A stretch of DNA of 64,000 nucleotides, taken from positions 248,001 through 312,000 of the forward strand of contig NZ_CANMCZ010000003.1 of NCBI RefSeq assembly GCF_947496485.1. Direction: 5' to 3'. This document shows, one piece after another, positions 1-64,000 of the stretch. Both the position numbers and the translations under genes were made by a program. Source of the stretch: an uncultured Winogradskyella sp. (GTDB lineage: Bacteria > Bacteroidota > Bacteroidia > Flavobacteriales > Flavobacteriaceae). Numbering within the stretch: position 1 is the first letter of the stretch; every line of letters begins with the position of its first letter. A model generated the notes under the pieces. It worked only from the letters and a program-made list of their open reading frames with translations. It did not search any database and had not been told where the DNA came from.

Positions 1-268
1 CCACAAAGAGTTTTTTTAATGTTAGATATTTACTCATCTCTTGAACCAAAATGCCACCAAACGAAACACCTAATAAAACAATGTTTTCATGCTTAATATA
101 TTTGCACATACGCTTTGCATAAGCTTGGAGTGTTTCAGTTTTTTCAGGGATTTGCCATGCTAACCAATGAATTTCATATTGTGCTTTTGGCAACTCAATA
201 TGTTCGAATATAGTTGGATTTGCTGCCATTCCTGGCATTAAATATACATGTGTTATTTTAGTATTCAT
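1..268 (-). CDS. Alpha/beta hydrolase, N-terminal part (cut by window edge)
   Basis: Reading the minus strand from an ATG at 268 gives an open frame of 89 codons that runs off the left edge. The peptide contains GVSFGG near residue 75, the G-x-S-x-G nucleophile elbow of alpha/beta hydrolases, preceded by a hydrophobic strand (NIVLLG). An early YLMPGMAANP segment fits the oxyanion-hole loop after strand 3. The catalytic Ser is therefore visible, but the acid and His lie outside the window. There is no signal peptide, so it is probably cytoplasmic. Substrate unknown. The call is at fold level only. Confidence 0.75.
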   Translation of the reverse strand, partial: MNTKITHVYLMPGMAANPTIFEHIELPKAQYEIHWLAWQIPEKTETLQAYAKRMCKYIKHENIVLLGVSFGGILVQEMSKYLTLKKLFV

Positions 269-357
269 TGGGCTTAAAACTCTTTAACAAAAATGTCTTA
301 ATTGATTACAATTTAAGGTTTTAACATCTGTAAACTCATACTTTCACAGATTTTTTG

Positions 358-365
358 TACCTTTG
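358..365 (+). promoter_or_regulatory. Putative -7 element for the GNAT gene
   Basis: TACCTTTG matches the Bacteroidota -7 consensus TAnnTTTG exactly and lies about 64 bases before the ATG at 429. No good -33 TTTG was seen. Confidence 0.45.
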
Positions 366-428
366 CACAGCAAAACTATATAAATTATAGTATCTACACG
401 CCAACCGCTAATCTTAAATTAAGAAATT

Positions 429-725
429 ATGACTGAAACTGCTGAACTGATTGACAATGAATTTCTCCGTCAATTTGAATTAAAGGTTGACAACGACATG
501 GCTATTATTGAATATTCTTTACAAGAACGAAAGATATTCTTAACGAAAATGATTATTCCTGACACTATAAGAACAGATGAGTTTGAATTAGACTTTATTG
601 ACTTAGTGTTTAGCAATATTAAAGAACGTAACATTAGTGTAGTACCAACAAGTCCTGAAATTGCAAAATTTGTAAGACGAAATAGAAAATATAAGCGTAT
701 GCTACCAGTTGGTATTCGTATATAA
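429..725 (+). CDS. Small GNAT-fold N-acetyltransferase-like protein
   Basis: 98-aa protein resembling the short Gcn5-related acetyltransferase family (YjdJ/Acetyltransf_CG type), which is about 90-100 residues long. The N-terminal half (about residues 14-43) looks like the strand-turn-strand part of the fold. The C-terminal half, VPTSPEIAKFVRRNRKYKRM, resembles the CoA-binding strand and following helix, with P-x-I-x-K-F-V-R-x-N as the conserved core. It has no signal peptide. It stands alone between a minus-strand hydrolase and the converging mtaB gene, sharing a terminator with the latter. Substrate unknown. Confidence 0.7.
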   Translation: MTETAELIDNEFLRQFELKVDNDMAIIEYSLQERKIFLTKMIIPDTIRTDEFELDFIDLVFSNIKERNISVVPTSPEIAKFVRRNRKYKRMLPVGIRI

Positions 726-745
726 TTTAAAAATAAATACATCAT

Positions 746-780
746 AAAAAAATCCGAAACTCTAAGCTTCGGATTTTTTT
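746..780. terminator. Bidirectional rho-independent terminator
   Basis: A 13-bp perfect stem (746-758 with 768-780) has a GC core TCCGAA/TTCGGA and A/T tracts on both sides. It lies exactly between the convergent GNAT gene and mtaB, so it can end both transcripts. Confidence 0.9.
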
Positions 781-783
781 ATA

Positions 784-2112
784 TTATGACACTAAAGATT
801 CAATAAAGTTGAACCTTACTGAGCCATCCTCATCAATCCTAGTTAAACACACCTTGTGAAGTGTGTTTACCAACTCCGGATTCCATGGTGCTTTTACTTT
901 TACATAGTTTTCTGTAAACCCATGGATATAACCCTCCTTATTTTCACCTTCAAATAAAACAGTTCTTTCTGTACCTAATTGCTTTTCGTAAAATGCTCTT
1001 CTCTTTTTTGCAGATAACCCTCTTAGCATTTTACTTCGTTTTGCTCTTACATTTTTAGATACAACTCCATCCATTAAGGTAGCTTCCGTATTATCGCGTT
1101 CCGAATAGGTGAACACATGCAAATAAGATATATTTAGTTCATTTAAGAAGTTATAAGTTTCTAGGAATAACTCATCTGTTTCCCCAGGAAAACCTACTAT
1201 CACATCCACACCAATACAGGCATGTGGCATTACTTGTTTTATTTTAACAACACGATCTATGTACAATTCTTTCATGTAACGACGTTTCATCTTTTTAAGA
1301 AGCTCATTACTTCCACTCTGCAATGGTATATGAAAATGAGGTACAATTGCTCGTGATTTAGATACTAAATCAATCGTTTCATTCTTTAATAAATTAGGCT
1401 CAATAGACGAGATTCTTAAACGTTCTATTCCTTCTACCTTATCAAGTTCAGTTACTAAATCTAAAAAGGTATGCTCATGTTTTTTATTACCAAATTCGCC
1501 TTTACCGTAGTCTCCGATATTTACACCTGTAAGTACAATTTCTTTAATACCTTGCTCTGAAATTTCTTTAGCATTATTCAACACATTTTGCATAGTATCG
1601 CTACGAGAAATACCTCTAGCTAAAGGAATTGTGCAATAGGTGCACTTATAATCACAACCATCCTGTACTTTTAGAAACGCTCTGGTTCTATCTCCTATTG
1701 AATAGCTACCAACATAAAAATCTGCATCTTCAATTTCACAAGAGTGTACTTCCCCAAAGTCATTTTTGGTTAAGTCATTTAGATAATCAGTGATCTTAAA
1801 TTTTTCAGTAGCACCCAAAACCAAATCTACCCCATTAACATCTGCTAATTCTTCTGGCTTCAGTTGAGCATAGCAACCAATCGCAGCAACGAAAGCATCA
1901 GGATTTATATTTTGTGCTTGTTTTACGATGGTTTTAAAACGTTTGTCTGCATTTTCAGTTACAGAACATGTATTGATAACATAGATATCTGCTTTCTGCT
2001 TAAAATCCACACGATTAAAACCCTCATCCTCAAAACTTCTTGCTATCGTAGAAGTTTCGGAAAAATTAAGTTTACAACCTAAGGTATAAAATGCGACTTT
2101 TTTTTGTTCCAT
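784..2112 (-). CDS. mtaB: tRNA (t6A37) C2-methylthiotransferase MtaB
   Basis: 442-aa radical-SAM methylthiotransferase that converts t6A37 to ms2t6A37 in tRNAs reading ANN codons. The N-terminal UPF0004 domain carries the three ligands of the second [4Fe-4S] cluster (C13 in LGCKLN, C49 in NTCSVT, C80 in GCYAQ). The radical-SAM domain has CDYKCTYC (C153, C157, C160). A C-terminal TRAM-like segment follows (about residues 370-436). The GCKLN and NTCSVT forms are typical of the MtaB branch rather than MiaB or RimO. The gene is monocistronic, with a TAAATTTG element upstream and a shared terminator downstream. It is full length. Confidence 0.93.
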   Translation of the reverse strand: MEQKKVAFYTLGCKLNFSETSTIARSFEDEGFNRVDFKQKADIYVINTCSVTENADKRFKTIVKQAQNINPDAFVAAIGCYAQLKPEELADVNGVDLVLGATEKFKITDYLNDLTKNDFGEVHSCEIEDADFYVGSYSIGDRTRAFLKVQDGCDYKCTYCTIPLARGISRSDTMQNVLNNAKEISEQGIKEIVLTGVNIGDYGKGEFGNKKHEHTFLDLVTELDKVEGIERLRISSIEPNLLKNETIDLVSKSRAIVPHFHIPLQSGSNELLKKMKRRYMKELYIDRVVKIKQVMPHACIGVDVIVGFPGETDELFLETYNFLNELNISYLHVFTYSERDNTEATLMDGVVSKNVRAKRSKMLRGLSAKKRRAFYEKQLGTERTVLFEGENKEGYIHGFTENYVKVKAPWNPELVNTLHKVCLTRIDEDGSVRFNFIESLVS

Positions 2113-2182
2113 GTTTTGTTATTTCAAACTTGGTTCAGGATTTTTAATAATTTATATTTACTCGGTTCTAATTTAGAGTGCG

Positions 2183-2190
2183 CAAATTTA
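2183..2190 (-). promoter_or_regulatory. Putative -7 element for mtaB
   Basis: Minus-strand TAAATTTG matches TAnnTTTG exactly, about 71 bases upstream of the mtaB ATG. Confidence 0.45.
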
Positions 2191-2258
2191 CATAATTGCT
2201 AGACGTCTTGCAATGTATTGATTCCCTCTAACGTTAAAAATCAATAATATACAAGTAT

Positions 2259-3410
2259 ATGTCTAAAGCAGAAGCTAGAATAAAGGAGGTTATTTCCTTT
2301 TTTAAAAATAAGGATACCGTTCTTGGCTATCGAAAATTAATGGATTGTGTCATTGATACTCAAGATTTAGATATCTACAAAGAGGTTATTGCATTGACCG
2401 ATTGGAAGGAACAATTTCCTGAAAAAGAAGATGAACTCATAGAAAAGTCACTTGTAATATTAGAACGTGTTTCTAAACTTCCCATTACCGAATATGATAT
2501 TAATAATCCAGTAGTAATTGGTACAGATCTAACCAAAAGTTATGGTCACAACCGTTTTAAACTTGGGCCGATTTCTGTTGAAATTAGAAAAGGTGAAGTT
2601 TATGGTCTTGTTGGTGAAAATGGGAATGGTAAAACTACCTTATTGAGAGTTTTAGCAAAGGAGTTAAAATATAATACTGGTGAATTAGATTTTAGATTTG
2701 ATAAGGCATATAATTCTGATTACGATTTACGTACCAACTTAGTTTACATTCCACAACGCACACAAAAATGGTATGGAAGCTTAAAAGACAACCTCAAATT
2801 TGTGCTTTCCAGCTACGGCATTCCACCAGATGAAAACGAAACGAGAGTCTTAATGATGATTGCACGTTTTGGGCTATGGAATTACAAACACCTCAAATGG
2901 AATGAGCTCTCTTCTGGTTACAAAATGCGGTTTGAACTCGCCAGAACATTACTAAGACAACCAGAATTATTGCTACTAGATGAACCTCTAGCAAATCTCG
3001 ATGTCTTAGCACAGCAAGTTATTTTAGAAGATTTAAAATCGATGTGTAACTCAATCAATAATCCGATTGCTTTAATTCTTAGTTCTCAACAACTATATGA
3101 AGTTGAAAAGATATCAGATAAAGTTATTTATCTAAAAAATGGTAAATACAAAGACAACAAAGCTGAAGTTAAAGAAGAAAAACATCAACTCATCGTTGAA
3201 ATAGATTGTGAGGCTAATCGCGAGACTTTGCTATCAATTTTTGAAGGATTGCATTTGGAGAAATTAATATATAATGGAGGAATTTATGTTGCTTATTTTA
3301 AAGCAGATATGACCTTCTATAGTGTACTAGAAACACTAGGCAAACATAAAGTAGATGTAACCTATACTAGAAATATTACAAAATCCACAAGACGCTTTTT
3401 TGTATCCTAA
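2259..3410 (+). CDS. ABC transporter ATP-binding protein with N-terminal helical extension
   Basis: 383-aa ABC ATPase. An unusual ~85-residue N-terminal extension, predicted helical, precedes the nucleotide-binding domain. Walker A is GENGNGKTT (residues 119-127), the Q-loop is in YIPQRT (about 163-168), the signature is LSSGY (217-221) and Walker B is LLLLDEP (237-243). The D-loop reads LANLD. About 75 residues after the NBD may form an accessory domain. It is followed after 10 bases by a polytopic membrane protein and then an oligopeptide-binding lipoprotein, so the three probably form one operon. Transport direction and substrate are not evident. Confidence 0.88.
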   Translation: MSKAEARIKEVISFFKNKDTVLGYRKLMDCVIDTQDLDIYKEVIALTDWKEQFPEKEDELIEKSLVILERVSKLPITEYDINNPVVIGTDLTKSYGHNRFKLGPISVEIRKGEVYGLVGENGNGKTTLLRVLAKELKYNTGELDFRFDKAYNSDYDLRTNLVYIPQRTQKWYGSLKDNLKFVLSSYGIPPDENETRVLMMIARFGLWNYKHLKWNELSSGYKMRFELARTLLRQPELLLLDEPLANLDVLAQQVILEDLKSMCNSINNPIALILSSQQLYEVEKISDKVIYLKNGKYKDNKAEVKEEKHQLIVEIDCEANRETLLSIFEGLHLEKLIYNGGIYVAYFKADMTFYSVLETLGKHKVDVTYTRNITKSTRRFFVS

Positions 3411-3420
3411 TTACACATAA

Positions 3421-5217
3421 ATGAAAAAATTTATATACAACACCAACCAGTATTTATTAGAGCGATTTCCAACGATTTGGAACACTAGACTTGCCTGGAT
3501 GTTGCTCATTGCATTAATGCTACATGTTATATTTTTTATGTTTGGGTTCATTACGCTCACAAACCCTGAAACTTTACATGAACGTAGTATTATAAGTATC
3601 TTTTTCAAAAACGGAACAGTATTCTTATCTATAATAATCTCAATCTTACTTCTTGTTGTTTGGCTTATTTATATGTTTAAGAATAATGGGTTTAAAAACT
3701 TTTATCCAACAAGTGGTTCTAAATTATTTGGGCAATTTTTTGCTTATGCAATTATTATCTTTAGTTGTAGCACGTTCTATTTATCTTACCAATATGGTTT
3801 AAAGACTTACATTGCCTCAACTTATAATGATGCACAAATCAATAAAGAAATTGAAATTGCAAATGACGCTGCCCTATTCTTTTCTGAAAATGTATCTGAT
3901 TATACTATTGATAATCGAAGATACCCAAAACCTTTCTATGAATTATACTGTGAAAAACTAAATGAATTTATTGATTTTGACGAAGCTTATTTAGAATTTG
4001 GAGACAAATACTATCAGTTTTATTCGCTTTACACTAAAGAAGTACCGTTAACTGATCGCTATTCTTACGCTTATCAGAATACAATAGATAATTCAGATAG
4101 CACAAATTTTAAACTCGTTTACAGTAAGATTAAAGACACTTTAAGAGTTTTATATTTCAAAGATACCGTTGTTAACGTAAAGCCATTCATTAAAACTGCA
4201 AAACCAAGCTATTACAATGCTTCATCCACTTTTTTTATATCGAGGCATGATGCACTAATCGTTGATCATTATAATTTTAATCACCAACTATATTCGGAGT
4301 ATGACGATTACAGTTACAACTATAATCCAAAATACTCGATTAGACATCAGTTGAGAAATAAGAGAAATTATGAACTTTTAGAACGAAATGATAAAGATGA
4401 AATTAAAAAGCTACTCGAAGACTTTTTAAAATTTTCAAACTATTATAAAATTCCAAATAATATAACAGCTGACCAATGGTTTAATTTGGTTTATAATCCT
4501 GGCAATTTTGAAGTCAGAAGTTTTATACGCACCATTCCAAAAACCAAATATGAATATGAAACAGCAATTTCGTTAGAGCAAACCAAATATGAGAAGTTCT
4601 ACACAGACTATGTCACAGATTATCATTTAGAGCATAATAAGCTTAGTAATGTTTTTGAAAATATTGAAGAGATAAAGGCAAGCAATCCATTTATGGAAAG
4701 TATTCACTTTTTTATGTGGCTTACCTTCTTTTTGGCATGTGTAATTTTTATGTTTAGGATTACTGGATTAAAACCGCTTTTATTTAGTGTGTTAACTATA
4801 GGTGTATTGGCATTATTTATATCATTACTCACTGCCTTACTATTTTATATAATGCGAGATTATGATGATATTATATCCTACTTTATATTATATATCGTTT
4901 TAATTATCAGTTTAATTATTTTAGCGATACCCATATTTTTTATTGAAACTACTAAAAAGCTTATTGTAGCTATTTGCCTCAACATCTCAATACTTGGATT
5001 TCCTTTATTGTTATTTCTAATCATTGGAATTATCTCAATGCATCAAGAAGAAGCTTGTAGAAATAGTTTAGATTATTCTCTAGGAAATTATAAGTGCGAT
5101 ACGCTAATAGAAAGTCTAGGTTTTAACTGGAGTTATGTCCTTTTTGCACTTGGTATTATATTTATATTCTTTTATTCTAAAAATATTAAAAAGTGGAAAT
5201 CACTTCCAGAAGGTTAA
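3421..5217 (+). CDS. Polytopic membrane protein with large ectodomain, probable ABC membrane partner
   Basis: 598-aa protein with no family I can name. Three hydrophobic helices (about residues 25-47, 66-88, 107-126) are followed by a ~305-residue hydrophilic, Tyr-rich segment (about 128-430). Five more helices follow (about 434-455, 460-485, 490-512, 517-541, 567-586). Eight transmembrane segments with the loop between TM3 and TM4 put the large domain on one side of the membrane, most likely the periplasm. Placement between an ABC ATPase and a solute-binding lipoprotein suggests a permease or sensor role. No OppB/C-type EAA loop was recognised. Function is inferred from context only. Confidence 0.7.
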   Translation: MKKFIYNTNQYLLERFPTIWNTRLAWMLLIALMLHVIFFMFGFITLTNPETLHERSIISIFFKNGTVFLSIIISILLLVVWLIYMFKNNGFKNFYPTSGSKLFGQFFAYAIIIFSCSTFYLSYQYGLKTYIASTYNDAQINKEIEIANDAALFFSENVSDYTIDNRRYPKPFYELYCEKLNEFIDFDEAYLEFGDKYYQFYSLYTKEVPLTDRYSYAYQNTIDNSDSTNFKLVYSKIKDTLRVLYFKDTVVNVKPFIKTAKPSYYNASSTFFISRHDALIVDHYNFNHQLYSEYDDYSYNYNPKYSIRHQLRNKRNYELLERNDKDEIKKLLEDFLKFSNYYKIPNNITADQWFNLVYNPGNFEVRSFIRTIPKTKYEYETAISLEQTKYEKFYTDYVTDYHLEHNKLSNVFENIEEIKASNPFMESIHFFMWLTFFLACVIFMFRITGLKPLLFSVLTIGVLALFISLLTALLFYIMRDYDDIISYFILYIVLIISLIILAIPIFFIETTKKLIVAICLNISILGFPLLLFLIIGIISMHQEEACRNSLDYSLGNYKCDTLIESLGFNWSYVLFALGIIFIFFYSKNIKKWKSLPEG

Positions 5218-5219
5218 TT

Positions 5220-6851
5220 ATGTTAGGAGCATTAAAATATTTTAGATTAGTCAGAAATAAGCTTTGCTGCGTTAGTTTTGTGTTTCTTTTTATTGCATGT
5301 GGCAGTGACAGGGATATAAATAAAGACCACCTCGTTTTTAGATACAATGAACACAAAAACATTGGTTCACTAGATCCCGCGTTTTCTAAAGATAATGCAG
5401 ATAATTGGGCTAACCATCAATTATTTAACGGGTTGGTGCAAATGGATGATAAACTCAATGTAAAGCCTTGTATTGCGAAAAATTGGACAATTACTGATAG
5501 TGCAACAACATACACATTTAACTTAAGGAACAACGTCTTTTTTCACAAGCACAAATTATTTGGAACAGATTCTACTCGCACTGCAAATGCTTCTGACTTT
5601 GTATATAGTTTCAATCGGTTAAAAGATAAAGCTTTGGCTTCACCTGGTAGTTGGGTGCTAAATAAAGTAGACCACTTTTCTGCAATTAACGATTCTACTT
5701 TTCAAATAAAATTAACTCAGCCATTTCCTGCATTTTTAGGACTATTGACAATGAAATATTGCTCCGTTGTTCCAAAGGAAATTGTGGAACATTATGGCAA
5801 TGATTTTAGATCGCATCCTATTGGCACAGGTCCTTTTAAATTTAAGCGTTGGGAAGAAAATATAAAGCTCGTTTTTAGACGAAACAACAACTATTTTGAG
5901 GTTGATAAGGATGGGAATTCTTTGCCTTATCTCGAAGCTATTGCTATTACATTTCTACCAGATAAACAAAGTGAATTTTTACAATTCGCACAAGGAAATA
6001 TTGATTTCGTATCTGGTTTAGATGCATCTTATAAAGATGAAATTTTAACTTCAGATGGAAAGTTAAAATCACTTTATATCAAAGATGTTGATATGATACG
6101 TGGTCCTTATTTAAATACAGAATATTTGGCTTTTTATATGGAAACTAAGGTTTCAGAAATCCAAGCATTAAAATTACGAAAAGCTATAAATCTAGGTTTT
6201 GATAGAAACAAAATGATAACCTATTTGCGAAATGGTATTGGTGTTCCTGCAAATGGTGGTTTTATACCAAAAGGCTTACCAGGTTTTGATAATTCGATTG
6301 GTTATACCTATCAACCAGAATTAGCCAAACAATTAGTATCTGAGTTTAAGTCTGAAACCGGAATTGAAAATCCAGAAATAACGTTGACTACAACGAGTAA
6401 TTATCTAAGCTTCTGCGAGTTTATTCAACGTGAGTTACAAAAAACAGGATTGAATGTTAATGTAGATGTGATACCAGCTTCAAGTTTGAAAGATGGAAAA
6501 GCCAACGGACAATTAGATTTCTTTAGAGCAAGTTGGGTTGCAGATTATCCTGATGCGGAGAACTATTTGTCACTCTATTACAGTAAAAATTTTGCGCCAA
6601 AAGGACCGAATTATACGCATTATAACAATAATGAATTCGACAGCATATATGAAGCGGCTTTCTTAGAGACCGATTCAGATAAGCGCACACAACTCTATAC
6701 CAAAATGGATTCTATTATTATGGCGTCAGCACCAATAGTTCCTATGTTTTATGATGAAGTAGTTCGTTTTACTAGAAAAAGTGTGAAGGGCTTAGGTATA
6801 AACGCTACTAATCTATTAGAACTCAAAGCAGTTAGAAAGACTAACTACTAA
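5220..6851 (+). CDS. Oligopeptide-type ABC transporter substrate-binding lipoprotein (family 5)
   Basis: 543-aa extracytoplasmic solute-binding protein of the OppA/DppA family. Family features are the early NHQLFNGLVQMDD segment, DFVYSFNRL, the HPIGTGPFKFKRW signature and a C-terminal SWVADYPDAENYL segment. I start it at the ATG at 5220, two bases after the preceding stop: this gives a lipoprotein signal ending FIAC (Cys about residue 27), whereas the GTG at 5193 would lie inside the previous gene. It probably delivers peptides or peptide-like solutes to the upstream ABC system. Its stop overlaps that of the convergent PD40 gene by four bases. Confidence 0.9.
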   Translation: MLGALKYFRLVRNKLCCVSFVFLFIACGSDRDINKDHLVFRYNEHKNIGSLDPAFSKDNADNWANHQLFNGLVQMDDKLNVKPCIAKNWTITDSATTYTFNLRNNVFFHKHKLFGTDSTRTANASDFVYSFNRLKDKALASPGSWVLNKVDHFSAINDSTFQIKLTQPFPAFLGLLTMKYCSVVPKEIVEHYGNDFRSHPIGTGPFKFKRWEENIKLVFRRNNNYFEVDKDGNSLPYLEAIAITFLPDKQSEFLQFAQGNIDFVSGLDASYKDEILTSDGKLKSLYIKDVDMIRGPYLNTEYLAFYMETKVSEIQALKLRKAINLGFDRNKMITYLRNGIGVPANGGFIPKGLPGFDNSIGYTYQPELAKQLVSEFKSETGIENPEITLTTTSNYLSFCEFIQRELQKTGLNVNVDVIPASSLKDGKANGQLDFFRASWVADYPDAENYLSLYYSKNFAPKGPNYTHYNNNEFDSIYEAAFLETDSDKRTQLYTKMDSIIMASAPIVPMFYDEVVRFTRKSVKGLGINATNLLELKAVRKTNY

Positions 6852-7759
6852 AACTTAGAGAAATAATAAAGATCATCTCCTCCTTCTCCTCTCAACCGCC
6901 TTGATGATAGATATCCTGTTGTCAAATCATCATTTAAGAAAAAAGAAAAATCATCACCAATACTGTTAATTGGCTTATCTAAAGACACAGGTTTTTGTTC
7001 AGCATCAGAAGATTCTAAATCGTAACTATAAATATCTATACCACCTTTTCCTCCACGTCTATTTGAAGAAAAATATAGTTTATTATCCGAACTGATAAAT
7101 GGAAAAATCTCTGTTCGAGATGAGTTTATAGTTTCGTCCAATTTTGTGACTTCACCATAAGTCTCATGATTAGAGACTGAGACTTTGTATAAATCTGACT
7201 TTCCTTTTGTACCTTTTATATCAGCAATGAAGTATAGCGTTAAGCCATCTGGACTCAAAGCAGGATGTGCAAAATTAAAATCTGGTTCACAGAATGGTAA
7301 GGTCGTAAAATTGGTCCAACCTTTTCCTTCAACGTATTCTGCACGTTGAATTAATAGGTTGAAAGTATTCTTATCCTGTAATTTATTTTCACCCTTTATT
7401 GTATGGTTAGATGTAAAATACATAAACTTTCCATCTTTTGAATATGTTGCTACTGACATATTAGACATACCTACTTCAGGCCTGGTAATTAGCTTTGCAT
7501 CCTTTATTTCTCCATCTTCGTCTGCTACGCCTTCATAAATGCCAAAAAGTTGCTGTGCATATTTATCTAATATTGGGCGTCCCCTTTTAGTAACCAAATT
7601 AGAACTAAAATAGATTTTATCCTTAACAACACGCGCTGCAAAATGATCTAATTTGTTATTAATTTCGAGTTTTTTTACCTCAACATCTTTGCTTTGAGAA
7701 AATCCGAAGGTTAAGGTTAATAAAAAAAGTAGTGTTGTAAATTTGGGGTTTAGTATCAT
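6848..7759 (-). CDS. Exported PD40/WD40-like beta-propeller protein
   Basis: 303-aa protein starting at the ATG at 7759, which gives a clean signal peptide (MILNPKFTTLLFLLTLTFGF then SQS). A TTG 33 bases upstream would add a charged leader and overlap the previous gene. The mature part has TolB-like PD40 repeats with FSSN, YFTSN, HPALSPDGLTLYFIAD, FISSDNKLYFSSNRRGGKGG and YLSSRR. SNRxGGxGGxDIY is typical of the propeller of Bacteroidota OmpA-like envelope proteins, but the OmpA domain is missing here. It is one base from the upstream GlmU-like gene, so they are co-transcribed. Role unknown; probably periplasmic. Confidence 0.85.
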   Translation of the reverse strand: MILNPKFTTLLFLLTLTFGFSQSKDVEVKKLEINNKLDHFAARVVKDKIYFSSNLVTKRGRPILDKYAQQLFGIYEGVADEDGEIKDAKLITRPEVGMSNMSVATYSKDGKFMYFTSNHTIKGENKLQDKNTFNLLIQRAEYVEGKGWTNFTTLPFCEPDFNFAHPALSPDGLTLYFIADIKGTKGKSDLYKVSVSNHETYGEVTKLDETINSSRTEIFPFISSDNKLYFSSNRRGGKGGIDIYSYDLESSDAEQKPVSLDKPINSIGDDFSFFLNDDLTTGYLSSRRLRGEGGDDLYYFSKF

Positions 7760-7760
7760 G

Positions 7761-8936
7761 TTATTCTCTTCTATATTGTTTTGTTTCTTCAAAAATGTGT
7801 TCTAAAATAGATTTATCCTTAGCTGTAAATTCTTCTTTACGTCTCGCCATAACCACTTCAGCAACTTCAAATGCTTTGTTGGTTTTATATGTTACGAAAC
7901 CTTTACTTCCACCCCAAGAAAAGCTTGGGACAAAATTGCGAGGAAAACCACTTCCAAAGATATTAGCACTTACACCAACAACTGTACCAGTATTAAACAT
8001 AGTATTAATTCCGCATTTGCTATGGTCTCCCATCATAAGTCCACAAAATTGTAATCCTGTTTTGGCAAAGCCTTTGGTTTGGTAATCCCAAAGTCTAACT
8101 TCTGCATAATTATTCTTTAGGTTAGAATTATTTGTATCTGCACCAAGATTGCACCACTCACCTAAAACTGAGTTTCCTAAAAAACCATCGTGTCCTTTAT
8201 TAGAAAAACCAAATAGGACAGAATTATTAACCTCACCACCTACTTTACTGTGCGGTCCGATAGTAGTTGGCCCATATATTTTACTTGCCAGCTTTAAAGT
8301 TGCATTATTACAAAGTGCTAAAGGACCTCTAACCATAGAACCTTCCATAACTTCGGCATCTCTACCAATATAAATAGGTCCAGAGCTTGCATTTAGAGTA
8401 GCAAAGTTTAAGGTCGCTCCTTTTTCGATAAAGATATTTTCAGGATTAATAGTATTTACTGTGGCAGGTATTGGTTGCGACTTCCTACCTTTAGTTATTA
8501 AGTTAAAATCTTCAATTATTGCGTCTCCATTCTTGGAAAAAATATCCCAAGTATTTTCTATCGTTAAAATATCACCAGCAAATTCAACTGCTTCAAACGT
8601 TGAGAAATCTTTAACTTCTTCACCTTCTTTAGTAAAAAATGCAATTACATCTTCACCTTTAAACAAAGCCTGATTATGACTTAAGTTTTTAACAACTTCA
8701 ACAACCTCCATGTTTGGTAAAAAAGAAGCATTTATCATAATGTTATCTTCCATTTCTACCATCGGAAATTTATCTGATAGGTAATCTTCAGTAACTGTTG
8801 TAGTGGTATATTCTAAAAACGACTCCCATTTCTGGCGAATTGTTAAAATACCAACTCTAATATCTGCAACCGGTCTTGTATATGTAAATGGTAATAGATT
8901 ATTACGATATGGACCATCAAATAATATATAGTTCAT
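7761..8936 (-). CDS. GlmU-like protein: degenerate sugar nucleotidyltransferase plus left-handed beta-helix
   Basis: 391-aa protein of the Bacteroidota 'GlmU family'. The C-terminal half (about residues 170-365) shows hexapeptide-repeat, left-handed beta-helix features (IYIGRDAEVMEGSMVRGPLA, TTIGPHSKVGGEV), ending with a GTVVGVSANIFGSG strand set like acetyltransferases. The N-terminus reads MNYILFDGPYRNNLLPFTYT and then RPVADIRVGILTIRQKWE. It lacks the usual LAAGxGTRM nucleotide-binding loop, so pyrophosphorylase activity is doubtful. No signal peptide. It is first gene of a two-gene unit with the PD40 protein, with only one base between. Confidence 0.82.
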   Translation of the reverse strand: MNYILFDGPYRNNLLPFTYTRPVADIRVGILTIRQKWESFLEYTTTTVTEDYLSDKFPMVEMEDNIMINASFLPNMEVVEVVKNLSHNQALFKGEDVIAFFTKEGEEVKDFSTFEAVEFAGDILTIENTWDIFSKNGDAIIEDFNLITKGRKSQPIPATVNTINPENIFIEKGATLNFATLNASSGPIYIGRDAEVMEGSMVRGPLALCNNATLKLASKIYGPTTIGPHSKVGGEVNNSVLFGFSNKGHDGFLGNSVLGEWCNLGADTNNSNLKNNYAEVRLWDYQTKGFAKTGLQFCGLMMGDHSKCGINTMFNTGTVVGVSANIFGSGFPRNFVPSFSWGGSKGFVTYKTNKAFEVAEVVMARRKEEFTAKDKSILEHIFEETKQYRRE

Positions 8937-8980
8937 CTTAAGTTTAAAGTTTTTTTGCCTTCCAAAAGTAACTTAATTAC

Positions 8981-9019
8981 AGAAAACAAAAAAGCCTTCG
9001 AGGTAAATCCTGAAGGCTT
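8981..9019 (-). terminator. Terminator of the L31 gene
   Basis: AAGCCTTC (8992-8999) pairs with GAAGGCTT (9012-9019). On the minus strand the stem is followed by a T-rich run, just downstream of the L31 stop. Confidence 0.85.
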
Positions 9020-9040
9020 AATGTATATAATAAAAAATGC

Positions 9041-9292
9041 TTATTTCTTAAACTTAGCGTATTTGTTTTTGAACTTGTCAATACGACCAGCAGTATCTAC
9101 TAATTTCGATTTACCAGTGTAGTAAGGATGTGATGTTCTAGAAATTTCTAATTTTACTAATGGATATTCAACACCATCAACTTCAATAGTTTCACTTGTA
9201 TCTGCTGTAGATTTAGTTAAAAACACGTCATCGTTAGACATATCTTTGAACGCTACTAATCTATAATTTTCTGGATGTATACCTGCTTTCAT
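9041..9292 (-). CDS. rpmE2: 50S ribosomal protein L31, type B
   Basis: 83-84-aa ribosomal large-subunit protein. [14 protein letters not shown], the [13 protein letters not shown] segment and the basic [14 protein letters not shown] tail identify type B L31 (RpmE2/YtiA form). It has no CxxC zinc pair, so it is the zinc-independent version. Two ATGs lie in tandem at 9295 and 9292; the second aligns best with the family N-terminus. The gene is monocistronic, with a near-ideal promoter and its own terminator. Confidence 0.95.
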
Positions 9293-9330
9293 CACTAAAT
9301 GCTTTAAATAAATTCGATTTTTTCGAGGTG

Positions 9331-9360
9331 CAAATTTAAGTATTTTTTATAAATGTACAA
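9331..9360 (-). promoter_or_regulatory. Promoter of the L31 gene (-33 TTG / -7 TAAATTTG)
   Basis: On the minus strand a TTG (9360-9358) is followed after 19 bases by TAAATTTG (9338-9331), the canonical Bacteroidota -33/-7 spacing. The -7 box lies about 40 bases before the start codon. Confidence 0.65.
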
Positions 9361-9404
9361 TCTTTTTAATACTTTTTATTTCACCAAAATATGTAACAAT
9401 TGTG

Positions 9405-9412
9405 TAACTTTG
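9405..9412 (+). promoter_or_regulatory. Putative -7 element for the DUF4199 gene
   Basis: TAACTTTG matches TAnnTTTG, 40 bases before the ATG at 9452. Confidence 0.45.
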
Positions 9413-9451
9413 AGTACTAACTAGTCAATTAACTAAAAACTCATCTTAATT

Positions 9452-9967
9452 ATGGAACATCAAAAACCAACAACAGGCAAATTTGCATTAAATTATGGTC
9501 TAATTTTAGGTCTTATTATGTTAAGTATTTCTGTTATAATGTATGTTACAGGAATGACATTGGAAGGCGTACAGTGGCCTGTCTTTATTTACTATATTGC
9601 ATTTCCTGTTATGATTATGTATGGCATAAGTCAATACAAAAAAAGTAATGCAAATGTATTAAGTCTTGGAGATGCGATGAAAGTTGGATTGGCTATTGCT
9701 ATTGTAAGTGCTCTAGTGTATGTAGTGTGGATATTCGTATTTAATTATGTAGTAGATCCTGAATTCACAGCGCAAGCTATAGAAGTAGCAAAAGATAAAA
9801 TGCTTGAAAGTCCAAATGTTACTGAAGAACAGGTTGAGCAAAGTTTAAAATGGATAGAAATGTTCTCTAGTCCAGCAGCTGCATCGGCAGGTTGGACAGC
9901 AATGAGTCTGTTTTTCGGTTTGATCTACTCGCTTATCGGTGGATTAGTAATGAAAAATAATTCATAG
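9452..9967 (+). CDS. DUF4199 family integral membrane protein
   Basis: 171-aa membrane protein with four predicted helices (about residues 14-33, 41-58, 75-99 and 142-166). The layout is that of DUF4199 proteins of Bacteroidota: a short N-terminal TGKFALNYGLILGLI, a SLGDAMKVGLAIAIVSALVY segment after helix 2, and a charged ~40-residue loop before the last helix. Function unknown. It is followed by a dolichol-phosphate-mannose-synthase-like glycosyltransferase in the same direction, a pairing common in flavobacteria, so a role in lipid-linked sugar or envelope assembly is possible. Confidence 0.85.
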   Translation: MEHQKPTTGKFALNYGLILGLIMLSISVIMYVTGMTLEGVQWPVFIYYIAFPVMIMYGISQYKKSNANVLSLGDAMKVGLAIAIVSALVYVVWIFVFNYVVDPEFTAQAIEVAKDKMLESPNVTEEQVEQSLKWIEMFSSPAAASAGWTAMSLFFGLIYSLIGGLVMKNNS

Positions 9968-9988
9968 CAACGCCTTAAATAATTTCTT

Positions 9989-9996
9989 TATTTTTG
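9989..9996 (+). promoter_or_regulatory. Putative -7 element for the glycosyltransferase gene
   Basis: TATTTTTG fits TAnnTTTG, 27 bases before the ATG at 10023. Confidence 0.35.
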
Positions 9997-10022
9997 AAGT
10001 CTAGAAATTAGACAACATCAAT

Positions 10023-10973
10023 ATGAATATATCAGTAGTTATACCACTACTTAACGAAGAAGACTCTTTAAAAGAATTACACGATTGGATAGTATCAGTG
10101 ATGCTATCCAATCAGTTTTCTTACGAAATTTTATTTATTGATGATGGTAGTACTGACAATTCATGGAAAGTCATCTCTGAACTTTCTGAAATTAGCCCAA
10201 ATGTAAAAGGACTCAGGTTTCTAAAAAACTTTGGGAAGTCTCAAGCACTTCATGCAGGTTTTGCTGAAACTAAAGGCGATGTGGTTATTACCATGGATGC
10301 GGATTTACAAGATAATCCTGAGGAAATTCCTGATTTATACAGAATGATTTCTGATGACGGTTTTGATTTAGTTTCTGGTTGGAAAAAGAAACGTTATGAT
10401 TCTTATTTTTCTAAAAACCTACCTTCAAAACTATTCAATTGGGCAGCAAGACGCACTTCTGGTGTTAAATTGAATGACTTTAACTGTGGTTTAAAAGCTT
10501 ACACTAATCAAGTCGTAAAACACATAGATGTCTATGGCGAGATGCATCGTTATATTCCAGTATTAGCAAAAAATGCAGGTTTTATTAAAATTGGTGAAAA
10601 AGTAGTGAAACACCAAGCACGCAAATACGGAAAAACTAAGTTTGGTATGAATCGATTTATAAATGGTTTTTTAGATTTAATAACCATTTGGTTTGTTTCA
10701 CGTTTTGGTAGACGACCAATGCATTTGTTTGGTTCACTTGGAGTGATTATGTTTATTATCGGTTTTGGATTTGCATTCTATCTAGGATTAGACAAACTTT
10801 TTTTCAACCCAACAGGAAGACTCATTACAGAACGACCTCAATTCTATTTAGCACTTTCTACTATGATTATTGGTTCGCAATTCTTCATTGCTGGTTTTTT
10901 AGGCGAACTTGTTTTACGATCTAAAAGACAACAGCAACGCTATTTTATTAAAGACAAATTAAATTTGGCGTAA
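10023..10973 (+). CDS. Family 2 glycosyltransferase, DPM1/GtrB-like, membrane anchored
   Basis: 316-aa enzyme that probably transfers a sugar from a nucleotide donor to a polyprenyl phosphate. The GT-A domain (residues 1-225) begins ISVVIPLLNEEDSLKEL, with IDDGSTDNSW (donor binding), MDADLQDNPEE (the D-x-D metal site at about residues 92-94) and DFNCGLKAY. A basic HQARKYGKTKFG patch is followed by two C-terminal membrane helices (about 238-262 and 277-302). This is the GtrB/ArnC-type architecture. The acceptor and sugar cannot be read from the sequence. Confidence 0.9.
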   Translation: MNISVVIPLLNEEDSLKELHDWIVSVMLSNQFSYEILFIDDGSTDNSWKVISELSEISPNVKGLRFLKNFGKSQALHAGFAETKGDVVITMDADLQDNPEEIPDLYRMISDDGFDLVSGWKKKRYDSYFSKNLPSKLFNWAARRTSGVKLNDFNCGLKAYTNQVVKHIDVYGEMHRYIPVLAKNAGFIKIGEKVVKHQARKYGKTKFGMNRFINGFLDLITIWFVSRFGRRPMHLFGSLGVIMFIIGFGFAFYLGLDKLFFNPTGRLITERPQFYLALSTMIIGSQFFIAGFLGELVLRSKRQQQRYFIKDKLNLA

Positions 10974-11021
10974 CCGTTTAGATTTTGACATACTAAAGAC
11001 AGTTTCAAATTGCGAATTGTT

Positions 11022-11029
11022 TATTTTTG
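11022..11029 (+). promoter_or_regulatory. Putative -7 element for the mutase/ABC exporter pair
   Basis: TATTTTTG fits TAnnTTTG and lies 20 bases before the ATG at 11049. It also argues against the upstream TTG at 11010 as start, which would precede the promoter. Confidence 0.4.
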
Positions 11030-11048
11030 TTATTTAAACCTTTTATCC

Positions 11049-12776
11049 ATGATATACATTAAACCAGAAATTCTAGAACGTGTAAATACTTGGTTGACAC
11101 CAACTTTTGATAAGGAGTCACAAGAAGAGATCAAACATCTTATTGCTTCAAATCCCAAAGAACTTGAGGAGAGCTTCTATAAGGATTTAGAATTTGGGAC
11201 TGGTGGAATGCGCGGTATAATGGGATTAGGTACTAATCGTATTAACAAATATACTTTAGGTAAAAACACACAAGGTTTGAGTAATTACCTAAAAGAATCA
11301 TTCCCAAATGAAAAAGTAAAAGTGGCTATTGCGTACGATTGTAGACACAATAGTAAAACTTTCGGAAAGGTTGTGGCAGATGTATTTTCGGCTAATGGGA
11401 TTCAGGTGTATTTATTTGAAGATTTAAGACCAACACCAGAGTTATCTTTCGCATTAAAACATTTAGGCTGCCATTGTGGTATTGTATTAACAGCATCACA
11501 CAACCCACCAGAATATAATGGTTACAAGGTATATTGGCAAGATGGTGGACAATTAGTACCACCCCAAGATTCTGCAATTATAGCCGAAATTAACAGATTA
11601 GATTATTCTGAGATTAAATTTGAAGCAAATAATGATTTAATTCAGTATATAGGTAAAGATATTGATGATGTATTTATTGATAATTCAGTAAAAAACGGAA
11701 GTTTCAATACTTCTACTGAAGCTAAAGCTAACTTAAATGTAGTTTTCACTTCTCTTCATGGGACATCTATTACAGCAATACCAGAAACACTTAAACGCGC
11801 AGGTTACTCAAACGTAAATATTGTTGAAGAACAACGCGAACCCAATGGAGATTTCCCTACAGTGGTATCACCAAATCCCGAAGAACCCGAAGCGCTCAAA
11901 ATGGCTATGGCTCTTGCAGAAAAAGTAGATGGTGATATTGTTATTGGTACGGATCCAGATTGTGATCGTCTAGGCGTAGTTACAAGAAATTTAGAAAATG
12001 AGTTGGTGATTCTTAACGGAAACCAAACCATGATTTTAATGACCGATTTTCTTTTAAAACAGTGGGAAAATGAAGCTAAAATTAATGGAAAACAATTTGT
12101 GGCCTCTACAATAGTTTCTACACCAATGATGTCTGTTTTAGCTAATGCGTATGACGTGGAATGCAAAATTGGCCTAACGGGTTTTAAATGGATAGCTAAA
12201 ATGATAAAAGATTTCCCTAACCTCGACTTTATTGGAGGTGGTGAAGAAAGTTTTGGTTTTATGGTTGGAGATTTTGTTCGCGATAAAGATGCAGTTACCT
12301 CTACACTTTTAGCTTGTGAGATTGCAGCACAGGCAAAAGCTAACGGTAAAACGATGTATCAAGCTTTAATAGACTTGTATTTTGAGCATGGTTTATTTAA
12401 GGAACGCTTAATTTCATTAACAAAAAAAGGAATTGAAGGGGCCCAAGAAATTAAACAAATGATGATTGATGCCAGAAAAAATCCACTTAAAGAAGTAAAT
12501 GGTTCTAAAGTCATTCGTATTGAAGATTATCAGTTATCTATTGCTAAAGACGTTGTCAATAATACTGAAGAAGCCATTGAAATTCCAAAATCTAATGTAT
12601 TAATTTACTACACAGAAGATGGTAGTAAAATAGCTCTGAGACCTAGTGGCACTGAACCGAAAATAAAATTCTATATCAGTGTGAACACAAAATTAGACAA
12701 TGTGTCTGATTTTGCTAAAACGGAGCAATTATTGGAAAACAGAATTGATGCCATTTTAAAGGGCATGAATCTTTAA
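11049..12776 (+). CDS. Phospho-sugar mutase (phosphoglucomutase/phosphomannomutase)
   Basis: 575-aa alpha-D-phosphohexomutase interconverting hexose 1- and 6-phosphates, supplying sugar-1-phosphates for nucleotide-sugar and envelope synthesis. All four family motifs are present: [13 protein letters not shown] with the phosphoserine (S150 from this start), the metal-binding [10 protein letters not shown], the sugar-specificity loop GGEESFGF, and the phosphate-binding [12 protein letters not shown] near the C-terminus. An [12 protein letters not shown] segment near the N-terminus is typical of the long PgcA-type enzymes. ATG 11049 is preferred over an upstream TTG. It overlaps the next gene by one base (TAATG), so translation is coupled. 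Confidence 0.93.
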
Positions 12777-14605
12777 TGAACTATTTTAAACAAATACTTC
12801 GCTTTGCGATACCATACAAAGGCTATGCGATTTTAAATATAATTGCGAATATCTTTTACGCCTTATTTTCTGGTTTATCATTTATGGTACTAATGCCATT
12901 ATTAAATGTTTTATTTGATAAAGATGCCGTTAGACTAATGGAAAAGCCTACGTATAATGGTTTTACTGAAGCTGCCACTTATTTTAATGACTATTTAAAC
13001 TATCATATTAGTCAACTAGCAGACAATGATTCTTCAAAAGCTTTAACCTTTGTTATTATTCTAATTCTTATTGTTTTCTTTCTTAAGAATATATTTAGTT
13101 ATCTAGCAATGTATTTTATTACATTTTTAAGAAATGGTACATTAAAAGATATTAGAAATGAGCTTTATGATAAAACTATAGAATTACCGCTTTCCTATTT
13201 TTCAGAAAAAAGAAAAGGTGATATCATGGCAAGACTAGGAACAGATGTTTTGGAAATTCAGCATTCATTTTTATCAATTTTAGAATTACTGTTTAGAGAA
13301 CCACTCACCATCATTTTTACAATTTTATTTATGCTTACTATAAGTGTAAAACTTACGGTTTTTGTATTCATATTCATTCCAATATCAGGTATCATTATTT
13401 CTTTGATTGGAAAGAGTTTAAAAAGAAAATCAGATAAGGTACAAAAGGAACAAGGTTACTTTTTATCCTTATTAGAAGAATCTCTTGGAGGACTAAAAGT
13501 TATTAAAGGCTTCAACATGGAAGCCATCTTTAACAAAAAGTTTCAAGGGTCAACTCAACGCTTTTTTCATTTTTCAAATTCGCTTCTTAATAGAACAAAC
13601 TTAGCCAAACCTACAAGTGAGTTTTTAGGTATAGGTGTCATTGGTGTTTTATTATGGTTTGGAGGTCGTATGGTATTAGTAGATGGAACTCTTGAAGGCG
13701 AGCAGTTCTTAACATTTATGGGACTAGCATACAATATTCTAACACCAGCTAAGGCTATTAGTAAAGCAAGCTATAGTGTTAAAAAAGGTAATGCAGCTGC
13801 AGAACGTGTTTTAGAAATATTAAATACTGAATCCCCTTTAAAAGATAGTCCAAATGCAATCACCAAGAGTGATTTTAAATCTGAAATAAAATTAAACAAC
13901 ATTTCATTTAAATATGAAGATGATCTCGTTCTCAAAAATTTCTCACTTCAAGTACCAAAAGGAAAAAGTGTAGCTTTAGTAGGGCAATCTGGAAGTGGAA
14001 AAAGCACCATTTCTAATCTTGTAACACGTTTTTATGATGTAAATGAGGGCAGTATTAGTATTGATGGTGAAGACATTAAAGGGCTTACAAAACATTCACT
14101 ACGCGATTTAATAGGATTAGTAACCCAAGATTCTGTTTTATTTAACGATACCATAAAAAATAACGTTTTATTAGGCAAAGAAAATGCGAGCGATGAAGAA
14201 ATAATCAATGCCTTAAAAATCGCTAATGCATGGGAATTTGTTAAAGACTTAAAAGGTAAATTAGACTTTAATATTGGAGATTCTGGTACTAAACTTTCTG
14301 GTGGACAAAAACAACGTATTAATATAGCACGTGCTGTCCTTAAGAATCCACCAATAATGATTTTAGATGAAGCTACCTCAGCTTTAGATACCGAAAGCGA
14401 ACGTATTGTTCAAAATGCAATAGAAAATATGATGAAGAATAGAACCTCTATCATTATAGCACATCGCTTATCTACAATACAAAGTGCAGACTTAATAATT
14501 GTAATGCAAAAAGGTGAAATTGCAGAGCAAGGATCTCATTCAGAACTTATCTCAAAAGATGGTGTTTACAAAAAACTTGTGGACATGCAGAGCTTCGAGC
14601 CTTAA
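12776..14605 (+). CDS. MsbA-like ABC exporter (TMD-NBD half-transporter)
   Basis: 609-aa half-size ABC exporter. The type-IV transmembrane domain (about residues 1-335) has helices near 17-40, 75-110, 165-215 and 280-310. The NBD has Walker A GQSGSGKST (about 403-411), the Q-loop LVTQDSVLFND, signature LSGGQ (about 507-511), Walker B IMILDEATSALD and the H-loop IIAHRLSTIQ. Length and order match MsbA/LmrA-type exporters of lipids or drugs, working as a homodimer in the inner membrane. It is coupled to the phospho-sugar mutase (1-base overlap), which favours export of a lipid or glycolipid, but the substrate is an inference. Confidence 0.9.
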   Translation: MNYFKQILRFAIPYKGYAILNIIANIFYALFSGLSFMVLMPLLNVLFDKDAVRLMEKPTYNGFTEAATYFNDYLNYHISQLADNDSSKALTFVIILILIVFFLKNIFSYLAMYFITFLRNGTLKDIRNELYDKTIELPLSYFSEKRKGDIMARLGTDVLEIQHSFLSILELLFREPLTIIFTILFMLTISVKLTVFVFIFIPISGIIISLIGKSLKRKSDKVQKEQGYFLSLLEESLGGLKVIKGFNMEAIFNKKFQGSTQRFFHFSNSLLNRTNLAKPTSEFLGIGVIGVLLWFGGRMVLVDGTLEGEQFLTFMGLAYNILTPAKAISKASYSVKKGNAAAERVLEILNTESPLKDSPNAITKSDFKSEIKLNNISFKYEDDLVLKNFSLQVPKGKSVALVGQSGSGKSTISNLVTRFYDVNEGSISIDGEDIKGLTKHSLRDLIGLVTQDSVLFNDTIKNNVLLGKENASDEEIINALKIANAWEFVKDLKGKLDFNIGDSGTKLSGGQKQRINIARAVLKNPPIMILDEATSALDTESERIVQNAIENMMKNRTSIIIAHRLSTIQSADLIIVMQKGEIAEQGSHSELISKDGVYKKLVDMQSFEP

Positions 14606-14633
14606 ACCAAAAAATGTAACATATAAAATAAAA

Positions 14634-14665
14634 AAGGATGTATAATTAAATACATCCTTCTTCTT
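14634..14665 (+). terminator. Terminator after the ABC exporter
   Basis: AAGGATGTA (14634-14642) pairs with TACATCCTT (14651-14659), followed by a T-rich stretch. Confidence 0.75.
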
Positions 14666-14897
14666 TGTTATCAGATTTGGGGAACTGATAACGGTTAATA
14701 GGTTAAGCTGGGTCAAACATATAATAAAATATAGTACAAAGCAAGAAAAAAATGCTTTTTATCGCTTTTTTTTGCATTTAATCGAATATTTTAACCATAA
14801 CACTCTGATTATCAATAAAGCTTACAAATGTTTAATTTTTAAAAAAATCAATTAAACTTTTAGTAATTTAGAGAGTCTAAAGAACAAAGTAAATTAT

Positions 14898-15440
14898 TTG
14901 AATACCGAATCGGAATTTATAGAACGTTTAAAAAACCCTTTAACTAAAGAAGCTGCTTTTAGAGAGTTATTACAACTCTATAAAGAACGCTTGTATTGGC
15001 ATATTAGAAAGATTGTAATCAGTCATGACGATGCAGATGATGTACTACAAAATACGTTTATAAAAGTATATCGCAGTATTGACAAGTTTAAAGGTGATAG
15101 CAAGTTATTTTCGTGGTTGTACAGAATTGCAACTAATGAATCGATTACACTTATCAATAAAAATGCAAAACGATTACAAATCACAAATGAAGAACATCAA
15201 ACTAATGCGATTAACAACTTAACAGCCGATGTATACTTTGAAGGCGATGAAATTCAACTAAAATTACAAAAAGCTATAGCTACTTTACCTCAGAAACAAC
15301 AAATGGTGTTTAACATGAAATATTTTGACGATCTAAAATACAAAGAGATGTCAGAAATATTATATACTAGTGAAGGAGCTCTAAAAGCTTCCTATCATAT
15401 TGCAGTTAAAAAAATAGAAGCCTTTTTAACTTCAGATTAA
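14898..15440 (+). CDS. ECF RNA polymerase sigma factor (module 1)
   Basis: 180-aa extracytoplasmic-function sigma factor. Region 2 (about residues 25-92) includes DADDVLQNTFIKVYRSIDKF and FSWLYRIATNESI; region 4 (about 127-178) has LPQKQQMVFNMKYFDDLKY and a helix-turn-helix YKEMSEILYTSEGALKASYH. No ATG is available: the only sensible start is TTG at 14898. Two genes follow closely (a one-TM protein after 32 bases and an exported helical protein), a set repeated on the other strand at 20.5-22 kb. Target promoters are unknown. Confidence 0.93.
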   Translation: MNTESEFIERLKNPLTKEAAFRELLQLYKERLYWHIRKIVISHDDADDVLQNTFIKVYRSIDKFKGDSKLFSWLYRIATNESITLINKNAKRLQITNEEHQTNAINNLTADVYFEGDEIQLKLQKAIATLPQKQQMVFNMKYFDDLKYKEMSEILYTSEGALKASYHIAVKKIEAFLTSD

Positions 15441-15472
15441 ACTATTTTAGTAATTTGAAGTCATAGATACAA

Positions 15473-15976
15473 ATGAAAAAAGATAAACTACATAATATTA
15501 AATCAACTGGTTTTAAAACACCTGAGAAATACTTTGCCTCTTTTGACGAGAAAATTTTTGAACACATAAGTGAAAAGAAGTTTATAGAAGAAATTGAGAC
15601 TTCGGGTTATTCAACGCCTAAAAATTATTTTGACACTGTTGAAGATAATATTTTAAAGAATTTAGATACTGAGGTTAAACCTATAGTACATCTTATGAGT
15701 AGAAAAAACTTCTACTACGTAGCAGGAATTGCAGCATCATTATTACTATTATTTGCAATATTCATCAATAAAGAAAATGTTAATGAGATATCTGCGGAAA
15801 TGGTTGAAACTTATTTAGAAGATCAAGACTTAGATAGTTACGAGATAGCACAATTACTAACTGATGCGGATATCTTAGAAGAAGATTTTACAATAATTGA
15901 AACAACTTACAACGAAGATAATTTAGAAGCTTATCTTCTAGAAAATGCAGATATAGAAACTATCATTGAACAATAA
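15473..15976 (+). CDS. Single-pass membrane protein with GFxTPxxYF repeats, candidate anti-sigma factor
   Basis: 167-aa protein downstream of the ECF sigma gene. Residues 11-34 and 44-67 are a tandem duplication of the motif (S/T)G(F/Y)xTPxxYFxxxxxxI. One membrane helix follows (about 81-98), then a strongly acidic C-terminal tail on the far side (YLEDQDLDSYEIAQLLTDAD and beyond). The topology, cytosolic N-terminus, one helix and outside tail, fits an anti-sigma factor, although no zinc anti-sigma (HxxxCxxC) motif is present. The anti-sigma role is inferred from position and topology. Confidence 0.72.
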   Translation: MKKDKLHNIKSTGFKTPEKYFASFDEKIFEHISEKKFIEEIETSGYSTPKNYFDTVEDNILKNLDTEVKPIVHLMSRKNFYYVAGIAASLLLLFAIFINKENVNEISAEMVETYLEDQDLDSYEIAQLLTDADILEEDFTIIETTYNEDNLEAYLLENADIETIIEQ

Positions 15977-15981
15977 AAGAC

Positions 15982-16440
15982 ATGAAAAAAATATTTATAC
16001 CAATACTAATATTCTTTATTAGCGCATCTAGCTTTGCTCAGGGTGGTGAAAAGATGAAAGAACGTATTAGAGCTCAAAAAATAGCATTTATTACAGATAA
16101 ATTAAACTTAACCTCTGATGAAGCGCAAGGCTTCTGGCCAATATATAACGCTTACGAAGAAACAGTCGAAAATATAAAATCTGTTGATTTAAGAGCTATA
16201 AAAATGGCAATGCGAAAAGGCAAAGATATTTCTGATAAACAAGCAGATGAGTTATTACAAAAACTAATTAAAGCTGAAGAGGAAATACACACAGCCAAAC
16301 TAAAACTAGTAGAGGACTTAAAAGAAGTCATATCTTCTAAAAAGATTATTAGGCTAAAAGGAGCTGAAGATCAGTTTAACAAAATGCTGTTAGAACGACT
16401 AAGGGAGTTCAGAGAAAAGCGCAATAAGAATAGAAATTAA
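15982..16440 (+). CDS. Exported helical protein, Spy/CpxP-like
   Basis: 152-aa periplasmic protein with a signal peptide (MKKIFIPILIFFISASSFAQ) and a highly charged, all-helical mature part. It contains LTSDEAQGFWPIYNAYEE, a motif recurrent in small Bacteroidota proteins encoded beside ECF sigma factors, and ends in a basic, Arg/Lys/Glu-rich helix. It resembles Spy/CpxP-type periplasmic chaperone or sensor proteins in size and composition. It lies 5 bases after the candidate anti-sigma gene, third in the module, and may feed envelope signals to it. No metal-binding motif is seen. Confidence 0.75.
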   Translation: MKKIFIPILIFFISASSFAQGGEKMKERIRAQKIAFITDKLNLTSDEAQGFWPIYNAYEETVENIKSVDLRAIKMAMRKGKDISDKQADELLQKLIKAEEEIHTAKLKLVEDLKEVISSKKIIRLKGAEDQFNKMLLERLREFREKRNKNRN

Positions 16441-16447
16441 AAACATT

Positions 16448-16472
16448 AAAAACAGCCGATTGGCTGTTTTTT
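16448..16472. terminator. Terminator between ECF module 1 and the BNR gene
   Basis: A 10-bp perfect stem AAAAACAGCC / GGCTGTTTTT (16448-16457, 16462-16471) with a four-base loop and A/T tracts lies between convergent genes. Confidence 0.9.
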
Positions 16473-16473
16473 G

Positions 16474-17571
16474 TTACCTAAAAGTTAGTTTACTTATCCT
16501 GCCATTACCAGCAGCATAAGCTATGGAGTCATTTAAAAACCTAATCGTATAAAAACCTTCATCACTTAAATGCTTCCAAGAATCTCCGAAATCATTACTA
16601 TAATCTATACCTTTAAAACCAATAGCTACTAATTCCTTACCATTACTATTTGGAACATATTGAACGCAACTTCTGTAACCTGGACCTTTTCTATCTGCAA
16701 CAACTTGCCAGGTTTTACCACCATCACTAGTTCTTATTTTATTAGCTAAAGTATCATTAGGTTTCGTGTAATCTCCACCTATTGCAAAGCCATTCATTTC
16801 ATCATAGAAATCTATAGAATACATGCCTGTCGTTTCTTTACCTTGTATGATCGGAGTATCATAAACGTTCCAAGTGTAGCCTTTATCAGGCGAATATAAA
16901 ATACGGCTAGATTTCCCTCCTGTAGCTACCCAAGTATGGTCCCCTACAATGGCAATATTAGTATCACTTGCTGCAAAAGCTGCCTCACCTTCTTTCGCTT
17001 CTGGCAAATCGTCGCAAGATAATTTTGTCCAAGTTTCACCGCCATCTCGTGTAATGATTATACTCATACAGTCGTCTGTTGGATCACCAATAGCAATACC
17101 TTCTTGGTCGTTCCAGAAATCCATAGAATCGTAAAAGGCTTTTGAGTGGTTATCTTGATAAACAATTTTATTTTTTTCTACATCAATATCTAAACTATAA
17201 AGTAATGCAGGTGAACCTATACTTATCCCAAAACCACTCTTAGCAGTTGCTGCTAGTGCTCTAAAGTTGGGTATAAGTGAATCGCTTTTTATTGATACCT
17301 GAATATGTTTGGGCAACTTTGCACCAGTTATAAAATTGTCATCAAAAATTACACCTAAGTTTCCTTTAGAACTTAGATAAGTAAGACCTATTGAATCTAC
17401 AATCTCGATGGCTCTTACATTCAAAAGAGAATCCTGCACTAAAGTTTCAATGACAACTTGTTTTTTTACAGCATATAATCTATCAAAGCGCTCATTGTAT
17501 TTTTTTACACTACAACTTCCAAGTCCAATAATGATTAAAACAGCTACAAGAATAACAAACGATTTTTTCAT
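16474..17571 (-). CDS. BNR/Ycf48-like beta-propeller lipoprotein
   Basis: 365-aa lipoprotein (signal MKKSFVILVAVLIIIGLGSC, lipid Cys at residue 20). The mature part has repeated Asp-box-like units: ITRDGGETWTKL, YSPDKGYTWNVYD, IRTSDGGKTWQVV and YSNDFGDSWKHL, interleaved with GIAIGDP, GFAIGGDYT and AYAAGNG segments. This pattern is that of the WD40/YVTN/BNR-like propellers related to the photosystem II assembly factor Ycf48. Flavobacterial members are often annotated as 'oxidoreductase' without evidence. It sits between the two ECF modules, with its own promoter region. Role unknown. Confidence 0.85.
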   Translation of the reverse strand: MKKSFVILVAVLIIIGLGSCSVKKYNERFDRLYAVKKQVVIETLVQDSLLNVRAIEIVDSIGLTYLSSKGNLGVIFDDNFITGAKLPKHIQVSIKSDSLIPNFRALAATAKSGFGISIGSPALLYSLDIDVEKNKIVYQDNHSKAFYDSMDFWNDQEGIAIGDPTDDCMSIIITRDGGETWTKLSCDDLPEAKEGEAAFAASDTNIAIVGDHTWVATGGKSSRILYSPDKGYTWNVYDTPIIQGKETTGMYSIDFYDEMNGFAIGGDYTKPNDTLANKIRTSDGGKTWQVVADRKGPGYRSCVQYVPNSNGKELVAIGFKGIDYSNDFGDSWKHLSDEGFYTIRFLNDSIAYAAGNGRISKLTFR

Positions 17572-17593
17572 AAACTAATTTTCATTAAAAATA

Positions 17594-17626
17594 GAAAAGC
17601 TTTGTGATATAATCACAAAGCTTTTC
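17594..17626 (-). terminator. Hairpin terminator after the SCO-like gene
   Basis: A perfect 15-bp inverted repeat (17594-17608 with 17612-17626, three-base loop) lies 40 bases after the SCO stop. On the minus strand it is followed by an A/T-rich run with a short T tract. Confidence 0.8.
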
Positions 17627-17666
17627 AAATTAACAATAATCAATCAAATAAAACTAAATCATCACT

Positions 17667-18362
17667 CTAGTTTTCGTCTTTTAATGCTTTTACATCTATT
17701 ATTAATTGTTGCATAGATGCTCTATTCAATCCATTATAAATACCTCTAATGTGTTTGTTTTTATCAATGAGTAAAAAATTTTCAGTATGTAAAAAATCAT
17801 TTATATCCTTTGGTTCACCTAAATCATTTTCAACAAAATAATGATCTCTACCCAAATTGTAGATATCTAACTTATCACCAGTCACCAAATGCCATTTATT
17901 ATCTATGACACCATATTTCTCTGCATAGTTTTTAAGAACAGGAACAGAATCTCTTGATGGTGTAACTGTATGCGATAGAAATAGTATGTCGTCATCTTCT
18001 TTAAACTCTTCTTGAAGTTTAAACATATGTCTCGTCATTTGAGGGCAAATACCAGGACAACTAGCAAAAAAGAAATCCGTTATATAAATCCTGTTTTTAA
18101 AGGTCTTTTGAGTTACCGTTTCACCTAACTGATTTGTCAATTCAAAATCTGGTATTTTATGAAACTGTTTCTCTTCTTCTGTTCCAGGAGTTAACCAATT
18201 TGGTGTAAATGACTCTTCATCGTAGTAAGGTAAATAGTCTACTCTACTGGTATCAATAGCCTTTATATTCTCATTTTTAGTGTCATTTACACAACTCAGA
18301 AAAATAAGAATAAAGCATACCAAAACGAATTTAAATTTATTTCTCCTTAACAACTTTTTCAT
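17667..18362 (-). CDS. SCO1/SenC family copper-chaperone lipoprotein
   Basis: 231-aa thioredoxin-fold lipoprotein (lipid Cys at residue 24, in IFLSC). The Cu-binding CPGICP motif (C102, C106) and the conserved His (H192, in DFLHTENF) are all present. SCO proteins deliver copper to the CuA site of cytochrome c oxidase or maintain thiol state at the membrane. No oxidase genes are nearby. It ends an apparent operon of EF-hand, YHYH and MORN-repeat proteins under the second ECF module; its start overlaps the previous gene by 26 bases, suggesting coupled translation. Confidence 0.92.
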   Translation of the reverse strand: MKKLLRRNKFKFVLVCFILIFLSCVNDTKNENIKAIDTSRVDYLPYYDEESFTPNWLTPGTEEEKQFHKIPDFELTNQLGETVTQKTFKNRIYITDFFFASCPGICPQMTRHMFKLQEEFKEDDDILFLSHTVTPSRDSVPVLKNYAEKYGVIDNKWHLVTGDKLDIYNLGRDHYFVENDLGEPKDINDFLHTENFLLIDKNKHIRGIYNGLNRASMQQLIIDVKALKDEN

Positions 18363-18951
18363 TTTCTAATTTATAACAAGAATTAGCACGCAACATACCA
18401 AATATCCTTCCATTTTTAGCTTCATAATTAACGTAAAGACTTCCGTTTTCTAACCAAGCTTGTTGCAAACCCTCTTCCTTACCCATATTGAAATTTAACT
18501 TCTTCGCTAATTGACCATTAGGAAACCATATTTTTTGAACGCCATGCCTTTTACCATTGTTATAATTAGATTCGGATACCAACTCACCATTCTCAAAATA
18601 ATTAAATTTCACACCATCGAGTTTATTCTTTTTGTAAAAAGCATCTTTTTTTATCGTACCATCATTAAAATAAGAATAAGATTCCCCTTCTCTCTTACCA
18701 TTAAAAAACCCAGATTTCTCAGCTAAAAGACCATTCTCATGATATGAAACTGAATACCCATTAAAGGGCTGGTCTTCATAAAACCATTGTCCTTTAGTCG
18801 AATTCAACTTTATCTGTTTTTTGTCTACAACTATATTCTCTACTCGTCTTGCAGACATGTCTTTTGTTAAAAGTAATTCTTTAGTTGACTGCTTATTGCA
18901 ACCAAAAAAAATACATGTTAAGAATAAAATATAAAAATTAATTAATCGCAT
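18337..18951 (-). CDS. MORN-repeat (YwqK-like) lipoprotein
   Basis: 204-aa protein starting at ATG 18951, giving a lipoprotein signal (MRLINFYILFLTCIFFGC, Cys 18); the longer reading from 19050 lies inside the upstream gene and is not used. The mature part contains 22-24-residue toxin_YwqK/MORN-type repeats: YSVSYHENGLLAEKSGFFNG, then KREGESYSYFNDGTIKKDA, KLDGVKFNYFENGELVSESN, KRHGVQKIWFPNGQLAKKLN and EEGLQQAWLENGSLYVNYE. Such repeats are structural and do not reveal a substrate. It overlaps the YHYH gene by 14 bases and the SCO gene by 26 bases, so the three are expressed together. Confidence 0.87.
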   Translation of the reverse strand: MRLINFYILFLTCIFFGCNKQSTKELLLTKDMSARRVENIVVDKKQIKLNSTKGQWFYEDQPFNGYSVSYHENGLLAEKSGFFNGKREGESYSYFNDGTIKKDAFYKKNKLDGVKFNYFENGELVSESNYNNGKRHGVQKIWFPNGQLAKKLNFNMGKEEGLQQAWLENGSLYVNYEAKNGRIFGMLRANSCYKLENEKVVKEK

Positions 18952-19705
18952 TTGGTGTGCCTTGATAAGGTCCTGCGAATAATAAATATCGTCCAAGCGA
19001 ACCGTAAACCTCATTAATAACATGGTAATGATATTCCGCCTCTCCCGCATGTTGTGTTATACTTGTATGGCCACCAGAAGCATCTAAATCTGTTGGATAC
19101 GAATTTGTGGAGTTACATTTTCTTCCATAGATAAAGAATCCATCAGAAATAATACCTATTAAGTTTTCATCATCATTAGAAAAAGCTAAAGGCTCTAAAT
19201 GATAATGATAAACGCTAGGTCCAATATGTGCTCCTACATAATCTAAACTACCAGCAGCACCATCCAAAGGACCCGCACCTTCTTGGTCGTTAAAAATAAA
19301 AGCACCACTAACAGCAATACCTATGGAACCTAATTGAGTTGCTGTAGTAGAACTAGCCATTTGTGGACTTGAAGATACTGTTAAAGATGCTTCAAAATCA
19401 CGACCAGAAGTATCAATTCTTGTTGGTGTCATTTGTGCTTCACTAGTTACTGTCGGTGCTACATATAATGGATGTGTTGAACTGTAATAAGGAGTTGTAT
19501 GATTTGGAACACCATCTGTCTCAATAACCACATTGGTACCATCTAAATATATATCGGTATAGTCGACATCGAATTCCGCAAATGCGGCATGAAGTTCTCC
19601 CACTGGTCCATCATCTGATGAAGTAGAGTTATCATCGCTAGAGCAAGCTAAACTCAATATAGAACCTGTTATAATTAATAGTAAAAGTTTAAAAAGATTT
19701 TTCAT
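18938..19705 (-). CDS. YHYH domain lipoprotein
   Basis: 255-aa lipoprotein (signal MKNLFKLLLLIITGSILSLAC, Cys 21; then a Ser/Asp-rich linker). It holds the YHYH domain, with HYHLEPLAFSNDDENLIGII, GFFIYGRKC and a second EYHYHV near the C-terminus. The repeated His/Tyr motifs suggest metal binding, but no activity has been assigned that I can cite with confidence. Position between an EF-hand protein and the MORN/SCO genes supports an envelope metal-handling role. Full length. Confidence 0.87.
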   Translation of the reverse strand: MKNLFKLLLLIITGSILSLACSSDDNSTSSDDGPVGELHAAFAEFDVDYTDIYLDGTNVVIETDGVPNHTTPYYSSTHPLYVAPTVTSEAQMTPTRIDTSGRDFEASLTVSSSPQMASSTTATQLGSIGIAVSGAFIFNDQEGAGPLDGAAGSLDYVGAHIGPSVYHYHLEPLAFSNDDENLIGIISDGFFIYGRKCNSTNSYPTDLDASGGHTSITQHAGEAEYHYHVINEVYGSLGRYLLFAGPYQGTPNAIN

Positions 19706-19841
19706 ATTATTGATTGCTTTAATATTTAGTATTTTATTTTTAGATGCTTAAAAAAATATAAACTTGTGGTTTCATTTAAAATGCTTTTTAACCAACCTAT
19801 CAAAATCGCTATTTATTAAACTAAATTATAGTCCTATAAAT

Positions 19842-20381
19842 TCAATTATCTCTTTGTCTTCTTCTTTTGTTTTTGCCTGTATTTTTTGAATAAAAAGCCT
19901 TTAGTTCATCAATATCTAATTCACCATCATCGTTTGTATCTATTTTAGTAAAATTATCAATTAATTCACGCCTATCTTTTGCTGAAACTTCTAACTCGTT
20001 TAACTTTCCGTCTTCATTTTGGTCAACTTCTTTTAGCACCTTTTTGGCAGACACCTTTTTAGGTCTTCTGTTTTCCAAAGAAGCTTTTAATTCATCTAAA
20101 TCAATAAAACCATCTTCATTAACATCAATCTCATCAAAATCTTCAGAAATTTTACCTCTTCTATCTTTTGATGCTTCTTCTTTACTTATTTTATTATCAT
20201 CGTCCGTATCTAACATTTTTAATATCTCTGATGCATCTGGTCGACCACCTCTTTGTTGTCCTCCACCTTGCCTATCGCCACCTCTTCCTTGGCCGCCTCT
20301 TGGAGGTCCTTGAGAGAAAACAGTGAAACTTATTAGTAATACTAAAAATGTAGTTGTTAATTTTAATTTATTTGTTTTCAT
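19842..20381 (-). CDS. Secreted EF-hand calcium-binding protein with four loops
   Basis: 179-aa exported protein (signal about residues 1-24, cut after VFSQ). A Gly/Arg/Gln-rich low-complexity linker (about 27-47) is followed by four EF-hand loops: DTDDDNKISKEE (from 58), DVNEDGFIDLDE (from 86), DQNEDGKLNELE (from 120) and DTNDDGELDIDE (from 148). Loops one and two pair, as do three and four. The basic tail is KNKRRRQRDN. It lies between the Spy-like gene and the YHYH gene on the same strand. Gaps of 128 and 136 bases leave room for a separate promoter. Confidence 0.9.
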   Translation of the reverse strand: MKTNKLKLTTTFLVLLISFTVFSQGPPRGGQGRGGDRQGGGQQRGGRPDASEILKMLDTDDDNKISKEEASKDRRGKISEDFDEIDVNEDGFIDLDELKASLENRRPKKVSAKKVLKEVDQNEDGKLNELEVSAKDRRELIDNFTKIDTNDDGELDIDELKAFYSKNTGKNKRRRQRDN

Positions 20382-20460
20382 ATTTATTTTGATTTTAGTT
20401 TACCTGTATTTTGATGTACTTTTTATTTTAAACTTGTGCATGTTCTTGTTAAAAAAACCA

Positions 20461-20493
20461 TAAAAAAAAGACCCTCCAATTTTGAAGGTCTTT
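20461..20493 (-). terminator. Terminator after the Spy-like gene of ECF module 2
   Basis: AAAGACC (20467-20473) pairs with GGTCTTT (20487-20493). The minus strand continues into an eight-T run. Confidence 0.8.
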
Positions 20494-20509
20494 AAACAAA
20501 ATTATCTAT

Positions 20510-21040
20510 TTATTTATTCCGAGGTGGTGGTCTACGACCTCTATCTTGGTGAGGTGGCGGTCTGTGACCATCGGGACCATTTGGTGGTGGTTTGTTTCCT
20601 ACATCACCTCTCTGTAAAGCATCTATTAATATTTTTTTAAATTTTTCCTTTTGCTCTTCATTGGCGATATCTTGAATCATTTTAAAATGATTAAAAATTT
20701 CCTTCTCCTTTTCTGTTTGTTTTGCACCAATTAAAGAAGTTATAGAATCAATATCCACTTTATTTACACCAACATCGGTCAACTTACTAAATAAATTGTC
20801 TTTTAACGCTTTAATATCATCAGATAAACGCCTCATCTTTTCATGATGTTCTTTACTTCTATCTTTAACTTGTTCTAGTTGTATATTACTAAACCCAAGC
20901 TCCTTAACAATAAAATCTTTATTCCCTTGGTGTCTATTAGGTCTGTTACTGTTACTTTTTCCCATATAATTAAATAAGAAAAATCCATTCGCAACAATTA
21001 GGAAAATAATCAATATGTATAAAATTGTATTTTTCTTCAT
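20510..21040 (-). CDS. Membrane-anchored periplasmic Spy/CpxP-like protein
   Basis: 176-aa protein with one N-terminal hydrophobic helix (about residues 5-27) and a periplasmic helical domain. It includes KDFIVKELGFSNIQLEQVKD, a charged helix (HHEKMRRLSDDIKALKDNLF) and a QKEKFKKILIDALQR segment. This is the pattern of the heavy-metal-resistance/CpxP/CnrX-like family. The tail is Pro/Arg/His-rich (PPPNGPDGHRPPPHQDRGRR). It is two bases from the candidate anti-sigma gene and belongs to ECF module 2. CnrX-type proteins sense metals for ECF systems, which makes it a candidate sensor. Confidence 0.82.
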   Translation of the reverse strand: MKKNTILYILIIFLIVANGFFLFNYMGKSNSNRPNRHQGNKDFIVKELGFSNIQLEQVKDRSKEHHEKMRRLSDDIKALKDNLFSKLTDVGVNKVDIDSITSLIGAKQTEKEKEIFNHFKMIQDIANEEQKEKFKKILIDALQRGDVGNKPPPNGPDGHRPPPHQDRGRRPPPRNK

Positions 21041-21042
21041 AA

Positions 21043-21357
21043 CTAATTTAATATAGAAGATTCTGTACTGGTATGTAGTCCATAAGATTCCGCAAAACTA
21101 CTTACGTTGTCATTATAAGTGCTTTCTTTTAAACTATTTAATGCTATAATATTTAAAACAACTACACAGACTAGAGTAGCCAATTGTACTTTAGGAGTAA
21201 ACCAAGTCCAAGTAGCATCTTGTATGTCGTGTGAAGCATTACGAATTTGATGCATCACTTTTTCTTTGAAAAAAGGAGACACCTCAACTTCCTTTATAGA
21301 ATCAATTGAATCAAAGGTGTCTTGCACTTTTCTATTAATTTCAGAATTTAGTTTCAT
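21043..21357 (-). CDS. Small single-pass membrane protein, candidate anti-sigma factor
   Basis: 104-aa protein with an N-terminal ~55-residue soluble part (VEVSPFFKEKVMHQI is the only conserved-looking stretch), one membrane helix (about 57-74) and a short ~30-residue tail. It lies 128 bases after the ECF sigma gene and 2 bases before the Spy-like gene. The arrangement matches module 1 at 14.9-16.4 kb. The anti-sigma assignment rests on position and topology, with no recognisable family motif. Confidence 0.65.
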   Translation of the reverse strand: MKLNSEINRKVQDTFDSIDSIKEVEVSPFFKEKVMHQIRNASHDIQDATWTWFTPKVQLATLVCVVVLNIIALNSLKESTYNDNVSSFAESYGLHTSTESSILN

Positions 21358-21485
21358 GTGTTTTTCTTATTACTGTTTTATGCTCACATACTATTCGCTA
21401 TAAATAATTCTTTCTTAGGACTAATCTTTGTAAATACTCGTGTTATAATCAATTATTTAGATGCATAAGTTTGTAAAAACTTGCG

Positions 21486-22064
21486 CTAATGTTCATTTTT
21501 ATAATAATTTCCTAGCCTATTTTGTAAATTCTTTTTGGCTCTAAACATAACAGATTCAACAGATGACAGACTACGCTTAGTTATTTCAGCAATTTCTTGA
21601 TAACTCTTCCCATCTATTTTATGAAGTATAAAAACCACACTCTGACTTTCGGGCAAACTGTTTATAGCTTTAAACAAGGTTGCATTCAACTCCTTGTTTT
21701 CAAGTAAGATTCCTGGATGATTTATATCTGTAAAGTAATTAGTCTTATCAAACGGAATCGCATTACCAGTAATAGACTGCAAAAACGCAAAACGCTTTTT
21801 GGTATTCTTCCTCCTAATAAACTCTAGGCATTTATTTGTAGTAATTCTGTAAATCCATGTGGATAATTTAGAATCTCCTTTAAACTTGTTAATAGAATTA
21901 AAAACTTCAACGAAAACCTCTTGCGCAATATCTTCAGCATCCTCTTTATTAGGAACAAAAGAAATACAAGTGCCGAAAACCTTTTGCTGAAAATCATCAA
22001 TAAGCTTACTGTAAGCATTAGTGCTTTTCAGTTTTAATTCTTCTATAAATTCAACTTCTGTCAA
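21486..22064 (-). CDS. ECF RNA polymerase sigma factor (module 2)
   Basis: 192-aa ECF sigma factor. Region 2 is seen in NKEDAEDIAQEVFVEVFNSI and STWIYRITTNKCLEFIRRKN; region 4 in LPESQSVVFILHKIDGKSYQ and EIAEITKRSLSSVESVMFRA. The start is TTG at 22064: an in-frame stop lies 12 bases further upstream and there is no ATG. It heads a minus-strand set: candidate anti-sigma, Spy-like, EF-hand, YHYH, MORN and SCO genes. It is divergent from the rRNA methyltransferase gene. Targets are unknown. Confidence 0.93.
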   Translation of the reverse strand: MTEVEFIEELKLKSTNAYSKLIDDFQQKVFGTCISFVPNKEDAEDIAQEVFVEVFNSINKFKGDSKLSTWIYRITTNKCLEFIRRKNTKKRFAFLQSITGNAIPFDKTNYFTDINHPGILLENKELNATLFKAINSLPESQSVVFILHKIDGKSYQEIAEITKRSLSSVESVMFRAKKNLQNRLGNYYKNEH

Positions 22065-22185
22065 TAAATCGGATTAATACATAATTAGATTTAGATGTAA
22101 TTCTAAACAAATACTTGCGCTTTTTTTAATTAATTTTATAAGATAACACTTTTGAATAAAGTCTCACACTTTTAAACTTTTACCT

Positions 22186-22193
22186 TACCTTTG
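22186..22193 (+). promoter_or_regulatory. Putative -7 element for the rRNA methyltransferase gene
   Basis: TACCTTTG matches TAnnTTTG, 20 bases before the ATG at 22213. Confidence 0.45.
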
Positions 22194-22212
22194 CACGCTT
22201 ATATTTTTTGAA

Positions 22213-23430
22213 ATGCGACTACATAGAAACTTATGCTTTGCGGTAATTGACGGACTACACCTCATTTTTAATGAAGGCGAATATGCTGATAAAGTGATTC
22301 AGCAATTACTAAAACGAGATAAACGTTGGGGAAGCCGAGATCGAGGCTTTGTTGCGGAAACGGTATATGGTATTGTACGTTATCAAAGACTTTACGCTGA
22401 AATAGCAAATGTAAAAGCACCATATCACAGAGATGACCTATGGAGGATGTTTGCAGTATGGGCAACCTTAAAAGGCATAAAATTACCCGATTGGAAGTAC
22501 TTTACAGACACACCAACACGAAAGATAAAAGGACGTTTTGATGAGCTTTCTAAAATTAGAAAATTTAAAGAATCTATACCCGATTGGATTGATGAATTAG
22601 GTGTAAAAGAATTGGGTGAAGCTGAGTGGACTAAGGAGATTGCAAAGCAAAATGAACAAGCCGATGTTATTCTTAGGGTAAATACACTTAAAACAACTAA
22701 AAAAGATTTACAACTTAAATTACAATCTGAAGATATAGAAACGGAATTTTTACCCAATCATCCTTCAGCATTAAAGTTAGTAGAACGCGCTAATGTTTTT
22801 AAAACTGAAGCTTTTAAAAATGGCTGGTTCGAAGTACAAGATGCTTCTTCGCAATTAGTTGCAGACTTTTTAGATGTTAAACCAGGCATGAAAGTTGTTG
22901 ATGTTTGTGCAGGTGCAGGTGGTAAAACATTGCATTTAGCATCACTCATGGAAAATAAAGGACAAATCATAGCCATGGATATTTACGAAAGTAAATTGAA
23001 AAAACTCAAAATTAGAGCGCGTCGCAATGGTGTACATAATATTGAGATGAAGGTTATTGATTCTACCAAACCAATTAAAAAATTACATGGGAAAGCAGAC
23101 CGTTTATTAATAGACGCTCCATGTTCTGGTTTAGGCGTTTTAAGACGAAATCCTGATGCAAAATGGAAATTACAACCAGAGTTTGTTGAGAGCATTAAGC
23201 AAACGCAAGTGGAAGTTTTAGAACAATACTCTAAAATGGTTAAACCTGGTGGTAAAATGGTATACGCAACCTGTTCGGTTTTACCATCTGAAAATCAGAA
23301 ACAAGTAGAAAAATTCTTAACTTCGGAAGTAGGAAAAGAATTTACTTTTTTAAAAGACAAAAAGGTACTAGCTCATAAATCTGGTTTCGATGGATTTTAC
23401 ATGGCACTATTAGAGAAAAAGATAGACTAG
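22213..23430 (+). CDS. rsmB: RsmB/NOP2-type rRNA (cytosine-C5) methyltransferase
   Basis: 405-aa SAM-dependent RNA m5C methyltransferase. The N-terminal ~140 residues (from MRLHRNLCFAVIDGLH, with SRDRGFVAETVYGIVRYQ) resemble the NusB-like domain of RsmB. The catalytic domain has VVDVCAGAGGKTLHLA (SAM loop), DAPCSGLGVLRRNPD with C304, and YATCSVLPSENQKQV with C354. The two cysteines are the release and nucleophile pair of this family. The likely target is 16S rRNA C967, but NOP-family members are hard to tell apart by sequence, so the symbol is tentative. Confidence 0.87.
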   Translation: MRLHRNLCFAVIDGLHLIFNEGEYADKVIQQLLKRDKRWGSRDRGFVAETVYGIVRYQRLYAEIANVKAPYHRDDLWRMFAVWATLKGIKLPDWKYFTDTPTRKIKGRFDELSKIRKFKESIPDWIDELGVKELGEAEWTKEIAKQNEQADVILRVNTLKTTKKDLQLKLQSEDIETEFLPNHPSALKLVERANVFKTEAFKNGWFEVQDASSQLVADFLDVKPGMKVVDVCAGAGGKTLHLASLMENKGQIIAMDIYESKLKKLKIRARRNGVHNIEMKVIDSTKPIKKLHGKADRLLIDAPCSGLGVLRRNPDAKWKLQPEFVESIKQTQVEVLEQYSKMVKPGGKMVYATCSVLPSENQKQVEKFLTSEVGKEFTFLKDKKVLAHKSGFDGFYMALLEKKID

Positions 23431-23449
23431 TTTTTTAATAAAAATACAG

Positions 23450-25240
23450 ATGAAGAACTTTTACTTAATAATTCTATTAATTCTAACAACTAGTAGCGGA
23501 TTTGCTCAAATTCCTTCAAACTATTACGATAGTGCAAATGGTTTAACAGGTTTTACATTAAAAACACAGTTAAAAAATATAATTAGTAATGGTCATAATG
23601 ATCAAGGCTATGGTGCATTATATTCTGGTTATGTAACTACGCATTCAGATAATATTTCAGAAAGTGGGTATGAAAATGATAATACAGTTTTATTATTCTA
23701 CACAGAAAACCCAAGTGGAACAGATTCATACACTTATAATCATGGTTCTAACAATTGCGGAAACTATAATTCCGAAGCAGATTGCTACAATCGAGAACAT
23801 ATAATTCCACAATCTGCATTTGGTAGTGCTTCTCCAATGCAGAATGATATTCACCATGTTATACCAAGTGACGGTTTTGTAAATGGTCAAAGAGGTAGTT
23901 TACCATTTGGTACAGTTGGATCAGCTAATTGGACCTCGCAAAACGGATCTAAGCGAGGAAGTAGCAGTTTAACAGGATATTCTGGAACCGTTTTCGAGCC
24001 CATAGATGAATTCAAAGGAGATATTGCAAGATCTATACTTTATTTTGTGACACGTTATGAAAATACTGTAGATGGTTATACAAGTTTTGATATGTTTAAT
24101 GGCACAGAAGACCAAGCTTTAGAAGATTGGGCTATAGATATGTTATTGGATTGGCATTATAATATTGATCCTGTTGACCAACACGAAATAGACAGAAATA
24201 ATGCAGCATATAACTATCAAGGAAATGCAAATCCGTTTGTAGATCATCCTGAATATGTTAATCTCATATGGAACCCAAATCCAGATACAGAATCACCAAC
24301 AAATCCAACGAATTTAATAGCTTCTAATCCAACAGATGATACTATAGAGTTAGATTGGACTTTAGGTACGGATAATGTTGGAGTTGTTGCACACAATATT
24401 TATATTAATGATGTTCTTAGTGGACCAAACATGACATCTAACCCTTCATTTATTGCGTTAGGTTTAAACCCAAACACAACATACTGTTTCAAAGTTTCTG
24501 CTTTGGATGCAGCAGGTAATGAATCTGGTTTAAGCAATGAAGCTTGCGCAACGACATCTGAAAGTGGAACGGGTGGCGGAGTATGCACTTCAGAGTCTTT
24601 TGAAAATATTGGAACATCTTCAAGTTCTTATTCCAATGTCAGCTGGACAGGTGACGACGGTATAACTTGGAATGCTACAGATGCTCGAACAGATCAAACG
24701 CTTGATAATAGAGCAATAACAGTTAGAAATGGTTCACTGGAAAAAACAAGTTTAATTTACGGCATTGAGGAACTAACTGTAACAACTCAAAGAGTCTTTA
24801 GTGGAAGTTCTGGAACGTTCGATTTAATAGTAAACGGAATTGTGGTTGGTACCATTCCATATGATGATACACCTATTACATCTACTATCGTTGTAGGTAA
24901 TCTTAATGCGTCTTCATTAGTCATTAATAATAATAGTACCGCTTCAAACAGAGTCATGTTTGATAATATATCTTGGACATGTGGTCAACTTTCTGCACAA
25001 GAATATGAATTAGACAATGTAAAACTGCATCCAAATCCTATTAGTAATAATTTAATGATAGATTTAGATTCTAATATTGATACTAAAATTGAAATATTTG
25101 ATATTTTAGGAAAACTCGTGTACAAGCAAAATATCAATATGTCAAGCATATTAGATCTTCAATCTCTAAAGACTGGAGTTCACATTATTAAAATTACTCA
25201 GAATAACACTAGTATAAATAAGAAAATTATAAAACAATAA
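23450..25240 (+). CDS. Secreted endonuclease I with FN3 domain and T9SS sorting tail
   Basis: 596-aa extracellular nuclease. A signal peptide (about residues 1-19) is followed by an endonuclease I (EndA/NucM) domain (about 20-280) with CYNREHIIPQSAFG and DIHHVIPSDGFVNGQRGSLP; the His and Asn are the metal-site residues of this beta-beta-alpha-metal fold. A fibronectin III domain (about 285-370) and a ~150-residue beta-rich module (about 378-520) come next. The last ~75 residues are a type A Por sorting domain (HPNPISNNLMIDLDS ... GVHIIKITQNNTSINKKIIK). T9SS would export it and attach or release it. The next gene starts on the very next base. Confidence 0.93.
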   Translation: MKNFYLIILLILTTSSGFAQIPSNYYDSANGLTGFTLKTQLKNIISNGHNDQGYGALYSGYVTTHSDNISESGYENDNTVLLFYTENPSGTDSYTYNHGSNNCGNYNSEADCYNREHIIPQSAFGSASPMQNDIHHVIPSDGFVNGQRGSLPFGTVGSANWTSQNGSKRGSSSLTGYSGTVFEPIDEFKGDIARSILYFVTRYENTVDGYTSFDMFNGTEDQALEDWAIDMLLDWHYNIDPVDQHEIDRNNAAYNYQGNANPFVDHPEYVNLIWNPNPDTESPTNPTNLIASNPTDDTIELDWTLGTDNVGVVAHNIYINDVLSGPNMTSNPSFIALGLNPNTTYCFKVSALDAAGNESGLSNEACATTSESGTGGGVCTSESFENIGTSSSSYSNVSWTGDDGITWNATDARTDQTLDNRAITVRNGSLEKTSLIYGIEELTVTTQRVFSGSSGTFDLIVNGIVVGTIPYDDTPITSTIVVGNLNASSLVINNNSTASNRVMFDNISWTCGQLSAQEYELDNVKLHPNPISNNLMIDLDSNIDTKIEIFDILGKLVYKQNINMSSILDLQSLKTGVHIIKITQNNTSINKKIIKQ

Positions 25241-26308
25241 ATGAAGCAATTATACACTACACTATTTTTAATTTTTGGTTTAATTACCTTTTCTCAACAA
25301 GCCTATTATACCAATGGTCAAAACAATATTGACTTTACGCTCACAGGAGATAATATGTATAATGCGTTACAAACAAAAATTAGTAATAATTTTAATACAT
25401 CTTACACATACGGCGATATCAGAGACGATTTTAAAATCATGGACTTAGATCCTACTAATGCTGACAATGTTCTTTTACTCTACGGAAGTGTTAATAATGT
25501 AAATTGTAGTGCAACTACAGACAGAAGAATAAGAGATAAGGATGACTTTGGTGGAAGTAATTGCGATTACAATAGAGAACATATTTTTGCCAGATCTAAT
25601 GCAAACCCAGGAATGGGTTCTACGAGCAACTCTTTTACAGGTATAGTTGCAGATCCTCATAATCTAAGACCTACTGATGTGCAGAGAAACGGAAATAGAG
25701 GCAGTAAAAAATTCGCAGATGGAACTGGAAATTCTGGTGATGTAGGAAGTGGTAATTGGTATCCTGGTGATGAATGGAAAGGAGATGTCGCTCGAGCAAT
25801 GATGTATATGTATGTAAGATATGGTGATAGATGCTTACCAAGTCTTAATGGATCAGGACCAACCCAACCATTAACAGATATGCTTCAGATATATTTGGAG
25901 TGGAACGAAGAAGATCCTGTCTCAGATATTGAAAATAATAGAAATGATCACCTTGAGAATGTTTACGGCAATCGAAACCCTTTTGTTGACAACCCATATT
26001 TAGCGAAAATCATTTGGGGAGGAGATGAAGAGCCAGAAGATACTTGGGGAATATTATCAGTTGATCAAGTAGAATTAGATACAGTGTTAAGCCTTTATCC
26101 AAATCCTGCGAAAGATATTGTTAATGTAAATATTTCTAATAACATTGAAACAAGAATTGAAATCTACGATGTGCTAGGAAAACGTATTTTTATTAGAAAA
26201 GTAAATGAATCTATGCCAATAGATATTAGTTCATTAAAATCAGGAATTTATCTTTTTAAATTTATTCAAGAGAATAACACCTCAATAAAAAAACTAATTA
26301 TTCAATAA
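25241..26308 (+). CDS. Secreted endonuclease I with T9SS sorting tail
   Basis: 355-aa second endonuclease I, starting directly after the stop of the first. It has a signal peptide (about residues 1-19), a nuclease domain (about 20-270) with CDYNREHIFARS and ADPHNLRPTDVQRNGNRGS, and a type A sorting domain (about 282-355: LYPNPAKDIVNVNIS ... GIYLFKFIQENNTSIKK). It lacks the FN3 and beta-rich modules of its neighbour. Substrate is probably extracellular DNA or RNA, for nutrient phosphate and nucleosides. The two nucleases form one unit ending at a strong terminator. Confidence 0.93.
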   Translation: MKQLYTTLFLIFGLITFSQQAYYTNGQNNIDFTLTGDNMYNALQTKISNNFNTSYTYGDIRDDFKIMDLDPTNADNVLLLYGSVNNVNCSATTDRRIRDKDDFGGSNCDYNREHIFARSNANPGMGSTSNSFTGIVADPHNLRPTDVQRNGNRGSKKFADGTGNSGDVGSGNWYPGDEWKGDVARAMMYMYVRYGDRCLPSLNGSGPTQPLTDMLQIYLEWNEEDPVSDIENNRNDHLENVYGNRNPFVDNPYLAKIIWGGDEEPEDTWGILSVDQVELDTVLSLYPNPAKDIVNVNISNNIETRIEIYDVLGKRIFIRKVNESMPIDISSLKSGIYLFKFIQENNTSIKKLIIQ

Positions 26309-26311
26309 TTC

Positions 26312-26340
26312 AAAAGCAGCTTAAAAAGCTGCTTTTTTTT
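26312..26340 (+). terminator. Terminator after the nuclease pair
   Basis: An 11-bp perfect stem (26312-26322 with 26326-26336), AAA loop, then a T8 run. Confidence 0.92.
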
Positions 26341-26407
26341 GTTTAAAACCTGTTGAATACTTCGTTATTTGGGTTTCAAATATTGGTAGGTATATCGTAA
26401 AATCGAT

Positions 26408-26415
26408 TAACTTTG
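26408..26415 (+). promoter_or_regulatory. Putative -7 element for purL
   Basis: TAACTTTG matches TAnnTTTG, 34 bases before the purL ATG. No PurR-like palindrome was recognised. Confidence 0.45.
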
Positions 26416-26449
26416 TGTTTTTATTTTTCACATCAAATACAAGACATAA

Positions 26450-29400
26450 ATGATTCATTTCTTTGGAAACCAAAACAGTAAAGTATTTGCTGTTCAAGCC
26501 ACAAAAGAATTATCAAAAGAAACCATCTCAAAGTTGACATGGTTATTTGGCAACCAACCCCAAATAGAACAAGCATCAATTGATGCTTTTTTTGTTGGTC
26601 CAAGGGCAGCAATGATTACTCCGTGGAGTACAAATGCTGTAGAGATAACTCAGAATATGGGAATCTCAGATATCGTTAGAATTGAGGAATTCATTAGCGC
26701 AGATGAAGATTTTAAGGGTTTTGACCCTATGATTTCTGAGAAGTTCTCAAGCCTTAATCAAGAAGTTTTTTTAATTGATATTAAGCCTGATGCGATTCTT
26801 GATATAGAGGATATTTCTACTTATAACCAACAAGAAGGATTATCACTTAGCGATGAAGAAGTGGAATACTTAGAAAGTGTTTCAAAAAAAATAGGCCGTC
26901 CATTAACAGACTCTGAAGTCTTTGGATTTTCGCAAGTCAATTCTGAGCATTGTCGTCATAAGATTTTTAATGGTACTTTTGTTATTGATGGAGAAGAAAA
27001 AGAAACGTCTTTATTCAAACTCATAAAAGAAACATCGAAACAAAATCCTAATGATATTGTTTCAGCATACAAGGACAACGTAGCGTTCGTAAAAGGACCT
27101 GTTGTAGAACAATTTGCACCGAAACGTGCAGATATTCCAGATTATTATTCAACTCAAGATTTCGAATCTGTTATTTCTCTAAAAGCAGAAACACATAATT
27201 TTCCCACAACTGTTGAGCCTTTTAATGGAGCAGCTACAGGATCTGGTGGAGAAATTAGAGATAGACTAGCTGGTGGAAAAGGCTCATTACCTTTAGCAGG
27301 TACTGCGGTTTATATGACATCGTACTCAAGATTAAATGATGAGCGTCCATGGGAAAAAGCATTTCCAGAACGTAAATGGTTGTATCAAACTCCAATGGAC
27401 ATTTTAATAAAAGCGAGTAATGGAGCTTCAGACTTTGGAAACAAATTTGGGCAACCTCTAATATGTGGATCTGTATTAACCTTTGAACATGATGAGCATA
27501 ATGATGAAACATTAACTAAAACCGAAGGCTCTAAACCTCGAAAACTGGGTTATGATAAAGTCATAATGCAAGCTGGTGGTATTGGGTACGGAAAAGCAGA
27601 ACAAGCATTAAAAGACACACCAAAAGAAGGAGATAAAATCGTAATACTTGGTGGTGACAATTACCGAATTGGTATGGGAGGAGCTGCTGTTTCTTCTGCT
27701 GATACAGGTGAATTTGCTTCTGGCATTGAATTAAACGCTGTTCAACGTTCTAACCCAGAAATGCAAAAGCGTGCGGCAAATGCTGTTCGTGGTATGGTAG
27801 AAAGTGATGAAAATTTCATCGTTTCTATTCACGATCATGGAGCTGGTGGTCATCTCAATTGTTTATCGGAATTGGTCGAAGATACTGGTGGACTTATTGA
27901 TTTAGATAAATTACCAATTGGTGATCCAACACTTTCAGCTAAAGAAATTATAGGTAACGAATCTCAAGAACGCATGGGACTAGTAATTGCTGATAAACAT
28001 TTAGACACCTTACATAAAATTGCGGATAGAGAACGTTCACCAATATATGATGTTGGTGAAGTGACCGGAAAACACCGTTTTACATTTGAGTCTAAAACCA
28101 ATGGTGACAAACCTATGGATTTAGCATTAGAAGATATGTTTGGGAGTTCCCCTAAAACCATAATGAATGATATCACTGTTGAAAAACAATATTCTGGTAT
28201 ATCATATAACACTAATAATTTCTACGATTATCTAGATAAAGTTTTACAACTTGAAGCTGTAGCGTGTAAAGATTGGCTAACCAACAAAGTTGACCGTTGT
28301 GTTGGTGGAAAAGTTGCAAAACAACAATGCGCAGGTCCACTGCAATTACCTTTAAATAATGTTGGCGTAATGGCTTTAGATTATAAAGGAAAAGAAGGTA
28401 TTGCAACATCAATTGGCCATTCTCCTATTTCAGGATTAATTAATCCTGAAGCTGGTAGTAGAAATGCGATTACTGAAGCATTGACAAATATAATTTGGGC
28501 ACCATTAAAAGATGGATTAAAAAGTGTTTCATTATCTGCCAATTGGATGTGGCCATGTAAAAACGAAGGTGAAGACGCTCGCTTGTATGAAGCAGTTAAA
28601 GCAATTTCAGAATTCTCAATCGATTTAGGTATTAATGTACCTACCGGAAAAGATTCATTATCTATGAAACAAAAGTATCCTGATGGAGATGTAATTTCCC
28701 CAGGTACAGTTATTATATCTGCAGCTGCGAATTGTAATGATATTACTAAAGTTGTAGAGCCAGTTTTTCAAAAAGAAAAAGGTTCAATTTATTATATCAA
28801 CATATCACAAGATTCTTATGAGCTTGGAGGTAGTTCTTTTGCACAAATCAATAATAAATTAGGAAACACAACTCCCAATGTAAAAAGTGCAGATTATGTA
28901 AAAACGGTATTTAATACGATTCAAGATTTAATAAAACAAGATCAAATTGTTGCAGGACACGATGTGGCTTCAGGTGGATTAATCACAACCTTGTTAGAAA
29001 TGTGTTTTGCCGACAACAATTTAGGAGCTGAATTAGATATCGCAAGTATTGGAGAAAAGGACTCACTTAAAGTTCTCTTTGCCGAGAATGCTGGTGTTGT
29101 TATTCAATCGCAAGATGATAAAATTGAAAATGTCCTTTCAAACTCTAATATAGAATTCCATAAAATTGGAAATGTTACTGATAGCGACATTTTAAGTATC
29201 ATCAATGGAAACCAAGTTTATACAATGACTATCTCAAGATTACGAGATATGTGGTATAAAACCTCCTTTCTACTTGACCAAAAACAAACAGCAAACAATT
29301 TAGCACAAGATCGTTTTGATAATTATAAGAACCAAGCTTTAGACTATACATTCCCTAGTCATTTTACCGGAAAACTTCCGCAAATAGATTCAAGTCAGTC

Positions 29401-30148
29401 TCGACCAAAAGCTGCTATTTTAAGAGAGAAAGGCAGTAATTCTGAACGCGAAATGGCAAATGCAATGTATTTAGCTGGTTTTGATGTTAAAGACGTACAC
29501 ATGACAGATTTAATTTCTGGCCGTGAAACTTTAGAAGACATTCAGTTTATTGGTGCTGTTGGTGGTTTTAGTAATTCTGATGTTTTAGGTTCAGCTAAAG
29601 GTTGGGCCGGAGCTTTCTTATATAATGAAAAAGCCAATACTGCTTTACAGAATTTCTTCAAAAGAGAAGATACTTTATCCGTCGGAATATGTAATGGATG
29701 TCAGTTATTTATGGAATTAGAAGAGATTAATCCAGAGCATGAAATACATGGAAAAATGCTTCATAACGATTCTCATAAACACGAAAGTTCTTTTACTTCA
29801 GTAAAAATTCAGGAGAATAATTCGGTGATGCTTTCAACACTTTCTGGGACAACTTTGGGTGTTTGGATTTCTCATGGAGAAGGAAAATTTGATTTACCTT
29901 ATTCTGAAGACAAATACAATATTGTTGCCAAATATGGCTATGCAGAATATCCTCATAATCCTAACGGTTCAGACTTCAATACGGCTATGATGTGCGATAA
30001 AACTGGGCGCCATTTGGTAACTATGCCACATATAGAGCGTTCTACTTTTCAATGGAATTGGCCATACTATCCAAAAGGAAGAAAAGATGAAGTTTCCCCT
30101 TGGCTAGAAGCTTTTGTAAATGCTCGTAAATGGATTGAAAAGAAATAA
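26450..30148 (+). CDS. purL: Phosphoribosylformylglycinamidine synthase (FGAM synthase, fused form)
   Basis: 1232-aa large-type PurL, the fourth step of purine synthesis: FGAR + Gln + ATP to FGAM. The N-terminal PurS-like part is followed by the linker and synthetase domain with FGFSQVNSEHCRHKIF, KAETHNFPTTVEPFNGAATG and HDHGAGGHLNCLSE. A second AIRS-like half follows (about residues 600-950). The C-terminal glutaminase (about 985-1232) has the nucleophile Cys in VGICNGCQLFMEL and a His-Glu pair in MPHIERSTFQW. Full length and intact. It is monocistronic and away from other pur genes. Confidence 0.97.
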   Translation: MIHFFGNQNSKVFAVQATKELSKETISKLTWLFGNQPQIEQASIDAFFVGPRAAMITPWSTNAVEITQNMGISDIVRIEEFISADEDFKGFDPMISEKFSSLNQEVFLIDIKPDAILDIEDISTYNQQEGLSLSDEEVEYLESVSKKIGRPLTDSEVFGFSQVNSEHCRHKIFNGTFVIDGEEKETSLFKLIKETSKQNPNDIVSAYKDNVAFVKGPVVEQFAPKRADIPDYYSTQDFESVISLKAETHNFPTTVEPFNGAATGSGGEIRDRLAGGKGSLPLAGTAVYMTSYSRLNDERPWEKAFPERKWLYQTPMDILIKASNGASDFGNKFGQPLICGSVLTFEHDEHNDETLTKTEGSKPRKLGYDKVIMQAGGIGYGKAEQALKDTPKEGDKIVILGGDNYRIGMGGAAVSSADTGEFASGIELNAVQRSNPEMQKRAANAVRGMVESDENFIVSIHDHGAGGHLNCLSELVEDTGGLIDLDKLPIGDPTLSAKEIIGNESQERMGLVIADKHLDTLHKIADRERSPIYDVGEVTGKHRFTFESKTNGDKPMDLALEDMFGSSPKTIMNDITVEKQYSGISYNTNNFYDYLDKVLQLEAVACKDWLTNKVDRCVGGKVAKQQCAGPLQLPLNNVGVMALDYKGKEGIATSIGHSPISGLINPEAGSRNAITEALTNIIWAPLKDGLKSVSLSANWMWPCKNEGEDARLYEAVKAISEFSIDLGINVPTGKDSLSMKQKYPDGDVISPGTVIISAAANCNDITKVVEPVFQKEKGSIYYINISQDSYELGGSSFAQINNKLGNTTPNVKSADYVKTVFNTIQDLIKQDQIVAGHDVASGGLITTLLEMCFADNNLGAELDIASIGEKDSLKVLFAENAGVVIQSQDDKIENVLSNSNIEFHKIGNVTDSDILSIINGNQVYTMTISRLRDMWYKTSFLLDQKQTANNLAQDRFDNYKNQALDYTFPSHFTGKLPQIDSSQSRPKAAILREKGSNSEREMANAMYLAGFDVKDVHMTDLISGRETLEDIQFIGAVGGFSNSDVLGSAKGWAGAFLYNEKANTALQNFFKREDTLSVGICNGCQLFMELEEINPEHEIHGKMLHNDSHKHESSFTSVKIQENNSVMLSTLSGTTLGVWISHGEGKFDLPYSEDKYNIVAKYGYAEYPHNPNGSDFNTAMMCDKTGRHLVTMPHIERSTFQWNWPYYPKGRKDEVSPWLEAFVNARKWIEKK

Positions 30149-30210
30149 GTTTCTATAAAATTTGAGTTGTTAATATTTGGTCGTAATTTACCTACAATTA
30201 ATAGCTAGTT

Positions 30211-31017
30211 ATGATTCTAAAGTATTTTGATACTGCTCATTTAAGCCATGTTGTAGAAGAGCTTTTCTATTTATCATTTGATGAAAATGATATACCGTTT
30301 GAATCAACTGTATTACCAATAAGCTGTATATCAATTACACATATATATGGCAAAAATCAAAGTGCAGTCTTTAAGAAACAAAAAACTGTTTTAAATGGTT
30401 TAATAATAACAGGTCAATTTTATGAATCTTACCAATTTTTGGTGAATTCTAAAGGACATTCATATGGTATTTCATTTCATCCGACAGCAATTTATAAATT
30501 AACTAAAACAGATGTATCCAAACTAACAGAAAAACACTTACCGCTATCCGATGTTTCTAAAATACTACACGACCTAATTAAACCTATCTTTATTAGATAT
30601 CAAGATGATATTCCTAAGCTTACAAAAACACTAAAAAAGATATTTTTAAGTCTTCCTTTAGTAAAAAACAATACTATAGATCAAATAGATAAAGCTATTG
30701 ATTTTATTCGTGTTAAAGAAGGTATGCTTAATACTTATGAGCTTTTAGACCATGTAAGTTTCAGCCAAAAAACTCTCGAAACACAATTTAAAAAAATTGT
30801 TGGATTAACACCTGGAAAGTATATACGTCTAAATCGTTTTTTAAAATTAATGAGAAAATATGAAGGCAAAGAAATTGGCCTGAAAGACTTAATTTATATG
30901 TACAATTACTATGACCATTCTCACTTTGCTAAAGACTTTAAATATTTTATGAAACAATCCCCAAAAGAATATTTTAATTCAGAGCATCCATTCCTCAACG
31001 AATATTTAAACAAATAG
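30211..31017 (+). CDS. AraC-family transcriptional regulator
   Basis: 268-aa regulator with the DUF6597/AraC layout. The N-terminal ~150 residues form a cupin-like sensing part (SFHPTAIYKLTKTDVSKLTE is typical of this subgroup). The C-terminal AraC DNA-binding domain (about 165-262) has two helix-turn-helices, seen in NTYELLDHVSFSQKTLETQF and GLTPGKYIRLNRF, then HSHFAKDFKYFMKQSPKEYF, the canonical second HTH. The target and ligand are unknown. It stands alone between purL and the convergent OFA transporter gene. Confidence 0.9.
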   Translation: MILKYFDTAHLSHVVEELFYLSFDENDIPFESTVLPISCISITHIYGKNQSAVFKKQKTVLNGLIITGQFYESYQFLVNSKGHSYGISFHPTAIYKLTKTDVSKLTEKHLPLSDVSKILHDLIKPIFIRYQDDIPKLTKTLKKIFLSLPLVKNNTIDQIDKAIDFIRVKEGMLNTYELLDHVSFSQKTLETQFKKIVGLTPGKYIRLNRFLKLMRKYEGKEIGLKDLIYMYNYYDHSHFAKDFKYFMKQSPKEYFNSEHPFLNEYLNK

Positions 31018-31044
31018 CTTCGATAATTTACATCAAATACTCAT

Positions 31045-31070
31045 ATAAAGTTTATAATTTCGAACTTTAT
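31045..31070. other. Hairpin after the AraC gene
   Basis: ATAAAGTT (31045-31052) pairs with AACTTTAT (31063-31070). It has no T tract, so it may be a transcript 3' end structure rather than a terminator. Confidence 0.35.
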
Positions 31071-31149
31071 GCTTTTATGCTATTAGTATATGATTTGTTA
31101 GGGTTATTATATACACTTAGCCAATAAATAAAGGTGAAATTACATTACT

Positions 31150-31187
31150 AAAAAGGGGTTTTAAAGGTATTTAAGCCTCTTTTTTTT
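31150..31187 (+). terminator. Probable terminator of the AraC transcript
   Basis: AAAAAGGGG (31150-31158) pairs with CCTCTTTTT (31176-31184) through one G-U pair, with a long T run on the plus strand. Confidence 0.5.
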
Positions 31188-31206
31188 ATAATTACTTTTA
31201 AAATCC

Positions 31207-31246
31207 AAAAAGGAAAAGCACTTTCAAGATTAAATAAAAGTGCTTT
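31207..31246 (-). terminator. Terminator of the pflB-pflA-OFA operon
   Basis: AAAGCACTTT (31215-31224) pairs with AAAGTGCTTT (31237-31246). On the minus strand it is followed by a T-rich tail, 17 bases after the transporter stop. Confidence 0.8.
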
Positions 31247-31263
31247 ATATTGAAATTAAATAC

Positions 31264-32538
31264 CTACTGCTGAACGGCCTCTATTCTTCCATCTGTTTTG
31301 GCTTCCATTTCTCTATAAGCTTTAGTTACTGTCCACTTCATCAATAAAGAGACGATAAATGCTATTACAAATAAACCTGCAAACACTTCTAAGGTCGTAT
31401 CTAATGAGCCTGTTTCTTTTTTAACAATGTCGTAGATTGTTGGCCCAACAACTCCCGCTAATGCCCAAGCTGTCAATATCATTCCATGAATAGCTCCTAG
31501 TTGTTTTGTTCCGAATAAATCTCCTAAAAATGCTGGTAAGGTTGCAAAACCACCTCCATACATTGTTATTACAGTAAACAATACTATCAAGAATGTTAGT
31601 TCCATAGATATTTTTGGTAAGAAATAAAACGCCAATATTTGAAATGCGAAAAATACGATATAGGTATTCGCTCTTCCCAAATAATCTGAAAGACTAGACC
31701 ATAAAATTCTACCCAATCCATTAAAAACACCTATTAAGCCAACGACAGCAGCTGCCTCCATTGGTGTATAACTCAATTTTTCTTGCATCATTGGACTAGC
31801 TGCTGATATAATGGCGATACCACATGCAATATTTATAAACATCATAATCCAAATGTAATAAAAGCGTGAGGTTTTTAAGGAAGCATTGGCATCAATATTA
31901 GAAATATCTGCTTTTATGGTTCTGCCCTCTCCTGATCTAAAACCGTCCGGTAAATAGCCTTCTGGTGGTCTTTCAATATATCTAGCAGAAGACAATATTA
32001 AAATCATGTAGATAACACCTAAAACATAGAATGTATTAGATACACCAACGGCATCAAATAACGATTGCATAATTGGGCCAAATATTAAGGCGGCAAAACC
32101 AAATCCCATAATAGCCATTCCTGTTGCTAAACCACGTTTGTCTGGAAACCACTTAACCAATGTACTTACAGGTGTAATATATCCAAGTCCTAAACCAATA
32201 CCTCCAATTACACCATAACACAAATAAAACAATGTTAAGGATTCCAATTGTATTGCTAATCCCGAGCCTAAAATACCGACACCATAAAACAAGCCTGCTG
32301 CAGTACCACTTATTTTTGGTCCAACTTTTTCTACCCAACGACCTAAAAATGCTGCTGATAAACCTAAGAATAAAATTGCTATTTTAAATGCCCATTTTAT
32401 AACACTACCATCCACATCAAAGACATCTTTTACAGGATTTGTCATTACAGAATATGCATACACAGATCCTATTGAAATATGTATTCCAACTGCAGAAGCA
32501 GCTATTAACCAACGGTTTTTTAGTTTTTGTGTTTGCAT
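31264..32538 (-). CDS. OFA-family MFS transporter, candidate formate/monocarboxylate carrier
   Basis: 424-aa major-facilitator transporter with 12 predicted helices. The first loop region reads GSVYAYSVMTNPVKDVF; helix 4/5 region has GLGLGYITPVSTLVKWFPDK and RGLATGMAIMGFG; a DYLGRANTY motif sits in the second half. These are signatures of the oxalate:formate antiporter (OFA) family, whose bacterial members carry oxalate/formate or L-lactate. It follows pflB and pflA in one operon (40 bases after pflA), so export or exchange of formate or another fermentation acid is likely. The substrate is inferred from context. Confidence 0.88.
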   Translation of the reverse strand: MQTQKLKNRWLIAASAVGIHISIGSVYAYSVMTNPVKDVFDVDGSVIKWAFKIAILFLGLSAAFLGRWVEKVGPKISGTAAGLFYGVGILGSGLAIQLESLTLFYLCYGVIGGIGLGLGYITPVSTLVKWFPDKRGLATGMAIMGFGFAALIFGPIMQSLFDAVGVSNTFYVLGVIYMILILSSARYIERPPEGYLPDGFRSGEGRTIKADISNIDANASLKTSRFYYIWIMMFINIACGIAIISAASPMMQEKLSYTPMEAAAVVGLIGVFNGLGRILWSSLSDYLGRANTYIVFFAFQILAFYFLPKISMELTFLIVLFTVITMYGGGFATLPAFLGDLFGTKQLGAIHGMILTAWALAGVVGPTIYDIVKKETGSLDTTLEVFAGLFVIAFIVSLLMKWTVTKAYREMEAKTDGRIEAVQQ

Positions 32539-32578
32539 AATAAGGTTTATTATTTAAGCTTTGGTCTTAACAACCATT

Positions 32579-33328
32579 TTAATTAATCGTTACTTCTCTA
32601 AAGTAGTTTTTCAATATGTCTGATGCTGCCTGTAATTCTTGTTCAGTATTTTCGCGAGCGTCTTTGAGTTCATATTCCCAACCTAATACTTCCCATTTGT
32701 GAACACCTAATTTGTGATAAGGTTGAATTTCAATTTTTTCAACAGTTTTGTAGTCCTTAAAATGTTTTCCTAAAGCATGTAATATTTTTGGACTATCTGT
32801 AACTTCTGGAATTAAAACATAGCGCAACCACATTTTTTTTCCAGAGTTTTCTCTATGATTTGCTAAATTAAAAGCTATTTCTTTATTGGGCATTCCTGTT
32901 AGAGCCATATAACCTTCTTCTGTCATGTGTTTTATGTCTAACATGATTAAATCGGCATAATCATCCAGTAATTCTTTTGAAAAGTGATTTAATATTCTGC
33001 CATTAGTATCAATATTGGTATGTATTCCTTCTTCCTTTAATCTTTTAAAAAAAGGAATTAATGCTTTAGATTGTAATAAAGGCTCACCACCAGATACGGT
33101 AACACCTCCTTTTTTTCCAAAGTATGGTTTCATTTTAAGAGCCATTTGTACCAGTTCTTCTATATGATATTCTTTACCGCCTGAGGTACTAATAGAATCT
33201 GGATTATGGCAATACAGACATTTTAATTTACAACCTTGAAGAAATACAATGAATCGTATTCCTGGACCATCATGTGTTCCAAAAGATTCAATAGAATGAA
33301 CTCTTAAAATGTTTTCGGTTGTTTTGAT
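32579..33328 (-). CDS. pflA: Pyruvate formate-lyase activating enzyme, apparent ATC start
   Basis: Radical-SAM activase that installs the glycyl radical on PflB. The open frame extends upstream of the first ATG (33145) and the upstream part encodes essential residues: LRVHSIESFGTHDGPGIRF, then FLQGCKLKCLYCHNPDSIS with the CxxxCxxC cluster motif. So the true protein begins before that ATG. No ATG, GTG, TTG or CTG exists between the in-frame TAA and this region. A start at the ATC 33328-33326 would give 249 aa, close to the 246 aa of E. coli PflA. Other motifs: TVSGGEPLLQ and DIKHM. It is separated from pflB by a hairpin and followed by the OFA transporter. Confidence 0.88.
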   Translation of the reverse strand: MKTTENILRVHSIESFGTHDGPGIRFIVFLQGCKLKCLYCHNPDSISTSGGKEYHIEELVQMALKMKPYFGKKGGVTVSGGEPLLQSKALIPFFKRLKEEGIHTNIDTNGRILNHFSKELLDDYADLIMLDIKHMTEEGYMALTGMPNKEIAFNLANHRENSGKKMWLRYVLIPEVTDSPKILHALGKHFKDYKTVEKIEIQPYHKLGVHKWEVLGWEYELKDARENTEQELQAASDILKNYFREVTIN

Positions 33329-33340
33329 ATGTCCAAGTTT

Positions 33341-33396
33341 TTAAAAAAAGCATCTAAAACAAATAAGGTTTTATATTTCTTTATTCAGATGCTTTT
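33341..33396 (-). terminator. Hairpin terminator/attenuator between pflB and pflA
   Basis: AAAAGCATCT (33346-33355) pairs with AGATGCTTTT (33387-33396). On the minus strand the stem ends in seven Ts, 18 bases after the pflB stop. The T run ends only about 13 bases before the proposed pflA start, so part of the message probably stops here and pflA is made in lower amount. Confidence 0.75.
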
Positions 33397-33413
33397 CAAG
33401 ATATTAATACAAA

Positions 33414-35639
33414 TTACATGGATTCATGAAAAGAACGTGTAATAACTTCTAATTGCTGTTCTTTCGTCAATCTAACAAAATTTACAGCGTAACCAGAGAC
33501 ACGAATAGTTAATTGCGGATATTCCTCTGGATGTTCCATAGCATCTAATAAGGTTTCCTTATTTAATACATTTACATTAACATGTTGCGCATTTCTTGAA
33601 AAATAACCATCTAAGATAGTTGCTAAATTTTCTATTTGATCCTCGTTTTTGGCACCTAATGATTTTGGTACAATTGAGAAGGTATTCGATATACCATCTT
33701 GAGAATCTTGATAATTAATTTTGGCTACCGAGTTTAATGATGCAATAGCACCTTGAGAATCACGTCCATGCATTGGGTTAGCTCCTGGTGCAAATGGTAC
33801 ACCTTTAGCTCTTCCATCTGGCGTTGCTCCTGTTTTTTTGCCGTAAGATACGTTTGATGTAATAGTTAAAACAGACATGGTTGGATTTGCATTTTTATAA
33901 ACGGGTAACTGCTTTAATTCATTATTGAAATCGGCAACGACTTTAGCGGCAAGAGTATCTACTCTATCATCATCATTTCCATAGCAAGGGAAGTCCCCTT
34001 CAATCTTAAAATCAACGGTTAAACCATCTTCATCTCTAATTGGCTTTACTTTAGCATATTTAATAGCAGAAAGTGAATCTGCGACAATTGATAAACCTGC
34101 AATACCATAGGCAATATCAATACTCGGATTGGTATCAATTAACGCCATTTGTGCCTTTTCATAATAATACTTATCGTGCATATAGTGAATAATATTCATT
34201 GAATCATTATAAACACGCGCCACTTCTCTCATGGCTATTTTAAAGTTAGCCTTTACTTTATCAAAATCTAAATACTTGCAATCACAAGCTTCAATACCAT
34301 CAACCATCTGTACACCTGTTTCTTCGCAACGTCCACCATTAATTGCCAATAATAGAGTTTTCGCTAAGTTGGTACGTGCACCAAAGAATTGGATAGACTT
34401 CCCTAACTCTTGATAAGACACACAACATGCAATTCCGTAGTCATCAGAACCTCTACTTTTTCTCATTAAAGCATCATTTTCAAACTGAATTGAAGAGGTG
34501 TCGATAGCTACTTTAGCACAGTAATCTTTAAAATTTTGTGGTAAATCTTCAGACCATAGTATAGTCATATTTGGTTCTGGTGATGGTCCTAAGTTGTATA
34601 ATGTATTTAAGAAGCGGAATGAAGTTTTAGTCACTTTAGTTCTTCCGTCATCAAACATACCACCGATAGCTTCAGTTACCCAAGTTGGATCTCCAGCAAA
34701 TATTTCATCATAAGCTCCCATTCTTAAATGACGTACCATTCGTAATTTCATAACGAATTGATCGATGTATTCTTGAGCTTCTTCTTCTGTAATTAAGCCT
34801 TCTTGTAAATCATTTTCTATATAAATATCTAAAAATGTAGAAACATTACCTAAAGACATAGCTGCACCATCTTGTTCTTTAACAGCTGCTAAATAAGCCA
34901 TGTAAGTCCATTGCACAGCTTCTAGTGCATTTTGTGCCGGTCGTCTTAAATCTAAATTGTATTTGGCACCCAAAGCAATCATTTCTTTCAACGATTTTAT
35001 TTGCTCTGAAACCTCTTCTCTTAAGCGAATAACAGCTTCAGTCATTGGCCCGGTAATGTTCTCTAAATCTTCTCGCTTAGATTCAATTAAAAAATTGATT
35101 CCATATAATGCAACACGACGATAGTCTCCTATGATCCTGCCTCTCGCATAATTATCTGGTAAGCCTGTTAAAAATCCTAAGGAGCGAAATTTCTTAATTT
35201 CAGTAGTATAAGCATCAAAAACACCATCGTTGTGTGTTTTAACGTATTTTGTAAATAAATTCGTTATAGCATCATTAGGTTTTACACCTTGTTCTGATAA
35301 TGCCTTTTGAACCACCTTAAAACCTCCAAAAGGCTTCATAGTTCTTTTTAATAGCTCATCAGTTTGTAAACCAACAATGACTTCGTGGTTTTTATCAATA
35401 TAACCAGCGTCAAAAGCGCTAACTGTAGAAATAGTTTCTGTATCTACACAACGTACACCATTGTTTTGTCTTTCTTCTGTAGTAGCTGCTTTACAAATGT
35501 CCCATAATTTTTGGGTTTTGGCACTTGGGCCAACTAAAAACTGGTCCGTTCCATGGTAAGGAGTAATGTTTTTTACAACAAAATCTCTCACATTAACTTT
35601 TTTAGTCCAAGTTCCGTTTCTAAATTGCTTTACTTCCAT
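33414..35639 (-). CDS. pflB: Pyruvate formate-lyase (formate C-acetyltransferase)
   Basis: 741-aa glycyl-radical enzyme: pyruvate + CoA to formate + acetyl-CoA, used under anoxia. The catalytic Cys pair (C405, C406 in [10 protein letters not shown]) and the glycyl-radical loop ([11 protein letters not shown]716) are intact. [15 protein letters not shown] and the early [13 protein letters not shown] are also family segments. The length is close to that of E. coli PflB (760). It is first gene of pflB-pflA-OFA. A TACCTTTG -7 box lies 50 bases upstream, with an FNR-like palindrome at about -41. Its presence implies fermentative ability in this organism. Confidence 0.96.
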
Positions 35640-35688
35640 GATTTATTCTATTAATATTTTGTGAAATCTTATATATATATTGAATATT

Positions 35689-35696
35689 CAAAGGTA
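35689..35696 (-). promoter_or_regulatory. Putative -7 element of the pfl operon
   Basis: Minus-strand TACCTTTG is an exact TAnnTTTG match, 50 bases before the pflB ATG. The -33 box is poor, as expected for an activator-dependent promoter. Confidence 0.55.
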
Positions 35697-35718
35697 GTTA
35701 CAGCGGTCAACTAGAAAT

Positions 35719-35732
35719 ATGATATTTATCAT
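35719..35732. promoter_or_regulatory. FNR/CRP-family binding site upstream of pflB
   Basis: ATGATATTTATCAT has the ATGAT-N4-ATCAT layout, one base per half-site from the FNR consensus TTGAT-N4-ATCAA. Its centre is 29-30 bases upstream of the -7 box, which puts it near -41/-42 if transcription starts about six bases after that box: the class II activator position. Confidence 0.6.
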
Positions 35733-35760
35733 CAAATGCTTTTAAACAAAGGTTTTATAG

Positions 35761-35781
35761 CGTTTTCGATTCACGAAAACG
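35761..35781. promoter_or_regulatory. Perfect inverted repeat, possible operator
   Basis: CGTTTTCG and CGAAAACG (8-bp arms, five-base spacer) between the divergent pflB and acyl-CoA ligase genes; the right arm overlaps an AAACGTTT palindrome of LacI-operator type. The bound protein is unknown. Confidence 0.45.
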
Positions 35782-36166
35782 TTTGAAAAATCATGCTTTA
35801 AAAATAAAAAAACAGAGTTTTAACTAATTAACAAAACAATCACTAAAAGTTTCTCTTTTTTCTTTTATTATTGACAGAAAAAAGAACAAAACATTTATAT
35901 TTTCGTAATTATTTAAAAAAATGAGTTTTTTTAACCCCTCGAGAATTCCTTTAAAATTTAGATATTTTTAATTACGATGAAACTTTAGTGTTGCACTCTT
36001 GTAAAAAGAGAAGTTGTAGCCAAACAAATGAGGATTTAGTGAAGAGCCTCTTTTATAATCATCTGATTATGAATAGTTGTTGCTACCAATATTGCTATTC
36101 ATTAGGATTAATCTCTTTTATTTTCATATTTTCGTAATATTCTGGATTAATTATTGCTGATTTAAT

Positions 36167-37936
36167 ATGACAAAGATAACTCGCCTCTTTGATTTTCCTT
36201 ATTATCAATTAGAGCATAAACCAAGTGATTCTGCTTTAGTCACAAAATATGATGGTATATGGACACCTATATCAACTAAAGAATATATAGACAAGGCTAA
36301 CGCAATAAGTAGAGCTTTATTAAGGCTTGGCATCAATAAAAATGATAAAATTGCAGTAATTTCTACTACTAATAGAACCGAATGGAATATCATGGACATT
36401 GGTATTTTGCAAACTGGTGCTCAAAATATTCCTATTTATCCAACAATTTGTGCTGAAGATTATGAATATGTTTTAAATCATAGTGAATCGATCTATTGTT
36501 TCGTTTCTGATGAAGAAGTTTTAGAAAAAGTCAGAAAGGTTCAAGCCAATACAATGATTAAAGAGGTATACTCATTTAATCATATTGAAGGTTGTAAACA
36601 TTATTCTGAATTATTTGAGCTTGGAAAAGATGAAAGCAATCAATCAGAAGTTGAAGCTCGAAAAGATGAAGTAAAACCATCTGATTTAGCAACCATTATT
36701 TATACATCTGGTACCACAGGAAAACCAAAAGGTGTGATGCTTTCTCATTGGAATATTACGAGCAATGCTTTAGACAGTTCTCCAAGAGTACCATTAAAAG
36801 AGGGTGAAAATAGAGTGTTGAGCTTCTTGCCTATTTGCCACATTTTTGAACGTGTCTTAATTTATGTATATCAATATGCAGGTACTTCAATTTATTTTGC
36901 AGAAGGCATTGATAAAATTGGTGAAAATGCAAAAGAAATAAAACCTAATCTTATGAGTGTTGTTCCTCGTTTACTTGAAAAAGTTTTCGACAAAATAATG
37001 CTTAAAGGCGAAGAATTAACTGGAATAAAAAAAGGTCTATTCTTTTGGGCTGTAAGATTAGGAGAACGTTGGGAACCGTATGGCGCAAATGGTGCTTGGT
37101 ATGAGTTTCAGCTAAAAATAGCAAACAAACTAATTTTCAGTAAATGGCGTGAAGCATTAGGAGGAGAATTAGGAACAATGGTTTCGGGCAGTGCTGCATT
37201 ACAACCTAGGCTAGCTAGAGTTTTTGGAGCAGCAAACATGAGAGTAATGGAAGGTTATGGACTTACTGAGACATCACCTGTAGTTTCAGTAGGCTTGTAT
37301 AAAAACAAAATGTATAAAGTAGGGACAGTAGGCAAAACCATTGACAATGTAGAAGTGAAAGTAGCTGAGGATGGTGAACTCTTGATCAAAGGTCCAAACG
37401 TAATGCAAGGTTATTATAAAGATCCTGAAAAAACAGCTAGTGTAATGACAGGTGAATATTTCCATACAGGAGATAAAGGTGAAATAGATGCCGATGGTTT
37501 CTTAAAGATTACAGGTCGCAAAAAAGAGATGTTTAAAACCTCTGGAGGAAAATATGTGATTCCACCACTTTTAGAAAACGATATGAAACAGTCGCTTTTC
37601 ATAGAACAGATTATGGTCGTAGGAGAAGGAGAAAAAATGCCAGCGGCATTAATTCAGCCTAATTTTGATTTCATTCGCGATTGGATTGACCATAAGCAAA
37701 ATGGAGTTGGCAAATCAGATGCTGAAATTGCCAATTCAGAAATTGTGATTAATCGTATTCAGAAAGAAATTGATAAATACAACAAAAACTTTGGTAAATG
37801 GGAACAAATCAAACGTTTTGAACTCACGCCAGATATATGGTCTATTGATGCTGGACACCTTACACCTACCATGAAAATGAAACGTGCTATTATAAAAGAT
37901 ATTTATCAAAATCTTTATGATAAGATATATTCTTAA
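36167..37936 (+). CDS. Long-chain fatty acid-CoA ligase (AMP-forming)
   Basis: 589-aa ANL-superfamily ligase activating fatty acids to acyl-CoA with ATP. Motifs: P-loop-like TIIYTSGTTGKPKGVMLSH (about residues 176-194), GYGLTETSP (A5), YFHTGDKGEIDADGFLKITG (A7/A8) and GRKKEMFKTSGGKYV with the catalytic Lys region at the C-terminal end. The length and the FKTSGGKYVIPPLLEN segment fit the FadD15-like long-chain group of Bacteroidota and Actinobacteria. It lies upstream of the MarR-fadN-fadA-fadE operon in the same direction, feeding acyl-CoA into beta-oxidation. Confidence 0.92.
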   Translation: MTKITRLFDFPYYQLEHKPSDSALVTKYDGIWTPISTKEYIDKANAISRALLRLGINKNDKIAVISTTNRTEWNIMDIGILQTGAQNIPIYPTICAEDYEYVLNHSESIYCFVSDEEVLEKVRKVQANTMIKEVYSFNHIEGCKHYSELFELGKDESNQSEVEARKDEVKPSDLATIIYTSGTTGKPKGVMLSHWNITSNALDSSPRVPLKEGENRVLSFLPICHIFERVLIYVYQYAGTSIYFAEGIDKIGENAKEIKPNLMSVVPRLLEKVFDKIMLKGEELTGIKKGLFFWAVRLGERWEPYGANGAWYEFQLKIANKLIFSKWREALGGELGTMVSGSAALQPRLARVFGAANMRVMEGYGLTETSPVVSVGLYKNKMYKVGTVGKTIDNVEVKVAEDGELLIKGPNVMQGYYKDPEKTASVMTGEYFHTGDKGEIDADGFLKITGRKKEMFKTSGGKYVIPPLLENDMKQSLFIEQIMVVGEGEKMPAALIQPNFDFIRDWIDHKQNGVGKSDAEIANSEIVINRIQKEIDKYNKNFGKWEQIKRFELTPDIWSIDAGHLTPTMKMKRAIIKDIYQNLYDKIYS

Positions 37937-38043
37937 GCAAAACTTAAAAGATTAACCCTAAATTTTAACCATTAATCGTTGGTAATAAACGTTTTATACT
38001 ATTTTTTTTATTTTAGGTAGTCCTAACCGCTAAATCCTAAAAA

Positions 38044-38433
38044 ATGAAAACCAAAACATTTATCATCGCTGGCATTTGTGGCGGTATAGCTAATTGGCTT
38101 CTAGCTAGGCTAAGCTATGGTATTATTTTAGAAGATTACTTTCCACAACCCACTACAAACACGCGCTCGTTAACCTATATCTTTTTAGGTTGTTTATCTT
38201 TAGGATTCTTTTTGTCATATTTTTTTAATCGTTGGGCACAAATATCTACAATTTCTACAGGGGCTAAAGCCGGAGCATTTTTCGGTCTGTTCTTAGCATT
38301 ATTTTATGGTTTTATCAAATTGGCAATGGAAAATTCTATGACCACTGAGTTATTTACACTAGATATTGCTGTATCGATTGGAATAACATCAATTACTGGT
38401 GCTCTTGTCGGATATATTAACGGTAAAGTGTAA
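38044..38433 (+). CDS. Small four-helix membrane protein, unknown
   Basis: 129-aa hydrophobic protein with four predicted helices (about residues 5-28, 44-62, 75-94, 104-126) and Gly-rich helix faces (GICGGIANWLLARLSYG; SITGALVGYINGK). No family is recognised with confidence. It stands alone between the acyl-CoA ligase and the MarR gene, with about 107 and 141 bases on either side, so it probably has its own promoter. No functional inference is possible beyond inner-membrane location. Confidence 0.7.
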   Translation: MKTKTFIIAGICGGIANWLLARLSYGIILEDYFPQPTTNTRSLTYIFLGCLSLGFFLSYFFNRWAQISTISTGAKAGAFFGLFLALFYGFIKLAMENSMTTELFTLDIAVSIGITSITGALVGYINGKV

Positions 38434-38496
38434 TAATGGTAAAAAAAGTACCTGAATTAAATACTTCTCAAAATTATTACCTCTAATCATTGAAGT

Positions 38497-38521
38497 AATA
38501 TCAAATTAATAATTTGATATT
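38497..38521. promoter_or_regulatory. Operator-like 11-bp perfect inverted repeat before the MarR gene
   Basis: AATATCAAATT and AATTTGATATT are separated by three bases. It lies 54 bases before the MarR start and just upstream of its -7 box; size and symmetry fit a MarR dimer site. Confidence 0.6.
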
Positions 38522-38525
38522 TTAT

Positions 38526-38537
38526 TATGCATGCATA
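38526..38537. promoter_or_regulatory. TATGCATGCATA palindrome in the MarR promoter
   Basis: A 12-bp perfect palindrome located 12 bases upstream of the -7 element, overlapping where RNA polymerase binds. Second candidate operator for autoregulation of the fad operon. Confidence 0.5.
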
Positions 38538-38549
38538 GTATTTTTTTAC

Positions 38550-38557
38550 TATCTTTG
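38550..38557 (+). promoter_or_regulatory. Putative -7 element of the MarR-fadNAE operon
   Basis: TATCTTTG fits TAnnTTTG exactly, 18 bases before the MarR ATG. Confidence 0.55.
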
Positions 38558-38574
38558 GGTTCCAATATGGTTTC

Positions 38575-39030
38575 ATGAAAGACAAAACAATAGATTATAT
38601 ACTGAGAACCACATGGTTAGCCGTTAACAAAATGTATAACGAAGAAGCTGCGAAGTTTGATTCGACTATGGCAACTGGTTTTGCATTATTAAGCATAGAT
38701 CCAGAAAACGGAACTCCTTCTACTTCGTTAGGTCCAAAAATGGGAATGGAAGCCACAAGTCTTTCTAGAACTCTCAAAACTATGGAATCTAAAGGACTAA
38801 TTGTACGTAAACCAAATCCTGAAGACGGGAGAGGTGTTTTAATTTTTTTGACAGAATTTGGCAGAGAAAAAAGAAATTACTCAAAAGAAAGAGTACTAAC
38901 ATTCAATGAAGCTGTAAAAGCTAATGTTTCGCCTGAAGAACTGGCTAGCTTTCAAAAAGTAGCAGAGGTCATCAATAACATGATTTCTAATAAAAAGATA
39001 TACAATAAAAAAGAACACATTTTAAAATAA
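38575..39030 (+). CDS. MarR-family transcriptional regulator of the fad operon
   Basis: 151-aa winged-helix regulator. The recognition region is MGMEATSLSRTLKTMESKGL, followed by the wing IVRKPNPEDGRGVLIFLTEF with the D-x-R motif typical of MarR proteins. N- and C-terminal helices form the dimer interface. It is the first gene of the fadN-fadA-fadE operon and overlaps fadN by one base (TAATG). Two palindromes around its promoter suggest repression relieved by an acyl-CoA or fatty acid ligand; the ligand is inferred. Confidence 0.92.
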   Translation: MKDKTIDYILRTTWLAVNKMYNEEAAKFDSTMATGFALLSIDPENGTPSTSLGPKMGMEATSLSRTLKTMESKGLIVRKPNPEDGRGVLIFLTEFGREKRNYSKERVLTFNEAVKANVSPEELASFQKVAEVINNMISNKKIYNKKEHILK

Positions 39031-41438
39031 TGAGCAAACGTAGAATTAAAAAAATAGCAATCATTGGTTCCGGAATTATGGGATCGGGAATTGCTTGTCA
39101 TTTCGCAAATATTGGTGTAGATGTGCTTTTGTTAGACATCGTTCCTAGAGAACTAAATGACAAGGAAAAAGCTAAAGGTCTTACCTTAGAAGATAAAGTA
39201 GTTAGAAATCGCTTAGTAAATGATGCTTTAACAGCTTCATTGAAGTCTAAGCCATCACCTATCTATCATCAATCATTTAAAAACAGAATTACAACAGGTA
39301 ATTTAGAAGATGATATTGCCAAAGTAGCTGATGTCGATTGGATTATGGAAGTTGTAGTTGAAAGATTGGATATCAAACAACAAGTTTTTGAAAAACTCGA
39401 AAAGTATAGAACTCCTGGCACTTTAATTACTTCTAATACGTCAGGTATTCCTATTAAATTTATGAGTGAAGGTCGTTCTGAGGATTTCCAGAAGCATTTC
39501 TGCGGAACACACTTTTTTAATCCTGCTCGTTACCTAAAATTATTTGAAATTATTCCTGGACCAAAAACGGATGCTTCAGTATTAGAATTCCTTAACGGAT
39601 ATGGTGAACAGTTCTTAGGTAAAACCTCGGTAATTGCTAAAGACACTCCAGCATTTATTGGAAATCGTATTGGTATTTTTAGTATTCAAAGTTTATTTCA
39701 TGCTGTTAAGGATTTAGATTTAACTATTGAGGAAGTAGATAAACTATCTGGGCCAGTAATTGGTCGACCAAAGTCAGCTACTTTTAGGACTGTTGATGTT
39801 GTTGGTTTAGACACTTTAGTACATGTTGCCAACGGTATTTACGACAACTGTAAAAATGATGAGCGTTTAGAGCTTTTCAAACTTCCAGATTTCATCAATA
39901 CTATGATGGAAAACAAATGGTTAGGAAGTAAGACTGGTCAAGGATTTTACAAGAAAACAGTTTCAGCAGAAGGCAAAAAAGAAATATTAAGTTTAGATTT
40001 AAATACTTTAGAATACCGTTCGGCTAAAAAAGCAAAATTTGCCACTTTAGAATTAACAAAAACGATTGATAAGGTAGCAGACCGTTTTAAAGTATTAATA
40101 AAAGGAAAAGATAAAGCAGGAGAATTCTACAGAAAGAGTTTCTCTGCATTATTTGCATATGTTTCAAATCGTATTCCTGAAATCACTGATGAACTTTATA
40201 AGATAGACGATGCTATGAAAGCTGGATTCGGATGGGAACATGGCCCTTTCCAAATTTGGGATGCTATTGGTGTAGAAAAAGGTATCGAAATGATGCAAGC
40301 CGAAGGTTTTAAACCGGCAGATTGGGTTGCAGATATGATAGAATCTGGTAGTGATAGCTTTTATTCTATTAAAGATGGTGCAACATACTTCTACGACATT
40401 CCTAAGAAAGAACAAGAAAAAGTTCCTGGACAAGACAGCTTCATCATCTTAGATAATATTAGAAAAACAACTGAAGTTTTTAAAAATTCAGGTGTTTCTA
40501 TTCAAGATTTAGGTGATGGAATTCTTAATGTAGAATTTCAATCTAAAATGAATACGATTGGTGGTGATGTCTTAGCGGGAATTAATAAGGGTATTGATTT
40601 AGCCGAAAAAGATTTTGCTGGATTAATCGTAGGAAACCAAGGTCCAAACTTCTCGGTTGGTGCAAACATAGGGATGATCTTTATGATGGCGGCTGAGCAA
40701 GAATATGATGAACTTAATGCAGCAATCAAATACTTCCAAGATACGATGATGCGTATGCGTTATTCTTCAATACCAACAATTTCTGCACCTCATGGTATGG
40801 CACTTGGTGGCGGTTGTGAGATTTCCTTACATGCCGATAAAGTTGTAGCCGCAGCAGAAACTTACATGGGACTTGTAGAGTTTGGTGTAGGTGTGATTCC
40901 TGGTGGTGGAGGCTCTAAAGAAATGGCTTTAAGAGCATCGGATACTTTTAGAAAAGGAGATGTTCAATTAAATACACTTCAAGAATACTTCTTAACTATA
41001 GGTATGGCTAAAGTATCAACATCTGCTTACGAAGCATTTGACTTAGGCTTAATGCAACAAGGAAAAGATGTTGTAGTCGTTAATAAAGACCGTCAAATAG
41101 CAACAGCAAAAGCACATGCGAAACTAATGGCAGATTCAGGCTATACACAACCTGTAAAACGAAATGATGTTTTAGTGTTAGGAAAACAAGCACTAAGTAT
41201 GTTTATGGTTGGAACAGATTCTATGGAAGCATCTAACTACATAAGTGAGCATGACCGCAAAATTGCAAATAAATTAGGTTACGTAATGGCTGGTGGTGAC
41301 TTATCAGAACCTACGAAAGTTAGTGAGCAATACTTATTAGATATTGAGCGTGAAGCCTTTTTATCACTTTGTACAGAGCGTAAAACTTTGGAAAGAATTC
41401 AACATATGTTAACCAAAGGAAAACCTTTAAGAAACTAA
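39030..41438 (+). CDS. fadN: 3-hydroxyacyl-CoA dehydrogenase / enoyl-CoA hydratase (FadN-type)
   Basis: 802-aa bifunctional beta-oxidation enzyme. The dehydrogenase comes first: Rossmann motif GSGIMGSGIA (residues 13-22), catalytic region GTHFFNPARYLKLFEIIPG and KDTPAFIGNRIG. A second 3HCDH C-domain follows (about 360-450). The crotonase domain is C-terminal (about 485-700), with NQGPNFSVGANIG and HGMALGGGCEISLHAD forming the oxyanion hole. This order is that of Bacillus FadN and the reverse of E. coli FadB. Together with the following thiolase and acyl-CoA dehydrogenase it reproduces the fadN-fadA-fadE operon. It converts enoyl-CoA to 3-ketoacyl-CoA. Confidence 0.93.
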   Translation: MSKRRIKKIAIIGSGIMGSGIACHFANIGVDVLLLDIVPRELNDKEKAKGLTLEDKVVRNRLVNDALTASLKSKPSPIYHQSFKNRITTGNLEDDIAKVADVDWIMEVVVERLDIKQQVFEKLEKYRTPGTLITSNTSGIPIKFMSEGRSEDFQKHFCGTHFFNPARYLKLFEIIPGPKTDASVLEFLNGYGEQFLGKTSVIAKDTPAFIGNRIGIFSIQSLFHAVKDLDLTIEEVDKLSGPVIGRPKSATFRTVDVVGLDTLVHVANGIYDNCKNDERLELFKLPDFINTMMENKWLGSKTGQGFYKKTVSAEGKKEILSLDLNTLEYRSAKKAKFATLELTKTIDKVADRFKVLIKGKDKAGEFYRKSFSALFAYVSNRIPEITDELYKIDDAMKAGFGWEHGPFQIWDAIGVEKGIEMMQAEGFKPADWVADMIESGSDSFYSIKDGATYFYDIPKKEQEKVPGQDSFIILDNIRKTTEVFKNSGVSIQDLGDGILNVEFQSKMNTIGGDVLAGINKGIDLAEKDFAGLIVGNQGPNFSVGANIGMIFMMAAEQEYDELNAAIKYFQDTMMRMRYSSIPTISAPHGMALGGGCEISLHADKVVAAAETYMGLVEFGVGVIPGGGGSKEMALRASDTFRKGDVQLNTLQEYFLTIGMAKVSTSAYEAFDLGLMQQGKDVVVVNKDRQIATAKAHAKLMADSGYTQPVKRNDVLVLGKQALSMFMVGTDSMEASNYISEHDRKIANKLGYVMAGGDLSEPTKVSEQYLLDIEREAFLSLCTERKTLERIQHMLTKGKPLRN

Positions 41439-41442
41439 GACA

Positions 41443-42636
41443 ATGAAAACAGCATATATAGTAAAAGCATACAGAACCGCAGTTGGTAAAGCACCTAAAG
41501 GCGTGTTCCGTTTTAAAAGAACAGATGAATTGGCAGCAGAAACCATCAAATACATGATGAAGGAATTGCCAAATTTAGACCCTAAACGTATTGATGATGT
41601 TATTGTTGGTAACGCAATGCCAGAAGGCTCACAAGGACTCAATATGGCGCGTTTAATCTCTTTAATGGGATTAGAAGTTATTGATGTTCCAGGTGTAACT
41701 GTTAACCGTTTTTGCTCTTCGGGAGTAGAAACTATTGGTATGGCAACAGCAAAAATCCAAGCTGGTATGGCAGATTGTATCATTGCTGGTGGTGCAGAAA
41801 GTATGAGTAGTGTACCAATGACAGGTTTTAAACCTGAATTAAATTACGACGCTATCGTAAAATCTGGTCATGAAGACTATTACTGGGGAATGGGAAATAC
41901 CGCAGAAGCAGTAGCACAACAATTTAATGTATCTCGTGAAGATCAAGATGAGTTTGCATACAATTCTCATATGAAAGCATTAAAAGCACAAGCAGAAAAT
42001 CGCTTTCAAGACCAAATAGTTCCTATCGAAGTTGAGCAAACATACATCGATGCAAACGGAAAAAAAGCAACTAAATCGTATACCGTAACTAAAGACGAAG
42101 GCCCTAGAAAAGGAACTAGCAAAGAAGCTTTAGCTAAACTAAGAGCAGTATTTGCAGCTGGTGGAAGCGTAACAGCAGGTAATTCATCACAAATGAGTGA
42201 TGGTGCTGCATTTGTTATGGTAATGAGTGAAGACATGGTTAAAGAGTTAAATCTTGAGCCTGTGGCCAGAATGGTAAACTATGCAGCAGCAGGTGTTGAA
42301 CCGCGTATTATGGGTATTGGACCAGTTAAGGCGATTCCGAAAGCATTAAAGCAAGCAGGCTTAAAACAAGATGATTTATCTTTAATAGAGTTAAATGAAG
42401 CCTTTGCATCGCAATCATTAGCGGTAATTAGAGAGCTAGACTTAAATCCAGATATCATTAACGTAAATGGTGGTGCAATTGCTTTGGGTCATCCATTAGG
42501 GTGTACTGGTGCAAAACTATCCGTACAATTATTTGATGAAATGCGTAAGCAAAACATGCAAGGTAAATATGGTGCAGTAACCATGTGTGTTGGTACTGGC
42601 CAAGGCGCATGTGGAATATTTGAATTTTTAAATTAG
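41443..42636 (+). CDS. fadA: Acetyl-CoA acyltransferase (3-ketoacyl-CoA thiolase)
   Basis: 397-aa thiolase, last step of beta-oxidation. The acylated Cys (C91 in VNRFCSSGVE), the catalytic His (H350 in GGAIALGHPLGCTGA) and the C-terminal Cys (C382 in MCVGTGQGACGIFE) are all present. NEAFASQSLAV is also typical. It starts five bases after fadN and precedes the acyl-CoA dehydrogenase, so it forms the trifunctional module with FadN. Intact and full length. Confidence 0.94.
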   Translation: MKTAYIVKAYRTAVGKAPKGVFRFKRTDELAAETIKYMMKELPNLDPKRIDDVIVGNAMPEGSQGLNMARLISLMGLEVIDVPGVTVNRFCSSGVETIGMATAKIQAGMADCIIAGGAESMSSVPMTGFKPELNYDAIVKSGHEDYYWGMGNTAEAVAQQFNVSREDQDEFAYNSHMKALKAQAENRFQDQIVPIEVEQTYIDANGKKATKSYTVTKDEGPRKGTSKEALAKLRAVFAAGGSVTAGNSSQMSDGAAFVMVMSEDMVKELNLEPVARMVNYAAAGVEPRIMGIGPVKAIPKALKQAGLKQDDLSLIELNEAFASQSLAVIRELDLNPDIINVNGGAIALGHPLGCTGAKLSVQLFDEMRKQNMQGKYGAVTMCVGTGQGACGIFEFLN

Positions 42637-42662
42637 AAAAAGAACATTAAGATTATATAGTT

Positions 42663-44474
42663 ATGGAAGCAACTCAAGAAAAAGAATTATTAAGAGGTGG
42701 ACAATTCCTTGTAAAGGAAACAAACTGTGAAGATATATTTACTCCTGAAGATTTTTCAGAAGAACAAAATATGATGAAAGATGCGGTTATGGAATTTAAT
42801 GACCGTGAAATCATCCCACATAAACCTCGTTTTGAAGCAAAAGATTATGCTTTAACTGAAGACGTAATGCGTAAAGCTGGTGAATTAGGATTTTTAGGTG
42901 TTGCGGTTCCTGAAGCGTATGGTGGGTTAGGAATGGGATTTGTTTCAACATGTTTAACTTGTGACTATATTTCATCAGGTACTGGTTCTTTCAGTACAGC
43001 ATTTGGTGCGCATACTGGTATTGGTACAATGCCAATTACACTTTATGGTACAGAAGCCCAAAAACAAAAATATGTACCGAAACTAGCCACTGGCGAATGG
43101 TTTGGCGCCTACTGTCTAACAGAACCAGGCGCAGGCTCTGATGCAAATTCTGGAAAAACAACTGCTGAGCTTTCTGCAGACGGAAAATCGTACAAAATCA
43201 ACGGACAGAAAATGTGGATTTCTAACGCAGGTTTCTGTAGTCTGATGATTGTTTTTGCACGTATAGAAGATGATAAAAATATTACTGGATTCATTGTTGA
43301 ATATGATTCAGAAAATCCAAATGGTATTACACTTGGAGAAGAAGAGCATAAATTAGGTATTCGTGCGAGTTCTACACGTCAGGTCTTTTTTAACGATACT
43401 GTTATTCCTGTAGAAAACATGTTAGCTGGTCGTGGCGAAGGTTTTAAAATTGCGATGAACGCACTTAACGTTGGTCGTATTAAATTAGCTGCTGCTTGTT
43501 TAGATTCTCAAAGAAGAATCATTACAACAGGTGTTCAATACGCAAATGAACGTAAACAATTTAAAACACCTATTGCCGATTTTGGTGCTATAAAAACCAA
43601 GATTGCCGAAATGGCGACAAGCGCATATGCTGGGGAATCTGCTACATATAGAGCTGCAAAGAATATTGAAGACAGAATTGCTATTCGTGAAGCTGATGGA
43701 AACACACATCAAGAAGCTGAACTTAAAGGTGTTGAAGAATATGCTATTGAATGTTCAATCTTAAAAGTTGCCGTTTCAGAAGATGTTCAGAATTGTGCAG
43801 ACGAAGGTATCCAAATCTTTGGTGGTATGGGATTCTCTGAAGAAACACCAATGGAAGCTGCCTGGAGAGATGCGCGTATTGCACGTATCTATGAAGGAAC
43901 CAACGAAATTAATAGAATGTTGTCTGTCGGTATGTTAGTTAAGAAAGCTATGAAAGGGCACGTCGATTTGTTAGGCCCTGCACAAGCTGTACAGCAAGAG
44001 TTAATGGGAATTCCATCTTTTGAAACACCAGATTATTCTGAGTTGTTTTCAGAAGAAAAAGCAATGATTGCAAAACTTAAGAAAGTATTCTTAATGGTTG
44101 CAGGTGCTGCAGTTCAAAAGTTTGGACCAGAAATGGAACAACACCAACAGTTATTAATTGCTGCTGCAGATATCTTAATTGAAATCTACATGGCTGAATC
44201 AGCTATTTTAAGAACTGAGAAAAATGCGAAGCGTTTTAGCGAAAAAGAGCAATCTGCTCAAATCGCTATGTCTAAATTATATTTATACAATGCAGTAAGT
44301 ATAGTTGAAGGAAAAGGAAAAGAAAGTATTATTTCTTTTGCAGAAGGTGACGAGCAACGTATGATGCTTATGGGACTTAAGCGTTATACCAAATACACAA
44401 ATTATCCAGATATCGTTGACTTACGTAACGAAATTGCAGAAAAAGTAAAAGCAGAAAATAAGTACTGTTTTTAA
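42663..44474 (+). CDS. fadE: Acyl-CoA dehydrogenase (FadE-type, with C-terminal extension)
   Basis: 603-aa flavoprotein oxidising acyl-CoA to enoyl-CoA. Signatures are YCLTEPGAGSDANSGKTTAE, KMWISNAGFCSLMIVFARIE and QIFGGMGFSEETPMEAAWRD, then ARIARIYEGTNEINRML, whose Glu is the catalytic base region. It is about 200 residues longer than medium-chain enzymes, with an extra helical domain (about 430-603), as in the VLCAD/ B. subtilis FadE class. Last gene of the MarR-fadN-fadA-fadE operon, followed by a strong terminator. Confidence 0.93.
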   Translation: MEATQEKELLRGGQFLVKETNCEDIFTPEDFSEEQNMMKDAVMEFNDREIIPHKPRFEAKDYALTEDVMRKAGELGFLGVAVPEAYGGLGMGFVSTCLTCDYISSGTGSFSTAFGAHTGIGTMPITLYGTEAQKQKYVPKLATGEWFGAYCLTEPGAGSDANSGKTTAELSADGKSYKINGQKMWISNAGFCSLMIVFARIEDDKNITGFIVEYDSENPNGITLGEEEHKLGIRASSTRQVFFNDTVIPVENMLAGRGEGFKIAMNALNVGRIKLAAACLDSQRRIITTGVQYANERKQFKTPIADFGAIKTKIAEMATSAYAGESATYRAAKNIEDRIAIREADGNTHQEAELKGVEEYAIECSILKVAVSEDVQNCADEGIQIFGGMGFSEETPMEAAWRDARIARIYEGTNEINRMLSVGMLVKKAMKGHVDLLGPAQAVQQELMGIPSFETPDYSELFSEEKAMIAKLKKVFLMVAGAAVQKFGPEMEQHQQLLIAAADILIEIYMAESAILRTEKNAKRFSEKEQSAQIAMSKLYLYNAVSIVEGKGKESIISFAEGDEQRMMLMGLKRYTKYTNYPDIVDLRNEIAEKVKAENKYCF

Positions 44475-44496
44475 TTTAAGTTTAAGTTTGAAAATG

Positions 44497-44545
44497 AAAA
44501 GCCAATTCTACCGACTACCATCGGAATTGAATTGGCTTTTTTTAT
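44497..44545 (+). terminator. Terminator of the fad operon
   Basis: AAAAGCCAATTC (44497-44508) pairs with GAATTGGCTTTT (44529-44540); an inner CCGA/TCGG extends the stem, followed by a T run. Confidence 0.9.
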
Positions 44546-44578
44546 TTTACTATATTTATGTTGCTATAAAATCAAATT

Positions 44579-46195
44579 ATGAAAATCTTAAAATTCATTT
44601 CCTTCTGTCTTTATTCTTCCTTTATATTATCTCAATCCAATACAGAGGTTTTCCTGTTTGATTTAGAAACAAACAACTCAAAGATTGAAGTCAAAAATGG
44701 AAAGAACATTTCCAATAACGAAGGCTATGACAATCAACCTTCTTTTTTAGATGACCGCTATGTCGTTTTTGCTTCTACCCGAAATGGTCAAACTGATATT
44801 GCCAAATACGACAAACGATATAACGGTAAAATATGGGTAAATTTTACTGATGGTGGTGAATATACACCACTTAAAATTCCGAATAAAAATGCTGTTTCTG
44901 CTGTAAGATTGGATAAAGATGGTAAACAACGTCTATACAGTTATAACTTAAGTAATGGAGAGTCTACAGAACTTATTAATGATTTAGTGGTTGCCTATTA
45001 TACATGGTATGATGAACATATATTAGTTTCAGCCGTTATTGAAGATCAAGACCTCAACCTTTTTACAACTAATCTTCAAGAAGGAACAAACAGAAAATAT
45101 GCTACTAAAGTTGGGCGTTCGTTTCATAAAATCCCAAATTCTAACTTAGTGAGCTATATCTCTAAAGAAAATGAAAGCCAATGGCAAATAAAATCATTAA
45201 ACCCATTAACTGGAGAAACAAACGTTATTGCTAATACAATGCAAGAAGTTGAAGATATATGTTGGTTAGATGGTAAAACGATACTTTCAGGAAAAGACAA
45301 CATTCTATATAAATTAAGATTGCAACGCGATAATGATTGGAAACAAGTAGCAGATTTGTCAACCAATGGAATCACAAAAATTACACGCCTTGCAGTAAAC
45401 ACATCAGCAACTAAATTACTGATTGCTGGAGATATTGGTACTGAAACCGCTTCTACGGAAACTACCAATGAAACTGCTGAAGAAAACACAAATACTGACA
45501 CCAATACTGAAACATCAACGACAACAAAAACAAATGCAGGAGCTATAGTACAAAAACACATAAAACCCTATAATGATGGTAATTTGGATGAATTTGCGAA
45601 TGCCTTTTCAGAGAATGTTGTGGTAAAACGATTTCCTAATACAACTATCTCTACTGGAAGAGAACAAATGAAACAAGGTTATACTACGTTTTTCAAAAAC
45701 AATAAAAATTTAAGTGTTCTGGTAAATAAAAGAATGGTATTAAATGATATGGTTGTTGATGAGGAATTGGCAACGGTTAATAACAACACTATAAGACAAG
45801 CTACAATCTATAAGACTAGTGATAAAGGTATAGAAACCATGACTTTTATTGGTAATCAGCAATGTGATACTAATCCAGAATTAATTGTAAATAGTCAACT
45901 CAATGCCTACAACTCTAAAAATATGGATGCTTTTATGGCTACTTATACTCAAGATGTAAAGTTGTACAACTATCCTAACGCGCTATCAACTTCTGGACAA
46001 GAAGAAATGCGTAAAGGCTACGCCAGCTGGTTTGAACAAGCCAAAGGTCTTAATGCGAAAGTGATTAATAGAATTGTCATTGGAAATAAAGTCATTGACA
46101 AAGAAGAAGTAAAAGCCAATGGACAAACATTTTATGCCATTGCTATTTATGAAGTTGAAAATGGGTTAATTAGTAAAGTGACTTTTATACAATAG
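44579..46195 (+). CDS. Exported PD40 propeller fused to two NTF2/SnoaL-like domains
   Basis: 538-aa protein with a signal peptide (about residues 1-19). Residues ~20-285 form a TolB-like propeller: DNQPSFLDDRYVVFASTRNG and TDIAKYDKR are typical. A Thr/Glu/Asn-rich linker (about 287-322) follows, then two copies of an NTF2/SnoaL-like fold (about 325-430 and 432-538). The copies share VQKHIKPYNDGNLDEFANAF versus VNSQLNAYNSKNMDAFMATY, and both have a YPN/FPN ... G-x-E-(Q/E)-M-(K/R)-x-GY motif. The combination is unusual. No catalytic residues are recognised; it may bind a small ligand in the periplasm. It stands as a single gene. Confidence 0.82.
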   Translation: MKILKFISFCLYSSFILSQSNTEVFLFDLETNNSKIEVKNGKNISNNEGYDNQPSFLDDRYVVFASTRNGQTDIAKYDKRYNGKIWVNFTDGGEYTPLKIPNKNAVSAVRLDKDGKQRLYSYNLSNGESTELINDLVVAYYTWYDEHILVSAVIEDQDLNLFTTNLQEGTNRKYATKVGRSFHKIPNSNLVSYISKENESQWQIKSLNPLTGETNVIANTMQEVEDICWLDGKTILSGKDNILYKLRLQRDNDWKQVADLSTNGITKITRLAVNTSATKLLIAGDIGTETASTETTNETAEENTNTDTNTETSTTTKTNAGAIVQKHIKPYNDGNLDEFANAFSENVVVKRFPNTTISTGREQMKQGYTTFFKNNKNLSVLVNKRMVLNDMVVDEELATVNNNTIRQATIYKTSDKGIETMTFIGNQQCDTNPELIVNSQLNAYNSKNMDAFMATYTQDVKLYNYPNALSTSGQEEMRKGYASWFEQAKGLNAKVINRIVIGNKVIDKEEVKANGQTFYAIAIYEVENGLISKVTFIQ

Positions 46196-46224
46196 TGCCG
46201 CTTTCAATTAATTAAAACTTTATA

Positions 46225-47562
46225 TCAATTAGAAGAAATCAAAATCAATTCTTCCTGAGGTGCAATTAAATATTCAGCACCATCTTCTTTAACCACAGCC
46301 ATCTCCTCTACCGAGATTGTCTTTGTGCCCCCATCAGCTAATTTCCATGCATGAAAACCATCAAAGGCAAAAGTCATACCTTCTTTAATTATTTTTTCTG
46401 AAGCTGGTCTTACATGAGATGCTTGGGAACCACCAAGATTTGGGCCGACATCGTGCGCCACATAACCTACCGGATGTCCTGTACTCCACATCACATAATC
46501 AGAACCTGCTTTTTCCATCAGTACACGTTGTGCTCTATCGACATCAACACCTTTTGCTCCTGGTTTCATAGCAGCTAAAGCTGCTCTATTGCCTGCTTTA
46601 CCGCTTTCCCAATAATGTGAAATATCGTCTGGTGCCTCAGTCTCTCCTTCTTTTAAAACATAAGCAAAACGCTGAATATCACTCACCCAACGATCATAGA
46701 CTTTAATACCGAAATCAATTTGAATGACATCTCCAGGCATAATCACTTTATCTGTAGCGTGAGAATGTCCGCGGTCTGCACCAGAATTGACATTAGGATT
46801 TTGATCAGGCGCCCAACCATCTGTCACTCCATATTCTGCCATCTTCTGTTTCAAAAACTTTGCAATGTCTGCATCTGAAGATTTTCCAGGGATAACGTGC
46901 TTATAAACCTCAATTTGCCAATCAGCTGTTAATTGTGCTGCTTTTCTTAAAATATCAACTTCTTCTGGTAATTTAATGGATAACCATTCATAAACCAGCT
47001 CAGTTGATGATACCAGTCTTCCATGATTATCACCTAATAATTCATTTAAGTTTTGTCTTTGAGTGTATGTTAAGCCATCAGCCATAGCATTGCTTTTAGA
47101 AGAATTAACAGCAATCGTTTTAAATCTTTTGTCTTTTATAAAGTCGACCGCCTTGACCACAGCAGATGTTCCGCGTTCAACACTAACAACTTCATCATGT
47201 ATATTTAAATCATCCAAGGCAGTGGCTTCACCTGATGGTGAAAACACTTTAGAATGGAATCCTTCTTCATCATTATAAAATAAAAAAGCTGCTGTACCTC
47301 CTGCATTCTCACCACCAATATGATCTGCAATTGGGTCGTTATTATTCTCTCGACAAATAACTAGCCAACAATCTACTTGCGCAGATTCAAGTGCTTTTGG
47401 TAAAAGTTGATTAATACGTTTTTTTCTAATCTCTGGCCATGGGCTTTCTCCCCAATACTCAGCTGAAATTATAGTGACTTCGGTCTGTTCAGTTTTATTA
47501 GTTTCAGCACAGCTAAGAAAAAAGGTTAGCATCAGGATTAAAAATCGGTAGTAATTGTTCAT
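46225..47562 (-). CDS. M24-family metallopeptidase lipoprotein (Xaa-Pro aminopeptidase-like)
   Basis: 445-aa lipoprotein (signal MNNYYRFLILMLTFFLSC, Cys 18). The C-terminal pita-bread domain has the metal ligands: Asp in IQIDFGIKVY, Asp in VSDIQRFAY, His in STGHPVGYVAHDVG, and Glu in the EGMTFAFDGF and SVEEMAVV segments. GHSHATDKV is also typical. The N-terminal creatinase-like domain (about residues 40-190) supports an aminopeptidase P/prolidase-type enzyme. Being lipid-anchored, it probably trims proline-containing peptides in the periplasm or at the surface. It heads a cluster of peptidases on the other strand. Confidence 0.88.
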   Translation of the reverse strand: MNNYYRFLILMLTFFLSCAETNKTEQTEVTIISAEYWGESPWPEIRKKRINQLLPKALESAQVDCWLVICRENNNDPIADHIGGENAGGTAAFLFYNDEEGFHSKVFSPSGEATALDDLNIHDEVVSVERGTSAVVKAVDFIKDKRFKTIAVNSSKSNAMADGLTYTQRQNLNELLGDNHGRLVSSTELVYEWLSIKLPEEVDILRKAAQLTADWQIEVYKHVIPGKSSDADIAKFLKQKMAEYGVTDGWAPDQNPNVNSGADRGHSHATDKVIMPGDVIQIDFGIKVYDRWVSDIQRFAYVLKEGETEAPDDISHYWESGKAGNRAALAAMKPGAKGVDVDRAQRVLMEKAGSDYVMWSTGHPVGYVAHDVGPNLGGSQASHVRPASEKIIKEGMTFAFDGFHAWKLADGGTKTISVEEMAVVKEDGAEYLIAPQEELILISSN

Positions 47563-47686
47563 ATTTAAACTTTATGTATCTTGACGAAAGATACTAATTA
47601 TAGAAAAATAGATTAATAAAAATTATCCGATTTTTTGTATGTTTCTATCGGTTTAATAAAATCTAAACTATTTAAAAGCTAAGACC

Positions 47687-48850
47687 ATGAAGAATTTTAT
47701 TTTAACCATACTCACATTTATCGCTTCTTCAGTTAGCATTTGTTGTATTGCGCAAACTAGAAGCTTAGAACCAAAACTAGAAAACATTGCATGGATTGCT
47801 GGTACATGGCATGGTGAAGCTTTTGGTGGGCATGCAGAAGAAATTTGGAGTGAACCTTCGAATGGTTCAATGATGGCATCATTTAAATTTTCTAACAATG
47901 ATAGAGTCTCATTCTATGAAATAGAAGTCATAAGAGAGGTTGAGAACACTTTAATCCTTCAATTAAAACATTTTAGATCCGATTTAAAAGGTTGGGAAAA
48001 TAAAGATCAAACTATTGATTTTCCTTTAATAGAAATTACGGAAAATAAAGTTGTTTTTGAAGGTATGACTTTTGAAAAAATAAGTGATACAGAAATGAAT
48101 GTTTATGTAGATATAGAAAATGATAAAGGAAAGATTGAAACAGTAAAATTTACTTACAGAAAAAAATTAGATAAAAAGAAAATCATCAAACAACTCATTA
48201 AGGTTCAATATACTGAAATTGCTCCTACTTTAGATGGTATGGCAAATGAAGCCATATGGCAAAATGCACAATGGCAACCCTTAGATCAATTATGGTTAGG
48301 CGAACAGCCAGCAGAAGATGATTTTAAAGGTAAGTACAAATTAACATGGACAGAAGAAGCTTTGTATTTGTTAGCAGAAATACAAGACGATAAACTAATT
48401 GATATTTACCAAGATCCGCTTACAACATGGTGGGATGATGATTGTTTAGAAGTTTTTATTGATGAAGATAATAGTGGTGGTGAACATCAATATAATCATA
48501 ACGCCTTCGCTTATCATATTGCACTAGACGGAAATGTAGTTGATATGTCCACAAAAAAAGAAGGAAAACTTTATAACTCTCATGTAGCATCTAAGGTGGT
48601 TACTAAAGGTAATACATCTATTTGGGAAGTTAAAATTTCACTCTTTAATGATGCTTATGATGATAATGGAAATAATACACCTCTAAAACTTTATGTAAAT
48701 AGAAATGTAGGCTTTGCCCTTGCCTATTGTGATAATGATAATAGCAAAACCAGAGAAAATTTTATGGGCTCAGTAGAAGTTCAAGGAAATGATAAAAATA
48801 GAGGTTGGATAGATGCTGGTATTTTTGGCACACTTTTATTAATTAAATAA
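47687..48850 (+). CDS. Exported DUF6265 plus CBM9-like domain protein
   Basis: 387-aa protein with a signal peptide (about residues 1-23). Residues ~29-160 are a lipocalin-like DUF6265 domain (IAWIAGTWHGEAFGGHAEEI, SMMASFKFSNND). Residues ~170-387 resemble the carbohydrate-binding family 9 fold found in sugar-binding and membrane proteins: IAPTLDGMANEAIWQNAQW, TWTEEALYLLAEIQDDKL and DDDCLEVFIDEDNSGG, the last with a possible calcium site. Fusion of these two domains is uncommon. It precedes the M28 and M1 peptidase genes on the same strand, with 85 bases between. Ligand unknown. Confidence 0.83.
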   Translation: MKNFILTILTFIASSVSICCIAQTRSLEPKLENIAWIAGTWHGEAFGGHAEEIWSEPSNGSMMASFKFSNNDRVSFYEIEVIREVENTLILQLKHFRSDLKGWENKDQTIDFPLIEITENKVVFEGMTFEKISDTEMNVYVDIENDKGKIETVKFTYRKKLDKKKIIKQLIKVQYTEIAPTLDGMANEAIWQNAQWQPLDQLWLGEQPAEDDFKGKYKLTWTEEALYLLAEIQDDKLIDIYQDPLTTWWDDDCLEVFIDEDNSGGEHQYNHNAFAYHIALDGNVVDMSTKKEGKLYNSHVASKVVTKGNTSIWEVKISLFNDAYDDNGNNTPLKLYVNRNVGFALAYCDNDNSKTRENFMGSVEVQGNDKNRGWIDAGIFGTLLLIK

Positions 48851-48935
48851 TTTCAGTCCTTACAGGTATTAACATATTTTTAAAATATTCTTTTTAACAA
48901 TAGCTTATTTTTAGACTTACTTAAACCATCTATAA

Positions 48936-50282
48936 ATGAAATATTCAATTTTCTTATTTTCAATACTTTTTTCAATTTCAATTGCGGCTCAAACAGACTC
49001 TAAAATCTATGATATTATAGATGCTGTTTCAGAAGAACGCTTAAGAAATGATGTAAAATCCTTAGCCGATTTCGGCACGCGTCACACCTTAAGCGATACC
49101 ATTTCAGAAACCAGAGGCATTGGTGCTGCACGCCGTTGGATTAAATCTCAATTTGATAATATATCTAAAGATTGCGGTGATTGCTTAGAGGTTTTTTTTC
49201 AAAAAGATTTAGTTGAAAAAGGAACAAATCAGCGCATTGTAAAAGATGTTATGGTAGTCAATGTCGTGGCTATTCAGCGTGGCACAAAATATCCTAATCG
49301 TTATATAATAATGAGTGGAGATATAGATTCTAGAGTATCAGATCCAACAGATTTCACATCAGATTCTCCAGGTGCTAACGATAATGCAACGGGTATGGCT
49401 GGCGCTATTGAAGCTGCTAGAGTTCTATCTAAATATAAATTTGAAAGCAGTATAGTCTATTTAGGTTTGTCTGGTGAAGAACAAGGGCTATTTGGAGGAC
49501 AAGGCATGGCAAAATATGCCCAAGATAATAATTGGGATATAATAGGAGTCTTAAATAATGATATGATTGGTAATATTTCTGGAGTTGACGGAATTGTTGA
49601 TAACCGAACATTCCGTATTTTTTCTGAACCAACTACCACTGGAGAAAAAGATGCAGAAAAATTAAAAAGACAAGCCAGAGCGCGTCGTTTTTATGGTGGC
49701 GAAGTAGATGGTATATCACGCCAGTTAGCACGTTATGTACACAAAACAACAGACACTTACATGCCAGAAATGAATCCTATGATGGTTTATCGCTTAGATC
49801 GTTTTGGTCGAGGTGGTCATCACAGACCATTTAACGATGTGGGTTTTGCTGGGATAAGAATTATGGAAGCTCACGAAAACTATACGCAGCAACATCAAGA
49901 TATTAGAACAGAAAATGGTATTGATTACGGAGATACTTTTGAGCATGTTGACTTTCCTTATTGTAAAAAATTAACAGCTGTTAATGCAATTACAATGGCT
50001 AGCCTCGCTTCTGCTCCACCTTCTCCAAATGAAGTTGGCATTGGTGGTATCGTTGAAGCTTCAGCTAAATTACAATGGAGTAAAGTTGAGGGAGCAAAAG
50101 GCTATAAAATTTATTGGAGAGACACCACATCACCAACTTGGGATTATAGCCGCTATGTCGGAGATGTTTCTGAATTCACTTTAGATGGTATTGTTATTGA
50201 TAACTTCTTTTTCGGAGTCGCTGCTGTAGGCGAAAATCATCATGAAAGTATGGTTGTTTTTCCGAATAAAATAATCCGATAA
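48936..50282 (+). CDS. M28-family metallopeptidase with C-terminal FN3-like domain
   Basis: 448-aa exported aminopeptidase (signal about residues 1-19). The M28 zinc-site segments are in order: IIMSGDIDSR, SPGANDNATGMAGAI, LGLSGEEQGLFGGQGMA (the catalytic Glu pair), NNDMIGN and HHRPFNDVGFAGIRIME. The usual HxD is replaced by GDIDS, so the first zinc ligand deserves a check. Residues ~355-448 form a fibronectin-III-like module (AKLQWSKVEGAKGYKIYWRD). It probably removes N-terminal residues from extracellular peptides. It lies just upstream of the M1 peptidase gene. Confidence 0.9.
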   Translation: MKYSIFLFSILFSISIAAQTDSKIYDIIDAVSEERLRNDVKSLADFGTRHTLSDTISETRGIGAARRWIKSQFDNISKDCGDCLEVFFQKDLVEKGTNQRIVKDVMVVNVVAIQRGTKYPNRYIIMSGDIDSRVSDPTDFTSDSPGANDNATGMAGAIEAARVLSKYKFESSIVYLGLSGEEQGLFGGQGMAKYAQDNNWDIIGVLNNDMIGNISGVDGIVDNRTFRIFSEPTTTGEKDAEKLKRQARARRFYGGEVDGISRQLARYVHKTTDTYMPEMNPMMVYRLDRFGRGGHHRPFNDVGFAGIRIMEAHENYTQQHQDIRTENGIDYGDTFEHVDFPYCKKLTAVNAITMASLASAPPSPNEVGIGGIVEASAKLQWSKVEGAKGYKIYWRDTTSPTWDYSRYVGDVSEFTLDGIVIDNFFFGVAAVGENHHESMVVFPNKIIR

Positions 50283-50292
50283 TATGACTATC

Positions 50293-50312
50293 ATTCCTGC
50301 GCTGACAGGAAT
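50293..50312. repeat. ATTCCTG/CAGGAAT hairpin, possible small dispersed repeat
   Basis: ATTCCTG (50293-50299) and CAGGAAT (50306-50312) with a CGCTGA loop, between the M28 and M1 genes. It resembles the 'attcctgc...gcaggaat' hairpins that are scattered through flavobacterial genomes. Only one copy is in this window. Confidence 0.4.
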
Positions 50313-50330
50313 CTTAAATAATTAATAAAT

Positions 50331-51968
50331 ATGATTAAAAATTTTATAGTTTTTATAGCTCTTTTGTTTAGTACATTAATAACTAATGCCCAATTACTTC
50401 AAGACAAATCAGCCTTCACAAGACAAGATACATTAAGAGGTAGTATTACACCAGAACGCGAATGGTGGGATTTAACCTATTACCATTTAGATATTGAAAT
50501 AAAGCCAGATGAGAAGTTCATTTCAGGAAAAAACTCGATTCAATATAAAGTTTTGAAGCCTAGTAAAGTAATGCAAATCGATTTGCAATCTCCGATGGAA
50601 ATTATAAAAGTACTTCAAGACGGAAAAGAACTAAAAATTAACCATCAAGGGAATGCACATTTTATAACATTGACCAAAAATCAAAATATTGGTGAAGTAA
50701 ATTCGATTGAAGTTCACTATAAAGGTCAACCAAAAGAAGCAAAACGTGCACCTTGGGATGGCGGATTTTCGTGGAAAAAAGATCAAAATGGTAAACATTT
50801 TATAGCAACATCTTGCCAAGGTCTCGGAGCAAGTGTTTGGTGGCCAAATAAAGACCATATGTATGATGAAGTTGATAGTATGCTTATAAGCGTTACCAAC
50901 CCAAAAGGATTAATGAATGTTTCTAATGGACGTTTAAAAGCGTTGATGGACAATGGCAATAATACTATAACATCGCATTGGTTTGTAAACAATCCAATTA
51001 ATAACTATGGAGTTAATGTAAATATAGGAGATTACGTAAATTTCTCTGAAGTATACAAAGGTGAAAAAGGTGATTTGGACATGGATTACTGGGTGCTAAA
51101 AGATAATCTTGAAAAAGCCAAAGAGCATTTTAAAGATGCACCAAAAATGATGAAAGCTTTTGAGCATTGGTTTGGACCTTATCCTTTTTATGAAGATAGC
51201 TTCAAATTAGTTGAAGTGCCATATTTAGGAATGGAACACCAAAGCTCTGTAACTTATGGCAATCAATATAAAAAGGGTTATCTAGGAAACGACTTGTCAC
51301 AAACAGGTTGGGGTTTAAAATTCGATTTTATTATTATTCACGAAGCTGGTCACGAATGGTTTGCGAACAATATCACATACAAAGATGCCGCAGACATGTG
51401 GATACATGAAGGGTTTACTGCCTATTCAGAAAATCTGTTTTTAGACTATTATTACGGTAAAGAAGCTTCAGCTGATTATGTGATTGGCACACGAGCTAAT
51501 ATACAAAATGATAAACCAATTATCGGAACATATAACGTAAATAACGAAGGTTCTAGTGATATGTATTACAAAGGCGCAAATATGTTACATACGTTACGCC
51601 AATTAGTCGAAGATGATGTATTATGGCGAGAAATTCTTCGCGGTCTAAATACAGAATTTTATCATCAAACGGTTACTACAAAACAGATTGAAGACTACAT
51701 GAGTAAAATGACAAAGAAAGATATGACGGCTTTTTTTAATCAATATTTGAGAGATATTCGTATTCCAACTTTAGAGTATAAAATTGAGAATAATGAACTT
51801 AAATTTAGATATGTAGATATCGTTAAAAACTTTGATATGCCAATTGAAGTAGAAATTAACGGTAAATCAGAATGGATATTTCCTAGTTCTCAATGGAAAA
51901 CTAAACCCATTAAAACATCTGATTTTAAAGTAGACAGAGATTATTATATTGAAGTCAATAAAATCTAG
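50331..51968 (+). CDS. M1-family zinc aminopeptidase
   Basis: 545-aa exported peptidase (signal about residues 1-20). The gluzincin motif HEAGHEWF (H337, E338, H341) is followed after 18 residues by the third ligand in WIHEGFTAYSE (E360). The exopeptidase motif appears as YLGMEHQSSVTYGN, in place of GAMEN, the usual form in Bacteroidota M1 enzymes. The N-terminal beta-saddle domain spans about 45-220. The C-terminal part (about 430-545) is short, so it lacks the ERAP/PepN-type helical domain. It likely works with the M28 and M24 enzymes in peptide degradation. Confidence 0.93.
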   Translation: MIKNFIVFIALLFSTLITNAQLLQDKSAFTRQDTLRGSITPEREWWDLTYYHLDIEIKPDEKFISGKNSIQYKVLKPSKVMQIDLQSPMEIIKVLQDGKELKINHQGNAHFITLTKNQNIGEVNSIEVHYKGQPKEAKRAPWDGGFSWKKDQNGKHFIATSCQGLGASVWWPNKDHMYDEVDSMLISVTNPKGLMNVSNGRLKALMDNGNNTITSHWFVNNPINNYGVNVNIGDYVNFSEVYKGEKGDLDMDYWVLKDNLEKAKEHFKDAPKMMKAFEHWFGPYPFYEDSFKLVEVPYLGMEHQSSVTYGNQYKKGYLGNDLSQTGWGLKFDFIIIHEAGHEWFANNITYKDAADMWIHEGFTAYSENLFLDYYYGKEASADYVIGTRANIQNDKPIIGTYNVNNEGSSDMYYKGANMLHTLRQLVEDDVLWREILRGLNTEFYHQTVTTKQIEDYMSKMTKKDMTAFFNQYLRDIRIPTLEYKIENNELKFRYVDIVKNFDMPIEVEINGKSEWIFPSSQWKTKPIKTSDFKVDRDYYIEVNKI

Positions 51969-51999
51969 TATTTGGCATAATTAAATCCTAAAATCTAGA

Positions 52000-54465
52000 A
52001 TGAAAAAAGGTCTTGCATATTGCTCCTTGCTTTTTCTTTTAAGCTCATTTATTATTTCAAACAACAATAACTTTGCCGACTTAATAATAGAAAAACTTCA
52101 AAATTATAGAGATATTGAGTGGCCTGAAAAAGTATACCTTCATACAGACAAAGATTTGTATTTGCTAAATGAAACTATTTGGTTTTCTGCATATTTAGTC
52201 AATGGCATCACCAATAAAAAAAGTACTAAAAGCGCTGTGCTTTACGTAGAACTGATTAATGATCGAGACAGTATTGTTGGCAAAAGAAAATTGTACTTCG
52301 AAGATATAAGCTCTGGAGGTGATTTTAAAATTGAAAAAGAATGGAAAAAAGGCAAGTATGTATTACGAGCATACACCAATTATATGCGTAATGAAGACCC
52401 AACTTATTTTTTTAAAAGGGAAATAGACATTTGGGAAGTCGATAAAAAAGATAGTCTAAGTATTTTAAATAATGATACACCATCAGAAAAACCTACTTAT
52501 TCTGATGACCGTCCAGATTTACATTTTTATCCAGAAGGTGGATATTTAGTGGAAAAATTAACCAGTAAAGTTGCTATTAAAATTAAGGATGAAATCTATG
52601 ACAAAACACACCTTAAAGGGTATGTCGTAGATGAAGATGGCACCCTTATTTCAGATTTTAAAACTTCAAACTACGGTTTAGGCTATTTTTATATAACTCC
52701 AAATTCTAATAAAACATATTATGCAAATCTAGAGGTAAATGGGTCCTTTTATAAATATCGTCTACCAAAAGCATTACCGTTAGGATATAATTTAAGTGTT
52801 AGCTATAAAAATGATAAGCTATTAATAGATGTTAAAACAACAACAGAAAAAGGACTTTCCAATTCTTACTTAATAATTCACCAAAGAGGAGATATCCTTT
52901 TTGAGAAATTAGAAACCACAGATAAAACTAATTATTTCATTAGCCTATCAACCAATGATTTACAAGATGGAGTAACACACCTAACATTATTTAATCCTGA
53001 AGGTAAACCCGTTTGTGAGCGTTTAGTTTTTATTGAAAATCCTAAAAATAAAGCCACCATTAAAATTAAAAAAAACAAAGAGGTTTTGGCTATCAAAGAG
53101 AAAGCTTTTTTACAACTCAATGTGGAAAATTATATAGGTGCAAATCTTCCAAGTCATTTATCACTAAGTGTTAGAAATTCCAACACAATACCTTATAATA
53201 ATAATTCTGAAAATATTAAATCATGGTTATTACTCAACTCTGATTTAAGAGGAGAAATTAAAAATCCAGGTTACTTTTTTTCCGAAACTAAAGATTACAA
53301 AAAGAAATATCTATTAGATTTAGTGATGATGACTAATGGATGGAGACGTTTCACATGGCAAGATCTACTCTACAGAAAAAATAAAACTTCGCCTTATAAT
53401 ATTGAAAAAGGTATTATTATTTCTGGTAACACCAAGCTACTAAATACGCCATATACACTGACACCTGCTTATACATCATTAACATTTCTCGGAGAAGAAA
53501 TAACACAACAACCTATTCAAAAATCTAACGCTGACGGTAAATTTAGTTTTGGCCCTTTTATAATTTATGATTCTATACCAACCATTATTCAATCGAGATT
53601 GACAGATTTTAAATCTAAAGAACAAAAAGATAGAGAATTATCAATTTCAATAAACGAGAATATTCCTAGTCCAAATATTATCAAAAATATCAGGAAGAAA
53701 ACCCACCTACATAATAAAAATGAAGCCACTAAGTATTCAAATATAAATGAATATATAAGAGATATTAATTTTCAATTTAATCAAAACAGTGAAAAGTTGG
53801 ATGAAGTCGTCGTTGTTGGAAAAAAGAGAGCAGAGAAGAGCTTAAGAGAACAAGAAATGAGAGATATCGCAACATTTAACTTTCCAAGTTATAGACTAGA
53901 TGTAGAATCAGATGAAACCTTAGAAAATCAACCTCTTACTTCGCTACTGGCTCAATTTCCTGGATTAAATTTTACTGGAAGGAGTTTTTTTATAAGAGGA
54001 AGCGCAGGTTCCCCTAAAATTATTATTAATGACATAACAACTGATTTAGATGAACTGTTAAGTATACCTACAGATCAAATTTCGTTTATAGATTTTTATA
54101 GAGGCGCAAATTCAGCAGTTTTTTCTGATGCTAGTAATGGAGTACTTGTTGTTTATACCAGAAGAGGAAAATTTACATCTACAGGAAAAAGAAAACCAGG
54201 TATTATCAACTTTATTACCAAAGGTTTTTACACTGCTAAAGAGTTTTACTCACCAGATTACACCAAAGATATTGCTGAAAATTCTAAATACGATTTACGA
54301 AAAACACTTTACTGGAATCCTAAAATTAGAATTACAGCCGAAAATAAGACACAACAAATTTCGTTTTTTACAAGCGATATAAGAGGTGATTATATTATTG
54401 AAGTTGAAGGTATTTCAGAATCAGGTATTCCTTTACATCAAATTAGTACCTTTTCAGTAGAATAA
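52000..54465 (+). CDS. Exported MG2-like protein with C-terminal TonB-receptor plug domain
   Basis: 821-aa exported protein (signal about residues 1-20). The N-terminal region (about 35-150) has the Bacteroidota macroglobulin-like hallmark KVYLHTDKDLYLLNETIWFS. Several beta-sandwich segments follow, and a plug domain lies at about 605-735 (DEVVVVGKKRAEKSLREQEM, LTSLLAQFPGLNFTG, FFIRGSAGSPKIIINDI). The usual outer-membrane barrel after the plug is absent. It may act as a periplasmic or surface adaptor. It follows the M1 gene after 31 bases and is probably co-transcribed. Function unknown. Confidence 0.83.
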   Translation: MKKGLAYCSLLFLLSSFIISNNNNFADLIIEKLQNYRDIEWPEKVYLHTDKDLYLLNETIWFSAYLVNGITNKKSTKSAVLYVELINDRDSIVGKRKLYFEDISSGGDFKIEKEWKKGKYVLRAYTNYMRNEDPTYFFKREIDIWEVDKKDSLSILNNDTPSEKPTYSDDRPDLHFYPEGGYLVEKLTSKVAIKIKDEIYDKTHLKGYVVDEDGTLISDFKTSNYGLGYFYITPNSNKTYYANLEVNGSFYKYRLPKALPLGYNLSVSYKNDKLLIDVKTTTEKGLSNSYLIIHQRGDILFEKLETTDKTNYFISLSTNDLQDGVTHLTLFNPEGKPVCERLVFIENPKNKATIKIKKNKEVLAIKEKAFLQLNVENYIGANLPSHLSLSVRNSNTIPYNNNSENIKSWLLLNSDLRGEIKNPGYFFSETKDYKKKYLLDLVMMTNGWRRFTWQDLLYRKNKTSPYNIEKGIIISGNTKLLNTPYTLTPAYTSLTFLGEEITQQPIQKSNADGKFSFGPFIIYDSIPTIIQSRLTDFKSKEQKDRELSISINENIPSPNIIKNIRKKTHLHNKNEATKYSNINEYIRDINFQFNQNSEKLDEVVVVGKKRAEKSLREQEMRDIATFNFPSYRLDVESDETLENQPLTSLLAQFPGLNFTGRSFFIRGSAGSPKIIINDITTDLDELLSIPTDQISFIDFYRGANSAVFSDASNGVLVVYTRRGKFTSTGKRKPGIINFITKGFYTAKEFYSPDYTKDIAENSKYDLRKTLYWNPKIRITAENKTQQISFFTSDIRGDYIIEVEGISESGIPLHQISTFSVE

Positions 54466-54503
54466 ATATGATATTAAATTAATAGCTATAAAATTTAAAA
54501 CCA

Positions 54504-55076
54504 TTGGAGATTCCAGAAATTCATTTTGAACGCGATACGGACTGGTACGATTGGCTTTTAACTAATCACGATAAACAGAAAGCCATATATCTCATCTTTT
54601 ATAAACTTGAAACCGGAATACCAACCATGCGTTGGGAAGAAGCCGTAAAAGTGGCACTTTGTTTTGGCTGGATAGATTCGACAGTAAAAAGTCTTGGTGG
54701 AGGAAAACGTATCCAATACTTCTCGCCTAGAAATCCAAAAAGTAACTGGAGCGCTCTAAATAAGAGATATATTATTGAATTAGAAGCTCAAAGTTTAATT
54801 CAGGAATCCGGATGGAAACTTATAGATTTAGCTAAGAAAACAGGAACTTGGACAGCAATGGATGATGTTGAAAATGGTATTGTTCCAAAAGAATTGCAAG
54901 ATGCTTTTGATAGCAATCCTCGAGCTTTTGAAAATTATTTAGGTTTTTCCAAAAGCTATAGAAAAGGGTATTTATCTTGGCTCAATAGCGCAAAACGTAA
55001 AGCTACTAGACAAAAAAGAATTAAAGAAATTATTAAGCTTTGCTCAGCGAATATAAAAAGTCGTAATGCGTGGTAA
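54504..55076 (+). CDS. YdeI/OmpD-associated family protein
   Basis: 190-aa cytoplasmic protein of the YdeI/OmdA family. VALCFGWIDSTVKSLGGGKR and IQYFSPRNPKSNWSALNKRY are the family signature, and the C-terminal FLGFSKSYRKGYLSWLNSAK type segment (here YLGFSKSYRKGYLSWLNSAK) is also conserved. E. coli YdeI is linked to resistance against a bacteriocin or peptide, but the mechanism is unclear. The only plausible start is TTG at 54504; no ATG is near. It is 38 bases after the previous gene and abuts the convergent regulator gene. Confidence 0.85.
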   Translation: MEIPEIHFERDTDWYDWLLTNHDKQKAIYLIFYKLETGIPTMRWEEAVKVALCFGWIDSTVKSLGGGKRIQYFSPRNPKSNWSALNKRYIIELEAQSLIQESGWKLIDLAKKTGTWTAMDDVENGIVPKELQDAFDSNPRAFENYLGFSKSYRKGYLSWLNSAKRKATRQKRIKEIIKLCSANIKSRNAW

Positions 55077-55805
55077 TTAATACATCAACTTCTTAATATT
55101 TTCCATGTAGCCTCTACTCACTCTTACTATATCACCATTTGTCATCGTAACATCATAGCTTTTTGAGTATTTATGCAATTCTTTTACAGCATTCAAATTA
55201 ATGATTGAAGAACGATGTACTCTTATAAAGACAGTAGAATTTAACTTTTCCTCTAAAGCAGAAATGCCATAATTACTTACATAGGTTTTATCCTTTGTTA
55301 CTAATTTTGAGTAATCACCATAAGCCTCAATCCGAATAACTTTTTCCAATTCTATGGTCACCAGCTTATTTTGAGACTGCACCAAGATACGCTCAGGTGA
55401 TTTCGTCGTATCCATGAGCAAACTTTCTGCTAAAGGTCTAGCCTTATTTTCTGATGTATTCAGCTTTAATCTATCTACAGCAACTTTAAAACGTTCTTTT
55501 GTGTATGGCTTTAATAAGTAATCCACAGCATGAACTTCAAATGCCTTTAAAGCATATTCATCATAAGCGGTTGAAAAAATAATTTGTGGTAATTCTTCTA
55601 TATGCGTGAGCACGTCAAAGCCTGTCATACCTGGCATCTGTATGTCTAAAAACACTAAATCTGGTTTAAATTCATTAATTATCTTTACAGCATCTACTCC
55701 ATTATTAGCCTCACCTAACAACACCAATTCTGGGTAATCGTCTAGATACTCTTTAATTAAGTGACGTCCTGCAGATTCATCGTCTACTATAATTACTTTT
55801 CTCAT
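55077..55805 (-). CDS. LytTR-family response regulator
   Basis: 242-aa regulator. The receiver domain (residues 1-120) has the acidic pair D8-D9 (VIIVDDESAG), phospho-acceptor D54 (VFLDIQMPG), a Thr/Ser in FSTAYDEYALKAF and Lys in YLLKPYTKERF. The LytTR DNA-binding domain (about 138-240) shows VIRIEAYGDYSKLVTKDKTY, FIRVHRSSIINL and VRVSRGYMENIKKL. Its start overlaps the kinase gene by four bases (ATGA), so the pair is translationally coupled. It is the last gene of small protein - kinase - regulator. Confidence 0.95.
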   Translation of the reverse strand: MRKVIIVDDESAGRHLIKEYLDDYPELVLLGEANNGVDAVKIINEFKPDLVFLDIQMPGMTGFDVLTHIEELPQIIFSTAYDEYALKAFEVHAVDYLLKPYTKERFKVAVDRLKLNTSENKARPLAESLLMDTTKSPERILVQSQNKLVTIELEKVIRIEAYGDYSKLVTKDKTYVSNYGISALEEKLNSTVFIRVHRSSIINLNAVKELHKYSKSYDVTMTNGDIVRVSRGYMENIKKLMY

Positions 55806-56848
55806 ATAGCAAAAGATATTTTTAAACCCTTTGGAGTATTATCAGATAGATTTAAAGTGCTTTTATACATTTTCTCTAAACGAAGCTTAGTGTTTGTAAG
55901 ACCTATTCCTTTATCAAATACTGAAGTCTTGTCCTTTATACCAACACCAGTGTCTGTAATTTCAAAATGCAACTTATCATTTTTCTTAAAAATATGAATG
56001 GCAATTTTTCCTCCTTCAATCAAAGAGGATAAACCGTGCTTAACGGAGTTTTCGACTAAAGGTTGTAATAACATTGGTGGAATCATTTCATTGTTTAAAT
56101 CTTCGTCTACTGAAATTTCGACTTCTAAGCGTTCTTGAAAACGCTCCTTCTCTAAATCCAGGTATTTATTGACAAATTCCAATTCTTCATGAAGTGGCAC
56201 TTTTTCAACTTGCGATGCTTTTAATTGATAGCGAAATAAATCAGATAATTCAGCTATTAAATGCCTCGTCTTTTCGTTTTCAGAAGGTACTGACGCACTA
56301 ATCGTATTAAAAATATTATATAAAAAATGCGGGTTTAACTGTGCTTTAAGTGCTGAGAGTTCACTTTTTAGAGCTGCAGTTTTTAATTCGCCTTCTACTT
56401 TTATTTTTTTCTGATTTTCTAAAAAATAGCGATAAGCAAAAAAGCATCCGAATTGAATATATAAGAATAACGTAGGAATATACCAATCCCAAATACCTGA
56501 TTTACCTGGTAAATGCCACTCATTTAAATAATCTAATAACAAATATCTCGACTCTCTAACATAATACGCAACTACAGGAATAAGTAATGCTACAAAAATA
56601 ATCTGTACAACTGTTCTTTTCTTTTTAAAGAGCTTAATACCGACAAACCAAATAAATATCGAGGCAATGAAATAAAACACATACTGCATACCAGACATTG
56701 ACCAATAACCTTTAAGGTTAACCCAACCAAATAGTCCTTCTCTTTCATAACCATCTCCTAAATACCATAACACTATTCTATATATCACTGAAAAGAACAG
56801 ATAAAATAAGGCAATAATTAGAATTTCTTTCTTTTTAATACTTTTCAT
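55802..56848 (-). CDS. LytS-type sensor histidine kinase (His_kinase family)
   Basis: 348-aa membrane kinase. Four predicted helices (about residues 8-26, 52-72, 80-97, 121-140) form the sensing part with no large periplasmic domain. A coiled-coil (about 142-168) leads to LNPHFLYNIFNTISASV with phospho-acceptor H174, then PPMLLQPLVENSVKHGL (N box) and ITDTGVGIKDKT and GIGLTNTKLRLE (G boxes). It is partner to the overlapping LytTR regulator and lies 15 bases after a small exported protein that may modulate it. Confidence 0.95.
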   Translation of the reverse strand: MKSIKKKEILIIALFYLFFSVIYRIVLWYLGDGYEREGLFGWVNLKGYWSMSGMQYVFYFIASIFIWFVGIKLFKKKRTVVQIIFVALLIPVVAYYVRESRYLLLDYLNEWHLPGKSGIWDWYIPTLFLYIQFGCFFAYRYFLENQKKIKVEGELKTAALKSELSALKAQLNPHFLYNIFNTISASVPSENEKTRHLIAELSDLFRYQLKASQVEKVPLHEELEFVNKYLDLEKERFQERLEVEISVDEDLNNEMIPPMLLQPLVENSVKHGLSSLIEGGKIAIHIFKKNDKLHFEITDTGVGIKDKTSVFDKGIGLTNTKLRLEKMYKSTLNLSDNTPKGLKISFAI

Positions 56849-56863
56849 AATTTATTATTTTAC

Positions 56864-57469
56864 TTACTCCCAAACCCACGATACCTCTGAAGTCTCAGGA
56901 TTATAGCTAATTATAAGTATTCCTTTACTTGTCAACATGTTATATGCTTCAGAGACTTTAATTTCATCTCCATCCTCCCACGCTCTCGCATCACCATCAT
57001 CATATTTAAATACCAATCCGCCCTCAAAAACGAGTAAAATGTTATAACGGTCTTTAATAGTTTCAGATTTGGTAATCTCCTTACTGACTAAATGAGGTGT
57101 ATTAGATTTTATTTTGATATCATCATATTTTTCCTTTGATTCATTCTCTACTTCATAAGTTTCCATTTTTCTTATATCAATTTGCAAAACAAATATTTCT
57201 AAAGTACCACCATCTATTTTAATGACTTCCATGGTTTCACTTAATGGAAATTTTACTTCCAACGTATATTTTCCATTCACAGTAATTGCATCATTTTTTC
57301 TTATTAGTCTACTGTTCCCATTTTCGTCAATTAAATTCATAACAACGTTCTCAGGATATTTAAAGCTCTCAGCATCATTTTTTTTGATAAATACAAAGTA
57401 CTCTTGTGCTATTGAGCATTCAAATGAAGTCAATAAAATTAAAAAAATAAATATTACTCTAATTTTCAT
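56864..57469 (-). CDS. Small exported protein paired with the kinase, paralogue of the 60 kb gene
   Basis: 201-aa exported protein (signal about residues 1-21, cut after SIAQ), no recognised family. It is first gene of the kinase/regulator operon (15 bases to the kinase). The C-terminal ~60 residues align with those of the 198-aa protein at 60075-60671: both have N-L ... F/G ... F-x-Y-(D/E)-D, RAW/RAY, then a G-x-L-x-(I/V)-S-(Y/F)-N-P segment and end in V-x-W-V-(W/F)-E. Middle regions are acidic and diverged. Its position suggests a periplasmic ligand-binding or signal protein. Function unknown. Confidence 0.75.
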   Translation of the reverse strand: MKIRVIFIFLILLTSFECSIAQEYFVFIKKNDAESFKYPENVVMNLIDENGNSRLIRKNDAITVNGKYTLEVKFPLSETMEVIKIDGGTLEIFVLQIDIRKMETYEVENESKEKYDDIKIKSNTPHLVSKEITKSETIKDRYNILLVFEGGLVFKYDDGDARAWEDGDEIKVSEAYNMLTSKGILIISYNPETSEVSWVWE

Positions 57470-57522
57470 TTTGATGAGTTTTAATCAAATATAGCTTAAG
57501 CATCTCTCTAAACTAAATTCAA

Positions 57523-57531
57523 ACAGTTAAG
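57523..57531 (+). promoter_or_regulatory. LytTR-consensus-like site in the divergent promoter region
   Basis: ACAGTTAAG fits the LytTR consensus [TA][AC][CA]GTTN[AG][TG] at every position. A near copy, ACAGTTTTG (57588-57596, one mismatch), lies 65 bases on. The classical 12-13-base spacing is absent, so the call is weak. Confidence 0.3.
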
Positions 57532-57653
57532 TCGTCCTATAGACCGATGAATGGGAATACCAATTTATCCCCTTATATGCCAACTTAACAGTTTTGACGT
57601 GTACAACATAAGCAAGTGTCTCATATTTGTATCAGAAATTAAATCTAATTACC

Positions 57654-60056
57654 ATGAAATTTTTTATAGCGCTATTAATTCTAACCACTTGTGGATTAAC
57701 CACAGCACAAAATACAATTACAGGGAAGATTGTCACACAAGATCAAAAGCCTGTTCCATCCGCTATACTTTCATTGCTCAATTCTGATTCCAATGCCTTT
57801 ATTAAAGGTGAACTTTCTAACGATTCAGGAAATTTCAATTTTAAAACTATTGAAAATGGTTCTTACATCCTTATAATTACAAGCTTAGGCTTAAAAGACT
57901 ATAAGTCTGAAATTTTTGTACTAAACTCTAATAACAAAGAATTTGGTACCATTATAATGACAACAGATTCAGCAGAGCTAGATGAAGTCATTGTGGTTGC
58001 AGAAAAACCAATGATTGAAGTTAGAGCTGACAAAACGATATTTAACGTTGCAAATACCGTTAATGCTATTGGTGATTCTGGTTTTGAGTTATTAAGAAAA
58101 GCTCCAGGCATAATAATCGATAATTCAGATAATATCGTTGTTGAAGGGAAAGCTGGTGTTTTGGTCTATATTGATGATAGACCTTCTGTATTACGAGGTC
58201 AGGATTTGGTAAACTATCTAAAAACTTTACAGGCAAGCGACATTGAAGCTATAGAAATTATTACGCAACCCTCTTCTCGTTTTGATGCTGAGGGAAACGC
58301 AGGCATTATAAATATAATCTTAAAAAGGGATAAATCCTTGGGCACTAATGGTACAGTTGCTTCGAGTTTAACAATAGGTGACTTTGCTAGGACTAGTAAT
58401 TCAGTGTCCTTTAACAACCGAAATAAGACAACCAGCTTATATGGTACGTATAGCAATAACTTCGGAAAAAGTACAGGTTTCATTAATCTCGATAGAACTC
58501 AAAACGGAACCAATTTTAACGCAATGACAACGAGTATTTTTGATAATAACAGTAATAATATAAGACTGGGTTTTGATTATTACGCCAACAAGAAATCAAC
58601 TTTTGGAATTATAATGAATGGGAATTTCAGTAATTCATCTAATGAAAGTGATTCTCGTACTCCAATTACATTAAGCGGAGATAATAGCCCTTCCGAAATT
58701 CTTATTGCTGGTAGCGATTCTAATAACAGAACGGCCAACCTCTTTACCAACATCAACTACAGATTTAAAGATACACTTGGTCATTCATTAAATATTGATT
58801 TAGATTACGGAAAATATAATAGTGCAAGAGAAAATCTGCAACCCAATCGCTATTTTAATGGTGACGAAACCCAAGTTTTAAGCGAAAATATTGTTTTCTT
58901 TGATACACCTATTGATATTTCAATCATTTCTGGCCAAGCAGATTATGAACAAAACTTCCTAAAAGGTATCTTAAGTCTTGGAGTAAAATATTCTAAAGTA
59001 AAAACCGAAAACAGTTTTGATGCATACGATAGAACTAATGGTATCATTGATTTAGACGAAACTCAGTCTAATGATTTTGATTACGACGAGCAAATCAATG
59101 CAGCTTATTTTAATTACAGTAGAAAATTAGAAAAATTCAATATTCAGTTTGGACTTCGTGTTGAGAATACCATTTCTTATGGTCTTTTAGAAAGTATGCA
59201 AAATAATGTAAATGATCGTGTAGAACGTAACTATACCAATTGGTTTCCTAGTGGTGGTTTAACATATCAGATTAATCAAAAGAATAGTTTAGCATTAATT
59301 TATAGTAAACGAATTCAAAGACCTAACTATCAAAGTTTAAATCCTTTTCAGTATCGAATCGATGAGTTGTCATTTAGACAAGGTAATCCGTTTTTGCAAC
59401 CACAATACACAGATAATATAAAACTATCGCATACTTATAATTACAGATTAACAACATCACTAAGTTATAGTTTTATCGAAGATTTTTTCGCACAAGTAAC
59501 CGAAGCTGTTGGAGACGATCAAAATTTTATCATACAAAGAAACGTTGCAAACCAAAAGATCCTAAACCTTGGAGTTTCTTATCCAACAAAACTTAACGAC
59601 TGGTGGAGAATTTACCTTAGTATCAACGCTTACAGAAGTATTTATGAAGCTACAAATCCAGACTTTGTATCGACAGAACAAAATACCTTAAGTCTGTATG
59701 CGCAAAATACATTTAAACTTCCAAAAGGCATAACGGCGGAAGTTTCTGGTTGGTACAGTTCACCATCAGTTTGGGGAGGTACATATGAAATAAAAAGCTT
59801 AGGGTCATTAAATATTGCATTTCAAAAACGATTTTTTGATGACAAACTCACTACTAGAATTGGTTTTAATGATATTCTCTTTACATCACCATGGCAAGGA
59901 ACAACACGTTTTGGTGACTTATTTATTAATGGGAATGGTGGTAATGACAGCAGACAAATACGTTTTAATCTCACTTATAATTTTGGACGAGATGAAGTTA
60001 AAAAGACACGCAAACGAAATACAGGAATAGAAGACGAAAAAAACAGAATAGATTAA
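57654..60056 (+). CDS. Outer-membrane beta-barrel protein with carboxypeptidase-like N-terminal domain (TonB-receptor-like)
   Basis: 800-aa outer-membrane protein. I start it at ATG 57654, which gives a clean signal peptide (MKFFIALLILTTCGLTTAQ) in place of the TTG 27 bases upstream. A CarboxypepD_reg-like domain (about residues 20-100, TITGKIVTQDQKPVPSAILS) and plug region (DEVIVVAEKPMIEVRADKTI, LLRKAPGIIIDNSDNIVVEG) precede a barrel of the OMP_b-brl_3 family (about 370-780). No TonB box is evident. It is divergent from the LytS/LytTR operon and followed after 18 bases by a paralogue of the small exported protein of that operon. Substrate unknown. Confidence 0.92.
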   Translation: MKFFIALLILTTCGLTTAQNTITGKIVTQDQKPVPSAILSLLNSDSNAFIKGELSNDSGNFNFKTIENGSYILIITSLGLKDYKSEIFVLNSNNKEFGTIIMTTDSAELDEVIVVAEKPMIEVRADKTIFNVANTVNAIGDSGFELLRKAPGIIIDNSDNIVVEGKAGVLVYIDDRPSVLRGQDLVNYLKTLQASDIEAIEIITQPSSRFDAEGNAGIINIILKRDKSLGTNGTVASSLTIGDFARTSNSVSFNNRNKTTSLYGTYSNNFGKSTGFINLDRTQNGTNFNAMTTSIFDNNSNNIRLGFDYYANKKSTFGIIMNGNFSNSSNESDSRTPITLSGDNSPSEILIAGSDSNNRTANLFTNINYRFKDTLGHSLNIDLDYGKYNSARENLQPNRYFNGDETQVLSENIVFFDTPIDISIISGQADYEQNFLKGILSLGVKYSKVKTENSFDAYDRTNGIIDLDETQSNDFDYDEQINAAYFNYSRKLEKFNIQFGLRVENTISYGLLESMQNNVNDRVERNYTNWFPSGGLTYQINQKNSLALIYSKRIQRPNYQSLNPFQYRIDELSFRQGNPFLQPQYTDNIKLSHTYNYRLTTSLSYSFIEDFFAQVTEAVGDDQNFIIQRNVANQKILNLGVSYPTKLNDWWRIYLSINAYRSIYEATNPDFVSTEQNTLSLYAQNTFKLPKGITAEVSGWYSSPSVWGGTYEIKSLGSLNIAFQKRFFDDKLTTRIGFNDILFTSPWQGTTRFGDLFINGNGGNDSRQIRFNLTYNFGRDEVKKTRKRNTGIEDEKNRID

Positions 60057-60074
60057 TAATTAAAAACCAATATT

Positions 60075-60671
60075 ATGAAAGCAAAACAACTAACAACATT
60101 AATAGTATGCATAGGTATTGCTATGGCAGGATATTCACAAAAAACATATCTAAAAATTACAAAATCAAAAAAAGCGAACGACTATGAGATGTATCCACCA
60201 GGCACAAAGTTTGAACTAAAAAATGAGCAAGGTTACATAGTCTTTAAAAATAGTGACCAGCCTGGTATTATTGAAATTGATGAAGACTATACGCTGTATA
60301 TTTACCCTACTTGGAAAGAAGATGCGGACATATTTGAACTTACCGAAGGTAAAGTTGAAAAAATACTAGCAGATAGCTATTCAGAAGAAGATAGTGACGA
60401 TCATTCGATAAAAAGTAATGGAATCTCAGCCAATTACACTGTCAGTGATTCTAAAGAAAGAGAGGGTAAAAAGAATTTAGAATTTAAGCTTAGTAATGGC
60501 ATCACATTTATCTATGAAGACGATAAATATAGAGCATATCTAAATGAAAAACACAATTATATTAGAATTGAAGGTAAATACCTTATCCAATCAGAAATTG
60601 GCACTTTAAAAGTAAGTTTCAATCCAAATAATGGTGTTGTTTGGTGGGTTTTTGAACCTGTAAAAGAATAA
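60075..60671 (+). CDS. Small exported protein, paralogue of the kinase-linked protein
   Basis: 198-aa exported protein (signal about residues 1-21, AGYSQ). The C-terminal ~60 residues match the 201-aa protein at 56864-57469 (IGTLKVSFNPNNGVVWWVFE here). The central part is Asp/Glu/Ser-rich. It lies 18 bases after the beta-barrel gene, so the two form an operon. It could be a periplasmic or surface partner of the barrel. No domain family is recognised, and transcription ends at or near the REP-like palindrome. Confidence 0.75.
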   Translation: MKAKQLTTLIVCIGIAMAGYSQKTYLKITKSKKANDYEMYPPGTKFELKNEQGYIVFKNSDQPGIIEIDEDYTLYIYPTWKEDADIFELTEGKVEKILADSYSEEDSDDHSIKSNGISANYTVSDSKEREGKKNLEFKLSNGITFIYEDDKYRAYLNEKHNYIRIEGKYLIQSEIGTLKVSFNPNNGVVWWVFEPVKE

Positions 60672-60693
60672 TAACCCTACTTTAAGTTAGTCT

Positions 60694-60757
60694 GTCTTTA
60701 CGAGCACAAGAGCTAAGGCGTCTCACAACGAGATTACTTAGCTGTGCTCGCAAGGAC
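60694..60757. repeat. REP-like imperfect palindrome
   Basis: 64-base element: outer arms GTCTTTACGAGCAC and GTGCTCGCAAGGAC (two G-U pairs), then AGCTAAG/CTTAGCT and TCTC/GAGA with an ACAAC loop. The ends resemble the 'cattgcgag...ctcgcaatg' palindromes found as dispersed repeats in Bacteroidota. It lies between convergent genes and may act as a terminator. No second copy is in the window. Confidence 0.65.
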
Positions 60758-60765
60758 AACTTATT

Positions 60766-62229
60766 TTATAATCCACTTATATAACTACCGTAAGGATCTT
60801 TAATCTGCAAGCCTTCTGAATAGCGATACTTGCTCAGTTTTTTAAATTGTACCAATCCCCAAAGAATAAACTCTTTTTCAAAATAAACATCACGATTATC
60901 TATATCTGGCTGATAATCTGCGAGTAAAGCATCAAGAGGTGTCACCTCATCTAATTTGGCTTTATAAGTAGCATCATCAAAATCATCTAATAATTCAAAT
61001 CCATCTCCGTTGAAAAACCAAGATATTAATTCGTCATATGGCGTTTCTTCCCCTTGTTTTTCTAACTTTTCAATTTTCGGAAAGTATTTAGGGAATAAGG
61101 TTTTAATCGCTTCATCCATTAAGACATTTGCTACAAAATCTGCACCTTCTTGTTCCCCTTCATAAACCAATTCTACTTTACCAGTTATCGCAGGTATGAC
61201 TCCAACGAAGTCAGACAATCGTACTGTAGTTTTATCGTCTCCAGCAATTAAAGCTCTACGCTCTGCTGTACTCAATAAATTTTCAAAAGCCGTTATACTC
61301 ATTCTGGCACTGACACCACTTTTTACATCTACATATTCACTTTCTCGAGCTTCAAAACTAATTTGTTCTAATAAGTCTTTTGCTAAATCTGGTACATAAA
61401 CGGATTCTGATTGTCTCGAATCTAGTCGTGCCTCTTGAGACGTTATACTTCTGGCAGTATCAATTGTTTCTGGATAGTGCGTTAAAATCTGACTACCAAT
61501 TCTATCCTTAAGAGGTGTTACAATACTTCCACGATTGGTGTAATCTTCAGGATTTGCGGTAAATACAAATTGCATATCTAAAGGTAGTCGCAACTTAAAT
61601 CCCCTGATCTGAATATCACCTTCTTGTAAAATATTAAACAGTGCCACTTGAATACGTGCTTGTAAATCTGGTAATTCATTAATAACAAAAATGCAACGAT
61701 TAGCTCTAGGAATCATACCATAATGAATAACGCGATCATCTGCATAACTCAATTTAAGATTAGCTGCTTTTATGGGATCCACATCACCTATGATATCAGC
61801 TACTGTAACATCTGGAGTTGCTAATTTTTCAGCAAAACGTTCATCTCTATGTAACCAAACGATAGGTGTGTCATCGCCTTTCTCATTGACTAATTCAACT
61901 GCATACCTAGAAATTGGTTGCAATGGGTCATCATTTATTTCTGAGCCTTCTACAAATGGAATATACTCATCTAATAAATTAACCATCATACGTGCTAAAC
62001 GTGTTTTTGCTTGACCTCGTAATCCAAGGAGATTAATATTATGACGAGAAAGAATCGCTCGTTCTAACTCTGGAATTACCGTATTTTCATAACCATGAAT
62101 CCCTTCAAAAGTTGTGACTTTATTTTTAATATTCTCAATCAGATTATCGCGCAATTCATCTTTTATAGATTTTGACTGATAACCAGCTTTTTTTAATTCG
62201 CCTAATGTTTTAATGTTTTCAATATTCAT
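60766..62229 (-). CDS. MoxR/Mg-chelatase-type AAA+ ATPase
   Basis: 487-aa AAA+ protein. Walker A reads GLRGQAKT (residues 69-76): Ala replaces the usual Gly before Lys. Walker B is CIFVINELPDL, with Asn-Glu (184-185) in place of Asp-Glu. Sensor 1 is FTANPEDYTNRG and an Arg-rich LKDRIGSQI follows. These variants are the same in the subgroup of MoxR-like ATPases annotated as 'magnesium chelatase' in Bacteroidota. It is encoded two bases after a VWA-domain protein, the usual MoxR-VWA chaperone pair. Substrate complex unknown. No chlorophyll genes are nearby, so true Mg-chelatase activity is unlikely. Confidence 0.88.
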   Translation of the reverse strand: MNIENIKTLGELKKAGYQSKSIKDELRDNLIENIKNKVTTFEGIHGYENTVIPELERAILSRHNINLLGLRGQAKTRLARMMVNLLDEYIPFVEGSEINDDPLQPISRYAVELVNEKGDDTPIVWLHRDERFAEKLATPDVTVADIIGDVDPIKAANLKLSYADDRVIHYGMIPRANRCIFVINELPDLQARIQVALFNILQEGDIQIRGFKLRLPLDMQFVFTANPEDYTNRGSIVTPLKDRIGSQILTHYPETIDTARSITSQEARLDSRQSESVYVPDLAKDLLEQISFEARESEYVDVKSGVSARMSITAFENLLSTAERRALIAGDDKTTVRLSDFVGVIPAITGKVELVYEGEQEGADFVANVLMDEAIKTLFPKYFPKIEKLEKQGEETPYDELISWFFNGDGFELLDDFDDATYKAKLDEVTPLDALLADYQPDIDNRDVYFEKEFILWGLVQFKKLSKYRYSEGLQIKDPYGSYISGL

Positions 62230-62231
62230 CT

Positions 62232-63368
62232 TTATCCTTTAATTCTTTTTTTTCTGTTGTTTTCGTAATCTTCAAATATCATTTCGCCCAGCCCTTTTAA
62301 TCCTGTATAAAACGCTTTACCTCTATTGGCTTGGGTAAATTCACGTATAAATTGCATCAAATATGGATCCTCGGCAATCATAAACGTCGTAATAGGTATA
62401 TGTAAACGTCTTGCCTGTTGGGCCATAGCATAACACTTATTAGTAATAAATGGGTCTAACCCATTACTATTTTTATAATACTGTCCATCTGGCATGCGCA
62501 AGCAACTTGGTTTACCATCTGTAATCATAAAAATCTGTTTGTTGGTATTTCGTTTTCTACGCAACATATCCATTGCCAATTGTAATCCTGCAACGGTATT
62601 GGTATGATATGGTCCGACTTTTAGATACGGTAAATCTTTAATTTTAATTGGCCATGCATCGTTTCCAAAAACTAAGATTTCTAAAGTATCTTTAGGGTAT
62701 CTTGTTGTTATCAATTCCGATAAGGCCATGGCAACTTTCTTTGCAGGAGTAATACGATCTTCACCATACAATATCATACTATGGCTAATATCAATCATCA
62801 ATACCGTACTCATTTGGCTTTTATGAAGTGTTTCCTCAACAACTAAATCATCTTCGGTTAAATTAAAATCACCAATTCCATGATTTATTTGAGCATTTCT
62901 AATGCTTTCAGTAATAGAAACCTTGTCTAAAGCATCACCAAATTGATAGGCTCTAAAATCACCTGTATGTTCATCACCTAAACCGACACCTTTACTCTTA
63001 TGATTACCAGAACCACTTCGCTTTATTTTTCCAAAGATATGGTCTAAAGCTTGTTGGCGAATCGCACGCTCTGTTTTAGCGGTAATCGTTGTTTTACCTT
63101 TGCCATCACCATTTCCTGTGGGATCAATTTCTTCTCTTATATAGCCTTTGTTTTTTAAATCTTCGATAAAATCATCAATGGTATACTCTGGTGTGGTTAA
63201 TTTATACTCCTTATCGAGTTCTCTTAACCAATCGATGGCCTCATCAAAATCACCAGACGTATATGTTATAAGCTCTTTAAAAATTTCAAAGAGCTTTTCG
63301 AAAGGAGATTGATTTGGTGCTTCGTAGGTTTTAAAAACGAAACCTTTACGTAATTTGTTTTTTATCAT
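62232..63368 (-). CDS. VWA-domain partner protein of the MoxR ATPase
   Basis: 378-aa protein with a C-terminal von Willebrand A domain (about residues 185-365). The MIDAS motif is MIDISHSMI (D193, S195, S197); later TDGKPSCL carries the second Asp. The N-terminal part (about 1-170) is helical and charged with a GNGDGKGKTTITAKTE linker. No signal peptide or membrane helix is seen, so both proteins act in the cytoplasm. It lies two bases before the ATPase gene. The pair probably remodels or inserts a cofactor into an unknown complex. Confidence 0.88.
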   Translation of the reverse strand: MIKNKLRKGFVFKTYEAPNQSPFEKLFEIFKELITYTSGDFDEAIDWLRELDKEYKLTTPEYTIDDFIEDLKNKGYIREEIDPTGNGDGKGKTTITAKTERAIRQQALDHIFGKIKRSGSGNHKSKGVGLGDEHTGDFRAYQFGDALDKVSITESIRNAQINHGIGDFNLTEDDLVVEETLHKSQMSTVLMIDISHSMILYGEDRITPAKKVAMALSELITTRYPKDTLEILVFGNDAWPIKIKDLPYLKVGPYHTNTVAGLQLAMDMLRRKRNTNKQIFMITDGKPSCLRMPDGQYYKNSNGLDPFITNKCYAMAQQARRLHIPITTFMIAEDPYLMQFIREFTQANRGKAFYTGLKGLGEMIFEDYENNRKKRIKG

Positions 63369-63523
63369 AGCAAGATAAATTTACTGCTTTTTTTGTTTAA
63401 ACAGCCTAATGATTTGTTAAAGCATCTTCTAAGTTCTTTTAATAATCGATTGAGTTAAAAAAAACAAAATATTTGCTTTAATTTCAATTTTGTAACTTAG
63501 AAAAATAACTAACAAAAATTAAA

Positions 63524-63823
63524 ATGAAAAATTTACTTATTACAGCTCTATTATTTTTATTCACAATGACATTTTCTTGCAAGGAGACTGCAAGTGACAA
63601 ACTTGAAGAAACTATGGAAGAGCATTCAGAAAATCTAGAAAATAGATCGGAAAACATTGAAGATGCTACAGAATATGTTGAAGATGGTTTTGACGACTTG
63701 GAAGATGCTATTGAAAATTTCAAAAAAGCTTTAGAAGGTGTTGAAAATTCTAAAGACAGGCAAGAAATAAGAAAAAGAATCAATAAAATAATTGACGATC
63801 TAGATTTGAAACAACAGGATTAA
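63524..63823 (+). CDS. Small acidic coiled-coil lipoprotein
   Basis: 99-aa lipoprotein (signal MKNLLITALLFLFTMTFSC, Cys 19). The mature part is a Glu/Asp/Asn-rich helix with heptad-like E-N-(x)-E/D repeats (LEETMEEHSENLENRSENIE, DDLEDAIENFKKALEG). No domain is recognised. It may be a surface or periplasmic coiled-coil spacer. It stands alone with its own terminator. The opposite strand of this region has an open frame which I take as a shadow. Confidence 0.75.
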   Translation: MKNLLITALLFLFTMTFSCKETASDKLEETMEEHSENLENRSENIEDATEYVEDGFDDLEDAIENFKKALEGVENSKDRQEIRKRINKIIDDLDLKQQD

Positions 63824-63901
63824 ACCAAGCTAGAATTAATCTATTTACAATCAATTTAAACTACAAAATAACTTATAGTTTCAATTAAAATAAAAAGTTA
63901 G

Positions 63902-63940
63902 CGTAAGGATTTAAGTATATTTTAGATTCTTGCGTTTTTA
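63902..63940 (+). terminator. Terminator of the small lipoprotein gene
   Basis: CGTAAGGATT (63902-63911) pairs with GATTCTTGCG (63925-63934) using G-U pairs, followed by five Ts. Confidence 0.5.
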
Positions 63941-63967
63941 TTAACTTTACTTCAAACAATTACTGAA

Positions 63968-64000
63968 ATGTCTGAAGAAATTGAAGAGCAAATCGAAAAA
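63968..64000 (+). CDS. Start of a gene cut by the right edge
   Basis: ATG at 63968 opens 11 codons, MSEEIEEQIEK, to the window end. It is placed about 30 bases after the terminator. The product cannot be identified from so little. Confidence 0.4.
   Translation, partial: MSEEIEEQIEK

Follow-up and report, generated by a model that had tools for sequence, protein, structure and literature searches.

A two-component system facing an outer-membrane barrel, with two related small exported proteins, in a Winogradskyella genome

The stretch of DNA analysed here (the window, 64,000 nucleotides) contains an island in which a sensor kinase and a response regulator face an outer-membrane barrel, accompanied by two related small exported proteins, SP1 and SP2. 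By the features tested, the island is a LytS/LytTR two-component system joined to a barrel of the OMP_b-brl_3 family. Across genomes the small proteins (SPs) are linked to this island and fall into two groups, the kinases carry one of two sensor types, an operator-like array is nearly restricted to the neighbourhood of the island, and the island is precisely present or absent at its site. The chances seem to us about evenly balanced that the island is a dedicated, autoregulated envelope uptake-and-sensing module in which the SPs would be periplasmic adaptor or ligand-binding proteins.

The five genes form two divergent groups, SP1-kinase-regulator on the minus strand and barrel-SP2 on the plus strand. 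The open reading frames and Pfam domains bear out the layout of five genes in two divergent operons that an earlier note had described (Table 1). The regulator and kinase genes overlap by 4 bp, and gaps of 15 bp and 18 bp separate the kinase from SP1 and the barrel from SP2. We prefer the ATG at 57654 as the barrel start; the mechanical open reading frame begins at TTG 57627. Both domains of the regulator (PF00072 and PF04397) and both of the kinase (PF06580 and PF02518) exceed their Pfam cutoffs, and the top NCBIfam score of the regulator is to the BtsR equivalog NF008677 (173.9 bits, under the cutoff of 246). Upstream of the island, at 52000-54465, lies the gene of a large exported protein whose matches to MG2 and to a plug domain fall under the Pfam cutoff.

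Table 1. Features of the island, in window positions.
Feature	Position	Strand	Basis
LytTR-type response regulator, receiver and LytTR DNA-binding domain	55077..55805	-	Pfam Response_reg 1.3e-23, LytTR 2.3e-21
LytS-type histidine kinase	55802..56848	-	Pfam His_kinase (PF06580) 1e-25, HATPase_c (PF02518) 3.9e-7
SP1, small exported protein, kinase-adjacent group	56864..57469	-	homology to SP2; tree; export signal by eye
Putative LytTR operator	57526..57589		four 9-bp half-sites GAYGARTKG, score 30/36
-7-like promoter box CATATTTG of the barrel operon, weak	57622..57629	+	by eye; recurring ATTTG block
Outer-membrane beta-barrel, OMP_b-brl_3 family, with N-terminal CarboxypepD_reg-like and plug-like parts	57654..60056	+	Pfam
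SP2, small exported protein, barrel-adjacent group	60075..60671	+	post-barrel position kept in other Winogradskyella

Homology between SP1 and SP2 extends along the entire proteins (24% in blastp over 211 columns, E 1e-9), and homologues of intermediate sequence link the two. They had been described as sharing their last ~60 residues and as diverged elsewhere. The shared end is real, with 19 of the last 60 residues identical, but the likeness is not confined to it, because 29 of 102 aligned positions ahead of these residues are identical as well; a likeness limited to the last 60 residues is ruled out by the full-length homology. The view that the SPs match no recognised family stands, as neither reaches a Pfam or NCBIfam cutoff. 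Neither has a Pfam match at E 1 or better, SP2 has no NCBIfam match, and SP1 has a single NCBIfam match at chance level (14.8 bits, cutoff 214). The NCBIfam search covered the SP1 and SP2 of the window. The Pfam search covered the 19 SPs of our profile and the SP of locus L074, none of which scored over a cutoff; one of these 19 is also the SP of L065. Assignments to CBM_X2 (best 17.1 bits, cutoff 28.9) and to DUF6727 (17.8 bits, cutoff 22.3) were rejected, the matches being sub-threshold and confined to single members, and DUF6727 had no match in a search of the PMC literature. Against solved structures, the best match of the SP profile had an E of 0.66, which we take as chance, and SP2 had no match at E 0.001 in plasmid and phage collections.

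The profile of 19 relatives consists of an N-terminal part, a variable linker and a better-conserved C-terminal part, with an export signal recognised by eye. In AlphaFold2 models of moderate confidence, SP2 (mean pLDDT 73.0) is predicted to have two beta-rich parts, residues 24-98 and 119-195, with a low-confidence linker between them, and SP1 (mean pLDDT 67.8) is predicted to have a similar plan. Profile and structure analysis of both SPs, as proposed by the earlier note, yielded these two-part models but no confident family or fold: in searches with both, no Foldseek match reached E 0.001 and all Z values stayed below 5. The top structural neighbours of the N-terminal parts happen to be related to type IX secretion, namely chain D of the type IX secretion-NucA complex 8glk (Z 4.3, rmsd 3.2, 59 aligned) for one model and PorZ (Z 4.0, rmsd 3.0, 59 aligned) for the second, at Z values that are too low to count and tied with those of unrelated rows. 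The C-terminal part can stand as a unit, since at L019 (7887-8258) it is found by itself behind an export signal. A barrel-side SP at L015 (8348-8704) carries an additional, fused domain (GEWKIDLRPTP...). By eye, this domain resembles a stand-alone small exported protein that follows the barrel in an SP-less island (L075, 10801-11202); neither of them has a Pfam match.

A survey of gene neighbourhoods showed that the kinase-regulator-barrel unit is conserved in 26 orthologous islands, one per genome and in at least two genomic contexts. Rather than occurring mostly apart from these partners, the full-length SPs found are all confined to islands, 17 of which have one and 9 of which have none. 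Kinase orthologues at E 1e-60 or better are present in 17 of 299 and 19 of 397 genomes of the family (overlapping samples) and in 11 of 60 genomes of the genus. The count of 26 excludes the kinases of G304, G146 and G343 and the second kinase of G219, which are distant and have no orthologous barrel within 14 kb. L018 and L065 belong to the same genome, as do L033 and L077. The profile scored the top 8-10 first-look candidates of each genome in the family and phylum samples and up to 52 in the genus sample, so that SPs of strongly diverged sequence may have escaped it. Among these candidates, full-length SPs were detected in 8 of 299 family genomes and in 9 of 60 genus genomes, the genus sample also yielding one fragment; of the 392 genomes of the phylum sample, the window's was the only one in which full-length SPs were detected among the candidates scored. 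Four weak matches to the N-terminal part only lie outside the island, in G217 and G236 of the family sample and in G439 and G697 of the phylum sample; the loci of the first two were fetched, and no island is close to the match. Next to the MoxR gene at the island's place, G740 has an SP fragment with a stop, which points to loss of the island. G066 has a broken SP stretch inside its island and is entered as SP-less in the counts.

One SP on each side, proposed as the layout of the system, proved to be particular to the window (1 of 17 SP-bearing islands). Four islands have an SP on the kinase side only, and 12 have it on the barrel side only, some of them in two copies. The kinase-regulator-barrel core can do without an SP, as the 9 SP-less islands attest. 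The SPs of the two sides differ in sequence. In a tree of 18 SPs, a single branch splits 4 kinase-side from 14 barrel-side proteins (support 88/95; 90% of 200 bootstrap trees), with three kinase-side rows forming long branches; L011, a near-copy of L018b, and L012b, which consists of the C-domain only, are excluded. Shuffles gave a value as low for the grouping by position in 0 of 500 cases for the kinase side and 1 of 500 for the barrel side. SP1 clusters with kinase-adjacent SPs from other genera, and a fifth kinase-side SP that was found later, at L074, is closest to the kinase-side SP of L030 (48%). The 12 islands with an SP solely beside the barrel and the nine SP-less cores would suit SPs that are accessories of the barrel only, acting as surface or periplasmic subunits or assembly helpers, while the kinase detects the ligand directly. 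We judge such a restricted role quite unlikely, given the four islands in which the SP lies solely beside the kinase and on its strand, the SP-less barrels of L062 and L063, which are 84% identical to that of the window, and the presence of an SP with every kinase of the window's sensor type.

Residues 1-150 of the kinase form a membrane sensor with short loops, and residues 151-348 contain His_kinase and HATPase_c. Three membrane segments are clear from hydropathy (11-29, 55-73 and 80-98), with a fourth near 124-142 by eye. The 26 sensors are of two types: the window's and nine others at 48-65% identity to it, and 16 at 26-35%. The kinase part of the other 25 proteins is 66-92% identical to the window's; in the 16 kinases of the other type this figure is 66-88%, as against 26-35% for the sensor, and identity to the window's kinase drops sharply near residue 150. 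On a tree of the kinase part and regulator, the sensor types require 5 changes; well-supported branches by themselves demand no fewer than 3 for the group of 10. L031, from another genus, is 84% identical to L018 in the sensor and 79% in the kinase part. With two distinct types on a well-conserved kinase, at least three supported changes and the identities of L031 and L018, the sensor seems to be a swappable module attached to a common output.

An SP accompanies all 10 kinases of the window's sensor type, compared with 7 of the 16 of the other type (Fisher 0.004). Supported branches provide only 3 independent pairs for this tie, which loses significance once kinship is corrected for; it is a lead and not a result. 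The last two islands, which are within these counts, fit the tie: G848 has the window's sensor type and an SP, and G783 has the other type and no SP. The barrel-side SP subtype does not track sensor type, and one SP clade occurs with both sensors. An exported protein that changes fast and neighbours a LytS-type kinase of two sensor types is reminiscent of Agr-like peptide systems, in which an exported peptide is the signal and a sensor kinase is the receptor. By this analogy, the SP or a piece of it might be a signal between cells, received by the exchangeable sensor. Such a role is very improbable: the SPs appear folded and their C-terminal part is conserved, the barrel-side clade does not follow the sensor type, and no processing peptidase was recognised as a constant partner, a C92-type peptidase being found in L013 only.

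The barrel belongs to OMP_b-brl_3 (PF14905, E 4e-101, 339.5 bits, cutoff 27), and its N-terminal domain has a Pfam match to CarbopepD_reg_2. It also has the feature of a receptor-type barrel, with 55.2 bits to TonB_dep_Rec_b-barrel (PF00593, cutoff 27). Its TonB dependence is putative because the match to Plug (PF07715) reaches 17.2 bits only, under the Pfam cutoff of 23.9. A SusCD-type uptake system was considered and rejected, as SP2, next to the barrel, has no Pfam or NCBIfam match and the other scanned neighbours are not SusD-like. The window's genome has nine PF14905 matches at E 1e-10. Searching 1.5-kb flanks of the other eight loci identified a LytTR-like stretch (25% identity) near one, L079; these flanks are too short to reach even the island's own regulator, and LytTR-neighboured barrels may exceed one.

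The best-conserved block of the intergenic region is a dyad that reads GAYGARTKG N11 GAYGARTKG, followed by a 6-9-bp centre and then by the same pair in reverse complement. In the window this putative operator covers 64 bp, with two half-sites on the plus strand and then two on the minus strand, 11-bp spacers and a 6-bp centre; the half-sites match 6, 9, 8 and 7 of the 9 consensus positions. The array scores 29-34 of 36 in 23 of 24 intergenic entries (23 genomes), with the window's among the weaker ones, and 26 in the remaining entry, L052. Shuffles (30 per entry) peak at 22-27, and L052 is barely above its own (26 vs 25). The consensus was drawn from the same loci that it scores, so the fair tests are later islands, the rest of the window and pattern searches of genomes. 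Two islands found later, outside the consensus, score 30 and 33 of 36, and 0 of 200 shuffles reach each. Within the 64-kb window, the next best 300-bp stretch scores 25 compared with 30 for the operator. A half-operator pattern, allowing at most 3 mismatches, has a single match in the window's whole genome and is present in 23 of the 24 island genomes tested, a set that does not include the later-found G848 and G783. It had no match in 13 hand-chosen genomes without the island (10 of 49 island-less Winogradskyella and 3 with a distant kinase only), and a backward control of the pattern gave 0 matches. The island genome it missed is G202, although the array there scores 29. Almost all matches (31 of 32) fall between the kinase-side and barrel genes of the island. 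The sole match outside islands, in G220 (L076, 5149-5177), is a possible extra target flanked by a gene resembling those of aspartyl proteases and by another that matches glycosidases weakly.

The consensus of the -7-like promoter box is TAnnTTTG, and an ATTTG block recurs at the position of CATATTTG in many islands. One direct pair of half-sites faces each promoter, which suggests that the regulator drives both operons, its binding and the direction of control being conjectures from the arrangement. In the portions of PMC4847170 drawn on here, LytTR regulators bind repeats of 9-11 nt that are 11-13 nt apart, a definition that the spacing of the array (9-nt half-sites, 11-nt spacers) fits at the level of sequence. 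Near the island of W. wandonensis there is a second, distant set of LytTR regulator and kinase with a divergent OMP_b-brl_3 barrel and no SP (L011, 305-4682). This paralogous set indicates that the divergent kinase/barrel pairing recurs; it has no four-half-site array (best 20 of 36).

In Winogradskyella, 10 of 11 islands, including that of the window, are flanked on one side by a YdeI-like gene and on the other by the gene of a MoxR-type ATPase. The remaining island, that of G035, has the same neighbours and is divided between two contigs; we infer that its SP (L013) and kinase (L072) belong together. At the empty site, the YdeI-like and MoxR-type genes are 1-5 bp apart in all five island-less Winogradskyella inspected (L067-L071), which were drawn from the 49 that have no kinase match. 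Islands of other genera have the YdeI/MoxR context in whole or in part (e.g., L029, L031, L035 and L075) or a second context (e.g., L030, L032, L049 and L074) between genes that we take to be kdsA-like and BipA-like. L053 has neither. In the kdsA/BipA context, exported proteins of ~180-210 residues flank the islands of L049, L051, L052 and L074 on one or both sides, and a PGxxYExG-like stretch common to them is visible by eye.

Hydrolase genes adjoin the barrel or kinase in L013, L018, L033, L034, L064 and others. Their kinds differ between islands and comprise beta-lactamase family, alpha/beta-hydrolase and amidohydrolase, that of L034 being assigned by likeness to L077. They hint that the ligand may be something that is cleaved, or a harmful compound. 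The main rival to an uptake-and-sensing module is a stress-type response to such a compound: an intramembrane-sensing kinase would trigger an envelope-stress or antimicrobial response, the barrel and SPs would protect, seal or repair the outer membrane, and the hydrolases would degrade the compound. It would explain a sensor made of membrane spans and short loops, which is also the fast-changing and seemingly exchanged part of the kinase, and it draws further support from the hydrolases of several islands and from the patchy presence of the island with its clean empty site (5 of 5 inspected). We nevertheless think it rather unlikely, as uptake fits better with a barrel that matches receptor-type families, no stress-response gene was recognised among the annotated island genes, and the hydrolases vary by island, with none inside that of the window.

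An uptake-and-sensing module with its own switch would account for the linkage, the array and the clean presence or absence. In such a module, the LytS-type kinase with its membrane-span sensor would phosphorylate the LytTR regulator, which would bind the four-half-site operator between the operons and raise the expression of its own operon, including SP1 in the window, and of barrel-SP2. The barrel, which is TonB-dependent-receptor-like, would admit or bind a ligand at the surface. The SPs, exported and modelled with two beta-domains, may be periplasmic subunits that bind a ligand or serve as adaptors; those of the kinase side would help a kinase that has no periplasmic domain of its own, and those of the barrel side would work with the barrel. 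The earlier note further proposed that SP1 and SP2 may share a ligand. A sensing role for the SPs is plausible because the kinase lacks a periplasmic domain, has an exported neighbour on the same strand and shows the tie between sensor type and SP.

A further, speculative step, which we hold to be possible though fairly unlikely, is that the island represents a new kind of trans-envelope signalling. Exported two-domain adaptors would relay the state of the barrel to a LytS-type kinase without a periplasmic sensor domain, and interchangeable membrane sensors would adapt one and the same set of kinase, regulator and operator to different inputs. Flavobacteriaceae are prominent in the breakdown of marine algal matter. 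If the proposal is true, some of them have a compact cassette in which small adaptor proteins couple surface binding to gene control and sensors are swapped naturally. As the half-operator pattern is single in the window's genome, the output should be easy to read, and a single reporter strain could be enough to reveal the trigger. The pair of natural sensor types offers a ready test of perception by LytS-type kinases.

Among the PMC matches listed, as judged by titles and the starts of abstracts, none was recognised as describing the island or the SP family. In the literature searched, we did not find descriptions of the SP family, the paired-pair operator or a sensor exchange in such a setting. 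A LytTR mutation is reported in F. johnsoniae, in passages that make no link to this locus (PMC10197871).

The island is similar to BtsS/BtsR and YpdA/YpdB of E. coli in having a His_kinase-type membrane kinase and a LytTR regulator (PMC4847170, PMC5552118). As presented in the relevant passages of these papers, both systems have sites of repeated short motifs 11-13 nt apart and control a gene for a transport protein. By eye, the reverse-strand half-site CCACTCATC of the island resembles ACCACTCA in the yjiY oligonucleotide, as given in an excerpt of PMC4847170. Unlike BtsS and YpdA, as these are described in part of PMC5552118, the island kinase has a short membrane sensor and no 5TM-5TMR_Lyt or GAF parts. 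The apparent target also differs from that of both E. coli systems, being an outer-membrane barrel and exported SPs, and the operator differs in consisting of two direct-repeat pairs that face each other. The barrel is like the OMP_b-brl_3 (PF14905) barrels and TonB-dependent receptors of Bacteroidota in having an N-terminal CarboxypepD_reg-like domain in addition to the barrel domain. In contrast to other OMP_b-brl_3 barrels, it has a divergent kinase-LytTR partner, an operator of its own and an SP partner. In FecA-FecR-FecI surface signalling, an outer-membrane barrel, a periplasmic link and a cytoplasmic regulator act in one path. If our preferred explanation holds, the island would combine the same three elements, with a kinase and LytTR regulator instead of an anti-sigma and sigma factor, and with a small exported protein in place of the signalling domain.
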